Of a stretch of 64,000 nt of DNA, positions 1 through 64,000 are shown one piece after another. Made by a program: the position numbers and the translations under genes. The number at the start of each line of letters is the position of its first letter. The first letter of the stretch is position 1. The stretch is from Aestuariispira ectoiniformans (lineage in GTDB: Bacteria > Pseudomonadota > Alphaproteobacteria > UBA8366 > Aestuariispiraceae). The stretch is taken from the NCBI RefSeq assembly GCF_025136295.1, contig NZ_CP062788.1, positions 1,705,001-1,769,000 of the forward strand. The letters are read 5' to 3'. Under the pieces are notes generated by a model. The model was not told the origin of the DNA. It did no database searches and saw only the letters and a list, made by a program, of their open reading frames with translations.

Positions 1-1
1 T

Positions 2-916
2 GTCCGGCTTATCCTGTTGCATACATTCTTTGGCACGACCTTTGACGTACCTGCCAGGACAGCCTGGATCTTCTATGGCTATGGCATTCCAGCCGTTGCC
101 TATTATCTTGCTGCCCGCTGGTTCCACCAGGAACGGGACAGCATCACCGTGCATTTCCTGGAAAGTTTTGCTGTCGCCGCCGCTGTGCTGACCGTCAGCC
201 TGGAAATCCGCTATTGGGTGAATGGTGCCCTGATGGTGGAGCGTTATGGTTTGCTGGAACAAAGCCTGCAGTCCGCAAGCTGGCTGGCAAGCGCACTGGG
301 TTTTTACGTCCGCTACAAGCGTATGCCGCGCCCGGTTTCCTATTGGGGCGCACGTATCCTCGGCCTGATGGCGGTCGTCCAGATCGTGGTTCTGCAGCTT
401 GTCTTCAATAACCCGCTGTTCACCGGCGAGGAAATCGGCCATTGGCCTGTCGTGAATATTCTGCTTGTGGCCTATGGCGTGTCGGCGGCCTTCGCAGCCC
501 TGTTTGCATGGCAGGGCTGGAAGGACCGCCGTCCCTGGCTGTTGTGGGGGGCAGGCGGGGCCGCATTGGCGTTGGCCTTCCTCAACCTTACCCTGGAAAT
601 CAGACACTGGTTCCAGGGGGCTGGCATTCGCTTTGGCGTTGTCGAGGATGCGGAACTCTATACCTATTCCGCCGGTTGGCTGGTTTTTGCGGGATTGCTG
701 ATGCTGGCCGGTTTCTGGCGTCACCTTCCGGTGTTGAGAAAGGCCGCTCTGGGGATTGTCCTGCTCACAGTAGTGAAGGTCTTTGTTCTGGATATGGCCG
801 GGCTGACCGGATTGTACCGGGTGGCCTCTTTCATGGGGCTGGGGGCAAGCCTGTTGCTGGTCGGTTTCCTGTATCAGCGGTTTGTCTTGGTTCCTGAGCA
901 GGCAAAAGCAGACTAG
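2..916 (+). CDS. DUF2339 multi-spanning membrane protein, C-terminal part (5' end outside window)
   Basis: The frame is open to the left edge, so only the last 304 residues are present; a TTG at 17 is not a credible start because coding sequence continues upstream of it. The visible part is almost entirely hydrophobic, with about eight predicted membrane segments separated by short charged loops. The closing segment, with LDMAGLTGLYRVASFMGLG near residues 267-285, is the hallmark end of DUF2339 proteins, which are large inner-membrane proteins of unknown function. Family membership is well supported; the role is unknown. The gene faces fdhA and shares a hairpin with it. Confidence 0.85.
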   Translation, partial: VRLILLHTFFGTTFDVPARTAWIFYGYGIPAVAYYLAARWFHQERDSITVHFLESFAVAAAVLTVSLEIRYWVNGALMVERYGLLEQSLQSASWLASALGFYVRYKRMPRPVSYWGARILGLMAVVQIVVLQLVFNNPLFTGEEIGHWPVVNILLVAYGVSAAFAALFAWQGWKDRRPWLLWGAGGAALALAFLNLTLEIRHWFQGAGIRFGVVEDAELYTYSAGWLVFAGLLMLAGFWRHLPVLRKAALGIVLLTVVKVFVLDMAGLTGLYRVASFMGLGASLLLVGFLYQRFVLVPEQAKAD

Positions 917-932
917 GCGACGATAGTGAGGA

Positions 933-960
933 CGCCCCGCCATCGGAAGATGGCGGGGCG
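933..960. terminator. GC-rich hairpin between convergent genes
   Basis: Perfect 12-bp stem (CGCCCCGCCATC, 933-944, and its complement, 949-960) with a GGAA loop. It lies in the 55-bp gap between the DUF2339 gene and the end of fdhA. There is no T-tract on either side, so it is either a weak bidirectional terminator or an mRNA 3'-end stabiliser. Confidence 0.55.
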
Positions 961-971
961 CAGTTCTGCGG

Positions 972-2162
972 CTAGCTTGCCTTTGCCAGATCCCCATGCG
1001 GGTCCAGCACATATTTTGCGGCGGCCCCTCCGTCGAAGGCGTGATACCCCTCGGCTGCATCGTCCAGGGGGATGATCTTTGCATTGACGATTTCTGCAAT
1101 ATTCAGCCGGTCATGCAGAATAGCCTGCATCAATTGACGGTTATATTTGATGACCGGGGTCTGCCCGGTATGGAAGCTTTGTGCCTTCGCCCAGCCAAGG
1201 CCAAAGCGCAGGCTCAGACTGCCCACTTTGGCGGCCTCGTCGACCGCACCCGGATCCTCGGTCACATAAAGTCCCGGGATGCCGATGGAACCGGCGGCGC
1301 GGGTGACTTCCATCATCTGGTTCAGGACGATCGCTGGCTGTTCCCCGCCTTTGTGGCCGCGTGCCTCAAAGCCAACGGCGTCAATGGCGCTGTCCACTTC
1401 CGGATCGCCGGTAACCTCTGCCACCATCTCGCCAAGACGGTCATGTTTGCCAAGGTCGATCGGGACAAAGCCCATCTTTTCCGCATGGGCCAGGCGATCC
1501 GGGTTGAAATCGCCGATCATCACAACGGCAGCCCCCAGGATGCGGGCGGAGGCGGCTGCGGCCAGGCCGACTGGACCGGCGCCCGCCACATAGACGGTGG
1601 AGCCGACACCGACGCCTGCATTGATTGCGCCATGAAAACCGGTGGGCAGGATGTCGGACAGCATGGTCAGGTCCTTGATTTTCGCCATCGCGCGGTCCTT
1701 GTCCGGGAAGCGCAGCAGGTTGAAATCAGCATAGGGGACCATGACATAACGAGCCTGTCCGCCGATCCACCCGCCCATGTCCACATAGCCATAGGCACCC
1801 CCGGCGCGTTCGGGATTCACGGTCAGGCAGACGCCGGTGTCCTGGCTTTTGCATGTACGGCAACGACCGCAGGCGACATTGAAGGGAACGGAAACCAGAT
1901 CGCCGACCTCGAGCATCTCCACATCAGCGCCTTTTTCGATGACCTCGCCAGTGATTTCGTGACCCAGGACGAGGCCTTCCGGTGCGGTGGTCCGCCCGCG
2001 GACCATATGCTGGTCGGAGCCGCAGATATTCGTGCTGACAACTTTTAGAATAACTCCATGCTCGATTTTACGGCCGTCAGGGGCGATGAAAGCGGGATCT
2101 GCGATGTTTTGCACTTCGACATTGTCGGGGCCGAGATAGACTACTCCGCGGTTCTTACTCAT
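972..2162 (-). CDS. fdhA: Glutathione-independent formaldehyde dehydrogenase (zinc alcohol dehydrogenase family)
   Basis: This 396-residue cytoplasmic enzyme oxidises formaldehyde to formate with NAD and needs no glutathione. The catalytic zinc ligands are Cys47 (NICGSDQH) and His68 (LGHEITG). The structural zinc site CGRCRTC continues to Cys112, and the Rossmann motif AGAGPVGLAAA lies near residue 195. Length and the long insertions match the Pseudomonas putida FdhA type rather than the glutathione-dependent FrmA type. The ATG at 2162 is preceded by AAAGGA at good spacing. A cobalamin riboswitch lies about 290 nt upstream on the same strand, with a short ORF overlapping the start, so the gene is probably shut down by B12. 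Related aldehyde dismutases share the fold; formaldehyde is the most likely substrate. Confidence 0.9.
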   Translation of the reverse strand: MSKNRGVVYLGPDNVEVQNIADPAFIAPDGRKIEHGVILKVVSTNICGSDQHMVRGRTTAPEGLVLGHEITGEVIEKGADVEMLEVGDLVSVPFNVACGRCRTCKSQDTGVCLTVNPERAGGAYGYVDMGGWIGGQARYVMVPYADFNLLRFPDKDRAMAKIKDLTMLSDILPTGFHGAINAGVGVGSTVYVAGAGPVGLAAAASARILGAAVVMIGDFNPDRLAHAEKMGFVPIDLGKHDRLGEMVAEVTGDPEVDSAIDAVGFEARGHKGGEQPAIVLNQMMEVTRAAGSIGIPGLYVTEDPGAVDEAAKVGSLSLRFGLGWAKAQSFHTGQTPVIKYNRQLMQAILHDRLNIAEIVNAKIIPLDDAAEGYHAFDGGAAAKYVLDPHGDLAKAS

Positions 2163-2244
2163 TTTTCCATCCTTTATGATTGCTGAATTGCTGTCGGATG
2201 GCCCGGCACCGGGACGTGATACAGTGATACGGGTTTTGGATCAT
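2155..2244 (-). CDS. Candidate 29-residue leader ORF overlapping the fdhA start
   Basis: An ATG at 2244 is preceded by a near-perfect Shine-Dalgarno sequence (AGGGAGGT, 5-nt spacing), stronger than that of fdhA. The reading frame encodes MIQNPYHCITSRC and continues to a TAA inside codons 2-3 of fdhA, in another frame. That layout would let ribosomes finishing the leader re-initiate at fdhA. It lies between the cobalamin riboswitch and fdhA. No homology is recognised. It could be a translated leader or a chance ORF with a good ribosome site. Confidence 0.35.
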   Translation of the reverse strand: MIQNPYHCITSRCRAIRQQFSNHKGWKNE

Positions 2245-2454
2245 ATTTTACCTCCCTGTTCCCGGTGGTTTGAGTGGGGAGAGGCATGCAACCCGGACCG
2301 AGACCCTATGTGTGGGACTGTCAGGTTCGCATCCCTTGATGCACCCCGCTCAAGGCCAACAATTTCCGATTACAGATGGAACAGCTAGACCGGTTTCGTT
2401 GTCATGAACGCAACCATGCCTGCCGATCGCCACCCGCGACCCGGAAAAGGACTG

Positions 2455-2648
2455 AATGCAAGGGCTGGTTTCCGGACTTGAAAGCGGGGGGTCCCCCTGA
2501 CGTAGCGCCTTCTCGGGCAGGCATAGCCCAATGGCGGTTTGCTGCGTAAAACTTTCATACCGTTGCGGGGGCAGCGTCGGCGTCTCACCGACTTCCCAAT
2601 TATCCACCTTGACGACAAGGCAGCACCACAAGCGAGAGCATGGTGTAT
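2455..2648 (-). promoter_or_regulatory. Cobalamin riboswitch upstream of fdhA
   Basis: Read on the minus strand, the conserved adenosylcobalamin aptamer core is plain: AATTGGGAAGTCGGTG, then GCTGCCCCCGCAACGGTA (complement of about 2557-2606). It is followed by a GCCATTGGG element and the B12 box AAGTCCGGAAACCAGCC (complement of about 2464-2480). Boundaries are approximate. The next gene on this strand is fdhA, after a leader of roughly 210 nt that holds a short ORF. Cobalamin riboswitches normally repress the downstream gene when the cofactor is abundant. No terminator hairpin with a T-run is evident, so control is probably at translation or through more distal RNA structure. Confidence 0.93.
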
Positions 2649-2889
2649 TTATTTCAACTATAGGAATGTAGTGTCAGCGACATAATGGGCCGAGTTAGCG
2701 CCCAATGGTGCCGTAGCCGACTAAAGTGGGGGGTATGTTGGAGAAGATGGTCTCCTTTTTAATAAGGGATTGTAAAATAACGGGAATATGTCTGAATGAT
2801 ATCTCTGATTTAGCAGTATCTTCATTAATATAAAGATATCCATATGTCGTTATTTTAGTTCTTGATATTGATCCCTTTTGCTGATAATT

Positions 2890-3105
2890 CCCGTTTTGGC
2901 TCTGGTTCTGTGCAAGCGGTGTTGCTTTGCACAGCTAAGAGGGAATTCGGTGCGTTCATCCCCAAATGGGATGAGCAAGGCCGAAGCTGCCCCCGCAACT
3001 GTGAGCGGTGAGGGATCCATTCATGATGTCACTGGCGGTGATCGCCGGGAAGACGAATGGACCGCGACGACCCGCAAGCCAGGAGACCTGCCAAAGCCGG
3101 AATGT
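2890..3105 (+). promoter_or_regulatory. Cobalamin riboswitch upstream of the betaine:homocysteine methyltransferase
   Basis: The aptamer core reads GAGGGAATTCGGTG, an extended hairpin, then GCTGCCCCCGCAACTGTGAG (2986-3005). The B12 box AAGCCAGGAGACCTGCC (about 3075-3091) matches the consensus. The 5' side begins near the GGTTCTGTGC stem at about 2893. About 185 nt separate the box from the methyltransferase ATG at 3291. The AT-rich stretch 2650-2890 between this element and the divergent fdhA riboswitch must hold both promoters. It also has a weak 5-bp hairpin followed by five Ts at 2740-2760. Confidence 0.95.
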
Positions 3106-3290
3106 CCATGGGCGGGGTGTCCCATCGAAGACTGCGCGCATGTCACGGTGTTTTCACGCCGGCAGTCCTTCCTTGTCCCCGCCTGCAACCAAACGCACGG
3201 GGAAGCGCGTATTGATGAGCACGAAGGCAAAATTGACAGTCGGTCACTTTCGCGTCCCGGCCATTCTGTTGAACGCGAAAGGAAATTTTC

Positions 3291-4355
3291 ATGACAAAAC
3301 CCATTAAACGGTCGCTGGTCGAGAGATTAAAAGACGGCCCGGTGATCTGTGCCGAGGGTTTTCTGTTTGAACTGGAACGCCGCGGCTATCTGACCGCGGG
3401 GGAATTCGTGCCGGAAGTGGCGCTGGATCATCCGGAAGCCTTGACGATCCTGCATCGGGACTTCCAGCGTGCCGGTTCGGATATCGTCGAGGCCTTCACC
3501 TATAACGGCCACCGGGAAAAGATGCGCGTGATCGGCAAGGAGGATTTGCTGGAACCGCTTAACCGCGCCGCCCTTCAGATTGCCCGCGAGGTTGCGGATA
3601 ATGCGCCCGGGGAAGCCAATCTGATGGCGGGCAATATTTCCAATACCAATATCTGGAATCCCGAAGACCCGGATGCACAGCGTGATGTCCACGCGATGTT
3701 CGAGGAAATGGTCGGCTGGGCAGTGGAAGAAGGGGCCGATATGTTGATCGGGGAAACCTTCTATTACGCCGGTGAGGCTGAGGTCGCGCTGGAAGTGATG
3801 CAGAAGACTGGCTTGCCCTGCGTCGTCACCCTGGCGCCGATGGCCGGTAATCGGATGATGGACGACACAGGCATCGTGGAGACCTGTCAGAAGCTGGAAC
3901 AGCTTGGGGCGGATGTGGTCGGCCTGAACTGTTTTCGCGGGCCGGAGACGATGTTGGCCGACCTGAAGAAGATCCGCGAGGCGGTATCCTGCCCGGTGGC
4001 CGGTTTACCCGTTCCTTACCGGACGACCGACGAGGAGCCGACATTCTTCAACCTGTCGGACAATAACGGCTGTCACTGCCCGTCGCCCCATGGTCGGACC
4101 TTCCCGACCGCGTTGGACCCGCTCTATGTGAACCGGTATGAAATCCGTGATTTCGCATGCCGTGCCTTTGAGATGGGGATATCCTATCTGGGCGTTTGCT
4201 GTGGCGCGTCACCCATGCATATCCGCGAGGTTGCCGAAGCCGTCGGTGTGGCGACCGAGGCCAGCCGCTATTCGGAGAATATGGAAAACCACTTCATGTA
4301 TGGCAGCCACGAACGTCTGCCGGGTCATATTCGCGATCTGGGCGATACGGCCTGA
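3291..4355 (+). CDS. bmt: Betaine--homocysteine S-methyltransferase family protein
   Basis: This 354-residue TIM-barrel enzyme of the homocysteine S-methyltransferase family transfers a methyl group, most likely from glycine betaine, to homocysteine to make methionine, independently of B12. Zinc ligands are visible as the Cys of VVGLNCFRGP near residue 211 and the Cys pair of LGVCCGASP near residue 304. The start region RLKDGPVICAEGFLFELERRGYL resembles BHMT more than the methionine synthase barrel. AAAGGAA precedes the ATG. The upstream cobalamin riboswitch suggests use when B12 is scarce, and choline uptake and oxidation genes are encoded elsewhere in the window. A different methyl donor such as S-methylmethionine or dimethylsulfoniopropionate cannot be excluded. 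Confidence 0.85.
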   Translation: MTKPIKRSLVERLKDGPVICAEGFLFELERRGYLTAGEFVPEVALDHPEALTILHRDFQRAGSDIVEAFTYNGHREKMRVIGKEDLLEPLNRAALQIAREVADNAPGEANLMAGNISNTNIWNPEDPDAQRDVHAMFEEMVGWAVEEGADMLIGETFYYAGEAEVALEVMQKTGLPCVVTLAPMAGNRMMDDTGIVETCQKLEQLGADVVGLNCFRGPETMLADLKKIREAVSCPVAGLPVPYRTTDEEPTFFNLSDNNGCHCPSPHGRTFPTALDPLYVNRYEIRDFACRAFEMGISYLGVCCGASPMHIREVAEAVGVATEASRYSENMENHFMYGSHERLPGHIRDLGDTA

Positions 4356-4367
4356 CCTCGGTGATGG

Positions 4368-4396
4368 AAGGGAAGGGGCTACGCCTCTTCCCTTTT
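4368..4396 (+). terminator. Rho-independent terminator after bmt
   Basis: Arms 4368-4379 (AAGGGAAGGGGC) and 4383-4394 pair over 12 bp with one G-U wobble around a 3-nt loop. The 3' arm runs into TTTT, 13 nt past the bmt stop codon. Confidence 0.75.
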
Positions 4397-5718
4397 CAGC
4401 AATCCGGGACATCCTGTTCCAGGATTTCCATGGCAGATTCGGCACGCCGGTTGTTGAGGCCCAGTTGTTGTAGCCGCCTTTTGATGCCGCATCCGGTCTC
4501 CTGCCAACCGGGGAAGGTCTGGTCGGTCCAGAAACGGTTGTCCGGGTTCAGGTAGCCGATCTGGTCCAGGAAGGCGACGCCATAGTAATAGGCATCGCCC
4601 AGGGAATTGTAGAAGGGGAAAAAGCGGAAGCCGCCCTTGTCATCCATGGAGTCATTCAGGCAGTAATCCAGCATCTTTTCGAACTGGATGCAGGCGTAAT
4701 CCATCTGTTCCTGTGTCAGATCATCCCAGACCAGTTTGAGGATTTTCACCACGTCCATGTTGTTGTGGTTGTTCATATGCCCGTCGACCATCCAGCCGAA
4801 GGGATATTCATATTTCTCAATGGCAAAAAGGGTGTCGATCATCTCTTCCAGATATTGAATGGGATGATCGCCATCCTTCATGCGGTATTTGACGGTATGA
4901 TAGGTGAGGCTGAGGTCCGGGGATTTGTAGAGTTCACCGTTAAAGACAAACCATTCTCCCCAGAAGCCGGTTGCCGGGTCCTGCCAATGGTCCAGCAGCT
5001 TGGTCCAGGCCGCCCTATAGGCGTCGGTAATCTCGAAATCCTGCACATAGTCGCGAATATATTTCCGCAAATAGGATTTGTAGACCAGTTGAGAGACCGA
5101 CCCGGTGATGGCCCCGATCTGGTCGCGGTGGTTGATACCGTTCCTGGCAATGTTCGATGTGATCAGCGGTGTCAGATAGGCCGTCATCTTCTCCGGCGTC
5201 GAAATGGGTTCCATAAAATAGAAGGGAACCTTGGCGGCGATCGGATCTCCGTCGTTGTAGAGTGTGTAAACCCCTTCGATCATCGCATCACATTGGGCAT
5301 GAAACTGCGTATAGCCGGACCCGAAGGCGCCGGTCGTCGGGTTCTGCCATGCGATATCCTGGGGCTGGTCATGGTTTTCGAGGCTGGTATACAGCCTGTC
5401 GATCTCGTTATCGAAGTCGGTGAAATAGGCGGTCTCCTCCACATACCATTTGGCTTCGATCCGGATATGGCGTGAGGTGGTCAGGCGGATTTTCTCATCG
5501 ACCGGGCAATGGTCGTTGATATGTTTTTCCTCACGCATGACGGCCGCTCGGGCCTTGCGGTATTCCTTTTCCGCTTTCGGCTGTTTCTTGGGGTATCCCG
5601 GGTCATATTGGGCGAAGGCCTCTGCGATCATGGCCTTGTAGTCGGGAAATCCCTCGACGCCCAAGCGGCCTAATACCTTGTCTTTCGGGCTGTATTTCTT
5701 TGCTACTGTGGCATCCAT
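4396..5718 (-). CDS. Unrecognised 440-residue soluble protein, possible alpha/alpha-toroid fold
   Basis: I do not recognise this family. The protein has no signal peptide or membrane segment and is rich in Trp, Tyr, Phe, Asp and Asn. Motifs such as WQDPATGFWGEWF (near residue 247), WQNPTTGAFGSGY (near 140), DGHMNNHNNMDVV (near 315) and a C-terminal FPGWQETGCG recur about once per helical hairpin. This recalls terpenoid-cyclase or glycosidase-like alpha/alpha toroids, but that is inference from spacing only. The ATG at 5718 is chosen because GGGGAG stands 7 nt upstream; an ATG 11 codons earlier lacks a good site. It converges on bmt and is divergent from the Ada-like gene. Whether it joins the betaine/formaldehyde pathway is unknown. 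Confidence 0.75.
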   Translation of the reverse strand: MDATVAKKYSPKDKVLGRLGVEGFPDYKAMIAEAFAQYDPGYPKKQPKAEKEYRKARAAVMREEKHINDHCPVDEKIRLTTSRHIRIEAKWYVEETAYFTDFDNEIDRLYTSLENHDQPQDIAWQNPTTGAFGSGYTQFHAQCDAMIEGVYTLYNDGDPIAAKVPFYFMEPISTPEKMTAYLTPLITSNIARNGINHRDQIGAITGSVSQLVYKSYLRKYIRDYVQDFEITDAYRAAWTKLLDHWQDPATGFWGEWFVFNGELYKSPDLSLTYHTVKYRMKDGDHPIQYLEEMIDTLFAIEKYEYPFGWMVDGHMNNHNNMDVVKILKLVWDDLTQEQMDYACIQFEKMLDYCLNDSMDDKGGFRFFPFYNSLGDAYYYGVAFLDQIGYLNPDNRFWTDQTFPGWQETGCGIKRRLQQLGLNNRRAESAMEILEQDVPDC

Positions 5719-5855
5719 CGAGACTCTCCCCGCAAACCAGTTTCTCCTCATAGTAGTTTGCTTCCCGCTTTGGCTGTAGACAAGAAGGAAACTGCCCGAT
5801 GCGCAACAATCGGGTGGGTTCTCGCTGTTCGCGGGCGTAGAAAGGGACCATAATC

Positions 5856-6737
5856 ATGACTGTAAGCGGGATGACCGGGATGCAGATGCAAGATACCTAC
5901 GACACGATTGAAATCGCCCTGACCTATCTGTCCGATCACTGGGATGAACAGCCGGAGTTGGGAGAACTGGCGCAATATGTGGGGATGAGCGAGCATCACC
6001 TGCAGCGGGTCTTCACCCGTTGGGTCGGCATCAGCCCCAAAAAGTTTTTGAGCGCCCTTACACTTGATCAGGCGCGCCGCCGTTTGAATGACAGCCTCAG
6101 CGTCCTCCACGCGTCTTTGGACAGCGGTCTGTCAGGACCCGGTCGGCTGCACGACCTGTTCGTGACCTATGAGGCGATGACACCCGGCGAATACAAACGC
6201 CAGGCGGCGGGGCTGACGATCCGCTATGGCTGGCACGCAACGCCTTTCGGGCAGGCACTGCTGATGACGACCGACCGCGGCGTATGCGGCATGTCATTCG
6301 TGGATGACCGGGGTGTGGACGCCTGTTTTGATGATATGGCGGCCCGCTGGCCCAAGGCACGGCTGGTTCAGGATCAGGCCGAAACGGAACGGGCTATCGC
6401 CACCATTTTTGCAAGTCCGGATGACATCAAAAGCGGCAATGTGCCGCCGCTGAGGCTGTTCCTCAAAGGGACCGACTTTCAGGTGAAGGTCTGGGAAGCC
6501 CTGATGGAACTGCCCATGGGGGCTTTGACCACATATGGCGATATCGCCAAACAGGTCGGCATCTCCACAGGCGGTGGGCAGGCGGTGGGCAATGCGGTGG
6601 GGAAGAATCCGATATCCTGGCTTATCCCCTGCCACCGTGTGATCCGCAATACAGGCGAACTGGGCGGCTACCGCTGGGGGCTGCCGCGCAAGATCGCCAT
6701 GATGGGGTGGGAAGCTGCCGCCGCCGAAGGCGACTGA
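5856..6737 (+). CDS. AraC-type HTH / O6-methylguanine-DNA methyltransferase fusion (Ada-like, no N-terminal zinc domain)
   Basis: This 293-residue protein has an AraC-type helix-turn-helix at about residues 15-115. An alkylguanine transferase domain follows at about 125-288, with the catalytic motif PCHRV (Cys259) and the DNA-binding signature YGDIAKQVG. It would remove O6-methyl groups from guanine by suicide transfer to the cysteine. Classical Ada carries an extra N-terminal four-cysteine zinc domain that senses methylphosphotriesters; that domain is absent here. How, or whether, the HTH part is switched is therefore unclear. The start is preceded by AAAGGGA. It may start at the internal Met11 instead. 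Confidence 0.9.
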   Translation: MTVSGMTGMQMQDTYDTIEIALTYLSDHWDEQPELGELAQYVGMSEHHLQRVFTRWVGISPKKFLSALTLDQARRRLNDSLSVLHASLDSGLSGPGRLHDLFVTYEAMTPGEYKRQAAGLTIRYGWHATPFGQALLMTTDRGVCGMSFVDDRGVDACFDDMAARWPKARLVQDQAETERAIATIFASPDDIKSGNVPPLRLFLKGTDFQVKVWEALMELPMGALTTYGDIAKQVGISTGGGQAVGNAVGKNPISWLIPCHRVIRNTGELGGYRWGLPRKIAMMGWEAAAAEGD

Positions 6738-6738
6738 G

Positions 6739-7527
6739 TTACTCGATACCGCCCCAGGCAATGAAATGGGGGTTCAGGAAATCGGCCTGTTTGGCATAGG
6801 AGAACGGCGTTTTCCCGTCGTCGAAGGTCACACGCCCGCCTGCCGCGGCCAGCACCGCATGGCCCGCCGCGACATCCCATTCGCAGGTGGGGCCGAAGCG
6901 GGGATAGAGGTCTGCGCTGCCTTCGGCCACCAGACAGAATTTCAGGCTGGAGCCCGCATTCTTGGTTTCATGCAGGGTGCGCCCCGCCAGGAACTTCTCC
7001 AGGATTTCGGGATCTCCATGGCGGCGGCTGGCGACGATGGTGATGCCTTCCGCAGGTTCCGGACGCACGGTAATGCGCTGTGCGGCCTCTTCACCAACCT
7101 TCTTATGGGCCCCTTCGCCCACAATGCCGGTATAGAGCGTGTCCAGCGCCGGGGCGAGAACCGCCCCCAGAACCGGCTGGCGGTCGACGATCAGGGCGAT
7201 ATTGACAGTGAATTCACCATTGCGGTTCAGGAATTCCTTGGTGCCGTCCACCGGGTCCACCAGCCAGAATGGGGCGTCGCCCACGTCAGGAATATCCCCT
7301 GCGGCCGCTGATTCCTCTGCAACGACAGGCACGCCGGGCAACAGTTTTTCCAGGGCCGGTTTGATGATGGCCTCGGCGGCCATATCGGCCTCGGTCACAG
7401 GGGAGGCGTCTTCCTTGGTGTAGGTCTCGAAATCCGTTGCGTAGATGGCCATGACCGTTTCGCCCGCCTGACGAATGATCTTGGTGATGGACGGCATCAG
7501 GGCCCGGGCGTCGATTTCTGTGATCAT
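6739..7527 (-). CDS. cysQ: 3'(2'),5'-bisphosphate nucleotidase CysQ
   Basis: This 262-residue member of the inositol monophosphatase superfamily hydrolyses 3'-phosphoadenosine 5'-phosphate to AMP, clearing the by-product of sulfate assimilation. The metal-binding signature WLVDPVDGTKEFLNRNGEFT lies near residue 90, the upstream EES motif near 73, and the second aspartate in CEWDVAAGHAVL near 215. Length fits CysQ. It begins 10 nt after the stop of the CoxL-like gene on the same strand, so the two are probably co-transcribed. It ends next to the convergent Ada-like gene. Confidence 0.92.
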   Translation of the reverse strand: MITEIDARALMPSITKIIRQAGETVMAIYATDFETYTKEDASPVTEADMAAEAIIKPALEKLLPGVPVVAEESAAAGDIPDVGDAPFWLVDPVDGTKEFLNRNGEFTVNIALIVDRQPVLGAVLAPALDTLYTGIVGEGAHKKVGEEAAQRITVRPEPAEGITIVASRRHGDPEILEKFLAGRTLHETKNAGSSLKFCLVAEGSADLYPRFGPTCEWDVAAGHAVLAAAGGRVTFDDGKTPFSYAKQADFLNPHFIAWGGIE

Positions 7528-7537
7528 GGAGATGTCC

Positions 7538-9862
7538 CTAACTGGATTTCATGTGGATCGACCGCCAGATTACCTCCGGCGTTGCAGGCATATCAATATG
7601 ATCCACGCCATATTCCTGCAAGGCATCGACAAGGGCATTGATAATTGCAGGCGGTGCGCCGATGGCTCCTGCCTCGCCTGCGCCTTTTGCCCCCATCGGG
7701 TTATTCAGGCAGGGGGCATCTTCGTGATAGGTGAAATCGACAAACGGCAGGTGGTCCGCCCGTGGCATGGCGTAGTCCATAAAGGAGCCGCTGAGAAGCT
7801 GGCCGCTGTCATTGTCATAGACGGTGTGTTCCAGCAACGCCTGTCCCATGCCCTGGGCAATGCCGCCATGAACCTGGCCTTCCAGCATCATTGGATTGAT
7901 CACGGTGCCGAAGTCGTCCACGACCGTGTAACGCAGGATGTCGACCGTTCCGGTATCGGGGTCGACCTCCAGTTCACAGACATGACAGCCATTGGGGTAG
8001 GTAGATTCGCCGCCCTGGAAGAAGGCCTTGCCGTCAAGGCCGGGTTCCATGCCGTCAGCCAGGTTTTTCGGGTCATGGGCCGCTTGTGCGACTTCTGACA
8101 GTGACAGGGACTTGTCGGTTCCCGCCACGGTGAATTGTCCGTCGGCGAATTCAATGTCGCCAGCGGCGGTTTCCATGGCTTCGGCGGCGATCAGGGTGCC
8201 CTTGTTGATCACTTCCTGTGCCGCATCGCGTGATGCTGTACCACCTTCGGGGATGGATCGGGACCCGCCCGTGCCGCTGCCTTTCTCAATCTTGTCACTG
8301 TCACCCTGGATAACCAAAATCCGGTCCATGTCGATGCCAAGCTTGGCGGCGACGATCTGGCGGTAGGCGGTTTCATGACCCTGACCGTTGGACTGGGTGC
8401 CGATCAGGACGGTGACATGGCCGTTTTCCGCGACCCGGATATCGGCAGTCTCACCGGGGCCCGCGCCGCAGGCCTCAATATAATAGGCAAGGCCCAGGCC
8501 ACGCTTTTTGCCATTGGCTTCGGACTGGGCGCGTCGGCCCTCGAACCCGTTGCGTTCTGCCCGTTCCAGGGCCTGATCCATGGTGCGAGCAAAAAGGCCG
8601 CAGTCATAGGTCGGACCGACCGGGGTCTTATGTGGAAAGTCGTTTTCGCCGATAAAGTTCCGGCGACGCAGTTCTGTAGGATCAACGCCAAGGTCTCGGG
8701 CGGCCTTGTCTACAAGGCGCTCCACCAGATAGGCGGCCTCCGGGCGACCGGCGCCGCGATAGGCGTCGACAGGCACGGTGTTGCTGTAAACGCCATTCAC
8801 TTCCACATGGATGGCTGGTGTGCGGTAGACGCCTGCAAGCATGCGGCACCCGGCCATGGTGGCGATGAACGGGGCGTAATTGGACAGATAGGCTCCCATG
8901 TTGGCTGTGGTGTTTACCCGCAACCCCAGGAAGTTCAGGTCTTCGTCCAGTGCCAGTTCGGCATGGCTGACGTGGTCGCGGCCCTGAATATCCGACAAAA
9001 AGGCATCGGCGGCGCGTTCCGCAGTCCAGCGCACGGGGCGCTTCAACTGTTGCGCCGCGAACAGGACGAGCGGCTGTTCCGGGTGCACAAACAGTTTCAT
9101 GCCAAAGCCGCCGCCGACATCCGGCGTAACCACATGCAGTTTTTCCGGGGGGATGTCGAAAATTGTCCGGCTGAGCTGGTTCTTGATATTGTGCACGCCC
9201 TGGCTTGGCGTGAAGAGCTGGTATCTGTCGCCGTCAAAATTGGCAATAGCCACACGGGGTTCCAGAGAATTAACTACAATCCGGTTATTGATGAGGGTGA
9301 CGGATACTTTGTGGGCTGCCTTTTCGAAGGCAGCGTCGACGGCCTCCTTGTCACCATGATGCCAGACAAAGCTGTGGTTGTTGGGAGTGTCGTCCCAGAC
9401 ATGCGGGGCATCTTCACAGATGGCGGCGGCGGTGTCCGTGACCGAGGGCAACTCGTCGTAATCCACATCGACCAGTTCGGCGGCGTCCTGGGCCTGGGCG
9501 AGGGTTTCCGCGACGACGAAGGCAACAGGGTCGCCCACATGGCGGGCACGGTCACGCGCAAGAATAGAGCGGTCATGGCGAACAAAGGTGGTGACGCCAT
9601 TCTTCATACCGGCAACACAGGGGATATCCTTGATCCCGGCCTTTGTCAGGTCGTCGGCGGTGTAGACCGCCAGAACGCCCGGGCTGGCAAGGGCCTCGTC
9701 GATGTCGATGCTTTTGATTGTGGCATGGGCGAAGGGTGACCGGACCACGACACCATGTGTTTCACCTTCCAGATGAAGGTCGTCCGTATAGCTGCCGGTG
9801 CCGGTCAGGAACCGCTGATCTTCTACCCGCCGCAATGGTTGTCCGATGCCGAATTGCCCCAT
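7538..9862 (-). CDS. CoxL-like molybdopterin-binding subunit, form II (xanthine dehydrogenase/CO dehydrogenase family)
   Basis: This 774-residue large subunit of the molybdenum hydroxylase family would bind molybdopterin cytosine dinucleotide. The N-terminus (IGQPLRRVEDQRFLTGTGSY) and the GGGFGMK motif near residue 250 are typical. The active-site loop reads AYRGAGR (367-373), which marks form II or 'putative CO dehydrogenase' proteins rather than true CO oxidisers, whose loop is AYXCSFR. The substrate is therefore unknown, perhaps an aldehyde, purine or N-heterocycle. The FAD and iron-sulfur subunits that normally accompany it are absent from both sides; only cysQ follows. The partners must be encoded elsewhere, or the subunit acts in a non-standard complex. 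Confidence 0.88.
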   Translation of the reverse strand: MGQFGIGQPLRRVEDQRFLTGTGSYTDDLHLEGETHGVVVRSPFAHATIKSIDIDEALASPGVLAVYTADDLTKAGIKDIPCVAGMKNGVTTFVRHDRSILARDRARHVGDPVAFVVAETLAQAQDAAELVDVDYDELPSVTDTAAAICEDAPHVWDDTPNNHSFVWHHGDKEAVDAAFEKAAHKVSVTLINNRIVVNSLEPRVAIANFDGDRYQLFTPSQGVHNIKNQLSRTIFDIPPEKLHVVTPDVGGGFGMKLFVHPEQPLVLFAAQQLKRPVRWTAERAADAFLSDIQGRDHVSHAELALDEDLNFLGLRVNTTANMGAYLSNYAPFIATMAGCRMLAGVYRTPAIHVEVNGVYSNTVPVDAYRGAGRPEAAYLVERLVDKAARDLGVDPTELRRRNFIGENDFPHKTPVGPTYDCGLFARTMDQALERAERNGFEGRRAQSEANGKKRGLGLAYYIEACGAGPGETADIRVAENGHVTVLIGTQSNGQGHETAYRQIVAAKLGIDMDRILVIQGDSDKIEKGSGTGGSRSIPEGGTASRDAAQEVINKGTLIAAEAMETAAGDIEFADGQFTVAGTDKSLSLSEVAQAAHDPKNLADGMEPGLDGKAFFQGGESTYPNGCHVCELEVDPDTGTVDILRYTVVDDFGTVINPMMLEGQVHGGIAQGMGQALLEHTVYDNDSGQLLSGSFMDYAMPRADHLPFVDFTYHEDAPCLNNPMGAKGAGEAGAIGAPPAIINALVDALQEYGVDHIDMPATPEVIWRSIHMKSS

Positions 9863-9997
9863 GATTTCGCCTGTCGCTCTTCGTTACTTGTCCGCTTAAT
9901 ATCAGGTTTCCCTGCTAGATAAGAGGGATTAAGGGGCGGCATCAAGGGGCATTCGGCCAATAAACCTGTGCTCGATTGGCACTATTGGATTGAAATC

Positions 9998-10666
9998 TTA
10001 CGGGGAATGTCCGGGGCCATTCCCGTTGTCAGAGGTGGTTTCCGCGATTTTGGCTGACTTTGTCTTGGCAACCTGGAACTGCCAGGCCTCGAAACTTGCG
10101 GACCAATGTGTTTCCGGCAGCCGGGCCTTGATCCTGAGCTTGCCCAGGAATTGTGTTTTCTCCGGCAGGCTTTCCCAGACCTGGGGAAGAAAAACCGCCC
10201 GATGCCCCTGATCGTGGATCAGCAGGCCTGTCTCATGGGGAACCAGTTGGTCCAGCAGCTCCGCTTCACTGCCGAATGACAGGGGCTGCATCGGGCTTAG
10301 AACGGAAATCGACAGGGAAAGCACTTCCAGTTCCTGCTGCTCGACCGGTTGGAAACGGGGATCGCGAAAGGCCGCTCCGTAGGCATTTTCCGATACATCG
10401 ACAATTAGGGGGCGGTAGGCCTGGATTGTACCGATGCAGCCACGCAGCCTCCCTTCTTTTTCCAGGGTGACGAAGCTGCCGCATTGGGCGGCCAGATCGT
10501 CCGGAAAGGTCGCCGGGTTTACCGCTGCCGGTTTTTCCTGTGCCAGACCCGTCTGGATCGAGGTTGCTGCTGTGGACAGCAGGGTCGGCTCGTGGCTTGC
10601 CACGACCCGCGTTGCGAAATTCCCGCCCTGCGTGGCTGTGTTCTCAGTGGAGGATCCAGCTACCAT
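9998..10666 (-). CDS. amrA: AmmeMemoRadiSam system protein A (AMMECR1 domain)
   Basis: This 222-residue protein carries the AMMECR1 domain with its signature LRGCIGTI near residue 75. The FRDPRFQPV segment and the VFLPQVW stretch near 160 are also typical. Its biochemical role is not established to my knowledge. It overlaps the end of the MEMO-like gene by 23 nt on the same strand, implying translational coupling. The radical SAM gene of the same system lies just beyond, divergently. The C-terminal 30 residues are low-complexity and charged. A 130-bp gap without a clear terminator separates it from the CoxL-like gene. Confidence 0.93.
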   Translation of the reverse strand: MVAGSSTENTATQGGNFATRVVASHEPTLLSTAATSIQTGLAQEKPAAVNPATFPDDLAAQCGSFVTLEKEGRLRGCIGTIQAYRPLIVDVSENAYGAAFRDPRFQPVEQQELEVLSLSISVLSPMQPLSFGSEAELLDQLVPHETGLLIHDQGHRAVFLPQVWESLPEKTQFLGKLRIKARLPETHWSASFEAWQFQVAKTKSAKIAETTSDNGNGPGHSP

Positions 10667-11441
10667 AACCTACTACCCGGTCCCGTGGTCCGGCAGTATC
10701 GCCGGAATTGCAGAAGCCGACCCGTTCGATTGCCAGGCCGTGTTTTTTCGCGCAGGTCAGCAGACCCGATACCGGAACGCGGCCACAGGCCTGTTCCTGG
10801 CTGATTGCCTGCCAATCCAGCTTTTCGATTGCCGTGGCGGTCCGGTTGTCGATCGTCCTGGCGTCTTCGTAGCTCAAGTAATGGCTCAGATCGGTGCTGA
10901 TCACGATCAGTGTCTCTTCTCCTCCCCAGAGGGTTTCCAGAACTTCGGCTACGTCCACATTGCTTGCATTCCCGACTGCAAAGGGGACGAGCCTGAAATT
11001 CGGCAGGACACGCTGCAGGAAGGGAAGGTGGACTTCCAGGCTGTGTTCCCATTGGTGGGCGGCATCATTGACGCTTACCTGATCGAGGTTTGTGAGCGTG
11101 GCAATAGCCCTCTGGTCTATTTCAACCTGTCCCAATGGGGTTTCCCAGGCGTCGGCGCTGGTCGTGGCAAGGCCGTGGATAGCGGCCCGGTGGCAAGGGC
11201 CCATCAGGATGACCCTGCTGATTTTGTCGGCGACCTTGGCGATCGTGGCATAGGCCCTGGCGGCGCATGCGCCTGAGAAAACATATCCCGCATGGGGGAC
11301 GATCAGGGCCTTGGGTGGTTCGCCCACCTGGATATGGCTGGCGTCGGCCTGGGCCAGAAATCGGTTGATGGTGCCGCCCAGTTCTGCGGGGTTTCCCGGA
11401 TAGAATTGCCCGGCAACGGCGGCTGGTCTGACGGTTGTCAT
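10644..11441 (-). CDS. amrB: AmmeMemoRadiSam system protein B (MEMO1 family)
   Basis: This 265-residue MEMO-family protein is related to class III extradiol dioxygenases. It begins TTVRPAAVAGQFYPGNPAEL and contains VPHAGYVFSG near residue 50, EHSLEVHLPFLQ near 131 and TDLSHYLSYEDA near 190. These hold the conserved metal-site-like histidines and the MEMO cysteine region. Its role with AMMECR1 and the radical SAM partner is unknown. It is the first gene of a minus-strand pair with protein A and shares a 120-bp divergent promoter region with the radical SAM gene. Confidence 0.93.
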   Translation of the reverse strand: MTTVRPAAVAGQFYPGNPAELGGTINRFLAQADASHIQVGEPPKALIVPHAGYVFSGACAARAYATIAKVADKISRVILMGPCHRAAIHGLATTSADAWETPLGQVEIDQRAIATLTNLDQVSVNDAAHQWEHSLEVHLPFLQRVLPNFRLVPFAVGNASNVDVAEVLETLWGGEETLIVISTDLSHYLSYEDARTIDNRTATAIEKLDWQAISQEQACGRVPVSGLLTCAKKHGLAIERVGFCNSGDTAGPRDRVVGYGSWILH

Positions 11442-11561
11442 GAGTGCTGCCTTCCTCTGAATTCTGTAGACTTTCTCCCCTGATTTTACGCCTTTTTATG
11501 TTATTATTAAATCCCGGTTGTCCGGTGGTTTTTTGACGGCCGGGGGAAGAAGCGGCATATC

Positions 11562-12677
11562 ATGACAGAAGACCTCATCGAAGGATTTCCCGGACGCTAT
11601 TGGCATATGCTGGACGACGGTCGCATCCAATGCGATGTCTGTCCCCGTGAATGCAAGCTGAAGGAAGGACAGCGCGGCCTTTGTTTCGTCAGGGCGCGGG
11701 CGGATGACCAGATTGTCCTGACCACCTATGGCCGGTCCAGCGGTTATTGCATTGACCCGATCGAAAAAAAGCCGCTGAACCATTTCCTGCCGGGCACACC
11801 GGTCCTCAGCTTCGGGACGGCGGGCTGTAATCTCACATGTAAATTCTGCCAGAACTGGGATATCTCCAAGTCACGCGAGATGGATCGTCTGATGGATCAG
11901 GCAATGCCAGAGGCCATTGCGGAGGCCGCGATAAAAACCGGGTGCCGGTCTGTTGCTTTCACCTATAACGATCCTGTTATTTTTCTGGAATATGCGGTGG
12001 ATGTCGCCAAGGCATGCCACGAACGGGGGATCAAGACTGTGGCGGTTTCCGCCGGTTACATCAATCCCGAGGCGCGGCAGGAATTCTTCTCGCATATGGA
12101 TGCGGCAAATATTGACCTGAAGGCTTTTACCCAGACGTTTTACAAGAAAATCTGTACCGGCGACCTGGACGCGGTTCTGGATACTCTGTGCTATTTGAAA
12201 TATGAGACCGATGTCTGGTTCGAAATTACGACGCTTCTGATTCCCGGTGAAAACGATGGGGAGGAAGAACTGGAGGCACTTTCCTCCTGGGTCGCGGAAA
12301 ACCTGGGAACCGACGTTCCGCTGCATTTCTCTGCCTTCCATCCCGATTACAAGATGATGGACAAACCGTCCACGCCGCTGGAAACCCTGGTTAAGGCCCA
12401 TCGCATCGCGCGGGAGGCGGGGCTCCACTATGTCTACACTGGCAATGTGCATGATGAAAAACACGGTTCCACCTATTGTCCGGGCTGTGGCGAGAAGGTG
12501 ATAGGGCGCGACTGGTATCAACTGACCCATTGGTCGGTGGGGCAGGGCGGTCATTGTACCCAGTGCGGTACGGCCATTCCCGGTGTGTTTGAAGGCAAAG
12601 CCGGGAACTGGGGGCGCAGACGGCGCCCGATCCGTCTGGCGGAATTTGCCGCACATCAATCCCGTCGGACGCAATAA
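11562..12677 (+). CDS. amrS: AmmeMemoRadiSam system radical SAM enzyme
   Basis: This 371-residue radical SAM protein, related to pyruvate formate-lyase activating enzymes, has the cluster motif CNLTCKFC near residues 88-95. It also has an N-terminal cysteine set CDVCPRECKL...GLC and two C-terminal CXXC pairs (CPGCG and CTQCG), probably binding zinc. This domain plan is the defining one for the system. The target of its radical chemistry is not established to my knowledge. It is divergent from the MEMO and AMMECR1 genes, so the three-gene set is complete. Start ATG at 11562 follows a GGGGGAAGAAG region. Confidence 0.93.
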   Translation: MTEDLIEGFPGRYWHMLDDGRIQCDVCPRECKLKEGQRGLCFVRARADDQIVLTTYGRSSGYCIDPIEKKPLNHFLPGTPVLSFGTAGCNLTCKFCQNWDISKSREMDRLMDQAMPEAIAEAAIKTGCRSVAFTYNDPVIFLEYAVDVAKACHERGIKTVAVSAGYINPEARQEFFSHMDAANIDLKAFTQTFYKKICTGDLDAVLDTLCYLKYETDVWFEITTLLIPGENDGEEELEALSSWVAENLGTDVPLHFSAFHPDYKMMDKPSTPLETLVKAHRIAREAGLHYVYTGNVHDEKHGSTYCPGCGEKVIGRDWYQLTHWSVGQGGHCTQCGTAIPGVFEGKAGNWGRRRRPIRLAEFAAHQSRRTQ

Positions 12678-12843
12678 ACCTCCCGGGATGATCCCGGAAT
12701 TCCCTGCATTTGTCATAAAGGCTTGCCTTGCCCAGACCCTGGGTCTGTGGCACATAACCCAACGATGAGTTTTACTTTTCCAATGGCGGATTTTCGCCGT
12801 TGGCTGCATTGCATGTGTTTTTGTTTTGGCAGGTGAAAATTTA

Positions 12844-13713
12844 ATGTCTGGAAAAGTCAGAAAAGCGGTCTTCCCCGTTGCTGGCATGGGAACCCGCTTT
12901 TTGCCGGCGACCAAGGTTGTCCCGAAAGAGCTGTTGCCGGTCGTGGACAAGCCGTTGATCCAATATGTGGTGGAAGAAGCGGCGGCGGCCGGTGTGGAGG
13001 AGTTCATCTTCGTCACCAGCCGGGGCAAAGGGGCAATCGAGGATCACTTCGATATCGCCTATGAGCTTCATGCGACGTTGGAAGCGCGCGGCAAGGCAGA
13101 AGCCCTGACAATCCTTGACGACATTCTGAAAGAACCGGGCAAGATCAAATCCGTGCGCCAGATGAAGCCATTGGGCCTGGGGCATGCGGTCTGGTGCGCG
13201 CGTGATCTGATCGGCGACGAACCCTTTGCCGTCATGTCGCCCGACGATCTGGTCCTGACCAAGGGATCGTGCATCGGGGAATTGATCGAGGCGCATGAGC
13301 AGACCGGCGGCAATGTCGTGGCGGTAGAAGATGTACCGAGGGATCAGACGTCCCGCTATGGCATTCTGGATACGCCGAATGCTGCCGACCGGCTGGCGGT
13401 GGTTGAGGGGCTGGTGGAAAAACCGAAGCCGGAGGACGCGCCGTCTACCCTGTCGATCATTGGCCGCTATGTCCTGCTGCCGGAAGTTTTTGAGCATCTG
13501 TCCAAGCATGAGCGCGGGGCAGGTAACGAAATCCAGCTTACCGACGCCATGGCAAAAATGATCGGGAAATATCCGTTCCATGGCCTGCGTTTCGCGGGCG
13601 AGCGGTTTGACTGCGGCGACAAGCTGGGCTGGTTGCAGGCCAACATGGCCTATGCAATGGAACGGGATGATCTGGGTGATGGTGCGCGCGCGATCATTGA
13701 CCGGTATAAGTGA
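12844..13713 (+). CDS. galU: UTP--glucose-1-phosphate uridylyltransferase
   Basis: This 289-residue nucleotidyltransferase makes UDP-glucose from UTP and glucose 1-phosphate. The signature VFPVAGMGTRFLPATKVVPK lies at the N-terminus, with the nucleotide-binding GXGT(X)RFLP pattern; EKP and the sugar-site region follow near 190-215. Start at ATG 12844 is preferred because AGGTG stands ten bases upstream; a TTG six codons earlier has no site. It heads a three-gene plus-strand cluster with ugd and a phosphohexomutase that would supply UDP-glucose and UDP-glucuronate for surface polysaccharides. Confidence 0.95.
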   Translation: MSGKVRKAVFPVAGMGTRFLPATKVVPKELLPVVDKPLIQYVVEEAAAAGVEEFIFVTSRGKGAIEDHFDIAYELHATLEARGKAEALTILDDILKEPGKIKSVRQMKPLGLGHAVWCARDLIGDEPFAVMSPDDLVLTKGSCIGELIEAHEQTGGNVVAVEDVPRDQTSRYGILDTPNAADRLAVVEGLVEKPKPEDAPSTLSIIGRYVLLPEVFEHLSKHERGAGNEIQLTDAMAKMIGKYPFHGLRFAGERFDCGDKLGWLQANMAYAMERDDLGDGARAIIDRYK

Positions 13714-13782
13714 ATTTAGGGCGGTAGGGGCAATCGCCGGGGGCGTGGCCGCTTTGTCGGCAAGTTAAAGGAGTTAGGCGTA

Positions 13783-15093
13783 ATGCGGATCGCCATGATT
13801 GGAACGGGATATGTCGGGCTTGTCTCCGGCGCATGCTTTTCCCAATTCGGCCATGATGTCATCTGTGTGGATGTGGACGAAAACAAGATCAGCAGGTTGA
13901 AGAAGGGTGAAATCCCCATCTATGAGCCGGGACTGGACAAGCTGGTGTCCGAGAATGCGGCGGCTGGCCGTCTTGCCTTCACAACGGATATCGCAGAAGG
14001 CCTGAAGGGCTGTGATGCGGTCTTTATTGCTGTCGGTACACCGACCCGTCCGGAAGATGGTCATGCGGACCTGAAATATGTCTTCGCCGCGGCGGAAGAC
14101 ATTGCCCGGAATATGGACGGCTATACAGTGGTCGTGGACAAATCCACCGTGCCGGTCGGTACCGCGCGCAAGGTTTATGAGCGGATCGCCCAAACAAATC
14201 CTGACGCGGATTTCGATGTGGTGTCGAACCCGGAGTTCCTGCGTGAAGGGGCGGCTATCGACGATTTCATGCATCCGGATCGTGTTGTGCTCGGTGGTGA
14301 AGGCGAACGCGCAATGTCGGTCATGCGTAAAATCTATGAGCCGATTGCCGCGGAAACCAAAATTGTCGAGACAGGCCTGGAATCGGCAGAGCTGATCAAA
14401 TATGCAGCCAATGCGTTTCTGGCGGTGAAGATCAGCTTTATCAACGAGCTGGCCGATCTGTGCGAGAAGGTTGGCGGTAACGTTGGTGACGTCGCTGTCG
14501 GTATGGGCCTGGATAGCCGCATCGGGGAAAAATTCCTGCAGGCGGGGCCTGGCTACGGCGGTTCCTGTTTCCCGAAAGACACGCTGGCCCTTGCACAGAC
14601 CGCAACCGCGCAGGGCGCGCCGGTGCGGATCGTTGAAACGGTAATCGACGTCAACAGCAGGCGGAAACGCGCCATGGCGGACCGTGTTGCGGAGGCTTGC
14701 GGCGGCAGCCTGTCGGGCAAGACCGTTGCTGTGTTGGGGGTGACGTTCAAGGCGGAAACCGACGATATGCGTGACAGTCCGGCCCTGGATATCGTGCCTG
14801 CCTTGCAGAATATGGGCGCGGTCGTGCGTGCCTATGACCCGCAGGGGATGGACGAGGCAGCCAAGCTTCTGAACGACGATGTGCAGTGGATGGCCGGGGC
14901 CGAGGAGGCAATGGGCGGCGCTGACGTTGCGGTTATCATCACTGAATGGCGCGAGTTCCGGGAACTGGATCTTCAGAAAGTTAAGTCTTTGCTGAAAGAT
15001 CCGGTTATTGTGGACCTGCGTAATCTGTATGAGCCGGCTGACATGGTGGCGAGCGGTCTTCGTTATCACAGCATCGGCCGTCAGGCTGTCTGA
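13783..15093 (+). CDS. ugd: UDP-glucose 6-dehydrogenase
   Basis: This 436-residue enzyme oxidises UDP-glucose twice to UDP-glucuronate with NAD. An N-terminal Rossmann motif (MIGTGYVGLVSGACFS) comes first. The catalytic cysteine lies in GPGYGGSCFPKDT near residue 261, and the C-terminal UDP-binding domain with VLGVTFKAETDDMRDSPA near 325. It lies 69 nt after galU and uses its product. AAAGGAG precedes the ATG. Length and motifs match the bacterial family closely. Confidence 0.96.
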   Translation: MRIAMIGTGYVGLVSGACFSQFGHDVICVDVDENKISRLKKGEIPIYEPGLDKLVSENAAAGRLAFTTDIAEGLKGCDAVFIAVGTPTRPEDGHADLKYVFAAAEDIARNMDGYTVVVDKSTVPVGTARKVYERIAQTNPDADFDVVSNPEFLREGAAIDDFMHPDRVVLGGEGERAMSVMRKIYEPIAAETKIVETGLESAELIKYAANAFLAVKISFINELADLCEKVGGNVGDVAVGMGLDSRIGEKFLQAGPGYGGSCFPKDTLALAQTATAQGAPVRIVETVIDVNSRRKRAMADRVAEACGGSLSGKTVAVLGVTFKAETDDMRDSPALDIVPALQNMGAVVRAYDPQGMDEAAKLLNDDVQWMAGAEEAMGGADVAVIITEWREFRELDLQKVKSLLKDPVIVDLRNLYEPADMVASGLRYHSIGRQAV

Positions 15094-15136
15094 TCCGGTA
15101 TTGGTACGATAGGCAGATAGATTAGGGGAGTTTGGG

Positions 15137-16528
15137 GTGGCTGTAGGACATCGTTTCGATTCAAGCATCCTTCGGGAATATGATATTCGCGGTATTGTCG
15201 GCAGGACCTTGTCTTCCTCCGACGCATTGGCGCTGGGGCGGACGCTCGGGACAATCGCGGCGGCCAGCAGTGGCCGCATTGCGGTTGTTGGCTATGACGG
15301 CCGTCTGACCTCGCCATCGCTGGAAGAAGAACTGTGCCGGGGGCTTGCAACGGCAGGGCTTTACGTCATGCGGATCGGGTTGGTCCCGACGCCCTGCCTC
15401 TATTTCGCGGCCAAGGCCCTGGATGCGGCGGTCGGTGTCATGGTGACGGGGTCCCATAACCCCCCGGAATATAACGGCTTCAAGATTGTCATGAACAACA
15501 AGCCGTTCTTTGGGCAGGAAATCCAGCGCCTTCGGGATTTGGCCTATCGCGGTGTCTGGGTCGAGAAAAACGGGGGCATCTTTGAAACGGATGCCATGGC
15601 GGCCTACACCACCCGTCTGGTCAAGGGGTTCAAGTCGAACCGGCGTCTGAAAGTTGCCTGGGACCCGGGCAACGGGGCGGCCTGTGAGGCGACGATGCGT
15701 CTGGCGCGTGGCCTGCCGGGCGAGCATGTCGTCATCAACGAAAAGGTTGATGGTACTTTCCCCAATCATCACCCCGATCCGACTGTCGAGAAGAACCTGG
15801 AACAGTTGAAGAAGACCGTTCTGGACGAAGGTTGCGACCTGGGAATTGCCTTTGACGGCGATGGTGACCGTATTGGCGTGATCGACGACAAGGCCCGTGT
15901 GATCTGGGGCGACCAGCTTCTGGCGCTTTATTCGCGGGAGGTCCTTGCCAAGATGCCGGGAGCGTCTGTCCTGGCCGACGTAAAGGCAAGCCAGGTGTTG
16001 TTTGATGAGGTCGCAAGGCTTGGCGGGCAGCCCGTCATGTGCCCGACGGGGCATTCCATCATCAAAAGCAAGATGGCGGAAACCGGAGCGCCGCTGGCGG
16101 GGGAGATGAGCGGCCATGTCTTCTTCGCGGACCGCTATTTCGGGTTCGACGATGCCCTTTATGCGGCTGTCCGCCTGATCAGTTTCCTGAGCGACCAGCC
16201 CAAGTCGCTGAGCGAGTTGCGCGATGAATTGCCCAATATGGTCAACACGCCGGAAATCCGCGTCGATGTATCGGAGGAACGCAAGTTCGCTGTGATCGAT
16301 GAGATCAAGGAACGCCTGAAGGATCAACCGGTTGAGGTCAACGATACCGATGGCGTGCGCGTGAATGAAAACGGGGGCTGGTGGCTGATCCGTGCCTCCA
16401 ACACGCAAAATGCCCTGGTCCTGCGTTGTGAGGCCAAAACGGAGGAGGTGCTGGCCACTTTGAAGGGCCGCGTCGTTGAGCAGTTGAAGCTGAGCGGGCT
16501 GTCTCAGATACCAGTTGAACTGGTTTGA
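15137..16528 (+). CDS. Phosphomannomutase/phosphoglucomutase (AlgC/ManB type)
   Basis: This 463-residue alpha-D-phosphohexomutase interconverts hexose 6- and 1-phosphates, feeding the two preceding genes with glucose 1-phosphate or making mannose 1-phosphate. The catalytic serine lies in VTGSHNPPEYNG (near residue 110). The magnesium loop is DGDGDR near 240, the sugar loop GEMSGH near 322, and the phosphate-binding loop RASNTQNALVLR near 417. The start is a GTG at 15137 with GGGGAG upstream, 43 nt after ugd. A strong terminator closes the operon. Glucose versus mannose preference cannot be decided from sequence. Confidence 0.93.
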   Translation: MAVGHRFDSSILREYDIRGIVGRTLSSSDALALGRTLGTIAAASSGRIAVVGYDGRLTSPSLEEELCRGLATAGLYVMRIGLVPTPCLYFAAKALDAAVGVMVTGSHNPPEYNGFKIVMNNKPFFGQEIQRLRDLAYRGVWVEKNGGIFETDAMAAYTTRLVKGFKSNRRLKVAWDPGNGAACEATMRLARGLPGEHVVINEKVDGTFPNHHPDPTVEKNLEQLKKTVLDEGCDLGIAFDGDGDRIGVIDDKARVIWGDQLLALYSREVLAKMPGASVLADVKASQVLFDEVARLGGQPVMCPTGHSIIKSKMAETGAPLAGEMSGHVFFADRYFGFDDALYAAVRLISFLSDQPKSLSELRDELPNMVNTPEIRVDVSEERKFAVIDEIKERLKDQPVEVNDTDGVRVNENGGWWLIRASNTQNALVLRCEAKTEEVLATLKGRVVEQLKLSGLSQIPVELV

Positions 16529-16565
16529 TTTAGAAAGCTACTAAACGAGTATTTGCCCTTCGGGG

Positions 16566-16599
16566 AAGCCGCGCCGGGTAAAATTGGCGCGGCTTTTTT
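16566..16599 (+). terminator. Rho-independent terminator of the galU-ugd-phosphohexomutase operon
   Basis: A 10-bp stem (AAGCCGCGCC, 16566-16575, with 16586-16595) is followed by TTTTTT. It begins 37 nt past the mutase stop codon. Confidence 0.9.
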
Positions 16600-16745
16600 A
16601 GTTTATGTCGTCCTAGAGGCAAAAACTTTTTTTTAATTGGACGTATCGTTAAAAAAACAATATAAAAGTCTACTAGTCGAGGATGGGGCGTATGGGATAT
16701 TTTTTCCGACACGCGCCTTGTCGATTAAGCAGGGAGATCACTGAA

Positions 16746-17699
16746 ATGTTCCACAAAACGATTAAGTCTGTCGCTTTGGCAGGCGTCGCTGCACTGGCGT
16801 TTACCGGTGCCGCGCAGGCTGCGGACCCCGCAAGCTGTAAAGATGTTACATTCTCTGACGTAGGTTGGACCGATATCACGGCGACGACCGCGACCACGAG
16901 TGTTGTGCTTGATGCACTGGGCTATGCCCCGGAAGCTAAGGTTTTGAGTGTTCCTGTCACGTATAAGAGCATGGAAAACGGCGATATCGACGTGTTCCTC
17001 GGGAACTGGATGCCGTCCATGGCGGGTGATGCAGAGCCGTATTTCAAAAAAGGGTCGGTTGAAAAGCTGTCCCAACCGAACCTGGTTGGCGCAAAATACA
17101 CCCTGGCTGTGAACAAGGCTGCCGCAGATGCCGGCCTGAAGGATTTTGCTGACATCGCAAAATTCAAGGACCAGCTGGATGGCAAGATCTACGGGATCGA
17201 GCCGGGCAACGATGGTAACCGTCTGATCCAGGATATGATCGACAAGGGTGCTTTCGGCCTGAAAGGTTTCGAGGTCGTGGAAAGCTCTGAGCAGGGGATG
17301 CTGTCTCAGGTTCAGCGCGCCAGCAAGCGCGGTGAAATGGTTGTGTTCCTGGGTTGGGAACCGCATCCGATGAATTCGAATTTCGACCTGACCTATCTGT
17401 CTGGCGGTGACGACTATTTCGGCCCGAATTATGGCGGTGCCGAGGTCTACACCAATGTCCGCAAGGGATATCTGGATGAATGCCCGAACCTGGGCAAGCT
17501 GCTGACGAACCAGAAATTTACCCTGGCTCTGGAAAACGAAGTCATGGGTTCTATTCTGGACGAGGGTGAAGACCCGAAAGATGCTGCGACTGCATGGCTG
17601 AAAGCACATCCGGCCATTCTGGACGGTTGGATGGAAGGCGTGACCACCATGGACGGTGGTGATGGCCTGGCTGCTGTCAAAGGCCACCTGGGCCTCTAA
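16746..17699 (+). CDS. choX: Choline/betaine ABC transporter substrate-binding protein
   Basis: This 317-residue periplasmic protein binds choline (or betaine) for the ChoXWV importer. A signal peptide (FHKTIKSVALAGVAALAF...AQA) is followed by an OpuAC-type binding fold. That fold includes VGWTDITATTATTSVVLDAL, VFLGNWMPSM near residue 93 and VVFLGWEPHPMN near 200, which carry the tryptophans that form the quaternary-ammonium cage. The ATG at 16746 is chosen because GGGAG lies upstream and the signal peptide begins there; an upstream in-frame ATG at 16683 would add a charged leader. A strong hairpin terminator separates it from choW, so it is likely made in excess over the membrane parts. Confidence 0.92.
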   Translation: MFHKTIKSVALAGVAALAFTGAAQAADPASCKDVTFSDVGWTDITATTATTSVVLDALGYAPEAKVLSVPVTYKSMENGDIDVFLGNWMPSMAGDAEPYFKKGSVEKLSQPNLVGAKYTLAVNKAAADAGLKDFADIAKFKDQLDGKIYGIEPGNDGNRLIQDMIDKGAFGLKGFEVVESSEQGMLSQVQRASKRGEMVVFLGWEPHPMNSNFDLTYLSGGDDYFGPNYGGAEVYTNVRKGYLDECPNLGKLLTNQKFTLALENEVMGSILDEGEDPKDAATAWLKAHPAILDGWMEGVTTMDGGDGLAAVKGHLGL

Positions 17700-17715
17700 G
17701 GCAAAGCCTTAACAG

Positions 17716-17760
17716 AGCCGGCCGGATCATGCCTTTATTTCGATCCGGCCGGCTTTATTT
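17716..17760 (+). terminator. Strong hairpin with T-rich tail between choX and choW
   Basis: A perfect 13-bp stem (AGCCGGCCGGATC, 17716-17728, with 17742-17754) has a 13-nt loop and a TTTATTTTAATT tail. It lies inside the transporter operon, so it probably acts as a partial terminator or a 3'-end protector for choX mRNA. Confidence 0.9.
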
Positions 17761-17826
17761 TAATTAGCCTATAATAAACAAAAAATTTGCTTCTCCTAGA
17801 AACTGCGACCCCAACGGGAGAGAACG

Positions 17827-18681
17827 ATGGACGCGCTGTCAGATTTCACAATTCCGAAAATTCCGATCGGCAAGGGCATGGAATATGTCGTCGACAAGTT
17901 GGACCAGTACTTTTTCTGGTTCTTCGAGGCGATCCGTGTGTCGCTGGAATTTCTCACGAATAACCTGGCAGAAGTCCTGCTCTGGTTCCCTAGCTGGTTG
18001 CTGATCATTGTGGTTGCTGCTGGTGTCTATAAGCTGCACAAATCCTGGATACTGGCGCTTCTGACGCTTTTGGGGCTGCTCTTCACAGTTAACCAGGGGT
18101 ACTGGGAAGAAACCGTCTACACCATTACCCTGATTATCTGGGCAACGGTGGTTTGCGTGGTGATTGGCGTGCCTTTGGGGATTGCCGCGGCGCACCGGCC
18201 AAAGCTCTGGATGGTGTTGCGTCCCATTCTGGACATGATGCAGACTATCCCGACCTTTGTTTACCTTATTCCGGCCCTGATTTTCTTCGGTCTGGGCATG
18301 CCGTCCGGCCTGATCGCAACGGTCATTTTCGCCGTGCCCGCGCCGATCCGCCTGACATATCTGGGTATATCATCTGCGCCGACACAGTTGATCGAGGCCG
18401 CGGAAAGCTTTGGTGCGACCAAGCGTCAGTTGCTTTGGAAAGTTGAGATTCCACATGCCATGCCGACCATTATGGCGGGCGTGACGCAATGTATCATGCT
18501 GTCATTGTCGATGGTTGTGATCGCCTCCATGGTTGGGGCTGATGGTCTGGGTATTCCGGTTCTGCGCGCGCTGAACACGGTGAATGTGGCGAAGGGTTTC
18601 GAAGCTGGTCTGGCGATCGTTGTGGTCGCGATCCTGATGGACCGGATCTGCAAACGGCCTGGCCGCAAAGACGGGGAGTAA
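17827..18681 (+). CDS. choW: Choline ABC transporter permease
   Basis: This 284-residue inner-membrane permease of the ProW family has about six to seven membrane segments in its last 220 residues, after an amphipathic N-terminal stretch. The EAA loop that contacts the ATPase is visible as LIEAAESFGATKRQLLWKVEIPHAMPTIMAG near residue 190-220 (key residues EAA...G). It passes choline or betaine from ChoX across the membrane. It is 6 nt upstream of choV and follows the choX terminator. Confidence 0.93.
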   Translation: MDALSDFTIPKIPIGKGMEYVVDKLDQYFFWFFEAIRVSLEFLTNNLAEVLLWFPSWLLIIVVAAGVYKLHKSWILALLTLLGLLFTVNQGYWEETVYTITLIIWATVVCVVIGVPLGIAAAHRPKLWMVLRPILDMMQTIPTFVYLIPALIFFGLGMPSGLIATVIFAVPAPIRLTYLGISSAPTQLIEAAESFGATKRQLLWKVEIPHAMPTIMAGVTQCIMLSLSMVVIASMVGADGLGIPVLRALNTVNVAKGFEAGLAIVVVAILMDRICKRPGRKDGE

Positions 18682-18687
18682 GGGGTA

Positions 18688-19905
18688 ATGTCTGTGAATG
18701 AAAATCCCGTTGCCGTTTCCTTCCGCAATGTCGACATCATCTTTGGTGACGCACAGGCGGAGGCGGTCCAGATGCTGGACGACGGCCATACGCGGTCCGA
18801 AATCCTGGAAACGACCGATGCCGTTCTCGGGGTTGCGGATGCCAGCATTGATATTCATGAGGGTGAAATCTGCGTCCTGATGGGCCTGTCGGGGTCGGGC
18901 AAGTCCACGCTGTTGCGCGCGGTCAACGGCCTGAACAAGGTCACCCGGGGCAAGGTGCTGGTACAGGATGCGGACCGTCAGGTAGATATCGCCTCCTGTG
19001 ATTCCCAGACCCTGCGCCATATGCGCATGGAACGCATCTCCATGGTTTTTCAGCAGTTCGGCCTGCTGCCCTGGCGCACGGTTGAGGAAAATGTCGGGCT
19101 GGGTCTGGAACTGGCAGGCATGCCGCTGGAAAAGCGCAAGTCGATTATTCATGAAAAACTGGAGCTGGTCGGCCTTGCACCGTGGAAGGATAAATACGCT
19201 CACGAGCTGTCCGGTGGGATGCAGCAGCGTGTCGGCCTTGCGCGTGCCTTTGCCACCGACGCGGATATCCTGCTGATGGACGAGCCGTTCTCCGCGCTTG
19301 ACCCGCTGATCCGTAACCAGTTGCAGGACTTCCTGCTGGACCTGCAGAAGAACCTGAACAAAACGATCATCTTCGTCAGCCATGATCTGGATGAGGCCCT
19401 GAAGCTGGGCAATCATATCGCGATCATGGAAGAAGGCCGGATCGTCCAGTATGGCGAGCCGGAGGATATCGTCCTTAACCCGGCCAATGAATATGTGGCC
19501 GAATTCGTTGCCCATATGAACCCGCTGAACGTCCTTCAGGGGTCCAGCTTCATGACGCCGCTGGCGGACCTGAAGCGTGATGGTGATGACGTGGTTCTCG
19601 ATGCAAAAGGTCATTACCGGGTCAAGCTGAATGGCGGTGATATCCCTGTCTCGGCCAGTTTTGACGGAAAAGAAGCCCGGATTGTCGCTTGCGATGACGA
19701 CACGGAAGTGAATACTCTTGCCGACGATGTTCTCGTGATGGCACCGGCCAGCATGAAAATGCGCTGGAATATTGAAATCCGTCACCATACCGGTTGGCCG
19801 GTATTGGTTATGGATGGCGACCAGATGGTTGGCGTTGTCGGGGACGATGAAATTTACGGCGGCATTCTGCGGCAAAGCAGTCTGGGCCAGGATAACGGTA
19901 AGTAG
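18688..19905 (+). CDS. choV: Choline ABC transporter ATP-binding protein
   Basis: This 405-residue ATPase has Walker A GLSGSGKST near residue 69, Q-loop FQQFGLLPW, the signature LSGGMQQR near 174 and Walker B ILLMDEPFSALD near 194. The last 130 residues form an accessory regulatory region like the CBS-type tail of ProV/ChoV, though the CBS pattern is poor. It energises choline import with ChoX and ChoW. The next gene, a HAD phosphatase, starts 8 nt later and may be co-transcribed. Confidence 0.93.
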   Translation: MSVNENPVAVSFRNVDIIFGDAQAEAVQMLDDGHTRSEILETTDAVLGVADASIDIHEGEICVLMGLSGSGKSTLLRAVNGLNKVTRGKVLVQDADRQVDIASCDSQTLRHMRMERISMVFQQFGLLPWRTVEENVGLGLELAGMPLEKRKSIIHEKLELVGLAPWKDKYAHELSGGMQQRVGLARAFATDADILLMDEPFSALDPLIRNQLQDFLLDLQKNLNKTIIFVSHDLDEALKLGNHIAIMEEGRIVQYGEPEDIVLNPANEYVAEFVAHMNPLNVLQGSSFMTPLADLKRDGDDVVLDAKGHYRVKLNGGDIPVSASFDGKEARIVACDDDTEVNTLADDVLVMAPASMKMRWNIEIRHHTGWPVLVMDGDQMVGVVGDDEIYGGILRQSSLGQDNGK

Positions 19906-19913
19906 GATACTCC

Positions 19914-20624
19914 ATGACCATCAAGGCGGTTCTTTTCGACAAAGACGGCACTTTGGTTGACTTTCATAAAACGTGGATGCCGCCCTGTTGGGCGGCAGCG
20001 CGTTTTTTTGCGGCCAATGATGAAGACCTGGCGCGGGAACTGATGATCCTGGGCGGGCTTGATCCGGAGACGGGCCGTATGAAATCAGGCTCGCTTTTGG
20101 CGGCGGCGAACAATCATGAAATCGTCGAGGGCTGGCTGCCGCTGGCGCCTTTCCGTCAAACCGATGACCGGGCCGCCCTGGTGCATGAAGTCAATCAGAT
20201 TTTCATGCTGGAAGGGTTGAAGAATGCTGCGGTGGTTACCGACCTGAACGTTCTGTTCGACAAGTTGGAAGCGATGAACTGCCGTCTGGGGGTCGCCACC
20301 ATGGACAGCGAAGAGGCCGCCCTGCGGTCGCTTTCAGAGTTCGGCGTGAAAGACCGGTTGGACTATATCGCGGGCTATGATTCCGGCCATGGCAGCAAAC
20401 CTGGGCCGGGCATGGTTCACGGCTTTGCGGACAAGCTGGACCTTGATACGTCCGAAATCCTGGTTGTCGGCGACAATCTTCATGACCTGCATATGGGCCG
20501 GTCTGCCGGGGCGGGGATGGTTGTCGGTGTGTTGACCGGGACCAGCCTGCGCGAAGACCTGACCGCCGATGCCGACCATGTGCTGGACAGCATTGAGGGT
20601 CTGCCTGAGTTGCTGGCCGGTTAG
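19914..20624 (+). CDS. HAD-superfamily phosphatase (HAD-IA, Gph-like)
   Basis: This 236-residue haloacid-dehalogenase hydrolase has motif I VLFDKDGTLVDF at the N-terminus, motif II VATMDS near 126, a lysine in SKPGPGM near 163 and motif III VVGDNLHDLHMG near 184. It would act on a small phosphate ester such as phosphoglycolate; the substrate cannot be told from sequence. Only 8 nt separate it from choV. Whether its substrate relates to phosphocholine-type compounds is speculation. Its stop overlaps that of the convergent amidotransferase by 4 bp. Confidence 0.85.
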   Translation: MTIKAVLFDKDGTLVDFHKTWMPPCWAAARFFAANDEDLARELMILGGLDPETGRMKSGSLLAAANNHEIVEGWLPLAPFRQTDDRAALVHEVNQIFMLEGLKNAAVVTDLNVLFDKLEAMNCRLGVATMDSEEAALRSLSEFGVKDRLDYIAGYDSGHGSKPGPGMVHGFADKLDLDTSEILVVGDNLHDLHMGRSAGAGMVVGVLTGTSLREDLTADADHVLDSIEGLPELLAG

Positions 20625-21394
20625 TTTATATCCAATCCCGCCAGGGTCGGCCTGCCGTCGCCTTCCGAGATCAGGATGCTGTCCGGTGGCACTTCCTTCC
20701 AGGTCTGGCTTTCTTCCGTGACCGGTTCGGACATGACCGTCAAGCCGCCTTTCTCATCACAGTAATAAAGCGACGGCGGGCGGTCATCGGTTGAATAGCG
20801 CACGGCATAATAGCGGCTGCCATCGGTAAAGGCCGCGGTCATGCGGAAGGGCAGCTTGATGTCATAGTCGCCCATCAGGCCCCGAATCTCGTTGATAGTT
20901 TCACGCGTTGCGGTAACCGGATCATCGTCCAGGCCGTTACTCAACAACATGAAGAAAATTGCCTCGCTATCGGTCGTACCTTTGCGGCAGTGATAAGTTT
21001 CGTCGGGAATTCGGTTTTCCATTGCACGGCGCAGGCGGTGATAGTCGCCGACCTGACCGTTATGCATGAACATCCAGCGTCCATGGCTGAAGGGATGACA
21101 GTTGGCACGGCTGGTGGCGGTGCCAGTGGAGGCCCGTACATGGGCGAAGAAATTCGGTGATTTGATTTGGCGGGCGAGACTGCGCAGGTTGCCGTCATTC
21201 CAGGCGGGCAGAATTTCGTGATAGGTGCCAGGGATATTGCGTTCGCCGAACCAGCCGACCCCGAATCCGTCGCCATTGGTCGGCGTTTTGGCCTCATGCG
21301 CCTGCAGGCTCTGATCAATCAGGGAATGTTTCGGCGTGTAAAGCAGGTCTTCGAGGAATATCGCTGGGCCACGATAACTCAGCCAACGGCACAT
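20621..21394 (-). CDS. Class II glutamine amidotransferase (YafJ family)
   Basis: This 257-residue protein starts MCRWLSYRG, so Cys2 becomes the N-terminal nucleophile after Met removal, as in class II amidotransferases. TNGDGFGVGWFGE near residue 40 and HVRASTGTATSRANCHPF near 84 form the glutamine pocket, and MHNGQVGDY follows near 110. It lacks a synthetase domain and resembles YafJ/EgtC-type stand-alone amidohydrolases. The substrate is unknown; no ergothioneine genes are nearby. Confidence 0.88.
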   Translation of the reverse strand: MCRWLSYRGPAIFLEDLLYTPKHSLIDQSLQAHEAKTPTNGDGFGVGWFGERNIPGTYHEILPAWNDGNLRSLARQIKSPNFFAHVRASTGTATSRANCHPFSHGRWMFMHNGQVGDYHRLRRAMENRIPDETYHCRKGTTDSEAIFFMLLSNGLDDDPVTATRETINEIRGLMGDYDIKLPFRMTAAFTDGSRYYAVRYSTDDRPPSLYYCDEKGGLTVMSEPVTEESQTWKEVPPDSILISEGDGRPTLAGLDIN

Positions 21395-21464
21395 GATACG
21401 GCTACTCTCTTCGCAAGGATATGAAACGATAGGAAGATAGTGATGCGCCTGGCCGTATGGCTTG

Positions 21465-22628
21465 TCAATTCTCCACTTTGTAGGGAGACATTTCCATCAA
21501 ATGGGCCATGAGGTGGCGCTCCTCGGCCTTTTCCTGATCGAAATAGCTGTCGACGGCGTCACTGAAACCGGCATCCGGGAACCAATGGGCGGAATAGGTG
21601 CGCACCGGCAGGTAACCGCGCTGGATTTTATGTTCGCCCTGGGTGCCCGCTTCGACCCAGTCGAGCCCCTGTTCGATTGCATAGTCGATGGCCTGATAAT
21701 AGCAGGCCTCGAAATGCAGGAACTTATAATAGTCGCCGTCACAGCCCCAGTTCCGGCCATAGAGGCGGTGCTTGCCCTTCAGGTTGAGCGCACCCGCGAT
21801 GGGCAGGTCGTCCAGATAGGCCATGACCAATACCACATTATCGGCGAGGCGCTCCTGAAGCAGGTCGAAGAAGGGGCGGCGCAGATAGGGGGCACCCCAT
21901 TTCCTGTCATAGGTGTCGATGTAAAAGCGGTAGAAGTAGTCCCAGTCGTTGGGTGTAATGTCGTCGCCGGAAAGCGCGGTCAGCTCAATGCCGCTGTCCT
22001 GCAGTTTCGCGCGTTCCTTGCGGATCGACTTGCGCTTGCGGCTGCTCAGCGCCCCCAGAAAATCATCGAAACTTTGATAGTCGTGGTTTTCCCAGTGATA
22101 CTGGTGTCCGTGGCGGATCAGGAAGCCCAGCTCTTGCAGAAACGGAACATCCTCGCCCGGCAGGAAGTTGATATGGACGCTGGAAATGCTGTAGCGGTCC
22201 GCGACCTGAACCAGTCCGCTGACCAGTCCCTTGACGATAAGGCGGCGGTCTTCATTCGGATGCACAAGGAAGCGTGGGCCGGGAACAGGCGTGAAGGGCA
22301 CAGCGCTCAACAGTTTCGGATAATAGCGGCCTCCGGCGCGTTCATAGGCATCCGCGATGGCATAGTCGAAAACATACTCACCATGGGAATGCCCCTTCAC
22401 ATAAAGTGGCATTGCGCCAAGCAGCCGTCCAGCGGCGTCCCGCAGGGTGAGGTGTTGAGGCAGCCAGCCGCTTTCCGCGCTGACGGAACCACTATCCTCC
22501 AGGGCGCTTAGAAAGGCATAGGTGACAAAGGGGTTATCGTCGCCAGCACATCTATCCCATTCCATCGAATCGATAGCGGAAATCCGGTCGAACGTCTGTA
22601 ATGTAAGTTCCTCGGAACCGTCTGGCAT
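21465..22628 (-). CDS. GNAT-fold protein of the COG3146/DUF482 (FemAB-like) family
   Basis: The 387-residue protein has the pattern of COG3146 'peptidogalycan biosynthesis' proteins, which adopt a FemAB/GNAT acyltransferase fold. Diagnostic segments are WDRCAGDDNPFVTYAFL near residue 25, SSRKRKSIRKERAKL near 190, YDRKWGAPYLRRPFF near 227 and AGTQGEHKIQRGY near 330. It has no signal peptide. Its acceptor is unknown; a role in aminoacyl or acyl transfer is a family-level guess. The start at 22628 is chosen over an upstream ATG because AGGAAAG lies 8 nt before it. It is divergent from the FAD oxidoreductase gene. Confidence 0.85.
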   Translation of the reverse strand: MPDGSEELTLQTFDRISAIDSMEWDRCAGDDNPFVTYAFLSALEDSGSVSAESGWLPQHLTLRDAAGRLLGAMPLYVKGHSHGEYVFDYAIADAYERAGGRYYPKLLSAVPFTPVPGPRFLVHPNEDRRLIVKGLVSGLVQVADRYSISSVHINFLPGEDVPFLQELGFLIRHGHQYHWENHDYQSFDDFLGALSSRKRKSIRKERAKLQDSGIELTALSGDDITPNDWDYFYRFYIDTYDRKWGAPYLRRPFFDLLQERLADNVVLVMAYLDDLPIAGALNLKGKHRLYGRNWGCDGDYYKFLHFEACYYQAIDYAIEQGLDWVEAGTQGEHKIQRGYLPVRTYSAHWFPDAGFSDAVDSYFDQEKAEERHLMAHLMEMSPYKVEN

Positions 22629-22697
22629 GGTTGGCTTTCCTGTGCTTGCCCTGCAAAGATGTGGCCCCTCCATTGACAGGGGTCAACCCTTCCCTTA

Positions 22698-22709
22698 TTG
22701 TGATCACAA
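22698..22709. promoter_or_regulatory. TTGTGATCACAA palindrome, candidate operator
   Basis: A perfect 12-bp palindrome lies 48 nt before the FAD oxidoreductase ATG and 69 nt from the divergent COG3146 gene. The same core occurs at 52683 and 62699, with a near-copy at 33527. It is not a CRP site, because there is no 6-nt spacer between TGTGA and TCACA. Confidence 0.6.
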
Positions 22710-22757
22710 AATTATACATTTGTATAACAAGCCTGATCGGACAGGTGGGAGACTAAC

Positions 22758-24365
22758 ATGGCGGATAAGAGTTACGACGCAATTGTCATCGGCGCCGGGC
22801 ATAACGGCCTGACCTGTGCGGGCTATCTGGCGCGTGCCGGATTGACGGTGAAAGTGGTTGAGGCACGCGACAAGGTCGGCGGTGCCGCGGTCACCGAAGA
22901 ATTCCATCCGGGCTTTCGCAATTCTGTCTTTTCCTACGTTGTCAGCCTGCTGAACCCCAAGGTCATTCGTGATCTGGAACTGCATAAGCATGGCTTGCAG
23001 ATAATTGACCGGACCGGCGGCAGTTTCAGTGCGTTGGATGTGGATAACTATCTGTGGATGTGCCGCGACCAGGAACGCGCCAAGAAGGAACTGGCCAAAT
23101 ATTCCAAGGAAGATGCGGCGGTCTGGGATGAGTTTGACGCCCGTCTGGTGGAAATCGCCGAATTGCTGCGCGATGTGGCGCTGGAAACGCCGCCCAATAT
23201 CGGTGGTGGCTGGGGTGATTTGTGGACGTTGCTGGGTGTTGCCAACAAGTCCCGTAAATTGTCGCCGCAGCAACAGGCAACGCTGATTGAACTGATGACC
23301 ATGTCCATTGGTGACTATCTGGACAAATGGTTCGAAGGCACGGCGATCAAGGGCGAGTTGGGTTTTGAAGGTGTGATCGGAAACTTTGTCAGCCCATATC
23401 AGGCAGGGTCAGCCTATGTATTGCTGCATCATGTATTTGGTGAGGTGAATGGCAAGACCGGTGCCTGGGGCCATGCCAAGGGCGGTATGGGGGCAATTAC
23501 CCAGGCCATGGCGAAATCCGCCGAGTCCGTCGGCGTCGATATCGAGGTGAACGCGCCGGTCAAGCAGGTTCTGACGGAAAAGGGCAAGGCGGTCGGTGTG
23601 GAACTGGCGGATGGCCGCGTGATCCGGGCGAAACTGGTTTCCTCCAACCTGAACCCGAAACTGCTCTTCACGCAGTTGGTCGACGACGGCCTGTTGCCGC
23701 GCGAATTCAACCGGCGTATGCGTAGCTGGCGCAGCCAGTCCGGCACCTTCCGCATGAATGTGGCGTTGAGTGAGTTGCCGAAATTCCCGACCTTGGCAGG
23801 GGAGGAAAACCCTGCACAGTTCCTGAACGGGACGGTCAATGTCTGCCCGTCGCTGGACTATATCCAGAATGCCTATGATGATGCGCGCAAGGTCGGCTGG
23901 GCGCAAAAGCCGGTGATCTCAATGTGCATTCCGTCGACCATCGACGATACGCTGGCGCCTGAAGGTTGCCATGTGGCCAGCATGTTCTGCCAGCATTTCA
24001 ACCCGGACCTGCCGGATGGCAAGAGCTGGGACGATGTGAAGGAGGATGTGGCCGATCTGATCATCGATACGATGAATGAGCGCGCGCCGAACTTTAAGGC
24101 CTCCGTGGTTGGCCGCCAGATCAATTCGCCGCTGGATATCGAGCGCAAGCTCGGCATGCTGGGCGGCGATATCTTCCACGGGGCGCTGCATCTGGATCAG
24201 CTTTATTCCATGCGCCCCGCACCGGGCTATGCCGATTACCGCAGCCCGATCCCGGGCCTCTACATGTGCGGGTCCGGCACTCATCCGGGTGGCGGGGTAT
24301 CGGGGTTGCCGGGCCATAATGCTGCCCGCGAAATCCTCAAGGATGTTAAACGTCGGCGTGTTTGA
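22758..24365 (+). CDS. FAD-dependent NAD(P)/FAD oxidoreductase, PYROXD2/phytoene-desaturase-like
   Basis: This 535-residue flavoprotein opens with the dinucleotide-binding motif DAIVIGAGHNGLTCAGYLAR, followed by VVEARDKVGGAAVTEEF. It ends with a second FAD contact, GLYMCGSGTHPGGGVSGLPGHNAAREI. This is the plan of CrtI-like and PYROXD2-like oxidoreductases. No carotenoid genes are near, so a carotenoid role is unlikely and the substrate is unknown. A TGTGATCACA operator is centred 54 nt upstream of the start and a strong terminator follows. The shared operator hints at a link with alanine, amine or GABA catabolism, which is inference only. Confidence 0.9.
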   Translation: MADKSYDAIVIGAGHNGLTCAGYLARAGLTVKVVEARDKVGGAAVTEEFHPGFRNSVFSYVVSLLNPKVIRDLELHKHGLQIIDRTGGSFSALDVDNYLWMCRDQERAKKELAKYSKEDAAVWDEFDARLVEIAELLRDVALETPPNIGGGWGDLWTLLGVANKSRKLSPQQQATLIELMTMSIGDYLDKWFEGTAIKGELGFEGVIGNFVSPYQAGSAYVLLHHVFGEVNGKTGAWGHAKGGMGAITQAMAKSAESVGVDIEVNAPVKQVLTEKGKAVGVELADGRVIRAKLVSSNLNPKLLFTQLVDDGLLPREFNRRMRSWRSQSGTFRMNVALSELPKFPTLAGEENPAQFLNGTVNVCPSLDYIQNAYDDARKVGWAQKPVISMCIPSTIDDTLAPEGCHVASMFCQHFNPDLPDGKSWDDVKEDVADLIIDTMNERAPNFKASVVGRQINSPLDIERKLGMLGGDIFHGALHLDQLYSMRPAPGYADYRSPIPGLYMCGSGTHPGGGVSGLPGHNAAREILKDVKRRRV

Positions 24366-24387
24366 CGTCCTTATTTTGGGGGAGGAG

Positions 24388-24425
24388 AAACGGCACTGTA
24401 CCCTGACGCAGTGCCGTTTTCTTTT
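24388..24425 (+). terminator. Rho-independent terminator after the FAD oxidoreductase
   Basis: An 11-bp stem (AAACGGCACTG, 24388-24398, with 24409-24419) is followed by TTTTCTTTT. Confidence 0.88.
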
Positions 24426-24502
24426 GGGGTATTTATTTACCTTGATCCGAATGTATGTTCACTATATGTTCCTCTGCGAAAGTCAAAGGAAGGGGAAAGT
24501 GG

Positions 24503-24913
24503 ATGATCAAGGGAAGTTGCCTCTGCGGCAAAGTGGCGTTCGAGATTTCGGGCAAACCCTATTCGTTGAGTTATTGCCATTGTTCCAGGTGCCGAAAAGC
24601 GGCGGGTGTCTTCTCGGCGGTTCTGGTTGGTAAGGGAAGTGATCTTCGAATCACGCAGGGCGAGGACGCAATCGCCAGGCTAACACCCGGGCCCGACTGG
24701 AAATTCGAACGCTGTTTCTGCAAGGACTGCGGCACGTCGCTGGGCGATTTGGAGACCGGTGACATCTATGTGGTGGCGGCCTCTGCCTTGGATGACGACC
24801 CGGGCATCCGCCCCTCGGCCCATATCCACACGGCCTCGAAACCGGCCTGGTATGAGATCGACGACGACCTGAAGAAATTCGAGGGGGATTATATCCCCGA
24901 CCCGCAAGACTAG
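24503..24913 (+). CDS. GFA family protein (glutathione-dependent formaldehyde-activating-like, CENP-V fold)
   Basis: This 136-residue zinc protein carries the GFA pattern: CLCGKV near residue 5, CHCSRCRK near 25 and CFCKDCGTSL near 70. These give two zinc sites. The founding member binds glutathione and formaldehyde, but most homologues have unproven activity. Start at 24503 is chosen for the upstream AAGGAAGGGG. It stands alone between a terminator and the convergent secreted-protein gene. A link with the formaldehyde dehydrogenase at the left end is possible but unsupported by position. Confidence 0.88.
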   Translation: MIKGSCLCGKVAFEISGKPYSLSYCHCSRCRKAAGVFSAVLVGKGSDLRITQGEDAIARLTPGPDWKFERCFCKDCGTSLGDLETGDIYVVAASALDDDPGIRPSAHIHTASKPAWYEIDDDLKKFEGDYIPDPQD

Positions 24914-24931
24914 TGGGCGCGAGTGCCAATA

Positions 24932-25555
24932 TTATTGGTTTTGGGTGATTGCTGCGGTTTCGAAGTCGTTGATCATCTGTCCGATGCGAATGATTTCGTC
25001 CTCATTGAATATGGTCTGACTCGTATCATTCAGATATTCGATCAGCAGATAATATTCGGTTTCATCGGTAATCACCCCTCGGGCCAGAATGGCACGCGCG
25101 GCTGCTCCTGGATGTTGGATATCCTCGAAATAGTTCCGACCGGTTCTGTTCTTGTAGAAGGCCGGGAAGTCTATGAGAGTGGACAGCCCGTTTTGTTGCG
25201 CCTGTTCCAAGGCAATGGAATGGTTGTTAATGGCCTGTTGAAGACTTGCGATTGTATCGCTTGCCGTCATTTTACGATCTTGAATGGCTGCTTGAATTTC
25301 CGCTCCTGTAGGGATGAGGGCCCTGCGGTCGGCGGATTGCTCCTCTCGCAACATATATTCTCTGATCACGTCAAAGATTTCCGAGAGACGGGCCAGTTCA
25401 GCTTGCATCTGTTCTTTTGTTCTTCTTACAACCATGTCTTGCTTCTCTTGTTGCGGGGGTGTGCTGTCTTGCGAGTAACCAAGAGGTGAAAATGGCAAAG
25501 GCGCCAGGAGACATACTCCCAGCGCCAAGAAAAGGTTACCCCAATATTTGGGCAA
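24932..25555 (-). CDS. Predicted secreted protein with coiled-coil stretch, unknown function
   Basis: The 207-residue product begins with a signal-peptide-like segment (NLFLALGVCLLAPLPFSPLGYSQ) and is otherwise hydrophilic. Residues 45-120 are helical and rich in Glu, Gln and Ala, with heptad-like spacing, then a Tyr/Phe/Asn-rich tail. No family is recognised. It starts 5 nt from the end of the RidA-like gene on the same strand, so it is probably co-transcribed with it. Confidence 0.7.
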   Translation of the reverse strand: MPKYWGNLFLALGVCLLAPLPFSPLGYSQDSTPPQQEKQDMVVRRTKEQMQAELARLSEIFDVIREYMLREEQSADRRALIPTGAEIQAAIQDRKMTASDTIASLQQAINNHSIALEQAQQNGLSTLIDFPAFYKNRTGRNYFEDIQHPGAAARAILARGVITDETEYYLLIEYLNDTSQTIFNEDEIIRIGQMINDFETAAITQNQ

Positions 25556-25560
25556 CGGTC

Positions 25561-26025
25561 TTACTCGACCTCGATGATCGCGTCGATTTCGACCGCCACA
25601 TTCAGCGGCAGGGAGCCTGCGCCCATGGCGATACGGGTGTGTTTGCCTTTTTCAGCGAAGATTTCGCCCATCAGGTCGGACGCGCCGTTGATCACTTTCG
25701 GATGCGCGTCGAAATCGGTCGGGCAATTGACGAAACCGCTCAATTTTACAATGCGCTTGATTTTGTCCAGATCACCCAGGGCGTCTTTCGCCTGCGCCAG
25801 GATGTTCAGCGCACAGACGCGGGCTGCTTCCTGACCTTCCTCGATCGAATAGTCCTGGCCGACCTTACCCTGGAATTTCACTTCGCCGTTCCAGAAGGTG
25901 ATCTGACCCGCGACAAACAGCAGGTTACCGGCCTGGTAATGCTGAACATAGGAACCCGCAGGTGCAGGTGCGTCCGGCAGTTCCAGTCCCAGTTCCTTGA
26001 TGCGCGCTTCGATTTGACCGGCCAT
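25561..26025 (-). CDS. RidA family enamine/imine deaminase-like protein
   Basis: This 154-residue protein has the YjgF/RidA fold signature: LFVAGQITFWNGEVKFQGKVG near residue 40, AARVCALNILAQAKDALGDLD near 70 and the closing LNVAVEIDAIIEVE. Family members clear reactive enamines from PLP enzymes. It belongs to a long RidA subgroup whose catalytic arginine is not always kept, so true deaminase activity is uncertain. Start at 26025 is set by GGGAG upstream rather than the longer upstream ATG. It is divergent from the N-formylglutamate amidohydrolase-like gene. Confidence 0.88.
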   Translation of the reverse strand: MAGQIEARIKELGLELPDAPAPAGSYVQHYQAGNLLFVAGQITFWNGEVKFQGKVGQDYSIEEGQEAARVCALNILAQAKDALGDLDKIKRIVKLSGFVNCPTDFDAHPKVINGASDLMGEIFAEKGKHTRIAMGAGSLPLNVAVEIDAIIEVE

Positions 26026-26202
26026 GATCTGGCTCTCCCTAAATATTTGATTGAATTGCCCGGCGACTATACCCATCCGGTCTGTGCACGTCCATTTGTG
26101 ATGGCGACGAAAACGCAACTTTATGCGCTGCTCTTTTCAATTGCGCAAAGCCCTGCTATGCCTGAGTTATACGAAGGGGGAAGAGCGATAAGGAGACGCT
26201 AC

Positions 26203-27087
26203 GTGGAGCGTATTGAAGGTGTTCTGAATCTCACCCGTGCAGATGATGCCGGCCTGCTGCCGCAGACCCCGGTCCTTCTCGATTCCCCTCATAGCGGTAC
26301 GGCCTATCCTGAGGATTTCGGTACTGCTGTTGATCTTGATCTGCTGCAGTGCATGGAAGACGCCTTTGTCGATCGCCTGTTCGGGGCGGGGCCGGAAAAA
26401 GGGGCCTCTCTTCTGGCGGCTGAATTTCCACGCAGTTATATCGACCCCAACCGCGCGTCGGACGATCTGGACTGGCGTCTGATGAACAGCGCCTGGCCGG
26501 GTAATCTGAAGCCGACGGAAAAGACCCGTCTGGGGCATGGGCTGATCTGGCGAACATGCCCCGGTGAGAAGCCGATGTATGAACGCCTGTTGACCGTGAG
26601 CGAAGTCCAGGCGCGGATCGAAAACTACTGGAAACCCTATCATGAGGCCCTGGAAGGGGAGCTGGCGCGGCTATTCAGCCTGTTCGGCGGGGTCTGGCAT
26701 GTGAACTGCCATTCCATGCCTGCCGCCAGCAGTCCCTTTGTTGCCGGGGCCGTCGGTGGGCGGCGGGCGGATATCGTTCTGGGAGACCGGGACGGACGAA
26801 GCTGCCATCCTGCCTTTACGGCCTTTGTCCGGGAATGGTTCGAGGCACGCGGATATAAGGTGCGGGTGAATAATCCCTATAAGGGGGCGGAACTGGTGCG
26901 CGTCTGCGGGCAGCCGGAATTCAATCGTCACAGCCTTCAGGTGGAGATCAACCGGGCAATCTACATGGACGAGCAGAAACTTGTCCCCACCCGTAATTTC
27001 GGTGCCCTGCAGCGGGACCTGACGCAGTTAATCTCCGATATCTGCGGCTTTGCGCTGTCCGAATGCCATCAGGCGGCTGCGGAATAG
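26203..27087 (+). CDS. N-formylglutamate amidohydrolase family protein
   Basis: This 294-residue hydrolase has VLLDSPHSGTAYPEDF near residue 22, FPRSYIDPNRASDDLD near 78, VWHVNCHSMP near 165 and NRHSLQVEINRAIYMDE near 245, all typical of the family. It removes formyl or similar groups from N-acylated amino acids such as N-formylglutamate; histidine-degradation partners are absent here. The start is the GTG at 26203, set by AAGGAG 8 nt upstream. ATGs further upstream have no ribosome site and lie in the divergent promoter region. Confidence 0.87.
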   Translation: MERIEGVLNLTRADDAGLLPQTPVLLDSPHSGTAYPEDFGTAVDLDLLQCMEDAFVDRLFGAGPEKGASLLAAEFPRSYIDPNRASDDLDWRLMNSAWPGNLKPTEKTRLGHGLIWRTCPGEKPMYERLLTVSEVQARIENYWKPYHEALEGELARLFSLFGGVWHVNCHSMPAASSPFVAGAVGGRRADIVLGDRDGRSCHPAFTAFVREWFEARGYKVRVNNPYKGAELVRVCGQPEFNRHSLQVEINRAIYMDEQKLVPTRNFGALQRDLTQLISDICGFALSECHQAAAE

Positions 27088-27088
27088 A

Positions 27089-27523
27089 TCAGCCGCTGCC
27101 TGCGATATACTCGCGCATGGCGCTTGCCTCGTTTTCCAGATCATCGATGCGGCCCTTGACTACGTCGCCGATGGAGATGATGCCGCAAAGCGCCCCGTCC
27201 TTCATGACCGGCATATGACGGAAGCGGCCATCAGTCATGGTGCGCATGATGGCATCCGTGCTGTCTTCCGGTTTGCAGGTCATAACATCCGATGTCATCA
27301 ATTTGGTGGCCGGTTGATCCAGCAATGCAGCTCCTTCCAGGCCCAGGCCGCGCGTAACGTCGCGTTCGGACAGGATGCCCACCAGACTGCCGTTTTCGTC
27401 CAGAACAACCGCAGCGCCGATTTTATGGTCGCACAAAACCTTCACGGCATCCGCGACAGTACAGCCAGCGGGGATTGAGATGATTTTGTCTCCCTTGTTC
27501 TTCAACAGGTCGGCAACTCTCAT
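27089..27523 (-). CDS. CBS-domain pair protein
   Basis: The 144-residue protein consists of two CBS motifs. The first is at about 10-65 (ADAVKVLCDHKIGAAVVLDENGSLVGILSERD) and the second at about 75-135 (DAIMRTMTDGRFRHMPVM...CGIISIGDVV). Such stand-alone pairs bind adenine nucleotides and act as energy sensors for unknown partners. Of two nearby ATGs the second, at 27523, has correct spacing (6 nt) from AGGGAG. It ends 1 nt from the convergent amidohydrolase. Confidence 0.88.
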   Translation of the reverse strand: MRVADLLKNKGDKIISIPAGCTVADAVKVLCDHKIGAAVVLDENGSLVGILSERDVTRGLGLEGAALLDQPATKLMTSDVMTCKPEDSTDAIMRTMTDGRFRHMPVMKDGALCGIISIGDVVKGRIDDLENEASAMREYIAGSG

Positions 27524-27634
27524 GGACATCTCCCTAATCTGAATTGCAATCTATCTAAGCATGACAACTTGCATTGACTTTGTCTATTGAAGAAGGAAGA
27601 TCAGCCAATGAAATCAGACGGGAAGGGAAAGTGA

Positions 27635-28135
27635 ATGTCTCTAATTGAGACCGAAAGGCTGACGATGCGCGAGATATCGCCGTCGGACGCACCCTTTGTC
27701 CTCGCCCTTTTGAACGAGCCGTCTTTTATCAAAAATATCGGTGACCGTAATGTAGGTGACCTGAAATCTGCGGAGTTTTATATCCGCGACCGGGTGCTGG
27801 CCAGCTACAAGGAGCATGGATTTGGCATGTATCTGCTGGCGCTAAAAGGCGACCCGAAGACAGCCATCGGTCTTTGCGGTCTGGTCAAACGCCCCAGTCT
27901 GGATTACCCGGATATCGGCTATGCCCTGTTCCCGGACTACTGGGGGCAAGGCTATGCCCGCGAGGCTGCCTCGGCGGTGCTGAACTACGGCCGGAAACAG
28001 CTTAAACTGCGGGTTATTGTTGGTATTACCAATCCGGACAACCAGGCGTCCGGCCGGGTGCTGGAAGCAATCGGCCTTACCTTTCAAAAAATGGTGACGT
28101 TGGACGGCGGGATAATTAACCGTCTCTACATGTGA
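27635..28135 (+). CDS. GNAT N-acetyltransferase, RimJ/RimL type
   Basis: This 166-residue acetyltransferase begins IETERLTMREISPSDAPFVL and has the acetyl-CoA loop PDYWGQGYAREAASAVLNYG near residue 100, then NPDNQASGRVLEAIGL near 130. The pattern fits ribosomal-protein or small-molecule acetyltransferases of the RimL class. The substrate is unknown. It converges on yaaA with a 3-nt gap. Confidence 0.88.
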   Translation: MSLIETERLTMREISPSDAPFVLALLNEPSFIKNIGDRNVGDLKSAEFYIRDRVLASYKEHGFGMYLLALKGDPKTAIGLCGLVKRPSLDYPDIGYALFPDYWGQGYAREAASAVLNYGRKQLKLRVIVGITNPDNQASGRVLEAIGLTFQKMVTLDGGIINRLYM

Positions 28136-28138
28136 CAA

Positions 28139-28912
28139 TCAGGGCTGCTCGCGGGTGAAAACCCAATCGCTGTCATTGGACAGGTCCGGGCGGTACTGGT
28201 AGCCACCTGTGGTGAAATCCTTTATGCCTTCCGGCGTTTCCAGGCGGTTTTCGATCACATAGCGGGCCATCATGCCCCGCGCACGCTTGGCAAACATGCC
28301 CAGTACCTTGGCCTGGCCTGCCTTGATTTCCTTGAAAACGGGCGTGATCACCCGGCCCACCAGCTTTTTCGGGCGGACCGCCTTGAAATATTCGTTGGAC
28401 GCGCAGTTGATCAGGGTTTTGTCCTGCTGGCTCTCCAGTGCCTCGTTGATTGCATTGGTGATGATGTCGCCCCAGAAGCTGTAAAGATCGCTGCCCCGGT
28501 CATTTTGCAGACGCGTGCCCATTTCCAGGCGATAGGGCTGCATCAGGTCGAGCGGACGCAAAAGCCCGTAAAGGCCGGACAGGATACGGAAATGATTCTG
28601 CGCGAAGGCAAAGTCCTCTTCACTCAGACTGGAGGCGTCCAGACCGACATAGGTATCCCCGCTAAAGGCAAGGGCGGCCTGTTTGGCATTGCCCAGATCA
28701 AAGGGTTGGGAGAAGGCCTGATAACGCTGATAGTTCAGGTCGGCCAGCGTATCACTGATTTTCATCAGGCGACCGAGGTCTGCGCGGGTCAGCTTGCGCG
28801 CCACGTCGATCAGTTCTTCGGAATGATCCAGGAAATCCGGTTGGCTGTGCGTCTCGAACGGGGCCAGGTCTTCGAAATTCAGTTTCTTGGCCGGGGAGAC
28901 AACTACCAGCAT
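28139..28912 (-). CDS. yaaA: Peroxide stress protein YaaA family (DUF328)
   Basis: This 257-residue protein begins MLVVVSPAKKLNFE and contains SGLYGLLRPLDLMQPYRLEMGTRL (key residues at about 125-148). It also has NCASNEYFKAV near 180 and RARGMMARYVI near 220, the fixed points of YaaA. In E. coli the protein lowers free iron under peroxide stress and binds DNA. Start at 28912 is the family's conserved N-terminus; the longer frame upstream is not coding. Confidence 0.92.
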   Translation of the reverse strand: MLVVVSPAKKLNFEDLAPFETHSQPDFLDHSEELIDVARKLTRADLGRLMKISDTLADLNYQRYQAFSQPFDLGNAKQAALAFSGDTYVGLDASSLSEEDFAFAQNHFRILSGLYGLLRPLDLMQPYRLEMGTRLQNDRGSDLYSFWGDIITNAINEALESQQDKTLINCASNEYFKAVRPKKLVGRVITPVFKEIKAGQAKVLGMFAKRARGMMARYVIENRLETPEGIKDFTTGGYQYRPDLSNDSDWVFTREQP

Positions 28913-29011
28913 GGGGCTTTCCTTCTCTTTGCGAATCCTGTCTATCTTGGAACAGATGGAAATAGTCGATTCGGACCGAATGGTCCAAGGGAAATACCTA
29001 GGGAGTAAATC

Positions 29012-29365
29012 ATGGCTGTAAAGGTTTATGGGTTGAAAAACTGCGATACCTGTCGCAAGGCGCGCAAATGGCTGGACGCGGATGGGGTGGAACACAGCTT
29101 TCATGATGTCCGCGCCGATGGCCTGGCTGCGGACGAGCTGGACGCCTGGGTGAATGCACTTGGCTGGGAGGCATTATTGAACCGGCGCGGCACCACCTGG
29201 CGTGGCCTGCCTGAGGAAGTGAAGGAAGGCGTGAATGAAGCCAAAGCGACGGCGTTGATGCTGGAGCATCCGGCACTCATCAAACGTCCGGTCTTTGACC
29301 TTGGGGGCGATTATGTCCTGGGCTTTACCGCCAAGCAGCAGGATGAGCTGAAGTCGAAACTCTAG
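29012..29365 (+). CDS. ArsC/Spx-family thioredoxin-fold protein (YffB-like)
   Basis: The 117-residue protein has the thioredoxin-like active site GLKNCDTCRKARKWL at the N-terminus and LIKRPVFDLGGDYVLGF near residue 90, matching the YffB/Spx branch of ArsC proteins. It is more probably a glutathione-linked reductase or of unknown function than an arsenate reductase, since no ars genes are near. GGGAG precedes the ATG. A bidirectional terminator follows. Confidence 0.88.
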   Translation: MAVKVYGLKNCDTCRKARKWLDADGVEHSFHDVRADGLAADELDAWVNALGWEALLNRRGTTWRGLPEEVKEGVNEAKATALMLEHPALIKRPVFDLGGDYVLGFTAKQQDELKSKL

Positions 29366-29368
29366 GGA

Positions 29369-29394
29369 AAAGCCGGGCGAATGCCCGGCTTTCT
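29369..29394. terminator. Bidirectional terminator
   Basis: A 10-bp stem (AAAGCCGGGC, 29369-29378, with 29383-29392) around a GAAT loop has T-rich tails in both directions. It sits between the convergent ArsC-like and DUF1203 genes. Confidence 0.88.
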
Positions 29395-29397
29395 CCG

Positions 29398-29862
29398 TCA
29401 GGCCCGGTCGACCCGGAAGGCATAGCAGCCGCGTTTGGCGTTATGCACATGTAGATAGGAAACCTGTTCGTCTCCAAAGAAACGTTCAATCAATCCCTCC
29501 AGCTCATCGCCAATCACGATATCCGCATCACAAATCAGGTCTTCATCGTCATAGGCGCGTACGGACAGCATCCGCCCCTTGGCGACTTCCGGCAGTTCAT
29601 TGATGAATTCAGCGGGTTCCATATCAGTTTCCCGGACAAAGATCGGGCCGCCCGATTTATACGGGGAGTGGGCGGGCTGATGGTCGAAATTCACGAGCAG
29701 GATATTCTCGCCAAGGGGGGCGTTGACGAGGCTGACCCGGCAAGGGTAGCCGTCATCATCGACCACATAACGGCGCATGCCGCGTTTTTTCAGTTCTTCA
29801 TTGCTCAGATTGAAATAGGGCTTGAATGGATTGAGGGTGATGCCGGTGGCGCGGTAATTCAT
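29398..29862 (-). CDS. DUF1203 family protein
   Basis: The 154-residue soluble protein shows the DUF1203 pattern: PCRVSLVNAPLGENILLVNFDHQ near residue 40-62 (key residues PCR, GE, L.N), SPYKSGGPIFVRE near 66 and the C-terminal HNAKRGCYAFRVDRA. Function is unknown. It is followed upstream by a 92-bp gap and then DUF1062 on the same strand. Confidence 0.82.
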   Translation of the reverse strand: MNYRATGITLNPFKPYFNLSNEELKKRGMRRYVVDDDGYPCRVSLVNAPLGENILLVNFDHQPAHSPYKSGGPIFVRETDMEPAEFINELPEVAKGRMLSVRAYDDEDLICDADIVIGDELEGLIERFFGDEQVSYLHVHNAKRGCYAFRVDRA

Positions 29863-29954
29863 GGAAAATACTCCTGAAGGCAGTGTTCGCTATGCCGTCA
29901 ATCTGGGGCAGATCGGGTGGGTAACCCACCCGATCCTTGTGATAGTCGCAGATT

Positions 29955-30593
29955 TTAGAGTTGGTTGTGGTTTCCTCCTGTTGCTGCCGTGATGAGCGCG
30001 TCGGCATCATCGACCTCCGGCAGGGCAACCCTGATCCGCATGCCGTTGTGAACAGGCCGCCTCAAGGGGCGTTTCCCGTCGGCCTGAATGACTATATGTC
30101 CCGCTTTAGTCATGGCCTGAACCTGATTGCGCGGCAGGTTTAGTTCCGTTGCAAGAAGCCGGTCCAGACGGATGGACGCCTTTTGCAGGGCACAGGTTAT
30201 CTCCAGCACGGCGGCATTGGCTGAGGCATTCAGGACCGTTTTGTTTATGGCCATATCGCTGAATTCCTCGATTTTCTTCACCTGCCGTTGCAGGCTTGCG
30301 AGGTCAAAGGCGAGGTGGCGTGCCGTTTCCCGGTTATTGCTCATCAGGCGCTGCAACTGTGCGGGATCAATGGCGTGGATGGGTGTCCGCTCCATGATGG
30401 GGCGGTTCCAGCTATTGCCGCATATGACACAACGATAGATCAGCCATATATCGAGGCGTTTGCCATTGGCATTGACGCGGATCTTGTCACTGCTTTGAAA
30501 GGGGCTTTGAGTGCCGCAGTGGCTGCAATGCAGCCAGGGACGCGGTGCATGAAGGGCGGAAATCGTCCAGCAGACGGACAGAATAGAGGACAT
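29955..30593 (-). CDS. DUF1062 family protein
   Basis: This 212-residue protein has an N-terminal pair of CXXC motifs (CSHCG near residue 23 and CVICG near 56) that likely bind zinc. The second half contains RLDRLLATELNLPRNQVQAM, which resembles an S4-type RNA-binding segment. That plan is typical of DUF1062, whose function is unknown; an RNA or ribosome link is inference from the S4-like part. Confidence 0.8.
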   Translation of the reverse strand: MSSILSVCWTISALHAPRPWLHCSHCGTQSPFQSSDKIRVNANGKRLDIWLIYRCVICGNSWNRPIMERTPIHAIDPAQLQRLMSNNRETARHLAFDLASLQRQVKKIEEFSDMAINKTVLNASANAAVLEITCALQKASIRLDRLLATELNLPRNQVQAMTKAGHIVIQADGKRPLRRPVHNGMRIRVALPEVDDADALITAATGGNHNQL

Positions 30594-30920
30594 GTCTTGG
30601 CCTTCCCTTGGGGAAGCTCATCAAGACGGCGGTCAGGGCATAAAGCCCCCATGCAGACGCAGTGTGGCAATAGGAGTGTGATTGTGAAATGGAAGCGGCC
30701 CGCCATGAGGCGGACAGAGACAGCCATGCCATACCGGTCTCGAATCGCCACCATGAAGAGCGTACACACGATCATTCACGGACCCTGCCGTTGGCAGGCC
30801 GTGTTCATTTGGTGAAACTGGTGAGACCGGTGATTACGTTGGCAAAGCTTTTAAGCCTGGAAAGTTGAAGACAGCCTTTTATAGCGAGTACAACTTTAAA
30901 TAGCAATGGCCGGGGTGCCG
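30594..30920. other. Intergenic stretch without a recognisable gene
   Basis: About 330 bp between the DUF1062 start and the end of the HNH gene. Frames crossing it show no family resemblance and no good ribosome site. I see no tRNA, strong hairpin or repeat. It presumably holds the promoter for the DUF1062 gene. Confidence 0.5.
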
Positions 30921-31253
30921 CTACAGTTTTGCCCGGCGCGGCTTGTCATGACGGCCCATATATTCAGGCGGCTGTTTGCGCACCCATTTGACGAATTTGA
31001 CGATTTCCGGATGCTCCCGGCAGGCCTCTGCCGTGTTGTAAAGGGTGGCCAGCGTCCGCTCGTCAAAGAGATTGTGCAGCTTTTTATGGCAGATGCGATG
31101 CAGATAGGACCAATCCGCACCGCCTTCGCGCCTGGGAATCCAGTGATGCCGATCAACCGACGGACCGGCGATCATGTCACGGCCGCAGATCGGGCAGGGC
31201 CCGAGGTTGCCCCCGGCGGCGCTGTTGTCAGATTGCGATGACGCCTTCGGCAT
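30921..31253 (-). CDS. HNH endonuclease-like zinc protein
   Basis: The 110-residue product has CPICGRDM near residue 20, VDRHHWIPRREGG near 34 and LHRICHKKLHNLF near 51. The two Cys pairs and the H-H...H order fit an HNH nuclease core. No partner toxin, methylase or phage gene is adjacent. It overlaps the end of the upstream gene by 26 nt, so the two are coupled. Start at 31253 is preferred over an ATG ten codons upstream, but neither has a strong ribosome site. Nuclease activity is not assured. Confidence 0.72.
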   Translation of the reverse strand: MPKASSQSDNSAAGGNLGPCPICGRDMIAGPSVDRHHWIPRREGGADWSYLHRICHKKLHNLFDERTLATLYNTAEACREHPEIVKFVKWVRKQPPEYMGRHDKPRRAKL

Positions 31254-31881
31254 GGATTTTCTCAAACCGGCTTTTGCCGTCATCGGGACCGTTGTCCGCT
31301 AGCCCTACGGACGACCGCTCACCGGCCTGAACCGGCGACAACAGCATCCCGCGCAGCATCAGGCTGGGCTGTTCGTCATGGGCCTCGATACTGATCAGAT
31401 CCCTGCCAGCGTCGTACCAGGCATCGAACTGGCTGTATTGGCGGGAGACGTCGCCGGATTTGGTTTCGATTTCACCCTGCATGCAAAGGGTCAGCGACGG
31501 CCCCATCAGGCGGTGCGGCGGCAGGCTGTCTCCCGGCGGCAGACCAAGGCTTTCACAGCGGAACAGATAGTCCCGATCTTCATCCAGGTTGAGATGCCCG
31601 CTCCCCAGAAGGCGGGAGGTGACGCCCGCGCCTTCGATCTCATCTTCGTCGTCGGCGCGACACAATTCCCAACGCCACACGACTGCGCCGTCATGACCGG
31701 TGGTCACATAGGTCAGACCGGGACAGACAGCGGCCTCCTGGCGAAGAACCGACCCGATTTCGCCCAGACCGGCAGACCCCTGGATGCAGAACAGCAGGCG
31801 GTTGGAACCGCCCGTCATATATTCAGCCCAGGCGCCGGGGCTGTAACTGTCTTCATACAGGCTTAGTCGAAATGCGGTCAT
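31228..31881 (-). CDS. Unknown protein with possible double cupin (beta-barrel) repeats
   Basis: The 217-residue protein is Gly- and Asp-rich with short hydrophobic strands and no signal peptide. Two similar stretches, NRLLFCIQGSAGL near residue 27 and PSLTLCMQGEIETKSGD near 128, stand at the place where cupins have a strand pair, suggesting a duplicated beta-barrel. This is inference from pattern; the metal-binding histidines are not clear. It is translationally coupled to the HNH-like gene and follows the gabD terminator. Confidence 0.6.
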   Translation of the reverse strand: MTAFRLSLYEDSYSPGAWAEYMTGGSNRLLFCIQGSAGLGEIGSVLRQEAAVCPGLTYVTTGHDGAVVWRWELCRADDEDEIEGAGVTSRLLGSGHLNLDEDRDYLFRCESLGLPPGDSLPPHRLMGPSLTLCMQGEIETKSGDVSRQYSQFDAWYDAGRDLISIEAHDEQPSLMLRGMLLSPVQAGERSSVGLADNGPDDGKSRFEKIHAEGVIAI

Positions 31882-31910
31882 TGTCCGTCACTGTCCGTTT
31901 CATCTACGTG

Positions 31911-31950
31911 CAAAAGAAAAACCCTCACCCGGCCAAAGCACGGGTGAGGG
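31911..31950 (-). terminator. Rho-independent terminator after gabD
   Basis: A 10-bp stem (CCCTCACCCG, 31922-31931, with 31941-31950) is followed on the minus strand by TTTTTCTTTT. It lies 21 nt past the gabD stop. Confidence 0.9.
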
Positions 31951-31971
31951 CGCGTTTTAACCGCTTATGGC

Positions 31972-33432
31972 TTAGATGTCACCCATGCAGAGGTATTTGA
32001 CCTCGACCCATTCATCCAGGCCGTAATGGGAACCTTCGCGGCCGATGCCGGATTCCTTCACACCGCCAAAGGGCGCGACTTCGGTCGACAGGATGCCACT
32101 GTTGACGCCGACCATACCATATTCCAGGCCCTCGGACACGCGCCAGCAGCGCCCGATGTCCCGGCTGTAGAAATAGGCGGCCAGACCAAAGGGTGTGTCG
32201 TTGGCCATCTTGATGGCTTCCTCGTCGGTCTCGAAGCGATAGATCGCGGCGACCGGGCCGAAGATTTCCTCGTTTGCGATATCCATCTTGGTGCTGACTT
32301 CCGTTAGGATGGTCGGTTCATAGAAATTGCCGCCCAGGTCATGGGCCTTGCCGCCGACAACCGTTTTGGCACCGCAGGATTGTGCGCTTTGCACCAGACG
32401 GTCAACCTTGTCGACAGCCGCATCATTGATCAGCGGGCCGACGAAAACGCCGTCTTCCACACCATTGCCAACCTTGAAGGCCGCGACCTTTTCAGTGAGG
32501 CGTTTGACGAATTCATCGTAGACACCGTCCTGAACCAGGATGCGGTTGGCACAGACACAGGTCTGACCCGCATTGCGGAATTTGCAGGCAATCGCCCCTT
32601 CGACCGCCTTGTCCAGGTCGGCGTCGTCAAAAACGATGAAAGGTGCGTTGCCACCCAGTTCCAGGCTGACCTTCTTCACCGTGCCGGAGGCCTGTTGCAT
32701 CAACAGCTTGCCGACGGCGGTGGAGCCGGTGAAGCCGATCTTGCGGACTTTCGGGTTGGTGGTCATCTCATGGCCGATTTCCTGGCTCATGTCGCGGTCG
32801 CCGGTGACGACGGACAATACACCGGCGGGCATGCCGGCCCGTTCGGCGAGTTCCGCCAGTGCCAGCGCGGAAAGCGGGGTCGCCTCCGCCGGTTTCACCA
32901 CCTGGGTACAACCCGCGGCCAGCGCCGGGGCGGCCTTGCGGGTGATCATTGCTGCGGGGAAGTTCCACGGCGTGATGCCTGCGGTGACGCCGATGGGTTC
33001 CTTGACGACGACCAGACGGGTGTCGGCCCTATGGGTCGGGATGGTTTCGCCATACATGCGCTTGGCCTCTTCGGCGAACCATTCGGCAAAGGAGGCGGCA
33101 TAGGCAATTTCACCGGCGGCTTCGGCCAGCGGCTTGCCCTGTTCCGCCGTCATGATGGCCGCCAGGTCATCCTGGTTTTCCATCATCAGGTCGTACCATT
33201 TACGCAGGACTTTTGCGCGTTCCTTGGCGGTCTTCTTGCGCCAGGCGGTCAGGGCCTCTTCGGCGGCATCGATGGCGCGGCGGGTTTCCACCTGGCCGCA
33301 TTTTGCTACTTCGGCAATGGTTTCACCGGTCGCCGGATTGACGACGGGGAAGGTCTCGCCGCTATCGGAATCAACCCAGGTTCCGTTGATGTATGCCTGG
33401 GTTTTGAAAAGGCTCTGGTCATTCAGTTTCAT
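31972..33432 (-). CDS. gabD: Succinate-semialdehyde dehydrogenase
   Basis: This 486-residue aldehyde dehydrogenase has the NAD(P) motif FTGSTAVGKLL near residue 235, catalytic Glu in LELGGNAPFIVFDDAD near 257 and catalytic Cys in FRNAGQTCVCANRI near 291. N-terminal and overall similarity fit GabD, which oxidises succinate semialdehyde to succinate in GABA and polyamine breakdown. A near-copy of the TGTGATCACA palindrome lies 95 nt upstream, and a strong terminator follows, so it is a single-gene unit. Other semialdehydes such as glutarate semialdehyde are possible substrates. Confidence 0.9.
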   Translation of the reverse strand: MKLNDQSLFKTQAYINGTWVDSDSGETFPVVNPATGETIAEVAKCGQVETRRAIDAAEEALTAWRKKTAKERAKVLRKWYDLMMENQDDLAAIMTAEQGKPLAEAAGEIAYAASFAEWFAEEAKRMYGETIPTHRADTRLVVVKEPIGVTAGITPWNFPAAMITRKAAPALAAGCTQVVKPAEATPLSALALAELAERAGMPAGVLSVVTGDRDMSQEIGHEMTTNPKVRKIGFTGSTAVGKLLMQQASGTVKKVSLELGGNAPFIVFDDADLDKAVEGAIACKFRNAGQTCVCANRILVQDGVYDEFVKRLTEKVAAFKVGNGVEDGVFVGPLINDAAVDKVDRLVQSAQSCGAKTVVGGKAHDLGGNFYEPTILTEVSTKMDIANEEIFGPVAAIYRFETDEEAIKMANDTPFGLAAYFYSRDIGRCWRVSEGLEYGMVGVNSGILSTEVAPFGGVKESGIGREGSHYGLDEWVEVKYLCMGDI

Positions 33433-33526
33433 ATACTTGCTCCCTTGGTCCGTCGATACCGGCAGAGGCTGAGAAATTCGTTCCTTTATCTGAGGTACGA
33501 CGAAGTTTGGTGCCGGGCAACCAAAA

Positions 33527-33536
33527 TGTGATCAAA
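33527..33536. promoter_or_regulatory. Near-copy of the TGTGATCACA palindrome upstream of gabD
   Basis: TGTGATCAAA differs at one position from the core seen at 22698, 52683 and 62699. It overlaps the stop codon of the preceding Ntn-hydrolase gene and lies 95 nt before the gabD ATG. Weaker evidence than the perfect copies. Confidence 0.35.
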
Positions 33537-34554
33537 TTTTTTGTGCCGCCCTGGACCTAGTGTCGGACATATGTTCGGCGAGGTCAAAGTCCTTGGTTGC
33601 CGGACCGTCTTTTTCAAAGCCGCGCAGATGGAAAGTGCTTTCGGCGGGGCTGATTTCCGCGGCAAGCCGGGTGTCGCCGTTCAACACGGGCGGAATGGCC
33701 CAGGAAAAGGTTTTTTCAGGGGGGAGGGGTGTTGATGCAAGGCAGGTGGCGCGCCCGGGGCTGTCTGCGCCACGGGCGGTTGCACGCTGGCTGTATGCCT
33801 CCCAATGGTTGGCGGCAACCGCATCGCCATTGCGCAGGCGGAAGCTATGTTCCATGCGTTCAATGACACAGCATTCGCCGGGTTTCACACCCACCAGGGA
33901 AAATATTACGGGCAGGGCAATGGGGGTTTCGCAGAGTCGACGTTTGGCCTCGTCGAAATCCTCTGTTTCCTCGAAGATATTTTCCACCAGATGCCCGGGT
34001 GTAATCGACCGGCTGCGCCAGACACGGCCGCGGGCAATCGACCAGTTGGCGACGAGGAACTGGATCGGGGCCGAGAGGGGGGCCTGGTTGATGGCAATGG
34101 CAAAACGTTTTGGCTTCATGCCGGTTATGACGCCGGTGTAGCCGGGCCAGGTCGCCGCGAAGTAGGGTGTGGCTGTCTGCCCGTTCTTTTTGGCCATCAC
34201 GACCGTGCGGCCGATCCCGTCGAAGGGCCAGTCCAGGCTGCGCAGCATGATCGGCTTTCCGCTGTTGGCATCCAGGCCAACCCGCGTTGTGCATCCCCAT
34301 TCGTAGCAGAAATTCATAAACCATAGGCCGCTGGGCATGTTTTTCGCCATGCGGGTGATCGTGGCGTAATGATGATGATCGCACTTCTGGGCCCAGCGGC
34401 GGGACAATCCGTCCAGCGCCTGCAAGGGCATGGGATGCACCAGTTTCCGGCCCTGACGGATCAGTTCCTGCGCCCGGTCCCGGTGGCGGTGCAATAACTC
34501 CTCCCAGCCACTGTTGCCGAGGTCTTCAAACGGGATATCGGGAAGTGCGGTCAT
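33532..34554 (-). CDS. Acid-ceramidase/NAAA-like Ntn hydrolase
   Basis: This 340-residue protein has the nucleophile region EWGCTTRVGLDANSGKPIML near residue 82, followed by RSLDWPFDG. This matches the start of the mature chain in acid ceramidase and N-acylethanolamine amidases of the choloylglycine hydrolase superfamily, where the Cys becomes N-terminal after autocleavage. ANWSIARGRVW near 165 and VKPGECCVIER near 225 fit the same fold. No signal peptide is seen. The probable reaction is hydrolysis of an amide in a lipid or acylated amine; the substrate is unknown. It overlaps tam by 4 bp (ATGA), so they are coupled. Confidence 0.8.
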   Translation of the reverse strand: MTALPDIPFEDLGNSGWEELLHRHRDRAQELIRQGRKLVHPMPLQALDGLSRRWAQKCDHHHYATITRMAKNMPSGLWFMNFCYEWGCTTRVGLDANSGKPIMLRSLDWPFDGIGRTVVMAKKNGQTATPYFAATWPGYTGVITGMKPKRFAIAINQAPLSAPIQFLVANWSIARGRVWRSRSITPGHLVENIFEETEDFDEAKRRLCETPIALPVIFSLVGVKPGECCVIERMEHSFRLRNGDAVAANHWEAYSQRATARGADSPGRATCLASTPLPPEKTFSWAIPPVLNGDTRLAAEISPAESTFHLRGFEKDGPATKDFDLAEHMSDTRSRAAQKI

Positions 34555-35324
34555 TTCCGCCTGACCAGGATGAACAGGCGGAGGAAGGGCAGCAATGTCT
34601 TGCCGTTTTGTTGCTTGGGATAGGCCTGTGCTGTCAGGTCGCGATAGCAGTCCAGGAAGCGCTGTTGGGCGGTAGGGTCATCTTCCAGGACTTCCAGAAA
34701 CTGCCGCAACCAGGTGCCTCTGGTCCATTCCATCACCGGGTTGTTCCCTTCCAGAACCTGCAGATAATCGGTTTCCCAGATATCGAGACCGGCTGCATAG
34801 GGTGACAACAGGTCGTAATAGAAATCGGGCGGATGCGTGGGGGCAGGCCTGAACAGGGAGGCAAGCCGGTCGAACACGCCTGTTTCACGGGCAGCATCTT
34901 CCACCAGCCGGTGGGTCGGGCGATCAAAATTGCGGGGCATCTGGATCGCCATTATTCCGCCGGGACTTACCTGTTCGATCAGCCTGGGGAAGAGGGTCTC
35001 GTGATCCGGCAGCCAGTGCAGCGCCGCATTTGAAAAGAGCAGCCCCACCGGCTTCTGGGCTGTCCAGTCACCGATATCGGCCACCTGCCAGCCAAAACCG
35101 GGATGTTCCGTGCAGGCATGCTGTAGCATTTTTCGGGAGGAATCGACGCCGGTTATCGTCGCCTCAGGCCATCTGTTGGCAAGGAGCTGTGTGACATTGC
35201 CGGGGCCGCAGCCGAGATCGACGATTTCGGTCGGTTCTGACACGGGAATGCGGGTGATAAGGTCCACGGCGGGGCGAAGTCGGTGATCGGCAAAATTCAG
35301 ATATTGGCGCGGGTCCCAAGCCAT
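34551..35324 (-). CDS. tam: Trans-aconitate 2-methyltransferase
   Basis: This 257-residue SAM methyltransferase begins WDPRQYLNFADHRLRPAVDL and has motif I VDLGCGPGNVTQLLANRWP near residue 36, VDSSRKMLQHA near 60 and LLFSNAALHWLPDHETLF near 95, as in Tam. It methylates trans-aconitate, a by-product that inhibits aconitase. It is the first gene of a coupled pair with the Ntn hydrolase. Confidence 0.92.
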   Translation of the reverse strand: MAWDPRQYLNFADHRLRPAVDLITRIPVSEPTEIVDLGCGPGNVTQLLANRWPEATITGVDSSRKMLQHACTEHPGFGWQVADIGDWTAQKPVGLLFSNAALHWLPDHETLFPRLIEQVSPGGIMAIQMPRNFDRPTHRLVEDAARETGVFDRLASLFRPAPTHPPDFYYDLLSPYAAGLDIWETDYLQVLEGNNPVMEWTRGTWLRQFLEVLEDDPTAQQRFLDCYRDLTAQAYPKQQNGKTLLPFLRLFILVRRK

Positions 35325-35375
35325 GCTTTAAACACTTCCAAACAAATAAACAGGATCATCTAAGGGCAGTGAACC

Positions 35376-35654
35376 ATGAAGGTTTCTCAAGAACAAGCTG
35401 AACTCCTTGCCGCCAGTGCGTTGAGCTTCATCGCACAGGATACGGACCGAATGGGGCGTTTTTTAGCCATGACCGGCGTCGGCCCGATGGAAATCCGCGA
35501 GCGGGTCAGCGATCCGGTCTTCATGGGCGGGGTTCTGGATTTTCTGCTCAATTATGAGCCGGACCTGATCGAGTTCATCGAATTTGCCGGTGTGGAACCT
35601 GATTTCCCCAAAATGGCCCGACGTGCGCTGCCCGGCGGCGACGTTCTGGAATAG
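35376..35654 (+). CDS. DUF3572 family protein
   Basis: This 92-residue helical protein, with ALSFIAQDTDRMGRFLAMTG near residue 15 and FMGGVLDFLLNYEPDLIEF near 50, matches DUF3572, a family common in Alphaproteobacteria and of unknown role. It lies 5 nt upstream of the MATE exporter gene, so the two are likely co-transcribed. Confidence 0.85.
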   Translation: MKVSQEQAELLAASALSFIAQDTDRMGRFLAMTGVGPMEIRERVSDPVFMGGVLDFLLNYEPDLIEFIEFAGVEPDFPKMARRALPGGDVLE

Positions 35655-35659
35655 ATCCG

Positions 35660-36991
35660 ATGACGCGTCTTCCTGACAGTGAAAACTGGAACCGCAAGGT
35701 CTGGCGGTTGTCGGCCCCGATCATCCTGTCGAACCTTTTTGTGCCGCTGCCCGGCGCGGTGGATACGGCTGTCCTTGGCCATCTGGATAGTGAGGCCTAT
35801 CTGGGGGCGGTGGCTGTCAGCGCGATGATTTTCTCTTTCATCTATTGGGGCTTCGGTTTCCTGCGTATGGGGACGACCGGTCCTGCCGCCCAGGCCTGGG
35901 GCGCAGGAGACCGCGGTGAACTGTGGTCGGTCCTGTTCCGTGGCATGTTGCTGGCGGGCGGTTTTGGGCTGGTCCTGATGGCGGCACAGGCCCTGATTGC
36001 CCAGGTCGCCTTTTCTCTGGTCGAGGCCAGTGGCGATGTGGAGGGGCTTGCGCGAACCTATTTCGATGTCCGCATCTGGGGTGCGCCTGCCGCACTTGCC
36101 AACTACGTCTTCATCGGCTGGTTCCTGGGGCTGCAGAACGCCCGAATTCCGATGATCCTGCAGCTTTTCGTGAATGGCGTGAATGTGGTTCTGGACCTGA
36201 CATTTGTCCTGGGCCTGGGCATGACCGTGGATGGCGTCGCCCTGGCAACGGTGATTGCGGAATATTCCGGTCTGGCGCTTGGCATTTATCTGGTGCTGCG
36301 CCGGTCTTCACTTTGGCCCGCGGACGGGTTGAAATGGGCCCAGATCGTGGATTCGACCCGCTTGCGCCGGATGCTGGCGGTGAACAGGGATATCTTTATC
36401 CGTACGCTTTGTCTGGTTTTCGCCTTTGCCTATTTCACGGCTCAGGGTGCAAAAATGGACGACACGGTCCTGGCCGCGAATATGGTCCTGATGAATTTCG
36501 TGACCTTCACCGCCTTTGGTCTGGATGGCTTTGCCCATGCCAGTGAGGCGCTGGTCGGGGATGCCGTCGGGCGGCGAAATGACCAGTCCGTCCGGCAGGC
36601 GGTATCGGCCGCGTTGAAGCTGGGCGGGATAATGGCGGCTGGCGTGGCTGTTGTCTTCTGGTTCGGTGGCGGTTTGATTGTCGATATCTTCACCAGCATT
36701 GACGATGTTCACAACGTGGCGATGGATCACCTGATCTGGGTGACGGTGATGCCGGTCGTGTCGGTCTGGTGTTTTGTCTTTGATGGCGTCTTCCTGGGGG
36801 CGACCCGTTCGGAAGACCTGCGCAATGGCATGATCCTTTCCCTGATCGGTTATCTGATCCTGATCCATGCGACCGTCCCGCTATTCGGCAGTCACGGACT
36901 CTGGCTTGCCATGACGGGCTTCATGGCGCTGCGCGGGGTAACGCTTTGGTGGCGCTACCCCAATCTGTTGCGGAAACTGGTGGTTGCCTAG
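35660..36991 (+). CDS. MATE family efflux transporter (DinF-like)
   Basis: This 443-residue membrane protein has about 12 hydrophobic segments in two similar halves. The N-terminal half shows PLPGAVDTAVLGHLDSEAYL near residue 28 and the loop GFLRMGTTGPAAQAWGAGD near 70, both typical of the DinF branch. It probably exports drugs or metabolites using a Na+ or H+ gradient. It follows the DUF3572 gene and ends overlapping the convergent methyltransferase by 4 bp. Confidence 0.92.
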   Translation: MTRLPDSENWNRKVWRLSAPIILSNLFVPLPGAVDTAVLGHLDSEAYLGAVAVSAMIFSFIYWGFGFLRMGTTGPAAQAWGAGDRGELWSVLFRGMLLAGGFGLVLMAAQALIAQVAFSLVEASGDVEGLARTYFDVRIWGAPAALANYVFIGWFLGLQNARIPMILQLFVNGVNVVLDLTFVLGLGMTVDGVALATVIAEYSGLALGIYLVLRRSSLWPADGLKWAQIVDSTRLRRMLAVNRDIFIRTLCLVFAFAYFTAQGAKMDDTVLAANMVLMNFVTFTAFGLDGFAHASEALVGDAVGRRNDQSVRQAVSAALKLGGIMAAGVAVVFWFGGGLIVDIFTSIDDVHNVAMDHLIWVTVMPVVSVWCFVFDGVFLGATRSEDLRNGMILSLIGYLILIHATVPLFGSHGLWLAMTGFMALRGVTLWWRYPNLLRKLVVA

Positions 36992-38277
36992 GCGCGGCGG
37001 AGGATGGCGACCGCCTCCACATGGGCGGACCATGTGAACTGGTCCACCGGCACGACCCGGTCAATGACATAGCCGCCGTCGACGAGAATGCGCAGGTCAC
37101 GGGCCAGTGTAGACGGATTGCAGGAAACGGCGACAATCCGTTTGACCTCTGACTGCGCCAGGGTTTCCGCCTGAGAGGCGGCACCTGCACGGGGCGGGTC
37201 GAAGACCACGGCATCGAATTTGTTCAATTCCTGCACTGACAGCGGGTCTTTCGCCAGGTCGCGGACTCCTGCCGTGACCCTGAGGCCCGCCGCCGCACGG
37301 CGCAGTGCGCCGATCTGACTGTCCAGGCCGTCCACTGCAAAGACAATGGGCTGATGAGGCAGGGTGGCAACGGGGAAAGTCAGGCTGCCGCAGCCACAAT
37401 AGAGGTCTGCCACGCGCTGGGCATCGCCAACGCCGTCTCGGACCAGACCGGCGATATGGGTTTCGCCGTCGCGGCTGGGCTGCAGGAAGGAGCCGACCGG
37501 CAGGTCAACCGGAACACCGGCGAAGCTGACGCGTACGGCGCGGCGACCGGCGACCGGTTCCAGATAGCCGTCGCTTTCCCAGGCAATGCGGGCAATGTCT
37601 TCTGCCTCTGCAAAGGCCAGCAGCCGTTCCCGTTCCTCAAGGCTCAGGTCGGCATTGCGGGTGGGGGCAAAGACAACCTCCAGTCCGGTATCGCCTTCGG
37701 TAATCTGCACATCGCCGCCCTTGCCAAGCGCGGGCAGGTCATTGGCGAGATTGCGCAACACCGGAATGAGTTTTTCAATGGCGGGGCTTAGAACCGGGCA
37801 TTGTTTGAGGTCGAGCACCATTTTGCCCATACGCTCGTTAAAGCCGACGACACTGCGTCCTTTCAGGCGAAGGATGGCCAGACGCGCACGCCTGCGCGCG
37901 GCGGGCGGCGTTGTCATGGGGGTGTCGAAGGGAAGGTCCGTCAGGCCCTTTCGCGCCAGGGCCTTTTCAACCAGTTGCCGTTTGAAATCCGCAATGGCCG
38001 GGTCGGTGACATGCTGCAGGGCGCAACCGCCGCACCGTCCAAAATGCGGGCAGGGTGCGTCCCGCCGCTCTGCGCTGGGGCTTTCAATTGCCAGCAGGTC
38101 TGTGGCAAAGCCGTCGCCGCGCTTTTGCCCGACACGGATGCGAACCGTCTCGCCGGGAATGGAAAAAGGCACGTAATAGCGGTTACCGCCATCGTCCACT
38201 GCCAACCCGTCGCCACGCGCACCAAGCTGTGTAACGGTCACGGAAAGTTCCTGGTTCTTGCGAGGTGAAGGGCTCAT
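36988..38277 (-). CDS. 23S rRNA (uracil-C5)-methyltransferase, RumA/RlmD-like
   Basis: This 429-residue RNA methyltransferase has an N-terminal TRAM-like domain (VTQLGARGDGLAVDDGGNRYYV). A four-Cys iron-sulfur motif follows (CPHFGRCGGCALQH near residue 75), with the SAM site VADLYCGCGSLTFPVA near 292 and the catalytic cysteine in VSCNPSTLARDLRIL near 385. It would make 5-methyluridine in 23S rRNA; alternative tRNA targets (TrmA-like) are less likely with the iron-sulfur site. Start at 38277 is chosen because the extension upstream reads as non-coding. Confidence 0.9.
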   Translation of the reverse strand: MSPSPRKNQELSVTVTQLGARGDGLAVDDGGNRYYVPFSIPGETVRIRVGQKRGDGFATDLLAIESPSAERRDAPCPHFGRCGGCALQHVTDPAIADFKRQLVEKALARKGLTDLPFDTPMTTPPAARRRARLAILRLKGRSVVGFNERMGKMVLDLKQCPVLSPAIEKLIPVLRNLANDLPALGKGGDVQITEGDTGLEVVFAPTRNADLSLEERERLLAFAEAEDIARIAWESDGYLEPVAGRRAVRVSFAGVPVDLPVGSFLQPSRDGETHIAGLVRDGVGDAQRVADLYCGCGSLTFPVATLPHQPIVFAVDGLDSQIGALRRAAAGLRVTAGVRDLAKDPLSVQELNKFDAVVFDPPRAGAASQAETLAQSEVKRIVAVSCNPSTLARDLRILVDGGYVIDRVVPVDQFTWSAHVEAVAILRRA

Positions 38278-38495
38278 GATCCAACAATTCTTAATGGCTG
38301 CGTTGCAGAGGCCTGCCGACGCCGGCGGTTGCCTCCTGTCAGGGCTAGATGCCAAAACGGGGGCCTCTTGTCCAATGTTACCTGTTCACAGGGCCGCCGT
38401 ATAAATCAGTAGTAGACCCGTTCCGCTTAGTTCCAGGCGTTAGTTGTGCTAAACTGCCGCCATAACAACAGCCGTCTTGTGAAAAGAGAGGCATC

Positions 38496-40271
38496 ATGGG
38501 GAAAGGGTCCGGAGAGACACAGCAGGGACATGTGCGGGAACGCCGTCTGGCCCGTGTCGGGCGACGCCACACCGAACAGGTCATCGAACGTCTTGTCAGA
38601 CTGGGCATTGCCCTTTCTGCGGAGCGTGATTCCAACCGGCTTCTGGAAATGATCCTGGTGGAGGCGAAGGAAATCTGCAATTCCGACGGTGGAACACTCT
38701 ATCTGGTGGACGAGGCAGAACAAAATCTTCTGTTTGCCATTACCCGAAACGATAGTCTTGGAATTGCAGACGGCGGCGTCAGTGGTCATCCGCCGTCCCT
38801 GCCGCCGGTGCCGCTGTACGATGGGGAGGCGCGGAATTTTCATAATGTGGCGACAGCCGCCTTTCATAGCAGACAAGCCAGCAATATCGAGGATGCCTAT
38901 CGTTGTCCGGACTATGATTTCCGGGGGACTCGCGTGTTCGATGCGCGGACGGGGTATCGTTCGCAATCTTTCCTGACAGTTCCGTTGATCAACAGTGAGG
39001 ATTCGGTGATCGGTGTCCTGCAACTGATCAATGCGCAGGATGAAGGCGGCACCATTATTCCCTTTGATAGGGAACTGCAGCCGCTGGTGGAGGCACTTGC
39101 CAGCCAGGCGGCAGTCGCCCTTGAAAACCGGCAGTTGATTGATGCGCAGCGGAAACTCTGGGACGCGCTGATCCAGATGATTGCCGCATTCATCGACGAC
39201 AAATCCCCTTATACCGGCGGCCATTGCCAGCGCGTGCCCCTGCTGACGGAGATGCTGACCAGGGCGGCTTGTGAGGCGGATCACAGTATTTTCTCCGACT
39301 TCAATATGTCGGAAGAGGAATGGTATGAGTTGCATGTGGCGGCTTGGCTGCATGACTGCGGCAAGATTGCCACGCCGGAATATGTGATCGACAAGGCGAC
39401 CAAACTGGAGACGATCTATAACCGTATCCATGAAATCCGTACCCGCTTTGAAGTATTGCACCGGGATTGCGAGATCAAATATCTGAACAAGCGCCTGGAT
39501 GGCATGGACGAGGCGCTGGCCCGGGCGGCCTTTGACGATGAGATACGCCGGTTGCAGGATGATTTCGCCTTCGTCGCAGCCGCCAATATCGGTGGCGAAT
39601 TCATGGAAGCAGAGGATATCGAGCGTCTGAAGCGGATCGGGCAACGCAAATGGGTTCGCCATTTTGACCGGACGCTTGGCATGAGTGCCGCGGAAAACGA
39701 GCATCTGATCAAACATCCACCGGCCAGCGCGCCTGCGGAGGAGAGCCTCCTTGGCGATACGCCGTTGCATGCGGTGGGTGAGTATAACCTGGGTGAGCTT
39801 TACAATCTCAGCATCAAGAAAGGAACGCTGACCCGGGAGGAGAGGACGGTCATCAACGACCATATCGACCTGACGATCCGCATGTTGGAGACATTGCCTT
39901 TCCCGAAAAACCTGCGCCGCGTGCCGGAATATGCGGGCGGTCACCATGAGAAGATGGATGGCACCGGTTATCCCAAGGGCCTGACCCGCGAGCAGATGTC
40001 GATCCCGGCCCGTGTCATGGCGATTGCCGATATTTTCGAGGCGCTGACTGCGGCTGATCGGCCCTATAAAAAGGCGAAGACCCTGAGCGAGGCGCTGGAG
40101 ATCATGGCGCGTATGGCCCGCAACGGGCATATCGATGCCGACCTGTTCGACCTCTTCCTGCGATCGGGCGTTTGGAAGGACTACGCACAAAAAGTCCTCA
40201 AGCCCCAGCAATTCGACGCGGTCCGGATTGAGGACTATCTGCCGCCTGCCAACATTTTGGGTGGGGATTGA
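38496..40271 (+). CDS. GAF + HD-GYP phosphodiesterase with long insertion
   Basis: This 591-residue signalling protein has a GAF sensor domain at about residues 30-205 (SDGGTLYLVDE and FLTVPLINSEDSVIGVLQL). An HD-GYP domain follows: HDCGKIATPEYV near 285 and HHEKMDGTGYPKGL near 484 with DIFEALTAADRPYKKAK. HD-GYP enzymes hydrolyse cyclic-di-GMP. Between the HD pair and the next conserved helix (GTLTREERTVINDH near 445) lies an extra segment of about 130 charged residues, absent from standard HD-GYP proteins. No membrane segment or receiver domain is seen. The ligand sensed is unknown. Confidence 0.9.
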   Translation: MGKGSGETQQGHVRERRLARVGRRHTEQVIERLVRLGIALSAERDSNRLLEMILVEAKEICNSDGGTLYLVDEAEQNLLFAITRNDSLGIADGGVSGHPPSLPPVPLYDGEARNFHNVATAAFHSRQASNIEDAYRCPDYDFRGTRVFDARTGYRSQSFLTVPLINSEDSVIGVLQLINAQDEGGTIIPFDRELQPLVEALASQAAVALENRQLIDAQRKLWDALIQMIAAFIDDKSPYTGGHCQRVPLLTEMLTRAACEADHSIFSDFNMSEEEWYELHVAAWLHDCGKIATPEYVIDKATKLETIYNRIHEIRTRFEVLHRDCEIKYLNKRLDGMDEALARAAFDDEIRRLQDDFAFVAAANIGGEFMEAEDIERLKRIGQRKWVRHFDRTLGMSAAENEHLIKHPPASAPAEESLLGDTPLHAVGEYNLGELYNLSIKKGTLTREERTVINDHIDLTIRMLETLPFPKNLRRVPEYAGGHHEKMDGTGYPKGLTREQMSIPARVMAIADIFEALTAADRPYKKAKTLSEALEIMARMARNGHIDADLFDLFLRSGVWKDYAQKVLKPQQFDAVRIEDYLPPANILGGD

Positions 40272-40286
40272 ATATCAAATAGCGGA

Positions 40287-41138
40287 TTAGCGAAAATGCG
40301 CAGAAATTATCCGCGCCAGGAAATCGAGTGTGACGCGAACTTTCGGTGAGCGCCGGAGGTCGGGATAGGTCATCAGCCAGATATCGCGCAATGGCGGTGC
40401 GATGTCGGTGCCCAGCCTCACGATGTCCGGATCGTCTGCGCAAAGGAAGTCGGGCAGTACTGCCGCGCCAAGACCGGCACGGGCAGCCTTGTACTGGCTT
40501 GCCTGATCATTGGTCCGCATAACGATTGGCCGGTCGGCCAAAAGCGCGCGGAGCCAGTTTTGCTGAGGGATGTGATCCAGTTCCTGCGCAAAGGCGATGA
40601 AATTCCACTGGTTCGGTGGCAATGCCAGATACCGTTCATGAGCGTAGAGGCCGAATTTCATCACACCAACGCGCCGCAGGACAGCACCGGCATTTTGCGG
40701 GCGTGACAGCCTGATGGCGATGTCGGCCTCGTCCCGGTCGAGGGCCGCCATGGAGTGCGTCGGCTGTAGCTCCACCTGTAAATCGGGATAGTCGGACCGC
40801 AGGTCCACTAGCCGTTCCGCCAGAAAATAGTTCGTCACGGCGGGTGGGGCGGAAATCCGTACAACTCCGGAAACCTTGTCGGAGGCACCCCGTGCCCGCA
40901 TCACAACGGCATTGGTTGCGGTCAGTGCCGGTTCTGCAAGCCTCGCAATGACCTTGCCTTCCTCGGTCAGGGGGCTGTTGCGCGGCAATCTGTGGATCAG
41001 CTTTACCTCGAGGTCCTTTTCCAGGCGCGTGATACGCCGGCCAACAGTCGCGTGATCAACGCCAAGCTGCTGCGCAGCCGCCGCCATAGTGCCGAGTTCT
41101 GCCACGGCGAGAAAGAATTTGAGATCCTGCCAGTCCAT
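40287..41138 (-). CDS. LysR family transcriptional regulator
   Basis: This 283-residue protein has the LysR helix-turn-helix at residues 3-60 (LKFFLAVAELGTMAAAAQQL and VGRRITRLEKDL) and an effector-binding domain. It is divergent from a quinone oxidoreductase gene, which it probably controls. Its start codon lies within a perfect 22-bp palindrome, pointing to autoregulation by direct occlusion. The inducer is unknown; quinones or electrophiles would fit the target. Confidence 0.92.
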   Translation of the reverse strand: MDWQDLKFFLAVAELGTMAAAAQQLGVDHATVGRRITRLEKDLEVKLIHRLPRNSPLTEEGKVIARLAEPALTATNAVVMRARGASDKVSGVVRISAPPAVTNYFLAERLVDLRSDYPDLQVELQPTHSMAALDRDEADIAIRLSRPQNAGAVLRRVGVMKFGLYAHERYLALPPNQWNFIAFAQELDHIPQQNWLRALLADRPIVMRTNDQASQYKAARAGLGAAVLPDFLCADDPDIVRLGTDIAPPLRDIWLMTYPDLRRSPKVRVTLDFLARIISAHFR

Positions 41139-41158
41139 AAGTGCAATATTGCACTTAT
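41137..41158. promoter_or_regulatory. Perfect 22-bp palindrome, candidate LysR operator
   Basis: Arms ATAAGTGCAAT and ATTGCACTTAT meet without a spacer. The core TGCAATATTGCA fits a LysR-type T-N11-A box. It overlaps the ATG of the lysR gene and lies about 82 nt before the quinone oxidoreductase start. Confidence 0.8.
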
Positions 41159-41239
41159 AATGTGAAAAATCACGTATTTTGTCTCCTATGTTACGTCACT
41201 ACTTTTGATGAAATCATTCAGCATCAGGAGGAAATGATC

Positions 41240-42205
41240 GTGGCTTATGTAGTTCAGATAAAAAAAACGGGGGGCGCTGAGGTCCTGGCCTATCTCGAAA
41301 AGGATCTTGCAGCCCCCGGCGAGGGCGAAGTCCAGATCAGGCAATCGGTTATCGGCGTCAATTTCGTCGATATCTATTTTCGCCTCGGCATGTATCCGCT
41401 CCCGTCCTTGCCTCATGTTCTGGGGCTTGAAGGGGCAGGTGTTGTGGTTGCGGTCGGGGCGGGTGTATCCGATTTTTCACCGGGGGATCGGGTGGCCTAT
41501 GCCGGACTTCCGGTCGGGGGCTATGCGGATTTCCGCAATTTACCCGCCGGACGCCTGGTAAAAATCCCCGATAATGTCACCGATCGTGTGGCGGGGAGTA
41601 ACATGTTGCGCGGTCTGACGGCGCATATGCTTCTGAACAAGATCTACCCGCTGCAGCCCGGGGATTACCTGCTCGTTCATTCGGCGGCCGGTGGATTGGG
41701 GCAAATGCTGGCGAGATGGGCCAAGATGCTCGGCGCCAATGTCATCGGAACCGTCAGTTCTGAGCCTAAAATCGAGGTGGCGAAAGCGGCTGGCGTCGAT
41801 CATGTCATCCTGCGAAAAAACAATAGCTGGGTGGCGCAAGTGAAGGAATTATCGGGCGGGCAGGGTGTTCATTTCGCCTATGACGGCATCGGTGCGGATG
41901 TATTGCATCAAACCATGGGGGTGGTCCGCCCGTTCGGTGTCTTGGCCAGTCTCGGTCAGGCCGGTGGCGCCATTCCTGCGGTCGATGTACATGACATCCG
42001 CTGTATTTCGTTGAGCCGTCCGTCGGTGATTGCCTATTCGCTTGACCCGGCCCTCTATCGGCCTGCCGCCGAAGACCTTCTGGCCAGGCTGCCTTCGGGT
42101 CTCGCCAATCCGGTTGGCGCGGAATACGCGCTTGCCGATGCCACCCAGGCCCATGAGGATCTTGAGGCGGGCCGCACAACGGGAAGCGTTGTTCTTGTTC
42201 CCTAA
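41240..42205 (+). CDS. Quinone oxidoreductase (NADPH, zinc-free MDR family)
   Basis: The 321-residue enzyme has GVNFVDIYFRLGMYPLPSLP near residue 40, the NADPH loop HSAAGGLGQMLARWAKMLGA near 145 and lacks zinc-ligand cysteines, so it is a QOR-type reductase. It would reduce quinones or enones with NADPH. A GTG at 41240 has AGGAGG 8 nt upstream; the ATG two codons earlier is only 2 nt from that site, so GTG is preferred. It is divergent from a LysR gene across a large palindrome. Confidence 0.9.
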   Translation: MAYVVQIKKTGGAEVLAYLEKDLAAPGEGEVQIRQSVIGVNFVDIYFRLGMYPLPSLPHVLGLEGAGVVVAVGAGVSDFSPGDRVAYAGLPVGGYADFRNLPAGRLVKIPDNVTDRVAGSNMLRGLTAHMLLNKIYPLQPGDYLLVHSAAGGLGQMLARWAKMLGANVIGTVSSEPKIEVAKAAGVDHVILRKNNSWVAQVKELSGGQGVHFAYDGIGADVLHQTMGVVRPFGVLASLGQAGGAIPAVDVHDIRCISLSRPSVIAYSLDPALYRPAAEDLLARLPSGLANPVGAEYALADATQAHEDLEAGRTTGSVVLVP

Positions 42206-42251
42206 GGGGCTCCATTAGCAGCGAGGCCCTCCCCGCCGCCTTCACCCGCGT

Positions 42252-42286
42252 GATAAAAAAAATACCGCCTCGGAAGCCGAGGCGGT
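42252..42286 (-). terminator. Terminator of the betIBA operon
   Basis: A 10-bp stem (ACCGCCTCGG, 42264-42273, with 42277-42286) is followed on the minus strand by TATTTTTTTTATCA. It starts 43 nt past the betA stop. Confidence 0.9.
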
Positions 42287-42329
42287 GAAAGTGGGAGCCT
42301 GCAGATTTACCTACAGGTGCTGCAAGGGG

Positions 42330-44018
42330 TCAGTCCTTAAAAGGTCTGACCGGCTCGCCTGTGCGCTGCCTCGTCTCCCAGTCCGGCGCAATCCAGACCG
42401 GTGCATTGGACGGAGACAGCATATCCTTGCCCTTGATATGATCGGCGGCCTTTTCGCCCACCATGATCGTCGGCGCGTTCAGGTTGCCGTTCGGGATTGT
42501 CGGGAAGATCGACGAATCCGCCACGCGCAGGCCTTTGATGCCATGGACGCGGGTTTGCGAGTCCACGACCGCCATCTTGTCCTCGCCCATCTTGCAGGTG
42601 CAGGAGGGGTGATAGGCGCTTTCCGCATTGGCGCGGATGAAGGCGTCGATCTCGTCATCCGTTTTGGTATCAAAACCGGGGTTGATTTCATCGCCGCGAT
42701 AGTCGTCAAAGGCGGGCTGTGCGATGATTTCACGGCTGAGGCGGATACAGGCCCGGAAGGCTTCCCGGTCTTCTGCTGCCTCGTTGTAGTTGAACAGGAT
42801 TTCCGGTTTGTCCGATGCATTGCCGGAGCGCACACGTACATGGCCGCGGCTTTTCGGCTTGTTCGGACCCACATGGACCTGGAAGCCGTGGCCGTTGAAG
42901 GCTGCATTGCCGTCATAGCGCATGGCTGCCGGCAGGAAATGATACTGGATGTCCGGCCATTTCAGACCGGCCTTGCTGCGGATAAAGGCTGCGGATTCGA
43001 AGTGGTTGGTGCCGCCCAGGCCGCTTTTGAAGAAGAACCAGCGCGCGCCGATCAGGAATTTGTGGAACCAGTCGAGCTGGCTGTTCAGGGTAATCGGCTT
43101 TTTGCATTTGTACTGGAAATAAACTTCCAGATGGTCCTGCAGATTTTCGCCCACGCCAGGTAGGTCGTGGACCACGTCGATCCCGGCCTTTTTCAGGACG
43201 TCTGACGGGCCAATGCCGGACATCTGCAGGATTTGCGGGGAGCCGATGGAACCGGCGGAGAGGATCACTTCACGATCTGCGCGGGCCTGAAGCGTCTTGC
43301 CTGCGACGCTGTATTCCACACCGACGGCCTTTTTCCCTTCCAGCAAAACCTTGTGGGTCATGGCGCCGGTGACGACCTTCAGGTTCGGGCGGCTCATGGC
43401 GGGTTTCAGATAGGCGTTGGCCGTTGACCATCGCACGCCGTCCTTCACCGTCATGTCCATGCGGCCGAAGCCTTCCTGACGGTAGCCGTTGTAGTCATCG
43501 GTCTTGCCGTAGCCCGCCTGTTCACCGGCCTCGATAAAGGTCTTGTAGAGCGGGTTCTGCATCCTGTTGCCGTTACAGGTATGCAACGGACCGTCCCCGC
43601 CGCGATATTCATCGCCGCCAAAGGCAGATGTTTCGGCCTTCTTGAAATAGGGGAGCACGTCTTTATAGGCCCAGTTCCGGGCGCCATGTTCTTCCCATTC
43701 GTCGAAATCGCAGGCATTGCCACGGACATAGACCATGCCGTTGATGGAGGAGGAACCACCAAGTACCTTGCCGCGCGGGCAATGCATACGGCGGTTGTCC
43801 ATATGGGGTTCCGGCTCGGATTCAAAATGCCAGTTGAATTTGTCCATATTCATCGGAATGGACAGCGCGGTCGGCATCTGGATGAAGATGCTGTTGTCGC
43901 TGCCGCCGAATTCAAGCAGCAGGACCTTGGTCTTCGGGTCTTCCGTCAGACGGTTGGCAATCACGCAGCCCGCCGACCCTGCGCCGACGATTACATAGTC
44001 AAAACGGTCCCCACTCAT
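42330..44018 (-). CDS. betA: Choline dehydrogenase
   Basis: This 562-residue GMC-family flavoenzyme oxidises choline to betaine aldehyde at the inner membrane. The FAD motif [20 protein letters not shown] is at the N-terminus, the GMC signature [20 protein letters not shown] near residue 83, and [18 protein letters not shown] near 255. The catalytic histidine lies in [11 protein letters not shown] near 465. It is the last gene of betI-betB-betA, 26 nt after betB. With ChoXWV it gives uptake and conversion of choline to betaine. Confidence 0.95.
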
Positions 44019-44044
44019 GGCCGAAACTCCTGAAGCAATAAGAC

Positions 44045-45508
44045 TTAGTAGGGGGCGTCGACGTCGCCCATTTCCACATAGACGCTCTTGAGCTGGGTGT
44101 AATGCTCAATAGCCGCCTGGCTGTTCTCGCGTCCGATGCCGGAATGCTTGTAGCCGCCGAAGGGCATTTCGATCGGCGTCAGGTTGTAGTTGTTGATCCA
44201 GCAGGTGCCAGCCTCCAGTTCCGCCACGACGCGGTGACCGCGCATGATGTCCTTGGTGAAGACGCCGGCAGCCAGGCCGAAGTCGGTATCATTGGCGCGG
44301 CGGACGGCTTCCTCTTCCGTCTTGAAGGTCAGGACGGACATGACCGGGCCGAAGATTTCCTCACGGACGATATCCATTTCATCACCGCATTGGGTGAAGA
44401 CGGTGGGCTCTACATAAAAGCCCTTGTCACAGCCATTGGCGGTATAGCGGTTGCCGCCGGTGGCGATCTGTGCGCCCGCCTTTTTACCTGCCTCGATGTA
44501 GCCCAGGACCTTGTTCATATGGTCCTCGGAAATGAGCGAACCCACATGGGTTTCCATATCCATCGGATCGCCGATTTTCATCTTTTCGGTGCGCGAGACC
44601 AGCTTTTCGATGAACTGGTTGTGCACGCTTTCCTCAACGAAAACGCGGGTGCCGTTGGAGCAGATTTCGCCCTGGGTATAGAAGTTGGCGAGCATGGCCG
44701 CGGAAACCGCGTTGTCGAGGTCCGCATCGGCGAAGACGATCAACGGGGACTTGCCGCCCAGTTCCAGCGTCACATGTTTCAGGGTCTCAGACGCGCCCTG
44801 CAGCACTTTCTTGCCGGTGGGGACGCTGCCGGTAAGCGATACCTTGTCCACATCCGGATGGGTGGAGAGCGCCGCACCGACCGGGCCATACCCGTTGACC
44901 ACGTTGAACAGGCCAGCGGGCAGACCAGCCTCGGTATAGATTTCAGCCAGTTTCATTGCGGTCAGTGGCGTCATTTCAGATGGCTTGTAGACCATGGCAT
45001 TGCCGCAGGCGAGCGCGGGGCCGGATTTCCAGCAGGCAATCTGGATTGGATAGTTCCAGGCGCCGATGCCCGCACAAACGCCCAGCGGCTCCCGGCGGGT
45101 GTAGGCGAAAGACCCGCCCAGGTCATAGTGATCGCCTTTCAGCAGGGCGGCAGCACCGGCGAAATATTCGATGCAGTCCGCGCCGGATGCGGCATCCGCC
45201 ACCACGGCTTCCTGTAGAGGTTTGCCGGTGTCGAGGACTTCCAGTTCCGACAGTTCCTGGTTGCGCTCGCGGATCAATGCAACGGCGCGGTTCAGAATGC
45301 GGCCACGTTCTGCGCCGGTTGTCTTGGCCCAGGCTTTCTGTGCCTGCTTTGCGGCCTCAATGGCGCGGTTGACGTCGGCGTCGCTGGCGATTTGTACCTT
45401 GCAGATCACCTCGCCTGTCGCCGGATTGACGTTGTCAAAGGTTTGGCCGGAGGTGGCGTCAACATATTCGCCACCGATGTAAAGCTTCACTTCAGGCAAA
45501 GTCGTCAT
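44045..45508 (-). CDS. betB: Betaine aldehyde dehydrogenase
   Basis: This 487-residue aldehyde dehydrogenase has [12 protein letters not shown] near residue 225, catalytic Glu in [20 protein letters not shown] near 250 and catalytic Cys in [14 protein letters not shown] near 284. It begins [18 protein letters not shown], matching BetB. It oxidises betaine aldehyde to glycine betaine with NAD. It lies 11 nt after betI and 26 nt before betA. Confidence 0.95.
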
Positions 45509-45519
45509 GTCTTCTGTCC

Positions 45520-46107
45520 TTACTGTCCGTAGCGCGCCAGCTGCAGTTCCAGGAAATCAAGCGTTTGGCGGCGCGCGGTTTCAACGGTAACCAATTCGCG
45601 GTTAATCGCGCAGCGAATCCACATGCCGTCCATGAAGACGGCAATTGCCAGGGCGGTCTCAGTCACCTTTTCGGCAGGGATCAGTTTTTTCAGATCCCGG
45701 CGCAGATTGCTCAACACACGGCGTTCGTTAATGCGCTGTAAGCGGCGGAACCGGGCGGAATGCGGCACCTGGGCCCAAAAAGCCAACCATGCCACGCTGG
45801 ATTCCGAACTGAAGAGTTCGTCGGCAAAGTTGGCCTTGATCAGAGTGATGAGCCGCTGGTGCGGATCACTTTGCCTAGCCAGCCCCTGTGCCGTGATTTC
45901 CCGCAAATCCTCAAGCAATTTGCGCATTGTGGCCTCAAGCAGGTCTTCCTTGCCACCGAAATAGTGATGGATGATGCCGGTCGAGACACCAGCCCGTTGG
46001 CTGATCTGTTTGACTGTGGTATTGGCGAAGCCCATCTCGTTGATGGACGCGATCGTCGCTTCGATAAGCTGCTTTCGACGAATCGGCTCCATCCCAAGTT
46101 TCGGCAT
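45520..46107 (-). CDS. betI: Choline-responsive repressor BetI
   Basis: This 195-residue TetR-type protein begins [20 protein letters not shown] and has the helix-turn-helix [20 protein letters not shown] near residue 38-57. This is the near-invariant start of BetI. It represses the bet genes until choline is present. A fitting operator lies 45 nt upstream, so it also controls itself. Confidence 0.95.
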
Positions 46108-46148
46108 CTATCCACTCCCATGTCGCTTTTGGACGACAATATTGATTT

Positions 46149-46171
46149 TTTATTGAACGGTCAATCAATAA
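46149..46171. promoter_or_regulatory. BetI operator candidate
   Basis: The inverted repeat ATTGA-ACGG-TCAAT (46152-46165) in an AT-rich setting, continued by TCAATAA, resembles known BetI sites (TTGATTGAAC...). It lies about 42 nt before the betI start, and a further TTGATT lies at 46142. Confidence 0.7.
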
Positions 46172-46341
46172 TAAATTCTGATAGAAATGTTGTTTTGTTC
46201 ATTTTCGAAAATTTTTTGTTATTTTTCTATATGGGACGGGATAAACTTTGTAAGGTCTGCAGCGGTCGCGCCGGTAACGGGTTACTCCAATGCGAATGGC
46301 TGCTGGTGACCGATGGGACGTTAACATAGGCGGAAGAGATA

Positions 46342-47118
46342 ATGGCGAAACTGGATCAGCGACGGGAAGACATCAAAAAGCTTGTGCAGCAGACTGGGTA
46401 TCTGACCATTGATGCGCTGGCTCATCATTTTGATGTAACCCCGCAGACCATTCGCCGGGACATCAACGAGATGGCCGCCGCGGGCGAGGTTGAGCGTTAT
46501 CACGGCGGCGTCGGTTTCTCCACGAGCACGGAGAACCTGTCCTATGGTACCCGGCAGATGTTGGGGCACGAGGGTAAGCAGTCCATTGCACGGGCGGTGG
46601 CGGCGGATATTCCGGACGGGGCGTCGCTATTCATGAATATCGGCACAACCACGGAAGAGGTTGCCAAGGCGCTGGTGCGGGAACCGAAGAGCCTCCGTAT
46701 TATTACCAACAACCTGAATGTGGCGACGATCTGTGCGGCCAACCCCGATTTTGAGGTGATTGTGGCGGGCGGTGTCGTGCGCACCAGGGATCTGGGGATC
46801 ATCGGGGAGGCAACCATCGACTTTATCAGTCAGTTCCGGGTGGATATCGGGGTGATCGGCATTTCCGGGATCGACACGGATGGCAGCCTTCTGGACTTTG
46901 ATTATCGCGAGGTCCGTGTCGCGCAGGCGATTATTCGCAACAGCCGCAAGGTCGTGCTTTGTGCGGACAGCTCAAAATTCGGCCGCCGCGCAATGGTCCG
47001 CCTCGGGCATCTGAGCGATGTGGACAGCTTCTACACCGACGAAATTCCCGATGCCGACTGGCGTCGCGTCGTGGAGGACGCTGGTGTGGGCTTGCATGAG
47101 GGGCGCCAGCAGGGTTAA
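46342..47118 (+). CDS. DeoR/GlpR family transcriptional regulator
   Basis: This 258-residue protein has the DeoR helix-turn-helix GYLTIDALAHHFDVTPQTIR (residues 19-38) followed by RDINEMAAAGEVERYHGG. The sugar-phosphate-binding domain includes DGASLFMNIGTTTEEVAKAL near 90. It resembles GlpR, the glycerol-3-phosphate regulator, but no glp genes adjoin it. A 12-bp palindrome ATTTTCGAAAAT at 46201-46212 upstream could be an autoregulatory site. It is divergent from betI. Confidence 0.88.
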   Translation: MAKLDQRREDIKKLVQQTGYLTIDALAHHFDVTPQTIRRDINEMAAAGEVERYHGGVGFSTSTENLSYGTRQMLGHEGKQSIARAVAADIPDGASLFMNIGTTTEEVAKALVREPKSLRIITNNLNVATICAANPDFEVIVAGGVVRTRDLGIIGEATIDFISQFRVDIGVIGISGIDTDGSLLDFDYREVRVAQAIIRNSRKVVLCADSSKFGRRAMVRLGHLSDVDSFYTDEIPDADWRRVVEDAGVGLHEGRQQG

Positions 47119-47139
47119 GGCAAGCGATCGGGTAAAGAA

Positions 47140-47171
47140 AAAGGCCTTCAGAGCGGTCCCTGAAGGCCTTT
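47140..47171. terminator. Bidirectional terminator between the DeoR gene and tRNA-Thr
   Basis: A 12-bp stem (AAAGGCCTTCAG, 47140-47151, with 47160-47171) has an 8-nt loop. On the minus strand TTTTTCTTT follows and ends the tRNA transcript; the plus-strand tail is shorter. Confidence 0.88.
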
Positions 47172-47172
47172 A

Positions 47173-47247
47173 TGGTGCCGCGGAGGTGAATTGAACACCC
47201 GACCCCACCCTTACCAAGGGTGTGCTCTACCCCTGAGCTACCGCGGC
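47173..47247 (-). tRNA. tRNA-Thr, anticodon GGT
   Basis: Minus strand, 75 nt including an encoded CCA. The acceptor stem GCCGCGG pairs with CCGCGGC. The D arm is GCTC-AGGGGTA-GAGC. The anticodon stem CACCC/GGGTG encloses TTGGTAA, giving anticodon GGT. The T arm GGGTG-TTCAATT-CACCT is complete. Confidence 0.97.
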
Positions 47248-47437
47248 TTGTCTTGACGGGCGGCTATATGCCACACGGACCTAGGGTATGCAAGAGCCGA
47301 TTTTCATTTTTTTATAATACAGGCAAACGAACAAAATTTCGCTTTAAAAAGCGGGGGTTCTTAGTATCAGTTGCCTTTCGGTGCGCAATATATAGTATGA
47401 AGCTGATCGTAATTTCTGAACGTAGTCATCTGCTCTC

Positions 47438-47590
47438 ATGTCCACGAAAACTCCTATGTCCAAGCCTGAAAAAGAAGCGGAAAAACAGGCGCGCCTTGCC
47501 GCAAAACTTCGGGAAAACCTGCGTAAGCGCAAGCAGCAGGTTCGCGGACGGGACAGTGTTGACAGTGGCGATGCCAAGGGGCGGGAATAA
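47438..47590 (+). CDS. Small basic 50-residue protein upstream of dcd-murA
   Basis: The frame begins MSTKTPMSKPEKEAEKQARL and continues with a Lys/Arg-rich helix (AAKLRENLRKRKQQVRGR), then an acidic tail. Similar short basic proteins are, from memory, often found next to murA in Alphaproteobacteria. The composition is protein-like rather than random. A second ATG at 47456 is possible. Function is unknown; RNA or ribosome binding would suit the charge. Confidence 0.6.
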   Translation: MSTKTPMSKPEKEAEKQARLAAKLRENLRKRKQQVRGRDSVDSGDAKGRE

Positions 47591-47722
47591 TCGGAAACGG
47601 ATATGTCCCGCGAATGCCGGGAAACGGTCATAATGTCGCCTTGTGCGGGCGATTGGGTGAGAAACGAATTGGGAACCGGTTCACCGGTTGTCTTGCTGAA
47701 GTAAGAGGGTAAGGGGTCAGCC

Positions 47723-48277
47723 ATGTCCATCATGCCGGATCACTGGATACGCGAACAGGCGCTCGAGAATGGAATGATCGAGCCCTTTGTCGACACTCAA
47801 AAACGCGAGGGGATGATCTCCTACGGTGTGTCTTCCTACGGGTATGACGCACGTGTGTCGGACGAATTCATGATATTCACCAATGTGGATAATGCGATCG
47901 TCGATCCCAAGGAGTTTTCCAGCCAGACCTTTGTGGAGCGGAAAACTGATGTCTGCATCATTCCGCCCAACTCTTTCGTTCTGGCTCGTACCGTGGAGTT
48001 TTTCCGCATCCCGCGGGATACGCTGGTGATTTGCCTGGGCAAATCGACCTACGCGCGTTGCGGCATCATCGTCAATGTGACGCCGTTGGAGCCCGAATGG
48101 GAAGGGCATGTGACGCTGGAGTTTTCCAACACCACGCCACTGCCGGCCAAGATTTATGCCAATGAAGGGGCCTGTCAGTTCCTGTTCTTTAAGGGTGACA
48201 TGCCGCCGGAGGTCTCTTACAAGGACCGCGCTGGCAAATATATGGGCCAACGTGGAGTGACGTTGCCGCGCCTGTAA
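47723..48277 (+). CDS. dcd: dCTP deaminase
   Basis: This 184-residue enzyme deaminates dCTP to dUTP for thymidylate synthesis. [13 protein letters not shown] near residue 37, the catalytic Ser/Arg region [10 protein letters not shown] near 108, catalytic Glu in [17 protein letters not shown] near 128-140, and the nucleotide-binding tail [12 protein letters not shown] are all in place. It precedes murA by about 105 nt. Confidence 0.96.
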
Positions 48278-48382
48278 TCCGGGTCGGCAGTCGGCTGCCA
48301 AAGACTTCAACAGACAAGACAGGGGCTGTTCCGCCTCTGGGAACCGCTTCCCGCCGCAGGAAGATTACGGAGGAATTCGGGT

Positions 48383-49675
48383 ATGGATAAAATTGCAATT
48401 CGCGGCGGTAATCGTTTGTCGGGTCGCGTGCGTGTCGGGGGGGCGAAGAACGCCGCACTGCCGCTCATGTGCGCAAGCTTGCTGACAGAAGGCACCCTGA
48501 CCCTGTCCAATCTGCCGCGTCTGGCGGACATCACCACACTCATGCGCCTGCTGGTGCAGCATGGGGTGGAGATGAATATGGACGGCGATGAAAGTTGCCG
48601 TGCGGCCGGACGCCAGGGCCTGACCATCGGCATGGACGCGACCGGGGTGAACAACACGACCGCCCCCTATGATCTTGTTCGAAAGATGCGTGCGAGTGTT
48701 CTGGTTCTGGGGCCGTTGCTGGCGCGTTTCGGCAATGCACGGGTTTCCCTGCCTGGTGGTTGCGCCATCGGTACGCGACCGGTCGACCTTCACCTGAAAG
48801 GGTTGCAGCATCTGGGCGCGGAAATCGACCTGGATCAGGGCTATATCGTTGCCAAGGCACCCAACGGGCTGCAGGGCGGTGAGGTGGTGTTCCCCTTTGT
48901 TTCTGTAGGGGCGACGGAAAACCTGATGATGGCGGCGACGCTGGCCAAGGGAACGACGCGCCTGGTCAACGCGGCGCGCGAACCGGAGGTTACCGATCTG
49001 GGCGAATGCCTGATCAGGATGGGGGCGAAAATCTCCGGTCTGGGCACCGATACGCTGGAAATTGAAGGCGTTTCAGGTCTGCATGGTGCGGAACATCCCG
49101 TTATCCCCGACCGTATCGAAACGGCCAGCCTTGCCATGGCGGCAGCCGTGACCCGTGGTGAAATTGACCTGATTGATGCCCGCCCGGATCATCTGGGCTC
49201 GGCAATCGAGGCAATGGAAGCGGCAGGTATCAACTTCTCTCCGATTGAGGGCGGTCTGCGTGTTTCCTGCAACGAGCTGGTGGGGACCGATGTCATGACG
49301 GAACCCTATCCCGGTTTTCCGACCGACCTGCAGGCACAGATGATGGCTTTGCTGACGACGGCAAGCGGGGCCTCGATGATCACCGAGTCGATTTTCGAAA
49401 ACCGTTTCATGCATGTGCCGGAATTGATGCGCATGGGGGCGAATATAAATCTGCATGGGCGCTCTGCCATGGTTCGCGGGGTGGAAAGGCTGACCGGGGC
49501 GGAAGTCATGGCAACGGATTTGCGTGCCTCAATGTCGCTGGTGATCGCAGGTTTGGCCGCAGAGGGTGAAACACTGGTCAATCGTGTGTATCATCTTGAT
49601 CGCGGCTATGAGCGTCTGGAAGAAAAGCTTTCGGCCTGCGGTGCGGATATCACCCGCATCAAAGAACAATCGTAA
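48383..49675 (+). CDS. murA: UDP-N-acetylglucosamine 1-carboxyvinyltransferase
   Basis: This 430-residue enzyme performs the first committed step of peptidoglycan synthesis, adding enolpyruvate to UDP-GlcNAc. It begins [16 protein letters not shown] with [11 protein letters not shown] following. The fosfomycin-sensitive cysteine is Cys127 in [18 protein letters not shown], and the cap KDRIE-like region is [11 protein letters not shown] near 238. AGGAA precedes the ATG. It is followed 24 nt later by the DUF2948 gene. Confidence 0.96.
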
Positions 49676-49699
49676 CGTTGCTTCAGTCACGGGCTTGGT

Positions 49700-50161
49700 A
49701 TGACGAAACAACATGAACCGCTGAAGATTCTGGCGCAGGATCTTGAAGATTTGTCTGTCGTGTCCTCCATGCTGCAGGATGCGCTGGTGCCATTGGCCGA
49801 TATCTCTTTCCTGAAAGACGACGGTCAGTTCGTGCTGGCGCTGAACCGTTTCTGCTGGGAAGACAAGGCCTCAAACGGCGACGATGGGCCTTTCAGCCGG
49901 ACGCTGGCGGGGCTGCGTTTCGACCATGTCAGTCAGGTCGGCTATCGGGGGCTGGAACGCGGACGGGTCGATGCCGTTCATGAGCTTCTGACCATTGCCT
50001 ATGATCCGGGTGAGGCAGGGGAAAAAGGTCAGGTCGTCCTCCATTTTGCAGGTGGTGGCGCTATTCGCCTTGTGGTCGATAAGCTGGCTTGCGCGCTGGA
50101 AGATCTGGGTGAGGCCTGGCCGACGCAATGGCTGCCTGAGCACGACGAGGCGGGACGTTAG
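49700..50161 (+). CDS. DUF2948 family protein
   Basis: This 153-residue protein matches DUF2948: LKILAQDLEDLSVVSSMLQD near residue 8, RFCWEDK near 50, LRFDHVSQVGYRGL near 71 and the C-terminal ALEDLGEAWPT. In many Alphaproteobacteria it sits between murA and hisD, as the murA neighbour here does. Its function is unknown. Its stop overlaps that of the convergent MarR gene by 4 bp. Confidence 0.88.
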   Translation: MTKQHEPLKILAQDLEDLSVVSSMLQDALVPLADISFLKDDGQFVLALNRFCWEDKASNGDDGPFSRTLAGLRFDHVSQVGYRGLERGRVDAVHELLTIAYDPGEAGEKGQVVLHFAGGGAIRLVVDKLACALEDLGEAWPTQWLPEHDEAGR

Positions 50162-50628
50162 GCGTCCTGCTCCCGCATTTCTTCAACGCGTTCCGACAAT
50201 TTGTTCAGGATGCGGTCCATGGCGGCCCTGTCCTCATCGTCGAGACCCGACATCAAGTCACTTTCCCAGGCAAGGGCCATTGGTGTGATCTTGGCGTAAA
50301 TCCGTTTGCCGCGCGTGCTGAGCTTCAGAATAAGCAGGCGGTTGTCACGCGGATCGGTTTCGCGGGTGATCAGTCCTGCATCCAGAAGGCGGCTGACGGC
50401 CCGGCTGACCTTTGCCTTGTCCATGCGCCCGCGTTCCGCAATCAGATTGGACGACAGGGGGGAATGCCGTCCCAAAATGGCCATCACGCGCCATTCCGGA
50501 ATTGATATGCCAAAGCGTTCCTGGTAGATGCCAGCCAATGTCTGACTGATGCGGTTTGTCAGAATTGAAAGGCGATAGGGCAGAAAGTTTTCCAGAACCA
50601 GATCGCCGGGCGCGTGATTGTCTGTCAT
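50158..50628 (-). CDS. MarR family transcriptional regulator
   Basis: This 156-residue winged-helix protein has LSSNLIAERGRMDKAKVSRAV near residue 58, LLDAGLITRETDPRDNRLLI near 82 and a dimerising helix LPYRLSILTNRISQTL near 12, all typical of MarR. The effector and targets are unknown. No obvious target is divergently placed; the upstream 70 nt contain only a short candidate ORF of the DoxX unit. Confidence 0.9.
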   Translation of the reverse strand: MTDNHAPGDLVLENFLPYRLSILTNRISQTLAGIYQERFGISIPEWRVMAILGRHSPLSSNLIAERGRMDKAKVSRAVSRLLDAGLITRETDPRDNRLLILKLSTRGKRIYAKITPMALAWESDLMSGLDDEDRAAMDRILNKLSERVEEMREQDA

Positions 50629-50700
50629 AGGCGTCCACTTGTATTGTTTCTTCTGAAACGAGCGTTATCTTATGGGCCCGCCTCCAAAACCACAAGTCTG

Positions 50701-50781
50701 CTATGGCCTCCACAATCCGCGGCGGGTGAATAAGGTTATGGCGGCGGCCGTCAGGGCGACCGCCGCCAGCAGATAATTCAC
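50701..50781 (-). CDS. Candidate 26-residue membrane peptide coupled to the DoxX gene
   Basis: A GTG overlaps the DoxX stop codon and opens a frame encoding NYLLAAVALTAAAITLF followed by TRRGLWRP. That is one membrane-length hydrophobic stretch with a positive C-terminal end. The 1-nt-register overlap with the DoxX stop favours translational coupling. It is short enough to be chance; no homologue is recalled. Confidence 0.3.
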   Translation of the reverse strand: MNYLLAAVALTAAAITLFTRRGLWRP

Positions 50782-51287
50782 AATGTATTTTCGCGGAGTG
50801 AGGATGTCTTGTAGACACCTGCCGCATAGAGCGCCCAGATCACGAAGACGGGTTGGAAAAAGGGTCGGCTCCAGTAATACCAGGGACCGAAGTCCAGTCC
50901 GGCCACATGACTGCCGGTAACGGCCACGTTAATGTTGGCAATGACCATCACGCATAAAAGGACGGCCAGTCCTACCCCGGCCCAGCCGCGAAGATTAGGC
51001 AATCCAAGTCGTTGATAGACCCGCAGCGGCAGAAGCAGGCCGACAGCGCCTGCAATCTCAAGGCCGCCCGTCAGCCAGACCAATTCAAAAGCATAGTTTT
51101 CCAGCAGGTCCGGCATCATGGGAACATAGCGGGTCGCCCCGCTCATGAAGTGATCAAGGCCGGTATAGAGAAAGGCGCAACCCATACCAAGACGCATTGC
51201 GTCACGGAGAGGGAGGCGGCGTTTGAAAAGACGGCCCGCTGCATAGGCAATCAGGCTCAAAAGGGTGAGGAGGATAAGGAAGCTCAT
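50778..51287 (-). CDS. DoxX-like small membrane protein
   Basis: The protein of about 169 residues has four predicted membrane segments: SFLILLTLLSLIAYAAG; GMGCAFLYTGLDHFMSG; VWLTGGLEIAGAVGLLL; AGVGLAVLLCVMVIANINVA. GLDHF and GLEIAGAVGLL are characteristic of DoxX-type proteins, whose function is poorly defined. Start at 51287 with GGTGA upstream is preferred over the longer frame, which would run through the operator region. It is divergent from a TetR gene that probably represses it. Confidence 0.82.
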   Translation of the reverse strand: MSFLILLTLLSLIAYAAGRLFKRRLPLRDAMRLGMGCAFLYTGLDHFMSGATRYVPMMPDLLENYAFELVWLTGGLEIAGAVGLLLPLRVYQRLGLPNLRGWAGVGLAVLLCVMVIANINVAVTGSHVAGLDFGPWYYWSRPFFQPVFVIWALYAAGVYKTSSLRENTL

Positions 51288-51308
51288 GGTGGTCACCATA
51301 ATTGTGAA

Positions 51309-51323
51309 GTTTACAGTGTAAAC
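51309..51323. promoter_or_regulatory. Palindrome GTTTACAGTGTAAAC, candidate TetR operator
   Basis: A perfect 7-bp inverted repeat with a single central base lies in the 100-bp gap between the divergent DoxX and TetR genes. A related half-site, GTTTACGTTG, follows at 51336. The pattern matches operators of TetR proteins that control a divergent neighbour. Confidence 0.65.
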
Positions 51324-51387
51324 ATTATCGAATATGTTTACGTTGTCAACTTCGATCTCTATGATTGCGTCAGCGAGAGAGGATTGC

Positions 51388-51969
51388 ATGACCGAAAAAG
51401 ACCCCTATCACCACGGAGACCTGAGGAACGCCTTGCTGGCAGCGGCGCGTGAAATTCTGGACGAGGCCGGTGTAAGCGGTCTTAGCCTGCGGGCGGTGGC
51501 GCGGCGTGCAGGGGTGTCGCAAACAGCGCCATACCGGCATTTCAAAGATAAGGCGGCGCTGATCGCAGCGATTGCGACGGACGGTTTTCTGGTGTTGAAG
51601 GATACTTTGGAAGCGGCTTCGGACGAAGGTCAGGAGGGAGAAGGCCTCCATTCGCTTGGGCGGGCCTATGTAAATTTCGCCCGTAAGAATACGGGGCTTT
51701 ACCGTTTGATGTTCGGGCCGGAGATCGGGCAGGTAGACCGGGATGATGCCTATTGGCACGCCAGTCGCGGGACCTATGATCTGTTGGCTGGGGGACTGCC
51801 GCCGGACCGGGGGGACGAGGCAGGTGACAGACGGGCGAAGGCGCTGGCGGCCTGGTCGCTGGTCCATGGGTTGGCAATGTTGATTTTGGACGGGCAGGTG
51901 GACCTTGCAGCGGACACTGACGTGGATGGATTGATTGATCAGGTCCTGCAACGCGGGGGCATGGTGTAG
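51388..51969 (+). CDS. TetR/AcrR family transcriptional regulator
   Basis: This 193-residue protein has the helix-turn-helix LRAVARRAGVSQTAPYRHFK near residue 32-51 after YHHGDLRNALLAAAREIL. The C-terminal half matches the WHG subgroup (AYVNFARKNTGLYRLMFGPE near 93). Start at 51388 fits the family's N-terminus. It likely represses the divergent DoxX gene and itself through the palindrome at 51309. Confidence 0.9.
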   Translation: MTEKDPYHHGDLRNALLAAAREILDEAGVSGLSLRAVARRAGVSQTAPYRHFKDKAALIAAIATDGFLVLKDTLEAASDEGQEGEGLHSLGRAYVNFARKNTGLYRLMFGPEIGQVDRDDAYWHASRGTYDLLAGGLPPDRGDEAGDRRAKALAAWSLVHGLAMLILDGQVDLAADTDVDGLIDQVLQRGGMV

Positions 51970-52125
51970 GTTGCTGTGGATTGCCTGTTTTCTATCCTGT
52001 ATTGAAAAATATCGAGGCCATCAACTTCTGTTAACCTTGAGGCTGTAAACTTGCATTTGTCAGGTCTGGAATATGGGCCGGACAAGACAATTTCTTTTCT
52101 GTCGGCCTGTGGAATGGAGAGCGGC

Positions 52126-52572
52126 ATGTTAAGCGAGTTGATTGGTGAGTTGCGGTCCGGGATCAACCGTATGCGTCATAAGCCCTTTCTGGAGGCGAGC
52201 ATGGCGGCAGCCGCGCTTGTTGCGCTGGCAGACGGAATTGTGAGCCTGTCGGAACGGTCGCGCCTCGACGAAATTCTTGAGGGCCTCGATCTTCTCAAAC
52301 TCTATGATGTCCATGATGCGGTTGATATTTTCAACGCCCATATCGCTGCGATGGAAACGGACATGGCCCTGGGCAAGGAAGGGGCGCTGGGACAGGTAAC
52401 GCTGGTCGCCGATGATGCGGTGGAGGCAGACCTTGTCGTGCGAATTGCTTTGGCGATTGGCTGCGCTGACGACAATTTAACTGCAGAAGAAATTGATATT
52501 TTGAACCGTATCTGCACGAAGCTTGGGCTGATTTCCGACCAATATTTAGAAAAATATGTAAGCCAAGACTGA
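52126..52572 (+). CDS. TerB-like (tellurite resistance/DUF533-type) protein
   Basis: The 148-residue all-helical protein has AALVALADGIVSLSERSRLDEIL near residue 25-47 and ALAIGCADDNLTAEEIDILNRI near 108-129. Both carry the acidic metal-site pattern (D...E) of TerB. Stand-alone TerB proteins are widespread and their role outside tellurite clusters is unknown; no other ter genes are present. ATG 52126 has GGAGAG upstream. Confidence 0.82.
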   Translation: MLSELIGELRSGINRMRHKPFLEASMAAAALVALADGIVSLSERSRLDEILEGLDLLKLYDVHDAVDIFNAHIAAMETDMALGKEGALGQVTLVADDAVEADLVVRIALAIGCADDNLTAEEIDILNRICTKLGLISDQYLEKYVSQD

Positions 52573-52682
52573 TTATACTGTTTTTGGCTCGTTTTGGCGC
52601 TTTCTGGCACTAGAGATTCTGGAATCTGGCCCTATACGCGAGAGGGTCTGTGCCCTTGTATTGGATCGCCATTTGAGGCAAA

Positions 52683-52694
52683 TTGTGATCACAA
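52683..52694. promoter_or_regulatory. TTGTGATCACAA palindrome upstream of ald, candidate operator
   Basis: Identical over 12 bp to the site at 22698, set 41 nt before the alanine dehydrogenase ATG in an AT-rich stretch, a suitable place for an operator. Confidence 0.6.
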
Positions 52695-52735
52695 AATAAA
52701 AAACTTTCCATTCACGCTTCAGGAGGATTCGCACC

Positions 52736-53854
52736 ATGTTGGTCGGTGTGCCCAAGGAAATTAAAAACAACGAATTTCGTGTCGGCCTCGTGCCGTCCAG
52801 CGTGCGGGAGCTTGTCCATCACGGTCATCAGGTCATCGTGGAAACACAAGCTGGCGCCGGGATCGGCATCTTTGACGAGGACTATGTCGCCGCCGGTGCG
52901 GAGATCGTCAGCACCCCGGCTGAAGTTTTCGAACGCGCCGAGATGGTTGTTAAGGTGAAAGAACCGCAGCCGAATGAATGCAAGATGCTGCGCCCCGGAC
53001 AGGTTCTCTATACCTACCTGCACCTGGCTCCGGATCCTGAGCAGACCAAGCTGCTGGTTGAATCCGGCTGTATTGCTATTGCCTATGAAACCGTAACCGA
53101 TGCCAATGGCGGCCTGCCGCTGCTGGCGCCGATGTCGGAAGTCGCTGGCCGCATGTCGATCCAGGCTGGTGCGCATGCTCTGGAAAAATCCCAGGGCGGT
53201 CGTGGTGTGCTGCTGGGCGGCGTTCCGGGCGTACAGCCGGGCAAGGTCGTGATCATCGGTGGCGGTGTTTCCGGTACCCATGCGGCGAAGATGGCTGTTG
53301 GTATGGGCGCGGATGTGACCATCCTTGATCGTTCCCTGCCGCGCCTGCGCCAGTTGGATGATATTTTCCGTGGCACTGTCGCAACCGCCTATTCCACGGT
53401 CGACAAGGTCGAGGAACTGGTGGTCAATGCCGATCTCGTTGTTGGTGCGGTCCTGATCCCGGGTGCCGCGGCACCGAAGCTGATCACCCGTGACATCCTG
53501 AAGAAAATGCATGACGGCGCGGTTTTCGTCGATATCGCAATCGACCAGGGCGGTTGTGCGGAAACCAGCCACGCAACGACCCATGCAGAGCCGACCTTCG
53601 TTGAGGAAGGTGTTGTTCACTACTGTGTGGCCAACATGCCGGGCGGCGTTGCGCGTACGTCCACCTTCGCGCTGAACAATGCGACCCTGCCGGGTGCGCT
53701 GGCGTTGGCTGACAAGGGCTATCGCAAGGCGTTGGCGGATGACGTTCATCTGCGCAACGGCCTGAATGTCCATGAAGGCAAAGTGACCTACAAGGCCGTC
53801 GCCGACGACCTCGGCTACGATTATGTGCCGGCTGAAGAAGCGCTTGGCCTCTAG
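52736..53854 (+). CDS. ald: Alanine dehydrogenase
   Basis: This 372-residue NAD enzyme interconverts alanine with pyruvate and ammonia. It begins [30 protein letters not shown] lies near residue 75, [12 protein letters not shown] near 95 (catalytic His), and the NAD motif [20 protein letters not shown] near 170. [19 protein letters not shown] near 265 and [20 protein letters not shown] near 298 close the pattern. AGGAGG precedes the ATG and a strong terminator follows. It shares the TGTGATCACA operator with an FAD oxidoreductase and the GS-like genes. Confidence 0.96.
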
Positions 53855-53873
53855 GCTTCGGCAAAACGACAAG

Positions 53874-53907
53874 AAAAGGCCGTCCCCTTGCCGGGGGCGG
53901 CCTTTTT
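53874..53907 (+). terminator. Rho-independent terminator after ald
   Basis: AAAAGGCCG (53874-53882) and its complement, extended by CCCC/GGGG with one mismatch, form the stem. TTTTT follows. Confidence 0.9.
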
Positions 53908-53972
53908 GTTTGAGGATGATGCGGCCCGCATGCGAATTGACGAGTGACTTTAAAAGCCTCGCAACCCGATAC

Positions 53973-54938
53973 TCACTGCCAGCTTGCGAATCTGTGTCGA
54001 TAGGTTGTTGGCGTCAGGCCGGTCACAGTGCGGAAATGCTGGCGAAAGTTGGTAGCGCTGCCCAGGCCTGACCGATTGGCGACGTCCTCGACCGGCAGGC
54101 TCGTTTCCTCGAGCAGGGTACGGGCGTAGGCGATGCGTTGCTGCAGCAACCACGCGCCGGGGGCTAGTCCTGTTGCGCCCACGATATGCCGATGCAGGCT
54201 GCGCGTGCTGATGTGGGCCGCGGCGGCCATCCGCTCAACGGTCCAGTTTTCGCCGATCCGTGCCTGGATTGTATCGAGCAGTACGGACAGGCGCTGTCCG
54301 GCGGGCGGCGGCAAGGGACGCTCGATAAATTGCGCCTGCCCACCGTCACGATGGGCCGCAACGACCAGACGTCGGGCCACGCTGTTGGCGGCTTTTGCTC
54401 CGAAATCCTTACGCACAAGATGGATACACAGATCAAGCCCGGCGGCGCTGCCCGCCGATGTCAGGATATCTCCCTCATCGATATATAACATATCGGGTTC
54501 AATCCGGGCGTCGGGGGCCTGTGCCGCCAGCGCGGCGATATGCAGCCAATGGGTGGTGACACGCCGCCCCGACAGCAGCCCGGCCTGTGCGAGCACAAAT
54601 GCACCTCCGCAAATCGCCACGATTCTCGTTCCTCGTGCATGGGCTTGCCGCAGGGCCTGCAGCATAGGGGCCGGTGCTACGTCTTGCGGCCCGCGCCAAC
54701 CCGGAATGATGACGGTGTCGGCCTCGGCCAGCAGATGAAGGTCGCCAGCGGGTTCCAGATATAATCCGCCGGCGCCCCGGAGGCGACCCGGCTCACCCGC
54801 AGCGGTCAGGCAGCGATACCAGTCAGGGCCCATCTCTGGCCGGGGCAGCCCGAAAACCTCGAAAGCACAACCAAACTCGAAGGTGCGTAGGTGATCATAG
54901 GTCAGGATGACGACGACGGGTTTGCGAATATTTGGCAT
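53973..54938 (-). CDS. GlxA/FtrA-like regulator (DJ-1/PfpI domain + AraC HTH)
   Basis: The 321-residue protein has an N-terminal class I amidotransferase-like domain (ILTYDHLRTFEFGCAFEVFG, and the nucleophile-elbow region VAICGGAFVLAQAGLL near residue 106-121). Two AraC-type helix-turn-helix units follow near 225-315 (AAAAHISTRSLHRHI and VANRSGLGSATNFRQHF). The start is uncertain: ATGs at 54938, 54959 and 54974 are in frame, and 54938 has GAAAG upstream. It is divergent from a glutathione S-transferase gene, a possible target. Confidence 0.87.
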   Translation of the reverse strand: MPNIRKPVVVILTYDHLRTFEFGCAFEVFGLPRPEMGPDWYRCLTAAGEPGRLRGAGGLYLEPAGDLHLLAEADTVIIPGWRGPQDVAPAPMLQALRQAHARGTRIVAICGGAFVLAQAGLLSGRRVTTHWLHIAALAAQAPDARIEPDMLYIDEGDILTSAGSAAGLDLCIHLVRKDFGAKAANSVARRLVVAAHRDGGQAQFIERPLPPPAGQRLSVLLDTIQARIGENWTVERMAAAAHISTRSLHRHIVGATGLAPGAWLLQQRIAYARTLLEETSLPVEDVANRSGLGSATNFRQHFRTVTGLTPTTYRHRFASWQ

Positions 54939-55036
54939 GATACTTTCGATAGTTGGCATATCGGTCACTGTCAAGCCGGGGCGCTGTTTTGTATTCTTCT
55001 GGCCTACTCAAACATGCCAGACCAAGGAGCGGTGCA

Positions 55037-55651
55037 ATGAAATTGATCGGAATGCTGGATTCGCCCTATGTACGCCGCGTGGCCATTTCCATGCATCTTC
55101 TCGACCTTCCCTTCGAACATCAGGCGCTCTCTGTTTTTTCCGACTTCGATGCCTTTGCTGCAATCAATCCGGTTGTAAAGGCCCCCACGCTTGTCACCGA
55201 CGGAGGGGGCGTGTTGATGGACTCTGGTCTGATCCTCGAACATGCCGAACGACTGGCGAACGCCGGTCAGGGGCTGTCGCCTGCTGATCCGGCGGGCCAT
55301 GCCGCCGCTCAGCGCATCATTGGCCTTGCTTTGGCTGCCTGCGAAAAGACCGTGCAGATCGTCTATGAACATCATCTCCGGCCTGCCGACAAACGGCACG
55401 AACCTTGGTTGGAGCGCATTCAAGGACAACTGACGGCCGCTTATGATTTGTTGGAGCAGGAGGTTCGCCATGCCAGTCCCTGGTGTTTCGGCCCGACGCC
55501 GCTTCAGGCCGATATCACCAGTGCTGTTGCGTTTCGCTTCACGCAGGAAATGCTGCCGGAGGCGATCAATGGTCAGGCGCTGCCTGCATTGACCCGCCTG
55601 TCGGACTATGCGGAGAGTACGGCGGCCTTTGCCGCCTATCCCTTCGCTTGA
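55037..55651 (+). CDS. Glutathione S-transferase family protein
   Basis: The 204-residue protein has an N-terminal thioredoxin-like domain (MKLIGMLDSPYVRRVAISMH, with the catalytic Ser/Tyr region SPYVRR). The cis-proline-like NPVVKAPTLV lies near residue 43 and ILEHAERLA near 66, followed by a helical C-terminal domain. AAGGAG lies 7 nt before the ATG. The substrate is unknown. It is divergent from the GlxA-like regulator. Confidence 0.88.
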   Translation: MKLIGMLDSPYVRRVAISMHLLDLPFEHQALSVFSDFDAFAAINPVVKAPTLVTDGGGVLMDSGLILEHAERLANAGQGLSPADPAGHAAAQRIIGLALAACEKTVQIVYEHHLRPADKRHEPWLERIQGQLTAAYDLLEQEVRHASPWCFGPTPLQADITSAVAFRFTQEMLPEAINGQALPALTRLSDYAESTAAFAAYPFA

Positions 55652-55684
55652 GGCCGCGGCGACTATGACCGGATACTTGCAACG

Positions 55685-55721
55685 ATGGTATTGGCCCGCA
55701 CAAGCGGGCCAATACCATTTT
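55685..55721. terminator. Perfect 15-bp hairpin between convergent GST and M48 genes
   Basis: Arms ATGGTATTGGCCCGC (55685-55699) and complement (55704-55718) with an ACAA loop, then TTT on the plus strand. Likely a bidirectional terminator. Confidence 0.8.
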
Positions 55722-55744
55722 AGTCGTCAGTTCACACCGCAGTG

Positions 55745-57319
55745 TCAGTTGCCGACGCGTATGTTCCTGACCTGGATTTGCGCGCCCTGCGCCATCAACG
55801 GGGTCACGGGGCCGAGCGAGGTGTAAAGGTCTGTATAGCGGCCACCGGACAGAGGTTTTTTAAGGCTTGCTGCGGTCTGGCCGACACCTGCCACGCGTAT
55901 GACGAATGTCGCATCGCGCAGGGTCACGGCGCTACGGTTCTGGACCCGCAACACAAGCTGGCCCTGATTGGTAACCAATGGGCTGACCTGCAGGTAGCGG
56001 CCGGGGTTTTGTGGCAGGTCAAGTTTGACAAGGTTGGCCTGGGCGCTTTGGCCGATTTTGCCTTTGTCATTGGCCGCTAGCTGGAAGTGGCGGATCGCTG
56101 TCCGGTCATCGCCATCCTGCATGGCGAGCTGCCCCAGAATGTTGTGGGCATAGGATGTGGGCAACAGTGCCGTACTGCGGCTCAGGTCCATGCGTGCACC
56201 GCTTTTATCACCTTTGGCCAGCTTCAGGGCCGCGCGTTGCTCATAATAGCTGTAAAAGCGGTCGTTTTTGCTAATTGCCGTGTTGATGGCGGACATGGCC
56301 TGGGAACTCTTGCCCTGACGGTTGTATGCTGCGGCCTTCAGCGCATAGGGCGCGGCGAGTGACGGCATCTTCCGGGCGGCACGATCCGCATAGGCCAGGG
56401 CATCAATGGGGGAATTGTCCTTCAGGGCATCATAGCCCTTTTTGACGTCCTTCTCGGCCTCCTGCACCTTAAGCAGTTTTGCGATATGTTGCTGGTAGGT
56501 TTTCTTGCCGGTGTACCAGCCGCCCTTGGGAGGGTTATTCACATATTGCTGGGCAAGCTTCCGGTTTTCGTCGACGCGCTCCTGCGAGGGCGGGTGCGTT
56601 GCGAACAGGCCTTCCAGGAAGCTGGGGTTCTTGCCATTCATCAGGCGTACGAAGGTTTCCTGCAGGCGGACGGCGGCCATGGGGTCGTAACCGGCCTTGA
56701 CCATATAGCTTATGCCGTAATGGTCGGCTTCCAGTTCGGCATCCCGGCCGTATTTCCGTGTGACCAGGGTTGCGCCCAGCGCGGCGGAGCCGACGGCGAC
56801 AGAGGCTGTCGTCTGGTCGATATCGGATGCGGCCAGGCCGACCTGCAGGGCCAGCATGCCGACATTTGCAAGAATGCCGCGTTCCATGCCCTGTGCACCG
56901 TGACGGGCCGTGGCATGCGTGATCTCGTGGCCCAGGACCGCCGCCAGTTCGGCTTCGTCATGCAGTTCCGTCAGCAGGCCCCAGTTGATGGCCACCTTGC
57001 CGCCGGGCAGCGCCCAGGCGTTGGGCACATCATTGTCGACGATGGTGAATTCAAACGGCAGATTGGGGCGGTGGCTCACCTTGGCCAGTTTCTGGCCAAC
57101 CTGGTTGATATAGGCCGTCAGTTCGGGGTCTGCCTTGAACTTTCCGCCGCTGCCCTGCTGGGTCGGCAGGTATTGCTGTTTCCCGATGCTGATTTCCTGA
57201 TCTTCCGAAACAAGCTGGAGTTCCTGTTTGCCGGTCACCGGGTTGGTGCCGCAGCCCGAAACCAACAGGCTCGCGCCAAGAAGCAGCGGCGCAACAATCT
57301 TCTTCGTGATGCCAATCAT
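55745..57319 (-). CDS. M48 family metalloprotease lipoprotein with TPR region (BepA/YfgC-like)
   Basis: The 524-residue protein has a lipoprotein signal peptide (LLLGASLLVSGC, lipid-modified Cys23). The M48 peptidase domain holds zinc motif HEITH (131-135) and the third ligand in DAELEADHYGI near 193. C-terminal helical TPR-like repeats (SPIDALAYADRAARKM, KSSQAMSAINTAISKNDRF) and a beta-rich end follow. BepA-type proteases degrade misfolded outer-membrane assembly substrates in the periplasm. The PilZ gene ends 2 nt upstream of its start and is likely co-transcribed. Confidence 0.92.
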   Translation of the reverse strand: MIGITKKIVAPLLLGASLLVSGCGTNPVTGKQELQLVSEDQEISIGKQQYLPTQQGSGGKFKADPELTAYINQVGQKLAKVSHRPNLPFEFTIVDNDVPNAWALPGGKVAINWGLLTELHDEAELAAVLGHEITHATARHGAQGMERGILANVGMLALQVGLAASDIDQTTASVAVGSAALGATLVTRKYGRDAELEADHYGISYMVKAGYDPMAAVRLQETFVRLMNGKNPSFLEGLFATHPPSQERVDENRKLAQQYVNNPPKGGWYTGKKTYQQHIAKLLKVQEAEKDVKKGYDALKDNSPIDALAYADRAARKMPSLAAPYALKAAAYNRQGKSSQAMSAINTAISKNDRFYSYYEQRAALKLAKGDKSGARMDLSRSTALLPTSYAHNILGQLAMQDGDDRTAIRHFQLAANDKGKIGQSAQANLVKLDLPQNPGRYLQVSPLVTNQGQLVLRVQNRSAVTLRDATFVIRVAGVGQTAASLKKPLSGGRYTDLYTSLGPVTPLMAQGAQIQVRNIRVGN

Positions 57320-57321
57320 AT

Positions 57322-57669
57322 CTACATTCCGCGGTAGGGGTTCGTCACTGCTCTTTGAATGCGGTCGAATGCTTTCCGGTCAAGGCCCAGGAAAGACAGA
57401 CCATATTCCTGCTTTGTGTCATCTTCATGGGCGATGATGCGGACAGGAATTTCAAGGTCGCAGTCTGAAAACTGGATGGTGACGGCGGCCTCATGGCCGT
57501 TTTTCAGGGCGGCTTTTTCCGCCAGGAAGCTAACGCCGCCAAGGCTGATATTCACAATGGTGCCCTTCACGTCATCCACGGTGGCAGGCAGCGAAATCCC
57601 GGAAACGCGCTTGTCCTTCCGGCGATCACCGGTTGCCGTGATGCGTATCAACCTGGTCGGGCCTACCAT
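57322..57669 (-). CDS. PilZ domain protein
   Basis: This 115-residue single-domain protein has the c-di-GMP signature: RRKDKR near residue 16 (RXXXR) and NISLGGVSF near 39 ([D/N]XSXXG). It would bind cyclic-di-GMP and pass the signal to an unknown partner. It immediately precedes the M48 protease gene on the same strand. A GAF/HD-GYP enzyme that degrades c-di-GMP is at 38.5 kb. Confidence 0.9.
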   Translation of the reverse strand: MVGPTRLIRITATGDRRKDKRVSGISLPATVDDVKGTIVNISLGGVSFLAEKAALKNGHEAAVTIQFSDCDLEIPVRIIAHEDDTKQEYGLSFLGLDRKAFDRIQRAVTNPYRGM

Positions 57670-57736
57670 GCCGTATCTTCCATCTTGTTGAATTTATTTA
57701 CGCACTACGGGTGCATGAAGGCAAGAGGGTATGGCG

Positions 57737-58723
57737 TCAGATCAGTTGATGCTTTTTCAGCAGGCGGCGCGTCTGGTTGTAGTTCAACCCCAACAGGCCG
57801 GCGGCTTCTGTCTGGTTATAACGTGCCTGTTCGAGGGCTTTCTGCAGGAGGTGGCGTTCTTTCCTCGCGACTTCTTCGGTAAAATCCAGCGGGAAGGTGA
57901 TTGTATCATTCTGCACCTGCGGTGCTGCGTCTTCCTCCTGCCAGGGTTTCTGGAAAGGATCGAAGGTGATTTGCGATATCGGGGCATCTTCCGTGTGGAG
58001 GTAGACGGCTCTCTCGATCACATTCTTCATTTCCCGGACATTACCGGGCCAGTCATAGGATAATAGCTGTTGCCGCGCCCCGTCGGAAAATCCGGGGAAC
58101 AGGGCCATGCCCATCTGTTTTGTCATATCCATGGCGAAGGTCTCCGCGAGCGGCAGGATATCCGTGTGGCGCAGCCTCAAGGGTGGCAGCGTGACCACGT
58201 CAAAGGCGAGCCGGTCCAGCAAATCGGCACGGAAATTTCCGTCCCTGACGCATTGGCGCAGGTTGTCGTTGGTTGCCCCGACAATCCGCACATCCACGGA
58301 AACCGTTTCATGGCCGCCGACCCGTTCAAAGGTGCCGTATTCGATGACCCGCAACAGCTTTTCCTGGACGGCATTCGATGCGGTGGCGATCTCATCCAGA
58401 AACAGGGTGCCGCCGTCGGCGCGCTCAAAACGGCCGTGATGACGGCGTCTTGCATTGGTGAAGGCGCCTTCCTCATGGCCGAACAGTTCGGATTCCAGCA
58501 GCGTTTCGCTCAAGGCGGCGCAGTTGACTTTGACCAGAGGGCCGTCCCAGCGCCGCGAGAGATAATGCAGCCGCGTGGCGACAAGCTCCTTGCCGGTGCC
58601 GCGTTCGCCAATCACCAGACAGGGTTTTTCCAGGGGGGCAAGGCGGGAAACATGTTCCATGGCCTCCAGGAACAGGGGGTCTTCTCCCAGGATTGATGGC
58701 AATTCATTCATATCGAAAACCAA
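57737..58723 (-). CDS. pspF: Phage shock operon activator PspF, with GAFTNA loop
   Basis: This 328-residue sigma-54 activator has no N-terminal receiver. Its AAA+ domain has Walker A GERGTGKE near residue 39, the sigma-54 contact loop written GAFTNA (normally GAFTGA) in GHEEGAFTNARRRHHGRFER, and Walker B GGTLFLDE near 105. A Fis-type helix-turn-helix (EAAGLLGLNYNQTRRLL) ends the protein. It activates pspABC and is normally held off by PspA. It is divergent from pspA with a sigma-54 promoter between. Confidence 0.94.
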   Translation of the reverse strand: MVFDMNELPSILGEDPLFLEAMEHVSRLAPLEKPCLVIGERGTGKELVATRLHYLSRRWDGPLVKVNCAALSETLLESELFGHEEGAFTNARRRHHGRFERADGGTLFLDEIATASNAVQEKLLRVIEYGTFERVGGHETVSVDVRIVGATNDNLRQCVRDGNFRADLLDRLAFDVVTLPPLRLRHTDILPLAETFAMDMTKQMGMALFPGFSDGARQQLLSYDWPGNVREMKNVIERAVYLHTEDAPISQITFDPFQKPWQEEDAAPQVQNDTITFPLDFTEEVARKERHLLQKALEQARYNQTEAAGLLGLNYNQTRRLLKKHQLI

Positions 58724-58735
58724 TGTCGAAAAACG

Positions 58736-58755
58736 ATAGTATTTATACTATATCG
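58736..58755. promoter_or_regulatory. Inverted repeat, candidate PspF upstream activating site
   Basis: ATAGTA-TTTA-TACTAT (58736-58751), with flanking CGAT and ATCG, lies 62 nt upstream of the pspA sigma-54 promoter in the pspF-pspA gap. This is the position expected for an enhancer site; sequence identity to known PspF sites is not checked. Confidence 0.5.
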
Positions 58756-58812
58756 ATATGTTAAAATATCCAAAAGTTTTTAAAGTTATTGTATTTCAAT
58801 GGGTTGTCCGTT

Positions 58813-58827
58813 TGGCACGGCACTTGC
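58813..58827 (+). promoter_or_regulatory. Sigma-54 promoter of pspABC
   Basis: TGGCAC, five bases, TTGC: an exact -24/-12 element at the right distance (about 43 nt) before the pspA ATG. The presence of pspF alongside makes it convincing. Confidence 0.92.
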
Positions 58828-58869
58828 GCTAGGAATAGCATCAGGCACTACTTTTTGAGGATGACAGCC

Positions 58870-59538
58870 ATGGGTGTATTTTCCCGACTGACCGACATTG
58901 TAAACGCGAATATCAATTCGCTTCTGGACCGGGCGGAGGATCCGGAAAAGATGGCGCGTTTGATGATCCAGGAAATGGAAGACACGATGGTGGAGGTTCG
59001 CTCCGCCGCCGTGAAAGCCATTGCGGATCGCAATGAAATCGAACGGCGCTTGCAACAAATCCGCGATGGTATCGAGGAATGGGACCAGAAGGCCCAATTC
59101 GCGCTGTCGAAGAACCGCGAAGACCTGGCGCGCGGCGCGCTGGTTGCGAAGCGCAAGCTGGTGGATCAGGAAAATGTCCTCGAGGCGGAAATGGTATTGT
59201 TGTCGGAAAGCATCGACAAATACGATGAGGACCTCACCAAGCTGCAACAGAAGCTGGATGAGGCCAAGACCAAGCGCAAGTCCGTGGAAATCCGCATGAA
59301 AACGGCTGAAAAGCGCGTTAAGATGCGTGAGACGCTTTATTCCGGCCGGGTGGATGACGCCCTGTCGCGCTATGATAACCTTGAGCGTAAGATCGACGAA
59401 CTGGAAGCAGATGCGGAATCCTACGAATTGGGCCGCGGCAAATCCCTGGATCAGGAATTTTCCGATCTCGCGGCGGAAAATGGTGTCGATGAGGAGCTTG
59501 AGGACTTGAAGAAGAAGCTCAAAAAGCAAAAGTCTTAA
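58870..59538 (+). CDS. pspA: Phage shock protein A
   Basis: This 222-residue coiled-coil protein begins MGVFSRLTDIVNANINSLLD, the amphipathic membrane-binding helix, then EDPEKMARLMIQEMEDTMVE and long Glu/Lys-rich helices to the end. PspA (ESCRT-III-like) binds stressed inner membranes and represses PspF. Start at 58870 is chosen for GAGG 8 nt upstream and for the conserved N-terminus; an ATG three codons earlier also exists. It is followed 43 nt later by pspB. Confidence 0.96.
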   Translation: MGVFSRLTDIVNANINSLLDRAEDPEKMARLMIQEMEDTMVEVRSAAVKAIADRNEIERRLQQIRDGIEEWDQKAQFALSKNREDLARGALVAKRKLVDQENVLEAEMVLLSESIDKYDEDLTKLQQKLDEAKTKRKSVEIRMKTAEKRVKMRETLYSGRVDDALSRYDNLERKIDELEADAESYELGRGKSLDQEFSDLAAENGVDEELEDLKKKLKKQKS

Positions 59539-59581
59539 GGCATGGCTGCAAGCGGACGACGATTAAACAGAGGGGCATAAC

Positions 59582-59812
59582 ATGTGGGCCATATTCGTTC
59601 TGGCGGTCGTCTTTATGTCGGTGGTCGCGCCGATCTGGATAATTGCCCACTATGTCACCCTATGGCGTGTGGAAAAGCGCCGGGACACTCTCAGTGAGGC
59701 GGCGAAAGAGGAAGCGGTCGGTCTCAAGGAGACTGCGGAAAAGCTGGATCAGCGTATCGTCGCACTGGAAAAACTCTTGGATGCCGAACTGGACGGCTGG
59801 AGGACTAAATGA
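59582..59812 (+). CDS. pspB: Phage shock protein B
   Basis: This 76-residue protein has one N-terminal membrane segment (IFVLAVVFMSVVAPIWIIAHY) and a basic then helical cytoplasmic part (LWRVEKRR...LDQRIVALEKLLD). This matches PspB. With PspC it senses envelope stress and relieves PspA inhibition of PspF. It overlaps the next gene by 4 bp (ATGA). Confidence 0.92.
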   Translation: MWAIFVLAVVFMSVVAPIWIIAHYVTLWRVEKRRDTLSEAAKEEAVGLKETAEKLDQRIVALEKLLDAELDGWRTK

Positions 59813-60276
59813 GCAGGCACGGACATCACGGATGTGAAAGCCACGGATGTGGTCAACATCGCGAGCAGAAGTTCACCAGACGGCTGGCGCGGCGCCTGGG
59901 GATTTCGCGGAAATGGGTGATCGGGGGCTTTGTCATCCTGGCGATTGTGAACTTTCCGCTGGCTGTGCTTGTGTTCGCGCTGGCCTGGTTCTGGTTGAAC
60001 AAGCCGCATGTAGTGGAAAAGGCCGGGGAAAAAATCTCGTCTTTCGGCCGCAAGGCAAGGGGCCGATCCGAGGCGGAGACCGAGGCACCCTATCATCAAG
60101 CGCAGGATGCAGCCACGGATGGACCGTCACATTTCAATCCGGAGGCCGACCCCTGGTTCCAGGATCTGCGTCGGCGCTTCAAGGACCTGGAGGAACGTAC
60201 CGGCGATATGGAGAAATTCGTCGTCTCCAAGGAATACAAGCTGCGTCGCGATTTCAATCAGATGGGCGAAGCCTGA
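59809..60276 (+). CDS. PspC-like membrane protein with His/Cys-rich N-terminus
   Basis: The 155-residue protein stands in the pspC position and overlaps pspB by 4 bp. It lacks the usual PspC opening (a CGGLAEYFG-like motif). Instead it begins MSRHGHHGCESHGCGQHREQ, a run with five His and two Cys that could bind metal. One membrane segment follows (VIGGFVILAIVNFPLAVLVF with ALAWFWL). The C-terminal helix LRRRFKDLEERTGDMEKFVV and KEYKLRRDFNQMG match the end of PspC. A PspC role is likely; the N-terminal run is unusual. Confidence 0.8.
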   Translation: MSRHGHHGCESHGCGQHREQKFTRRLARRLGISRKWVIGGFVILAIVNFPLAVLVFALAWFWLNKPHVVEKAGEKISSFGRKARGRSEAETEAPYHQAQDAATDGPSHFNPEADPWFQDLRRRFKDLEERTGDMEKFVVSKEYKLRRDFNQMGEA

Positions 60277-60312
60277 CGCCTGTCAGAACAATCGAGACTG
60301 TGACTGCCCGAG

Positions 60313-60340
60313 GCCCAAGCATTTATGTGCTTGGGCTTTT
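60313..60340 (+). terminator. Terminator of the psp operon
   Basis: A 9-bp stem (GCCCAAGCA, 60313-60321, with 60328-60336) is followed by TTTTCTC, 37 nt past the PspC-like stop. Confidence 0.88.
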
Positions 60341-60493
60341 CTCTTGGTGTCGGGAACCCTTACATTTGTCTGGGGTGCGGGGTGCGTGCTACCGTTTTTT
60401 CCATTGAAACTTTTGGGTTTTTTTCGATGGCGCGATGATTGCATAGATATCTAGTTAATGCATCTGCGAACAGGTGACGGCGGGGAGGCTGCA

Positions 60494-61165
60494 ATGCTGG
60501 ATACAGGCATCATTCATCTATCAAGAGGGAAGCTGTCGGGATTGGCGGCATCTGTGATCATGGCGCTGGCGCTGGTCACGGCACCGACACAGGAGGCGCG
60601 AGCCGTGCTGGTGGAGGCGGATTCTATTGAGGCGGACGGTGCGAGCAGCACGGTTGATCTCTGGCTCTTCTCCTTCGCCTCCGATACCGTTGCGACTATA
60701 AAGGTCAATGACCTTGGCGGGCCGCCGGTTGTGGGTGCGGACCCGGATCTGATCATCTATCGTGACGACGGTTTATTCTCGACTATCTTCGCCAGCGATA
60801 CCGCAGCGGGGACAGACCCGGATATTACCGCCAATTTCCTTGCGGGCTCCTACATCGGGGTTGTGGGCAATCACCTGCTCAATCCGGGAAGCTTCGGCCC
60901 CTTCATGGCGGATGCCGCCCTGGCGGTGGGTGGCTATGACTATGAGTTCAATCTGCCTGCCCCGGGGGATGTGGCGATCAGTATCAACTGTGTTCTGTCC
61001 GGCAATCTGGATGGCAGTTACAGCAAACGGGTGTTCCAGTTCGGTGCCGGGGATACCTGCCGCCTGCCGCCGACACAGGTGCCGGAGCCGGGCACGGCGC
61101 CATTGTTCATCCTCGGGCTGTGCGGGTTGCTGTTATGGACCGGAAAGAGACTACGGACGGTATGA
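60494..61165 (+). CDS. PEP-CTERM sorted exported protein
   Basis: The 223-residue protein has a signal peptide (LSGLAASVIMALALVTAPTQEARA), a beta-rich Asp/Gly/Ser middle with DPDLIIYRDDGLFSTIFASD near residue 92, and a C-terminal sorting signal. That signal is VPEPGTAPLFILGLCGLLLW followed by the basic GKRLR end. This is the PEP-CTERM plan, processed by an exosortase, often linked to exopolysaccharide export. The body resembles DVUA0089-type domains. No exosortase gene is in the window. GGGGAGG precedes the ATG. Confidence 0.88.
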   Translation: MLDTGIIHLSRGKLSGLAASVIMALALVTAPTQEARAVLVEADSIEADGASSTVDLWLFSFASDTVATIKVNDLGGPPVVGADPDLIIYRDDGLFSTIFASDTAAGTDPDITANFLAGSYIGVVGNHLLNPGSFGPFMADAALAVGGYDYEFNLPAPGDVAISINCVLSGNLDGSYSKRVFQFGAGDTCRLPPTQVPEPGTAPLFILGLCGLLLWTGKRLRTV

Positions 61166-61174
61166 TCTCAACGA

Positions 61175-61203
61175 AAAAGCGCCGGTGGTATACCGGCGCT
61201 TTT
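61175..61203. terminator. Bidirectional terminator
   Basis: A 12-bp stem (AAAAGCGCCGGT, 61175-61186, with 61192-61203) and a 5-nt loop lie between the convergent PEP-CTERM and GS-like genes. The arms themselves end in T-runs in both directions. Confidence 0.88.
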
Positions 61204-61229
61204 GTGCAATCGGATTATGTCCGGTGCCA

Positions 61230-62621
61230 TTACACCGTGCGCATATACCATTCGTAGTCCAGCGCCGGGATCAGGCGGTTGAATTCCTGACATTCAAAGC
61301 GGCGCATACCTTCAAACACATCCCAGTATTTTTCGGTCAGATAGGGCTTCAGTTTGCTGGCTTCCTTGAAGGTGAACAGCGCATCCGGCCAGGTCAGCGG
61401 CAGGCTTTCCGGGCGTGGGCTCTCATAGGCGTTGCCCTTGACCGGGCGGCCCGGATCGATTTTGTTGACCAGACCATGGTGGATACCGGCCAACACGCAG
61501 GCCATCACCAGATAGGGGTTGGCATCCGCCCCGGCGACGCGGTGCTCCACGCGGACGGAATTTTCCGTGCAATGCGGAATACGCAGTGAAACCGTACGGT
61601 TGTTTGAGCCCCAGGCCGTATTGATCGGCGCGTAGGACCCCGCCTGCAGGCGTCGGTAGGAATTGGCGTTCGGCGCGAAAATCCCCATGCCTTCGGCCAT
61701 CGTGTCGGCCAGACCGCCAATGGCATGGCGCAGGGTGTCGCGCATTGGTACGCCGGTTTCCTCATCGACCGGACCGGCGAAATAATTATTGCCGTCCTTG
61801 TCGACCAGGCTCACATGGATATGCAGTCCGCAGCCTGCCAGTTCCTCGAACGGTTTGGCCATGAAGCTGGCGCAGAGGTCATGCTTGCGGGCCATCGCCT
61901 TGATCGCACGTTTCAGCATCATGGCGTCGTCGCAGGCCAGGATCGGGTCGTCGATATGGTGCAGGTTGATCTCATATTGGCCCGCGCCATATTCCTTCAC
62001 CGCCGTGTCGGCGGGAATACCCTGCTGTTCACAGGCTTCTTCCACATCTGCCAGGAAGGCGTCAAATTCGTAGAGCTCCTCAATGCCATAGCATTGGGTC
62101 ATGGTCTGGCGGCGCGCCATGCTGGCGGAATGAGCCTGTTGGGCGCGGCCGCCGGGCGTCAGTTCCTTGTCCAGCAGGTAAAACTCCAGTTCAACCGCCA
62201 CAACCGGCGTCAGCCCCATGTCGGTTAGAGGCTGCATCGCTGTTTTCAGGATATGACGCGGATCGCCGAAGAAGGGATTGCCCTCGTCGTCGAACATGGA
62301 GGCAATCACCTGTCCTGTCGGGCGGGCTGCCCAGGGCACCATCTGCAAGGTGCCGGAAATGCCGAAACAGGCATAATCGGGGTCGCCGTCCTGACTGCCA
62401 TAGGGTATCGTGGTGCAGTTTTGACCCGTCGTATCAAGAAGATAGGTGGAAAAAGGCAGTCGGATGCCGTCATCGGCCAGTTTATGCGCGGTTTCCCGAC
62501 CGATGCGTTTGCCGCGGAATACGCCATTTGCATCCGGGACCAACATATCGATGCCTGTAATGTCGGGATGCTTGTTCAGGAAGTCCTGAATTTCCTGCAC
62601 CGTGATTCTGTTTGCCATCAT
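61230..62621 (-). CDS. Glutamine synthetase family ligase (gamma-glutamylpolyamine synthetase-like)
   Basis: This 463-residue GS-fold ligase has ITGIDMLVPDANGVFRGKRI near residue 21, the metal-site strand VVAVELEFYLLD near 140 and the GAGQYEINLHH motif near 210. GCGLHIHVSLVDKDG lies near 264, the ATP-site NSYRRLQAGSYAP near 320 and VEHRVAGADANPY near 352. These fit the PuuA/GlnA3 branch, which joins glutamate to putrescine or other amines rather than to ammonia. It is divergent from a second GS-like gene with a TGTGATCACA site between. The exact amine is unknown. Confidence 0.88.
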   Translation of the reverse strand: MMANRITVQEIQDFLNKHPDITGIDMLVPDANGVFRGKRIGRETAHKLADDGIRLPFSTYLLDTTGQNCTTIPYGSQDGDPDYACFGISGTLQMVPWAARPTGQVIASMFDDEGNPFFGDPRHILKTAMQPLTDMGLTPVVAVELEFYLLDKELTPGGRAQQAHSASMARRQTMTQCYGIEELYEFDAFLADVEEACEQQGIPADTAVKEYGAGQYEINLHHIDDPILACDDAMMLKRAIKAMARKHDLCASFMAKPFEELAGCGLHIHVSLVDKDGNNYFAGPVDEETGVPMRDTLRHAIGGLADTMAEGMGIFAPNANSYRRLQAGSYAPINTAWGSNNRTVSLRIPHCTENSVRVEHRVAGADANPYLVMACVLAGIHHGLVNKIDPGRPVKGNAYESPRPESLPLTWPDALFTFKEASKLKPYLTEKYWDVFEGMRRFECQEFNRLIPALDYEWYMRTV

Positions 62622-62698
62622 GCCACCTGATTAAAAAACACTGGGCCAGTTCGGGAAATCGCATTTGTTCGTTGCCCGGAAGCCCGAAATATCTAAAA

Positions 62699-62708
62699 TG
62701 TGATCACA
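62699..62708. promoter_or_regulatory. TGTGATCACA palindrome between divergent GS-like genes
   Basis: A perfect 10-bp palindrome lies 23 nt before the plus-strand gene and 77 nt before the minus-strand gene. It is the same core as at 22698 and 52683 and could control both genes. Confidence 0.6.
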
Positions 62709-62731
62709 AAGAAACAACTTTCTGAGGCTTC

Positions 62732-64000
62732 ATGTCAATACTTAGCGAATGGTTGGATCAAACACAGGCAGAAGAAGTTGAATGCCTGGTGCCCGATATG
62801 TCGGGTATTGCGCGGGGAAAAATCGTTCCCGCAAACAAATTTTTGAAAGGGGTTGAAGACCGTAGCCTTCGCCTTCCCGAGGTCGTCTTCAGCATGGCCG
62901 TCACTGGGGATTTTGTTGACGAGTCTGAAATCGTTTCCGAGGTGAACACCGATATTTTAATGGTGCCGGATGAGAATTCCATTCGGGTCGTGCCCTGGTA
63001 TGATTATTCATCTGCACAAGTTATTTGCGACGCCGTCTATACGAACGGTGAGTTAGTCGATCTTGCGCCACGTTCTGTTCTGAAGCGCATTTTGAAAATG
63101 TATGAGGAAAACGGCTGGAAGCCCGTTGTGGCGCCCGAGCTGGAATTTTATTTCGTCAAAAAGAATCTGGACCCGGATAACCCGCTGGAGGCGCCGATCG
63201 GCCTTTCCGGCCGCAAGGAGTCCGGCCGCCAGGCCTATGGCATCGACGCCGCGAACGAATTCGACCATGTGGTGGAAGATATCTATGACTTCTGTGAGAA
63301 GGCCCACATTGATATCGACACGATGATCCATGAGGCCGGCCCCGCCCAGATGGAGTTCAACTTCAATCACGGCGACCCGCTGGAACTGGCGGATCAGGTC
63401 TTCCTGGCAAAGCGTGCGGTGCGCCAGGCGGCGATGCGCCACGATATGTATGCGACCTTCATGGCGAAGCCCCATGCCAACGAGCCGGGCTCTGCCATGC
63501 ATATTCACCAGTCGATCATCGATATGGAAACGGGTCAGAACATCTTTGCCACGAAGGCAGGCAAGGATTCCAAATATCTGCTGAACTATATCGGTGGGTT
63601 GCAGCGCTATGTCGGGGCTGCAATGCCGCTGTTCGGGGCGAATGTGAACTCCTATCGCCGGATTTCGCCTTATACCGATGCACCGATCAACACTCATTGG
63701 GGCCATGATAACCGCACGGTTGGCCTGCGCGTGCCGGATTCCGGTCCGGAAGCGCGCCGCGTTGAAAACCGTGTGCCCGGTGCGGATGCCAATCCTTATC
63801 TGGCGATGGCGGCAACGCTGGCTTGCGGGCTGCTCGGGATGCTGGAACGGCGCAAGGCAACCAAGCCGATGGAGGGTGATGCCTATCGACTGGCTTTCAA
63901 CCTGCCGCGTCACCAGGAAATGGCGATGCAGAAACTGAATTACTGCAAGCCGTTGAAAACCATCCTGGGTGAGCGTTTCGTCAAAAACCTGATGGAAGTG
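62732..64000 (+). CDS. Glutamine synthetase family ligase, 3' end outside window
   Basis: The frame from the ATG at 62732 (GAGG upstream) stays open through the last base, giving 423 residues and no stop. It begins MSILSEWLDQTQAEEVECLV. VVAPELEFYFVKKNL lies near 132, AGPAQMEFNFNHGDPLEL near 204, GSAMHIHQSI near 250, NSYRRISPYTDAPIN near 307 and VENRVPGADANPYLAMA near 344. Like its divergent neighbour it belongs to the PuuA-like GS group. Two divergent paralogues suggest different amine substrates or a heteromer. Only the C-terminal few residues are missing if length matches its neighbour. Confidence 0.88.
   Translation, partial: MSILSEWLDQTQAEEVECLVPDMSGIARGKIVPANKFLKGVEDRSLRLPEVVFSMAVTGDFVDESEIVSEVNTDILMVPDENSIRVVPWYDYSSAQVICDAVYTNGELVDLAPRSVLKRILKMYEENGWKPVVAPELEFYFVKKNLDPDNPLEAPIGLSGRKESGRQAYGIDAANEFDHVVEDIYDFCEKAHIDIDTMIHEAGPAQMEFNFNHGDPLELADQVFLAKRAVRQAAMRHDMYATFMAKPHANEPGSAMHIHQSIIDMETGQNIFATKAGKDSKYLLNYIGGLQRYVGAAMPLFGANVNSYRRISPYTDAPINTHWGHDNRTVGLRVPDSGPEARRVENRVPGADANPYLAMAATLACGLLGMLERRKATKPMEGDAYRLAFNLPRHQEMAMQKLNYCKPLKTILGERFVKNLMEV

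Follow-up and report, generated by a model that had tools for sequence, protein, structure and literature searches.

Cobalamin riboswitches, which usually turn their genes off with B12, control B12-independent isozymes: metE beside MetH, and class I nrd beside class II ribonucleotide reductase (RNR). The locus described here resembles this classical control in that a riboswitch precedes a substitute that needs no B12, while a counterpart that depends on B12 is encoded at another place of the same genome. Moreover, classical targets adjoin the same genes. A class I NrdA gene under a B12 riboswitch is among the neighbours of gbcAB in genome G380, a riboswitch-preceded BHMT-like gene of Thioclava adjoins a class Ib RNR set (NrdI-NrdE-NrdF) under a second B12 riboswitch, and at locus L038 BHMT lies downstream of a true metE, both behind one B12 riboswitch. 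What differs is the choice of substitutes: besides a biosynthetic isozyme (the BHMT-like enzyme) they include a catabolic step (a Rieske betaine monooxygenase) and its detoxifier (a formaldehyde dehydrogenase).

Betaine catabolism by gbcAB-fdhA is of the Pseudomonas type. Similar loci, in which GbcAB-like and FdhA genes stand together, were found on plasmids of Agrobacterium and Paracoccus ferrooxidans (gbcA-gbcB-fdhA contiguous), in Paracoccus pantotrophus (one gene apart) and in genome G267, and FdhA therefore goes with GbcAB-type reactions. LysR- or GlxA-type regulators lie close to these loci, where the search for cobalamin riboswitches was negative, in contrast to the RNA control by B12 here.

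In Ruegeria and Phaeobacter, MtgBCDE serves both to demethylate glycine betaine and as a methionine synthase, according to the accessible part of PMC12478193. The genome of our locus also has likely components of such a system: three MTTB genes, a pterin-binding methyltransferase, a RACo-type corrinoid activase and an MtgE-type enzyme. In the same part of that paper, the aerobic betaine routes GbcAB, Bhmt and MtgBCD are assigned to different organisms, with GbcAB and Bhmt as routes of others, and the sole mention of riboswitches is a reference on the glycine riboswitch. In contrast, GbcAB and Bhmt occur here alongside corrinoid genes in one genome and are preceded by B12 riboswitches. Excerpts on SAR11 describe bhmT under tandem SAM-II/SAM-V riboswitches (PMC2704228, PMC5069961), the HTCC1062 gene being related to actinobacterial orthologues (PMC5069961). 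That case is likewise a riboswitch-controlled BHMT-family gene as a methionine source, but the ligand is SAM, whereas it is cobalamin here, and a cobalamin aptamer is combined with an SAH aptamer before the BHMT-like gene of Rhodobacterales. In the accessible text of PMC4239095, bhmT is among the methionine-synthesis targets of the MetR and SahR regulons of Proteobacteria, which depend on protein regulators, no B12 riboswitch is given for it, and SAH riboswitches are placed only in gamma- and betaproteobacteria.

Two divergent cobalamin aptamers and their genes

The window, a stretch of 64,000 nt, was scanned as a whole with cmscan and Rfam 15 (Cobalamin RF00174, gathering threshold 31.5). Exactly two RF00174 matches exceeded the threshold, one on each strand and both full length (model 1-189). 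A preliminary description of this DNA had read two cobalamin aptamers about 240 bp apart on opposite strands from the letters alone, and the covariance model recovered both of them, divergent and with 240 nt between them. Chance origin of the two is excluded. The features are as follows.

972 to 2162, minus strand: fdhA, glutathione-independent formaldehyde dehydrogenase, 396 aa
2155 to 2244, minus strand: possible leader ORF of 29 aa (uncertain), ATG after GGGAGG, stop overlapping the fdhA ATG (ATGAGTAA)
2446 to 2645, minus strand: cobalamin riboswitch aptamer in the fdhA leader, RF00174 98.7 bits, E 2e-23, gbcAB subtype by its gbc-type box (AGTCCGGAAACCAGCC) and clade membership
2886 to 3109, plus strand: cobalamin riboswitch aptamer in the leader of the BHMT-like gene, RF00174 135.3 bits, E 6.5e-34, ordinary box, 28-nt P6 loop
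3247 to 3281, plus strand: 9-bp hairpin (CUUUCGCGU/ACGCGAAAG), candidate expression platform, 3' arm overlapping the Shine-Dalgarno sequence of the BHMT-like gene
3291 to 4355, plus strand: BHMT-like homocysteine S-methyltransferase, 354 aa
4396 to 5751, minus strand: ORF of 451 aa with no family match, uncertain member of the module

The aptamers end 181 nt before the start codon of the BHMT-like gene and 283 nt before that of fdhA. The 9-bp hairpin is present in both the minimum-energy and the centroid fold and may act by sequestering the Shine-Dalgarno sequence; the BHMT-like leader as a whole was no more stable than its shuffles (z -0.34). Nothing similar to the 29-aa ORF was seen in 17 other fdhA leaders looked at. 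Some of those leaders have different short ORFs that end at the start.

The two flanking genes are of the families that had been proposed for them. FdhA passes the TIGR02819 equivalog (711 bits, cut-off 636.95), and its nearest solved structures are 4jlw (E 1.8e-192) and 1kol (E 6.2e-191). The BHMT-like protein matches PF02574 at 133.6 bits and is nearest to 1umy (E 4.5e-46) and 1lt7 (E 6e-45), which we take to be rat and human BHMT. Cys214, Cys303 and Cys304 align with the zinc cysteines of human BHMT and the equivalent of its Glu159 is conserved, and betaine is a candidate donor. However, Trp44, Tyr77 and Tyr160 of human BHMT, presumably its betaine-cage residues, are replaced by Phe39, Asn72 and Thr156, with the same letters across the whole subfamily, and the protein fails the NCBIfam model for betaine--homocysteine S-methyltransferase (NF005718, 92.4 bits against 338). 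A different gene of the genome reaches 461.9 bits on that model, which therefore describes the MtgE type. The BHMT-like subfamily has many actinobacterial members, and in Rhodobacterales and Actinobacteria, too, the gene is preceded by a B12 riboswitch of its own. Among 65 riboswitches compared, the closest to the BHMT aptamer was that of the BHMT gene of a relative, G211 (71% identity).

A riboswitch subtype of fdhA and gbcAB

Eight cobalamin riboswitches were found genome-wide, the window pair and six more, one of which precedes gbcAB-like genes (C1:1018719 onward). We call these genes gbcAB-like because they miss the equivalog cut-offs of GbcA (NF058607, 635.3 against 670) and GbcB (NF058606, 454.2 against 500), with the next families far below. 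The 65 riboswitches comprised 12 of gbcA, that of fdhA and 52 others. A box variant was present in 13 of them, namely in all 12 gbcA riboswitches and that of fdhA, and in 0 of the 52 others; the same 13 form one clade (support 0.949). In identity, the fdhA riboswitch comes nearest to gbcA riboswitches from genomes other than its own (66-68%) and shares only 54% with the gbcA riboswitch of its own genome. Model R3, in whose construction it was used, gives it 167.6 bits. The subtype would be recognisable by linked core changes (AACUGU to AACGGU together with CCAGG to CCCGG, and A to U before GGGAA together with ACCUGCC to ACCAGCC), and often lacks the P6 extension. One could tentatively see in these aptamers a distinct, functionally dedicated subclass, tuned to a methyl-transfer form of the cofactor, by which aerobic bacteria with corrinoid-dependent betaine demethylation would switch the whole route to an oxygenase and its formaldehyde scavenger at low B12.

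The divergent fdhA/BHMT pair itself was sought and not found in 80 relatives or in G211. The widely recurring arrangement is riboswitch-gbcAB, not the pair. A riboswitch precedes gbcAB in 8 of 8 genomes of the same family with a close GbcA, and in G257, G380, G148 and G340, which represent four other families and bring the sampled families to five. Plasmids of Phaeobacter gallaeciensis and Shinella also carry it. Distant Rieske genes had no riboswitch before them (0 of 6), and G107 has a GbcA at 52% identity without a riboswitch, though MTTB is in its genome. For fdhA, an intact riboswitch was seen at 2 of 20 loci examined.

B12-dependent counterparts and a proposed regulon

Corrinoid-dependent MTTB genes were present in 12 of 12 riboswitch-gbcAB genomes and in 6 of 16 gbcA genomes without the riboswitch (Fisher p 8.8e-4), or 5/5 against 3/11 when counted by family (p 0.026); all our co-occurrence tests are confounded by kinship, since 8 of these 12 genomes belong to one family. 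No match to PF01717 (MetE or core-MetE) was found in the genome of the window. A MetE-family match was likewise seen in 0 of 6 riboswitch-BHMT genomes, against 11 of 15 genomes whose BHMT gene lacks the riboswitch (E 0.001, p 0.0039, several of the matches being weak), and the contrast became 0/6 against 7/15 at E 1e-15, with weak matches dropped (p 0.061). These counts, together with the BHMT riboswitches of other groups, support the earlier idea of a B12-gated, B12-independent methionine route. Weighing against BHMT as a stand-in for MetE is the L038 locus, where both genes lie behind one riboswitch. By family match, the B12-dependent counterparts are present in the same genome as a MetH-type homocysteine module (PF02574, 336.4 bits) and the three MTTB genes.

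We think it probable that bhmt, gbcAB and fdhA form a B12 regulon of three loci for betaine methyl groups, and that the window aptamers serve two of them. We infer that binding of B12 turns these genes off. With ample B12, MetH or MtgE-type enzymes would methylate homocysteine, corrinoid methyltransferases of the MTTB/MtgB family would demethylate glycine betaine, and the riboswitches would repress all three loci. With low B12, all three would be derepressed: GbcAB may demethylate betaine oxidatively without B12, the formaldehyde freed would be oxidised by FdhA, and the BHMT-like enzyme may use an onium donor (betaine or a related compound, e.g. DMSP) to convert homocysteine to methionine. GbcAB and FdhA would thus take over from MtgB-type demethylation, and BHMT from MetH.

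Glycine betaine is an abundant marine osmolyte. If B12 picks the route within one cell, the amount of the vitamin available in seawater or the rhizosphere would decide whether betaine methyl carbon goes to folate and methionine or to formaldehyde and CO2. A shortage of B12 would then bring a formaldehyde load that the cell anticipates via the same kind of riboswitch. Another proposal of the scheme is a B12-free methionine synthase in bacteria that lack MetE. Suitable organisms for a test are Phaeobacter gallaeciensis (riboswitch-gbcAB) and Shinella strains (riboswitch-gbcA or riboswitch-fdhA, on plasmids).

Alternative readings

In the preliminary description, a betaine-using BHMT would leave dimethylglycine, its demethylation would release formaldehyde and FdhA would clear it. 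Such a module needs no role for GbcAB. The adjacency of the two riboswitches, vertebrate BHMT as the closest solved structure and DMGDH-like proteins in the genome fit that module, as do four Serinicoccus loci in which an FdhA homologue (65-66%) lies upstream of BHMT at a distance of 2-4 kb, with other genes in between. At one of these loci, L021, BHMT is preceded by a B12 riboswitch. However, the DMGDH-like proteins, including a DAO-GCV_T protein of DMGDH type adjoining one of the MTTB genes, carry the folate-binding GCV_T domain, and DMGDH with this domain hands the carbon to THF instead of freeing it as formaldehyde. Moreover, the fdhA riboswitch is of the gbcAB and not the BHMT subtype, fdhA accompanies gbcAB on other replicons, and G211 has riboswitch-bhmt and no fdhA match at E 1e-130. 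We regard the module in that form as unlikely; its formaldehyde clearance is supported in direction, with GbcAB, on comparison of the riboswitches, as a likelier source than dimethylglycine. It is very unlikely that the fdhA aptamer is a stray gbcA riboswitch copy without regulatory function. Erosion of such elements does occur, as five Rhizobium plasmids have decayed versions in their fdhA leaders (scores from 77.9 to 25.3 bits), and no terminator above chance lies in the 283-nt gap; against this, the window aptamer keeps its core and box letters, and Shinella sp. WSD5-1 independently has an fdhA with an intact gbcAB-subtype riboswitch (Rfam 105.4 bits) 183 nt before it.

The substrates admit other readings. 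It is quite possible, if not what we expect, that the onium donor of the BHMT-like enzyme is a different one (DMSP, S-methylmethionine or another betaine), and that the enzyme is a B12-independent methionine synthase whose function is not betaine demethylation. The altered cage residues agree with this, as do the acceptance of DMSP besides betaine by Phaeobacter Bmt in vitro, in the available part of PMC12366255, and the unknown donor invoked for Pelagibacter when betaine is absent, in that of PMC5069961. However, the likely co-regulation with gbcAB and fdhA points to betaine, which an altered cage can still bind. It is rather doubtful that the gbcAB-like genes act on a non-glycine betaine (stachydrine, hydroxyproline betaine or a carnitine-like compound) with the riboswitch reflecting a different corrinoid pathway. 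Another betaine could be the substrate, because the cut-offs are missed and the nearest solved relatives of the GbcA-like protein include 3vca/4qup, which we take to be stachydrine demethylase Stc2; a hydroxyproline-betaine epimerase also neighbours the gbcAB-like genes of P. pantotrophus, which lack the riboswitch. On the other hand, the proteins of this genome, G211 and G257 score 635-651 bits, near the GbcA cut-off, and an annotated glycine betaine ABC binding protein is encoded four genes from riboswitch-gbcA in Phaeobacter.

The 451-aa ORF beyond the BHMT-like gene had no Pfam or NCBIfam match; its homologue in G211 (36.7%) sits upstream of riboswitch-gbcAB.

Cobalamin riboswitches of the window and the genome

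Apart from one tRNA, the window-wide cmscan search (Rfam 15) returned two matches, both to Cobalamin. The two riboswitches are arranged back to back and separated by 240 nt, and both are complete, so that the two aptamers read directly from the sequence in the preliminary description were correct. The features considered here are as follows.

Riboswitches and associated genes of Aestuariispira ectoiniformans (window positions, except the last line)
972-2162, minus strand: fdhA (TIGR02819, 711 bits)
2446-2645, minus strand: cobalamin riboswitch of fdhA, complete (98.7 bits)
2886-3109, plus strand: cobalamin riboswitch of the BHMT-like gene, complete (135.3 bits)
3291-4355, plus strand: BHMT-like homocysteine S-methyltransferase gene (PF02574; nearest solved structures are vertebrate BHMT)
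C1:1018304-1018530, plus strand: cobalamin riboswitch before gbcA-gbcB (RF00174, genome-wide search)

The genome-wide search (single contig of 4,361,962 bases) found eight RF00174 matches. Besides the window pair, one each precedes a DUF4198-CbiM string, an ABC ATPase accompanied by a periplasmic binding protein, BluB, CbtA, a 119-aa ORF that fits no family, and gbcA-gbcB. The gbcA product scored 635.3 bits on the NCBIfam model for glycine betaine monooxygenase (cut-off 670) and the gbcB product 454.2 bits (cut-off 500), with every other family far lower; both scores lie under the equivalog cut-offs, and we therefore call the genes gbcAB-like. Judged from the downstream gene families, three of the eight riboswitches precede genes of onium-methyl metabolism with products predicted to be B12-independent, and the remaining ones mostly stand before genes for cobalt/B12 uptake or synthesis. 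The 119-aa ORF (L010:12912-13271), directly 3' of its riboswitch, matches no Pfam or NCBIfam family; its BLAST relatives also follow B12 riboswitches in two other genomes (loci L153 and L159 of G211 and G379), and it may be an undescribed gene related to B12 or cobalt.

PF01717 had no match in the genome, which thus encodes neither MetE nor core-MetE. It carries a MetH-type homocysteine module, whose adjoining ORF looks by eye like MetF, and an MtgE-type gene (NF005718, 461.9 bits). It also encodes a pterin-binding methyltransferase and a RACo-type activase and has three genes of the corrinoid-dependent MTTB family, one of which directly adjoins a dimethylglycine-dehydrogenase-type DAO-GCV_T protein. 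The MtgE-type, MTTB, pterin-methyltransferase and activase genes are among the pieces expected for the B12-dependent MtgBCDE route, as outlined in PMC12478193.

We consider it fairly probable that the BHMT-like gene, gbcAB and fdhA form a B12 regulon. This reading draws on computed riboswitches, gene families and their distribution, and the chemistry would follow from the families. By analogy with the riboswitch family, B12 would turn the three loci off. B12 control of B12-independent isozymes is a known principle, and a B12 riboswitch on betaine monooxygenase or formaldehyde dehydrogenase would represent new targets within it. Such riboswitches did not turn up in searches of open-access literature, though an earlier mention is possible, and the searches for a cobalamin riboswitch with betaine-homocysteine methyltransferase, or for any riboswitch with gbcA, returned nothing there. 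Early comparative-genomics papers on B12 regulons may include bhmT among their targets. In the open-access texts, as far as their excerpts go, bhmT together with a riboswitch led to SAM/SAH or protein regulators. PMC12530212 was rejected as a precedent, since the cobalamin riboswitches in its excerpt flank cobalamin synthesis genes.

The BHMT-like gene, its relatives and its leader

The BHMT-like subfamily is conserved (67-82% identity) and spans Alpha- and Gammaproteobacteria, desulfobacterial MAGs and Actinobacteria. GTDB genomes yielded 328 relatives; among the best 80, covariance models placed a B12 riboswitch directly upstream of BHMT in nine: Vannielia, an Oceanicola MAG, two Thioclava and five actinobacterial loci (L021, L071, L073, L083, L088). 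These models supersede, for counts, a consensus-word scan that had given only 4/80, and riboswitches may be missed at some loci because little upstream DNA was present (85 bases at L028, 400 at L077, 405 at L090). G211 provides a further case, and none was found at BHMT-type genes of greater distance in the class sample (L112-L129). In Thioclava, the gene set next to BHMT is NrdI-NrdE-NrdF (nrdH by eye) behind a second B12 riboswitch. Plasmid records gave no BHMT relative at E 1e-60, and the neighbourhood was discarded as a guide to the substrate, as no neighbour was widely common to the 80 relatives (largest cluster by gene calls, 11 loci).

PF01717, for MetE or core-MetE, was present in 0/6 genomes with riboswitch-BHMT, all of them non-actinobacterial, versus 11/15 BHMT genomes without a seen riboswitch (p 0.0039), and at locus L038 a single B12 riboswitch precedes the string metE - unassigned gene - BHMT. 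Without weak matches (E 1e-15) the contrast is 0/6 versus 7/15 (p 0.061). Taken together, the riboswitches and the PF01717 contrast support the BHMT-like gene as a putative B12-independent methionine synthase, with betaine as one candidate methyl donor. In the alignment, every subfamily member at 66% identity or more has Phe, Asn and Thr in place of the betaine-cage residues Trp44, Tyr77 and Tyr160 in human BHMT. The SAR11-type Bhmt keeps its betaine-binding residues according to an excerpt of PMC12478193, whereas the Pelagibacteraceae copy of the present subfamily, L090, does not in our alignment and may be a different gene.

Both predicted folds of the BHMT leader contain a 9-bp hairpin (3247-3281) over the Shine-Dalgarno sequence, though the stability of the whole leader is no greater than that of shuffles. 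A terminator was rejected as the expression platform: two terminator-like sites were found against 1.3 expected from shuffles, neither between aptamer and gene, and no convincing terminator was seen for the BHMT-like gene or fdhA. From the folds we infer that bhmt may be under translational control. The fdhA leader contains a 29-aa ORF (window 2155-2244, minus strand) with a good Shine-Dalgarno sequence and a stop overlapping the fdhA start; it was set aside as evidence, since 17 other fdhA leaders had no similar ORF.

Some BHMT leaders carry a cobalamin aptamer followed by an SAH aptamer that closely precedes the start codon (L023:4285-5053, L024:5221-5995 and L026:5221-5986, from Vannielia, the Oceanicola MAG and Thioclava). 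The SAH aptamer scored 41.1 bits in L023, over the Rfam threshold, and 33.9 and 34.3 bits in L024 and L026, under it. This tandem looks like a two-input gate for low B12 and high SAH. An SAH aptamer alone stands at BHMT in an Azospirillaceae MAG and, by an in-house model only, in Pseudoroseicyclus; the BHMT leader of the window gave none at E up to 10.

gbcAB as a recurrent riboswitch target

The window's family is represented by 14 genomes, eight of which have a GbcA at 49% identity or more. In 8/8 the gene has an RF00174 match shortly before it in the same orientation; before more distant Rieske genes (34-39%) one was found in 0/6. In a class sample of 385 evenly drawn genomes, GbcA-like genes at E 1e-100 were present at 27 places in 24 genomes. 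A riboswitch preceded 7/8 places at 49% identity or more, 1/8 at 47-48% and 0/11 at 46% or less; the sole exception in the top group, G107, also has a stop in its reading frame. Outside the window's family, riboswitch-gbcAB was found in four genomes from four families (G257, G380, G148, G340). The genome-wide search scored part of the candidates, and a rescan of 23 outside-family loci with two models again returned these four as positive and the others as negative. Nine of 155 records of plasmid GbcA-like genes were examined: riboswitches were found in Phaeobacter gallaeciensis pP11_c (119.3 bits) and a Shinella sp. PSBB067 plasmid (88.7 bits), a weak match below threshold in a Rhizobium sp. 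CB3090 plasmid (30.2 bits), and none in the other six. Thus, gbcAB is a recurrent target of the B12 riboswitch.

The corrinoid-dependent MTTB family was present in 12/12 genomes with riboswitch-gbcAB (2 to 12 matches each) versus 6/16 with a GbcA-like gene without riboswitch (Fisher p 8.8e-4). It therefore appears that riboswitch-gbcAB occurs where a replaceable corrinoid-dependent demethylase may exist. Kinship is the main caveat; counted by family, the contrast is 5/5 versus 3/11 (p 0.026). MTTB is present also in the six members of the window's family without close GbcA.

Other arrangements were seen at these loci. In G380, a second back-to-back B12 riboswitch pair (L222:6842-7365) serves gbcAB and the alpha subunit of class I ribonucleotide reductase (1017 bits), a textbook B12-independent isozyme. 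In G391, two same-strand riboswitches, one gbc-type and one ordinary, lie in tandem upstream of gbcAB about 650 nt apart (L226:2034-3105), with no convincing gene between them.

The gbc-type aptamer and the proposed source of formaldehyde

We compared 65 riboswitches (eight of this genome, 43 of its family, eight from loci L222-L228 and six from Rhodobacterales). The B12-box variant AG[C/T]CCGGAAACCAGCC occurred in exactly 13, namely 12/12 gbcA riboswitches and that of fdhA, and in 0/52 others. With the Phaeobacter and Shinella sequences, these make up 15 gbc-type sequences, from which the covariance model R3 was built; AACGGU (for AACUGU) and a U before GGGAA are invariant among them. AACGGU was absent from the 52 others, nine of which had no match to the word at all. 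Antiparallel complementarity suggests that the changes are paired: U-A becomes G-C between ACUG and CAGG, and A-U becomes U-A between the base preceding GGGAA and ACCUGCC. In a FastTree tree of the 65, the 13 form their own clade (support 0.949). The fdhA aptamer resembles gbcA aptamers from four other genomes (66-68% identity) more than the one in its own genome (54%), which makes a recent local copy improbable. The P6 loop of the fdhA aptamer measures 5 nt, a length shared by 8/12 gbcA aptamers. A P6 extension marks the adenosylcobalamin-binding class according to an excerpt of a review (PMC8123684). Short P6 loops are present also in some non-gbc riboswitches of the set, and a difference in ligand is therefore only a suggestion.

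By these sequence features, the riboswitch of fdhA belongs to the gbcAB type. Moreover, fdhA comes directly after gbcAB in both Agrobacterium 1D1609 and Paracoccus ferrooxidans; in P. pantotrophus a single gene intervenes. The preliminary description had proposed for fdhA the clearance of formaldehyde from the dimethylglycine left by BHMT. The idea of a formaldehyde outlet is supported in direction, but the aptamer type and, in these other replicons, the adjacency to gbcAB favour GbcAB as the source and are the strongest reason to propose that FdhA would serve GbcAB rather than dimethylglycine demethylation. On the other side, four Serinicoccus loci (L016, L018, L019, L021) have an FdhA homologue (65-66%) on the strand of BHMT, 2-4 kb upstream of that gene and separated from it by other genes. 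No riboswitch was found before these homologues with Rfam, and the only B12 riboswitch of these loci is before BHMT in L021. These loci, the weaker MetE contrast and the GbcAB scores under the equivalog cut-offs slightly lowered our estimate for the B12 regulon and slightly raised that for the module with dimethylglycine as the source, which we nevertheless regard as improbable.

Gbc-type aptamers precede fdhA elsewhere too. Shinella sp. WSD5-1 has an intact one directly before fdhA (R3 159.2 bits, Rfam 105.4), and five Rhizobium plasmids have decayed ones (R3 77.9 to 25.3 bits), of which two of the three run with Rfam are still above its threshold. No such aptamer was found at 10 of 16 plasmid fdhA loci, nor at another three fdhA genes from the class sample. 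The Rhizobium aptamers (L238 and L241-L244: 40.7, 77.9, 25.3, 56.4 and 39.0 bits) show losses in the conserved core, and are either relics or a variant for another ligand.

Two further genes of the window were noted. Convergent with the BHMT gene is a 451-aa protein that matches no Pfam or NCBIfam family (4396-5751, minus strand), which has a 36.7% homologue upstream of riboswitch-gbcAB in G211 (L154:7046-8001) and is a possible additional pathway member. At 5856-6737 (plus strand), an AraC-type HTH is fused to an O6-methylguanine-DNA methyltransferase domain, an alkylation-repair gene near genes of formaldehyde and methyl transfer.
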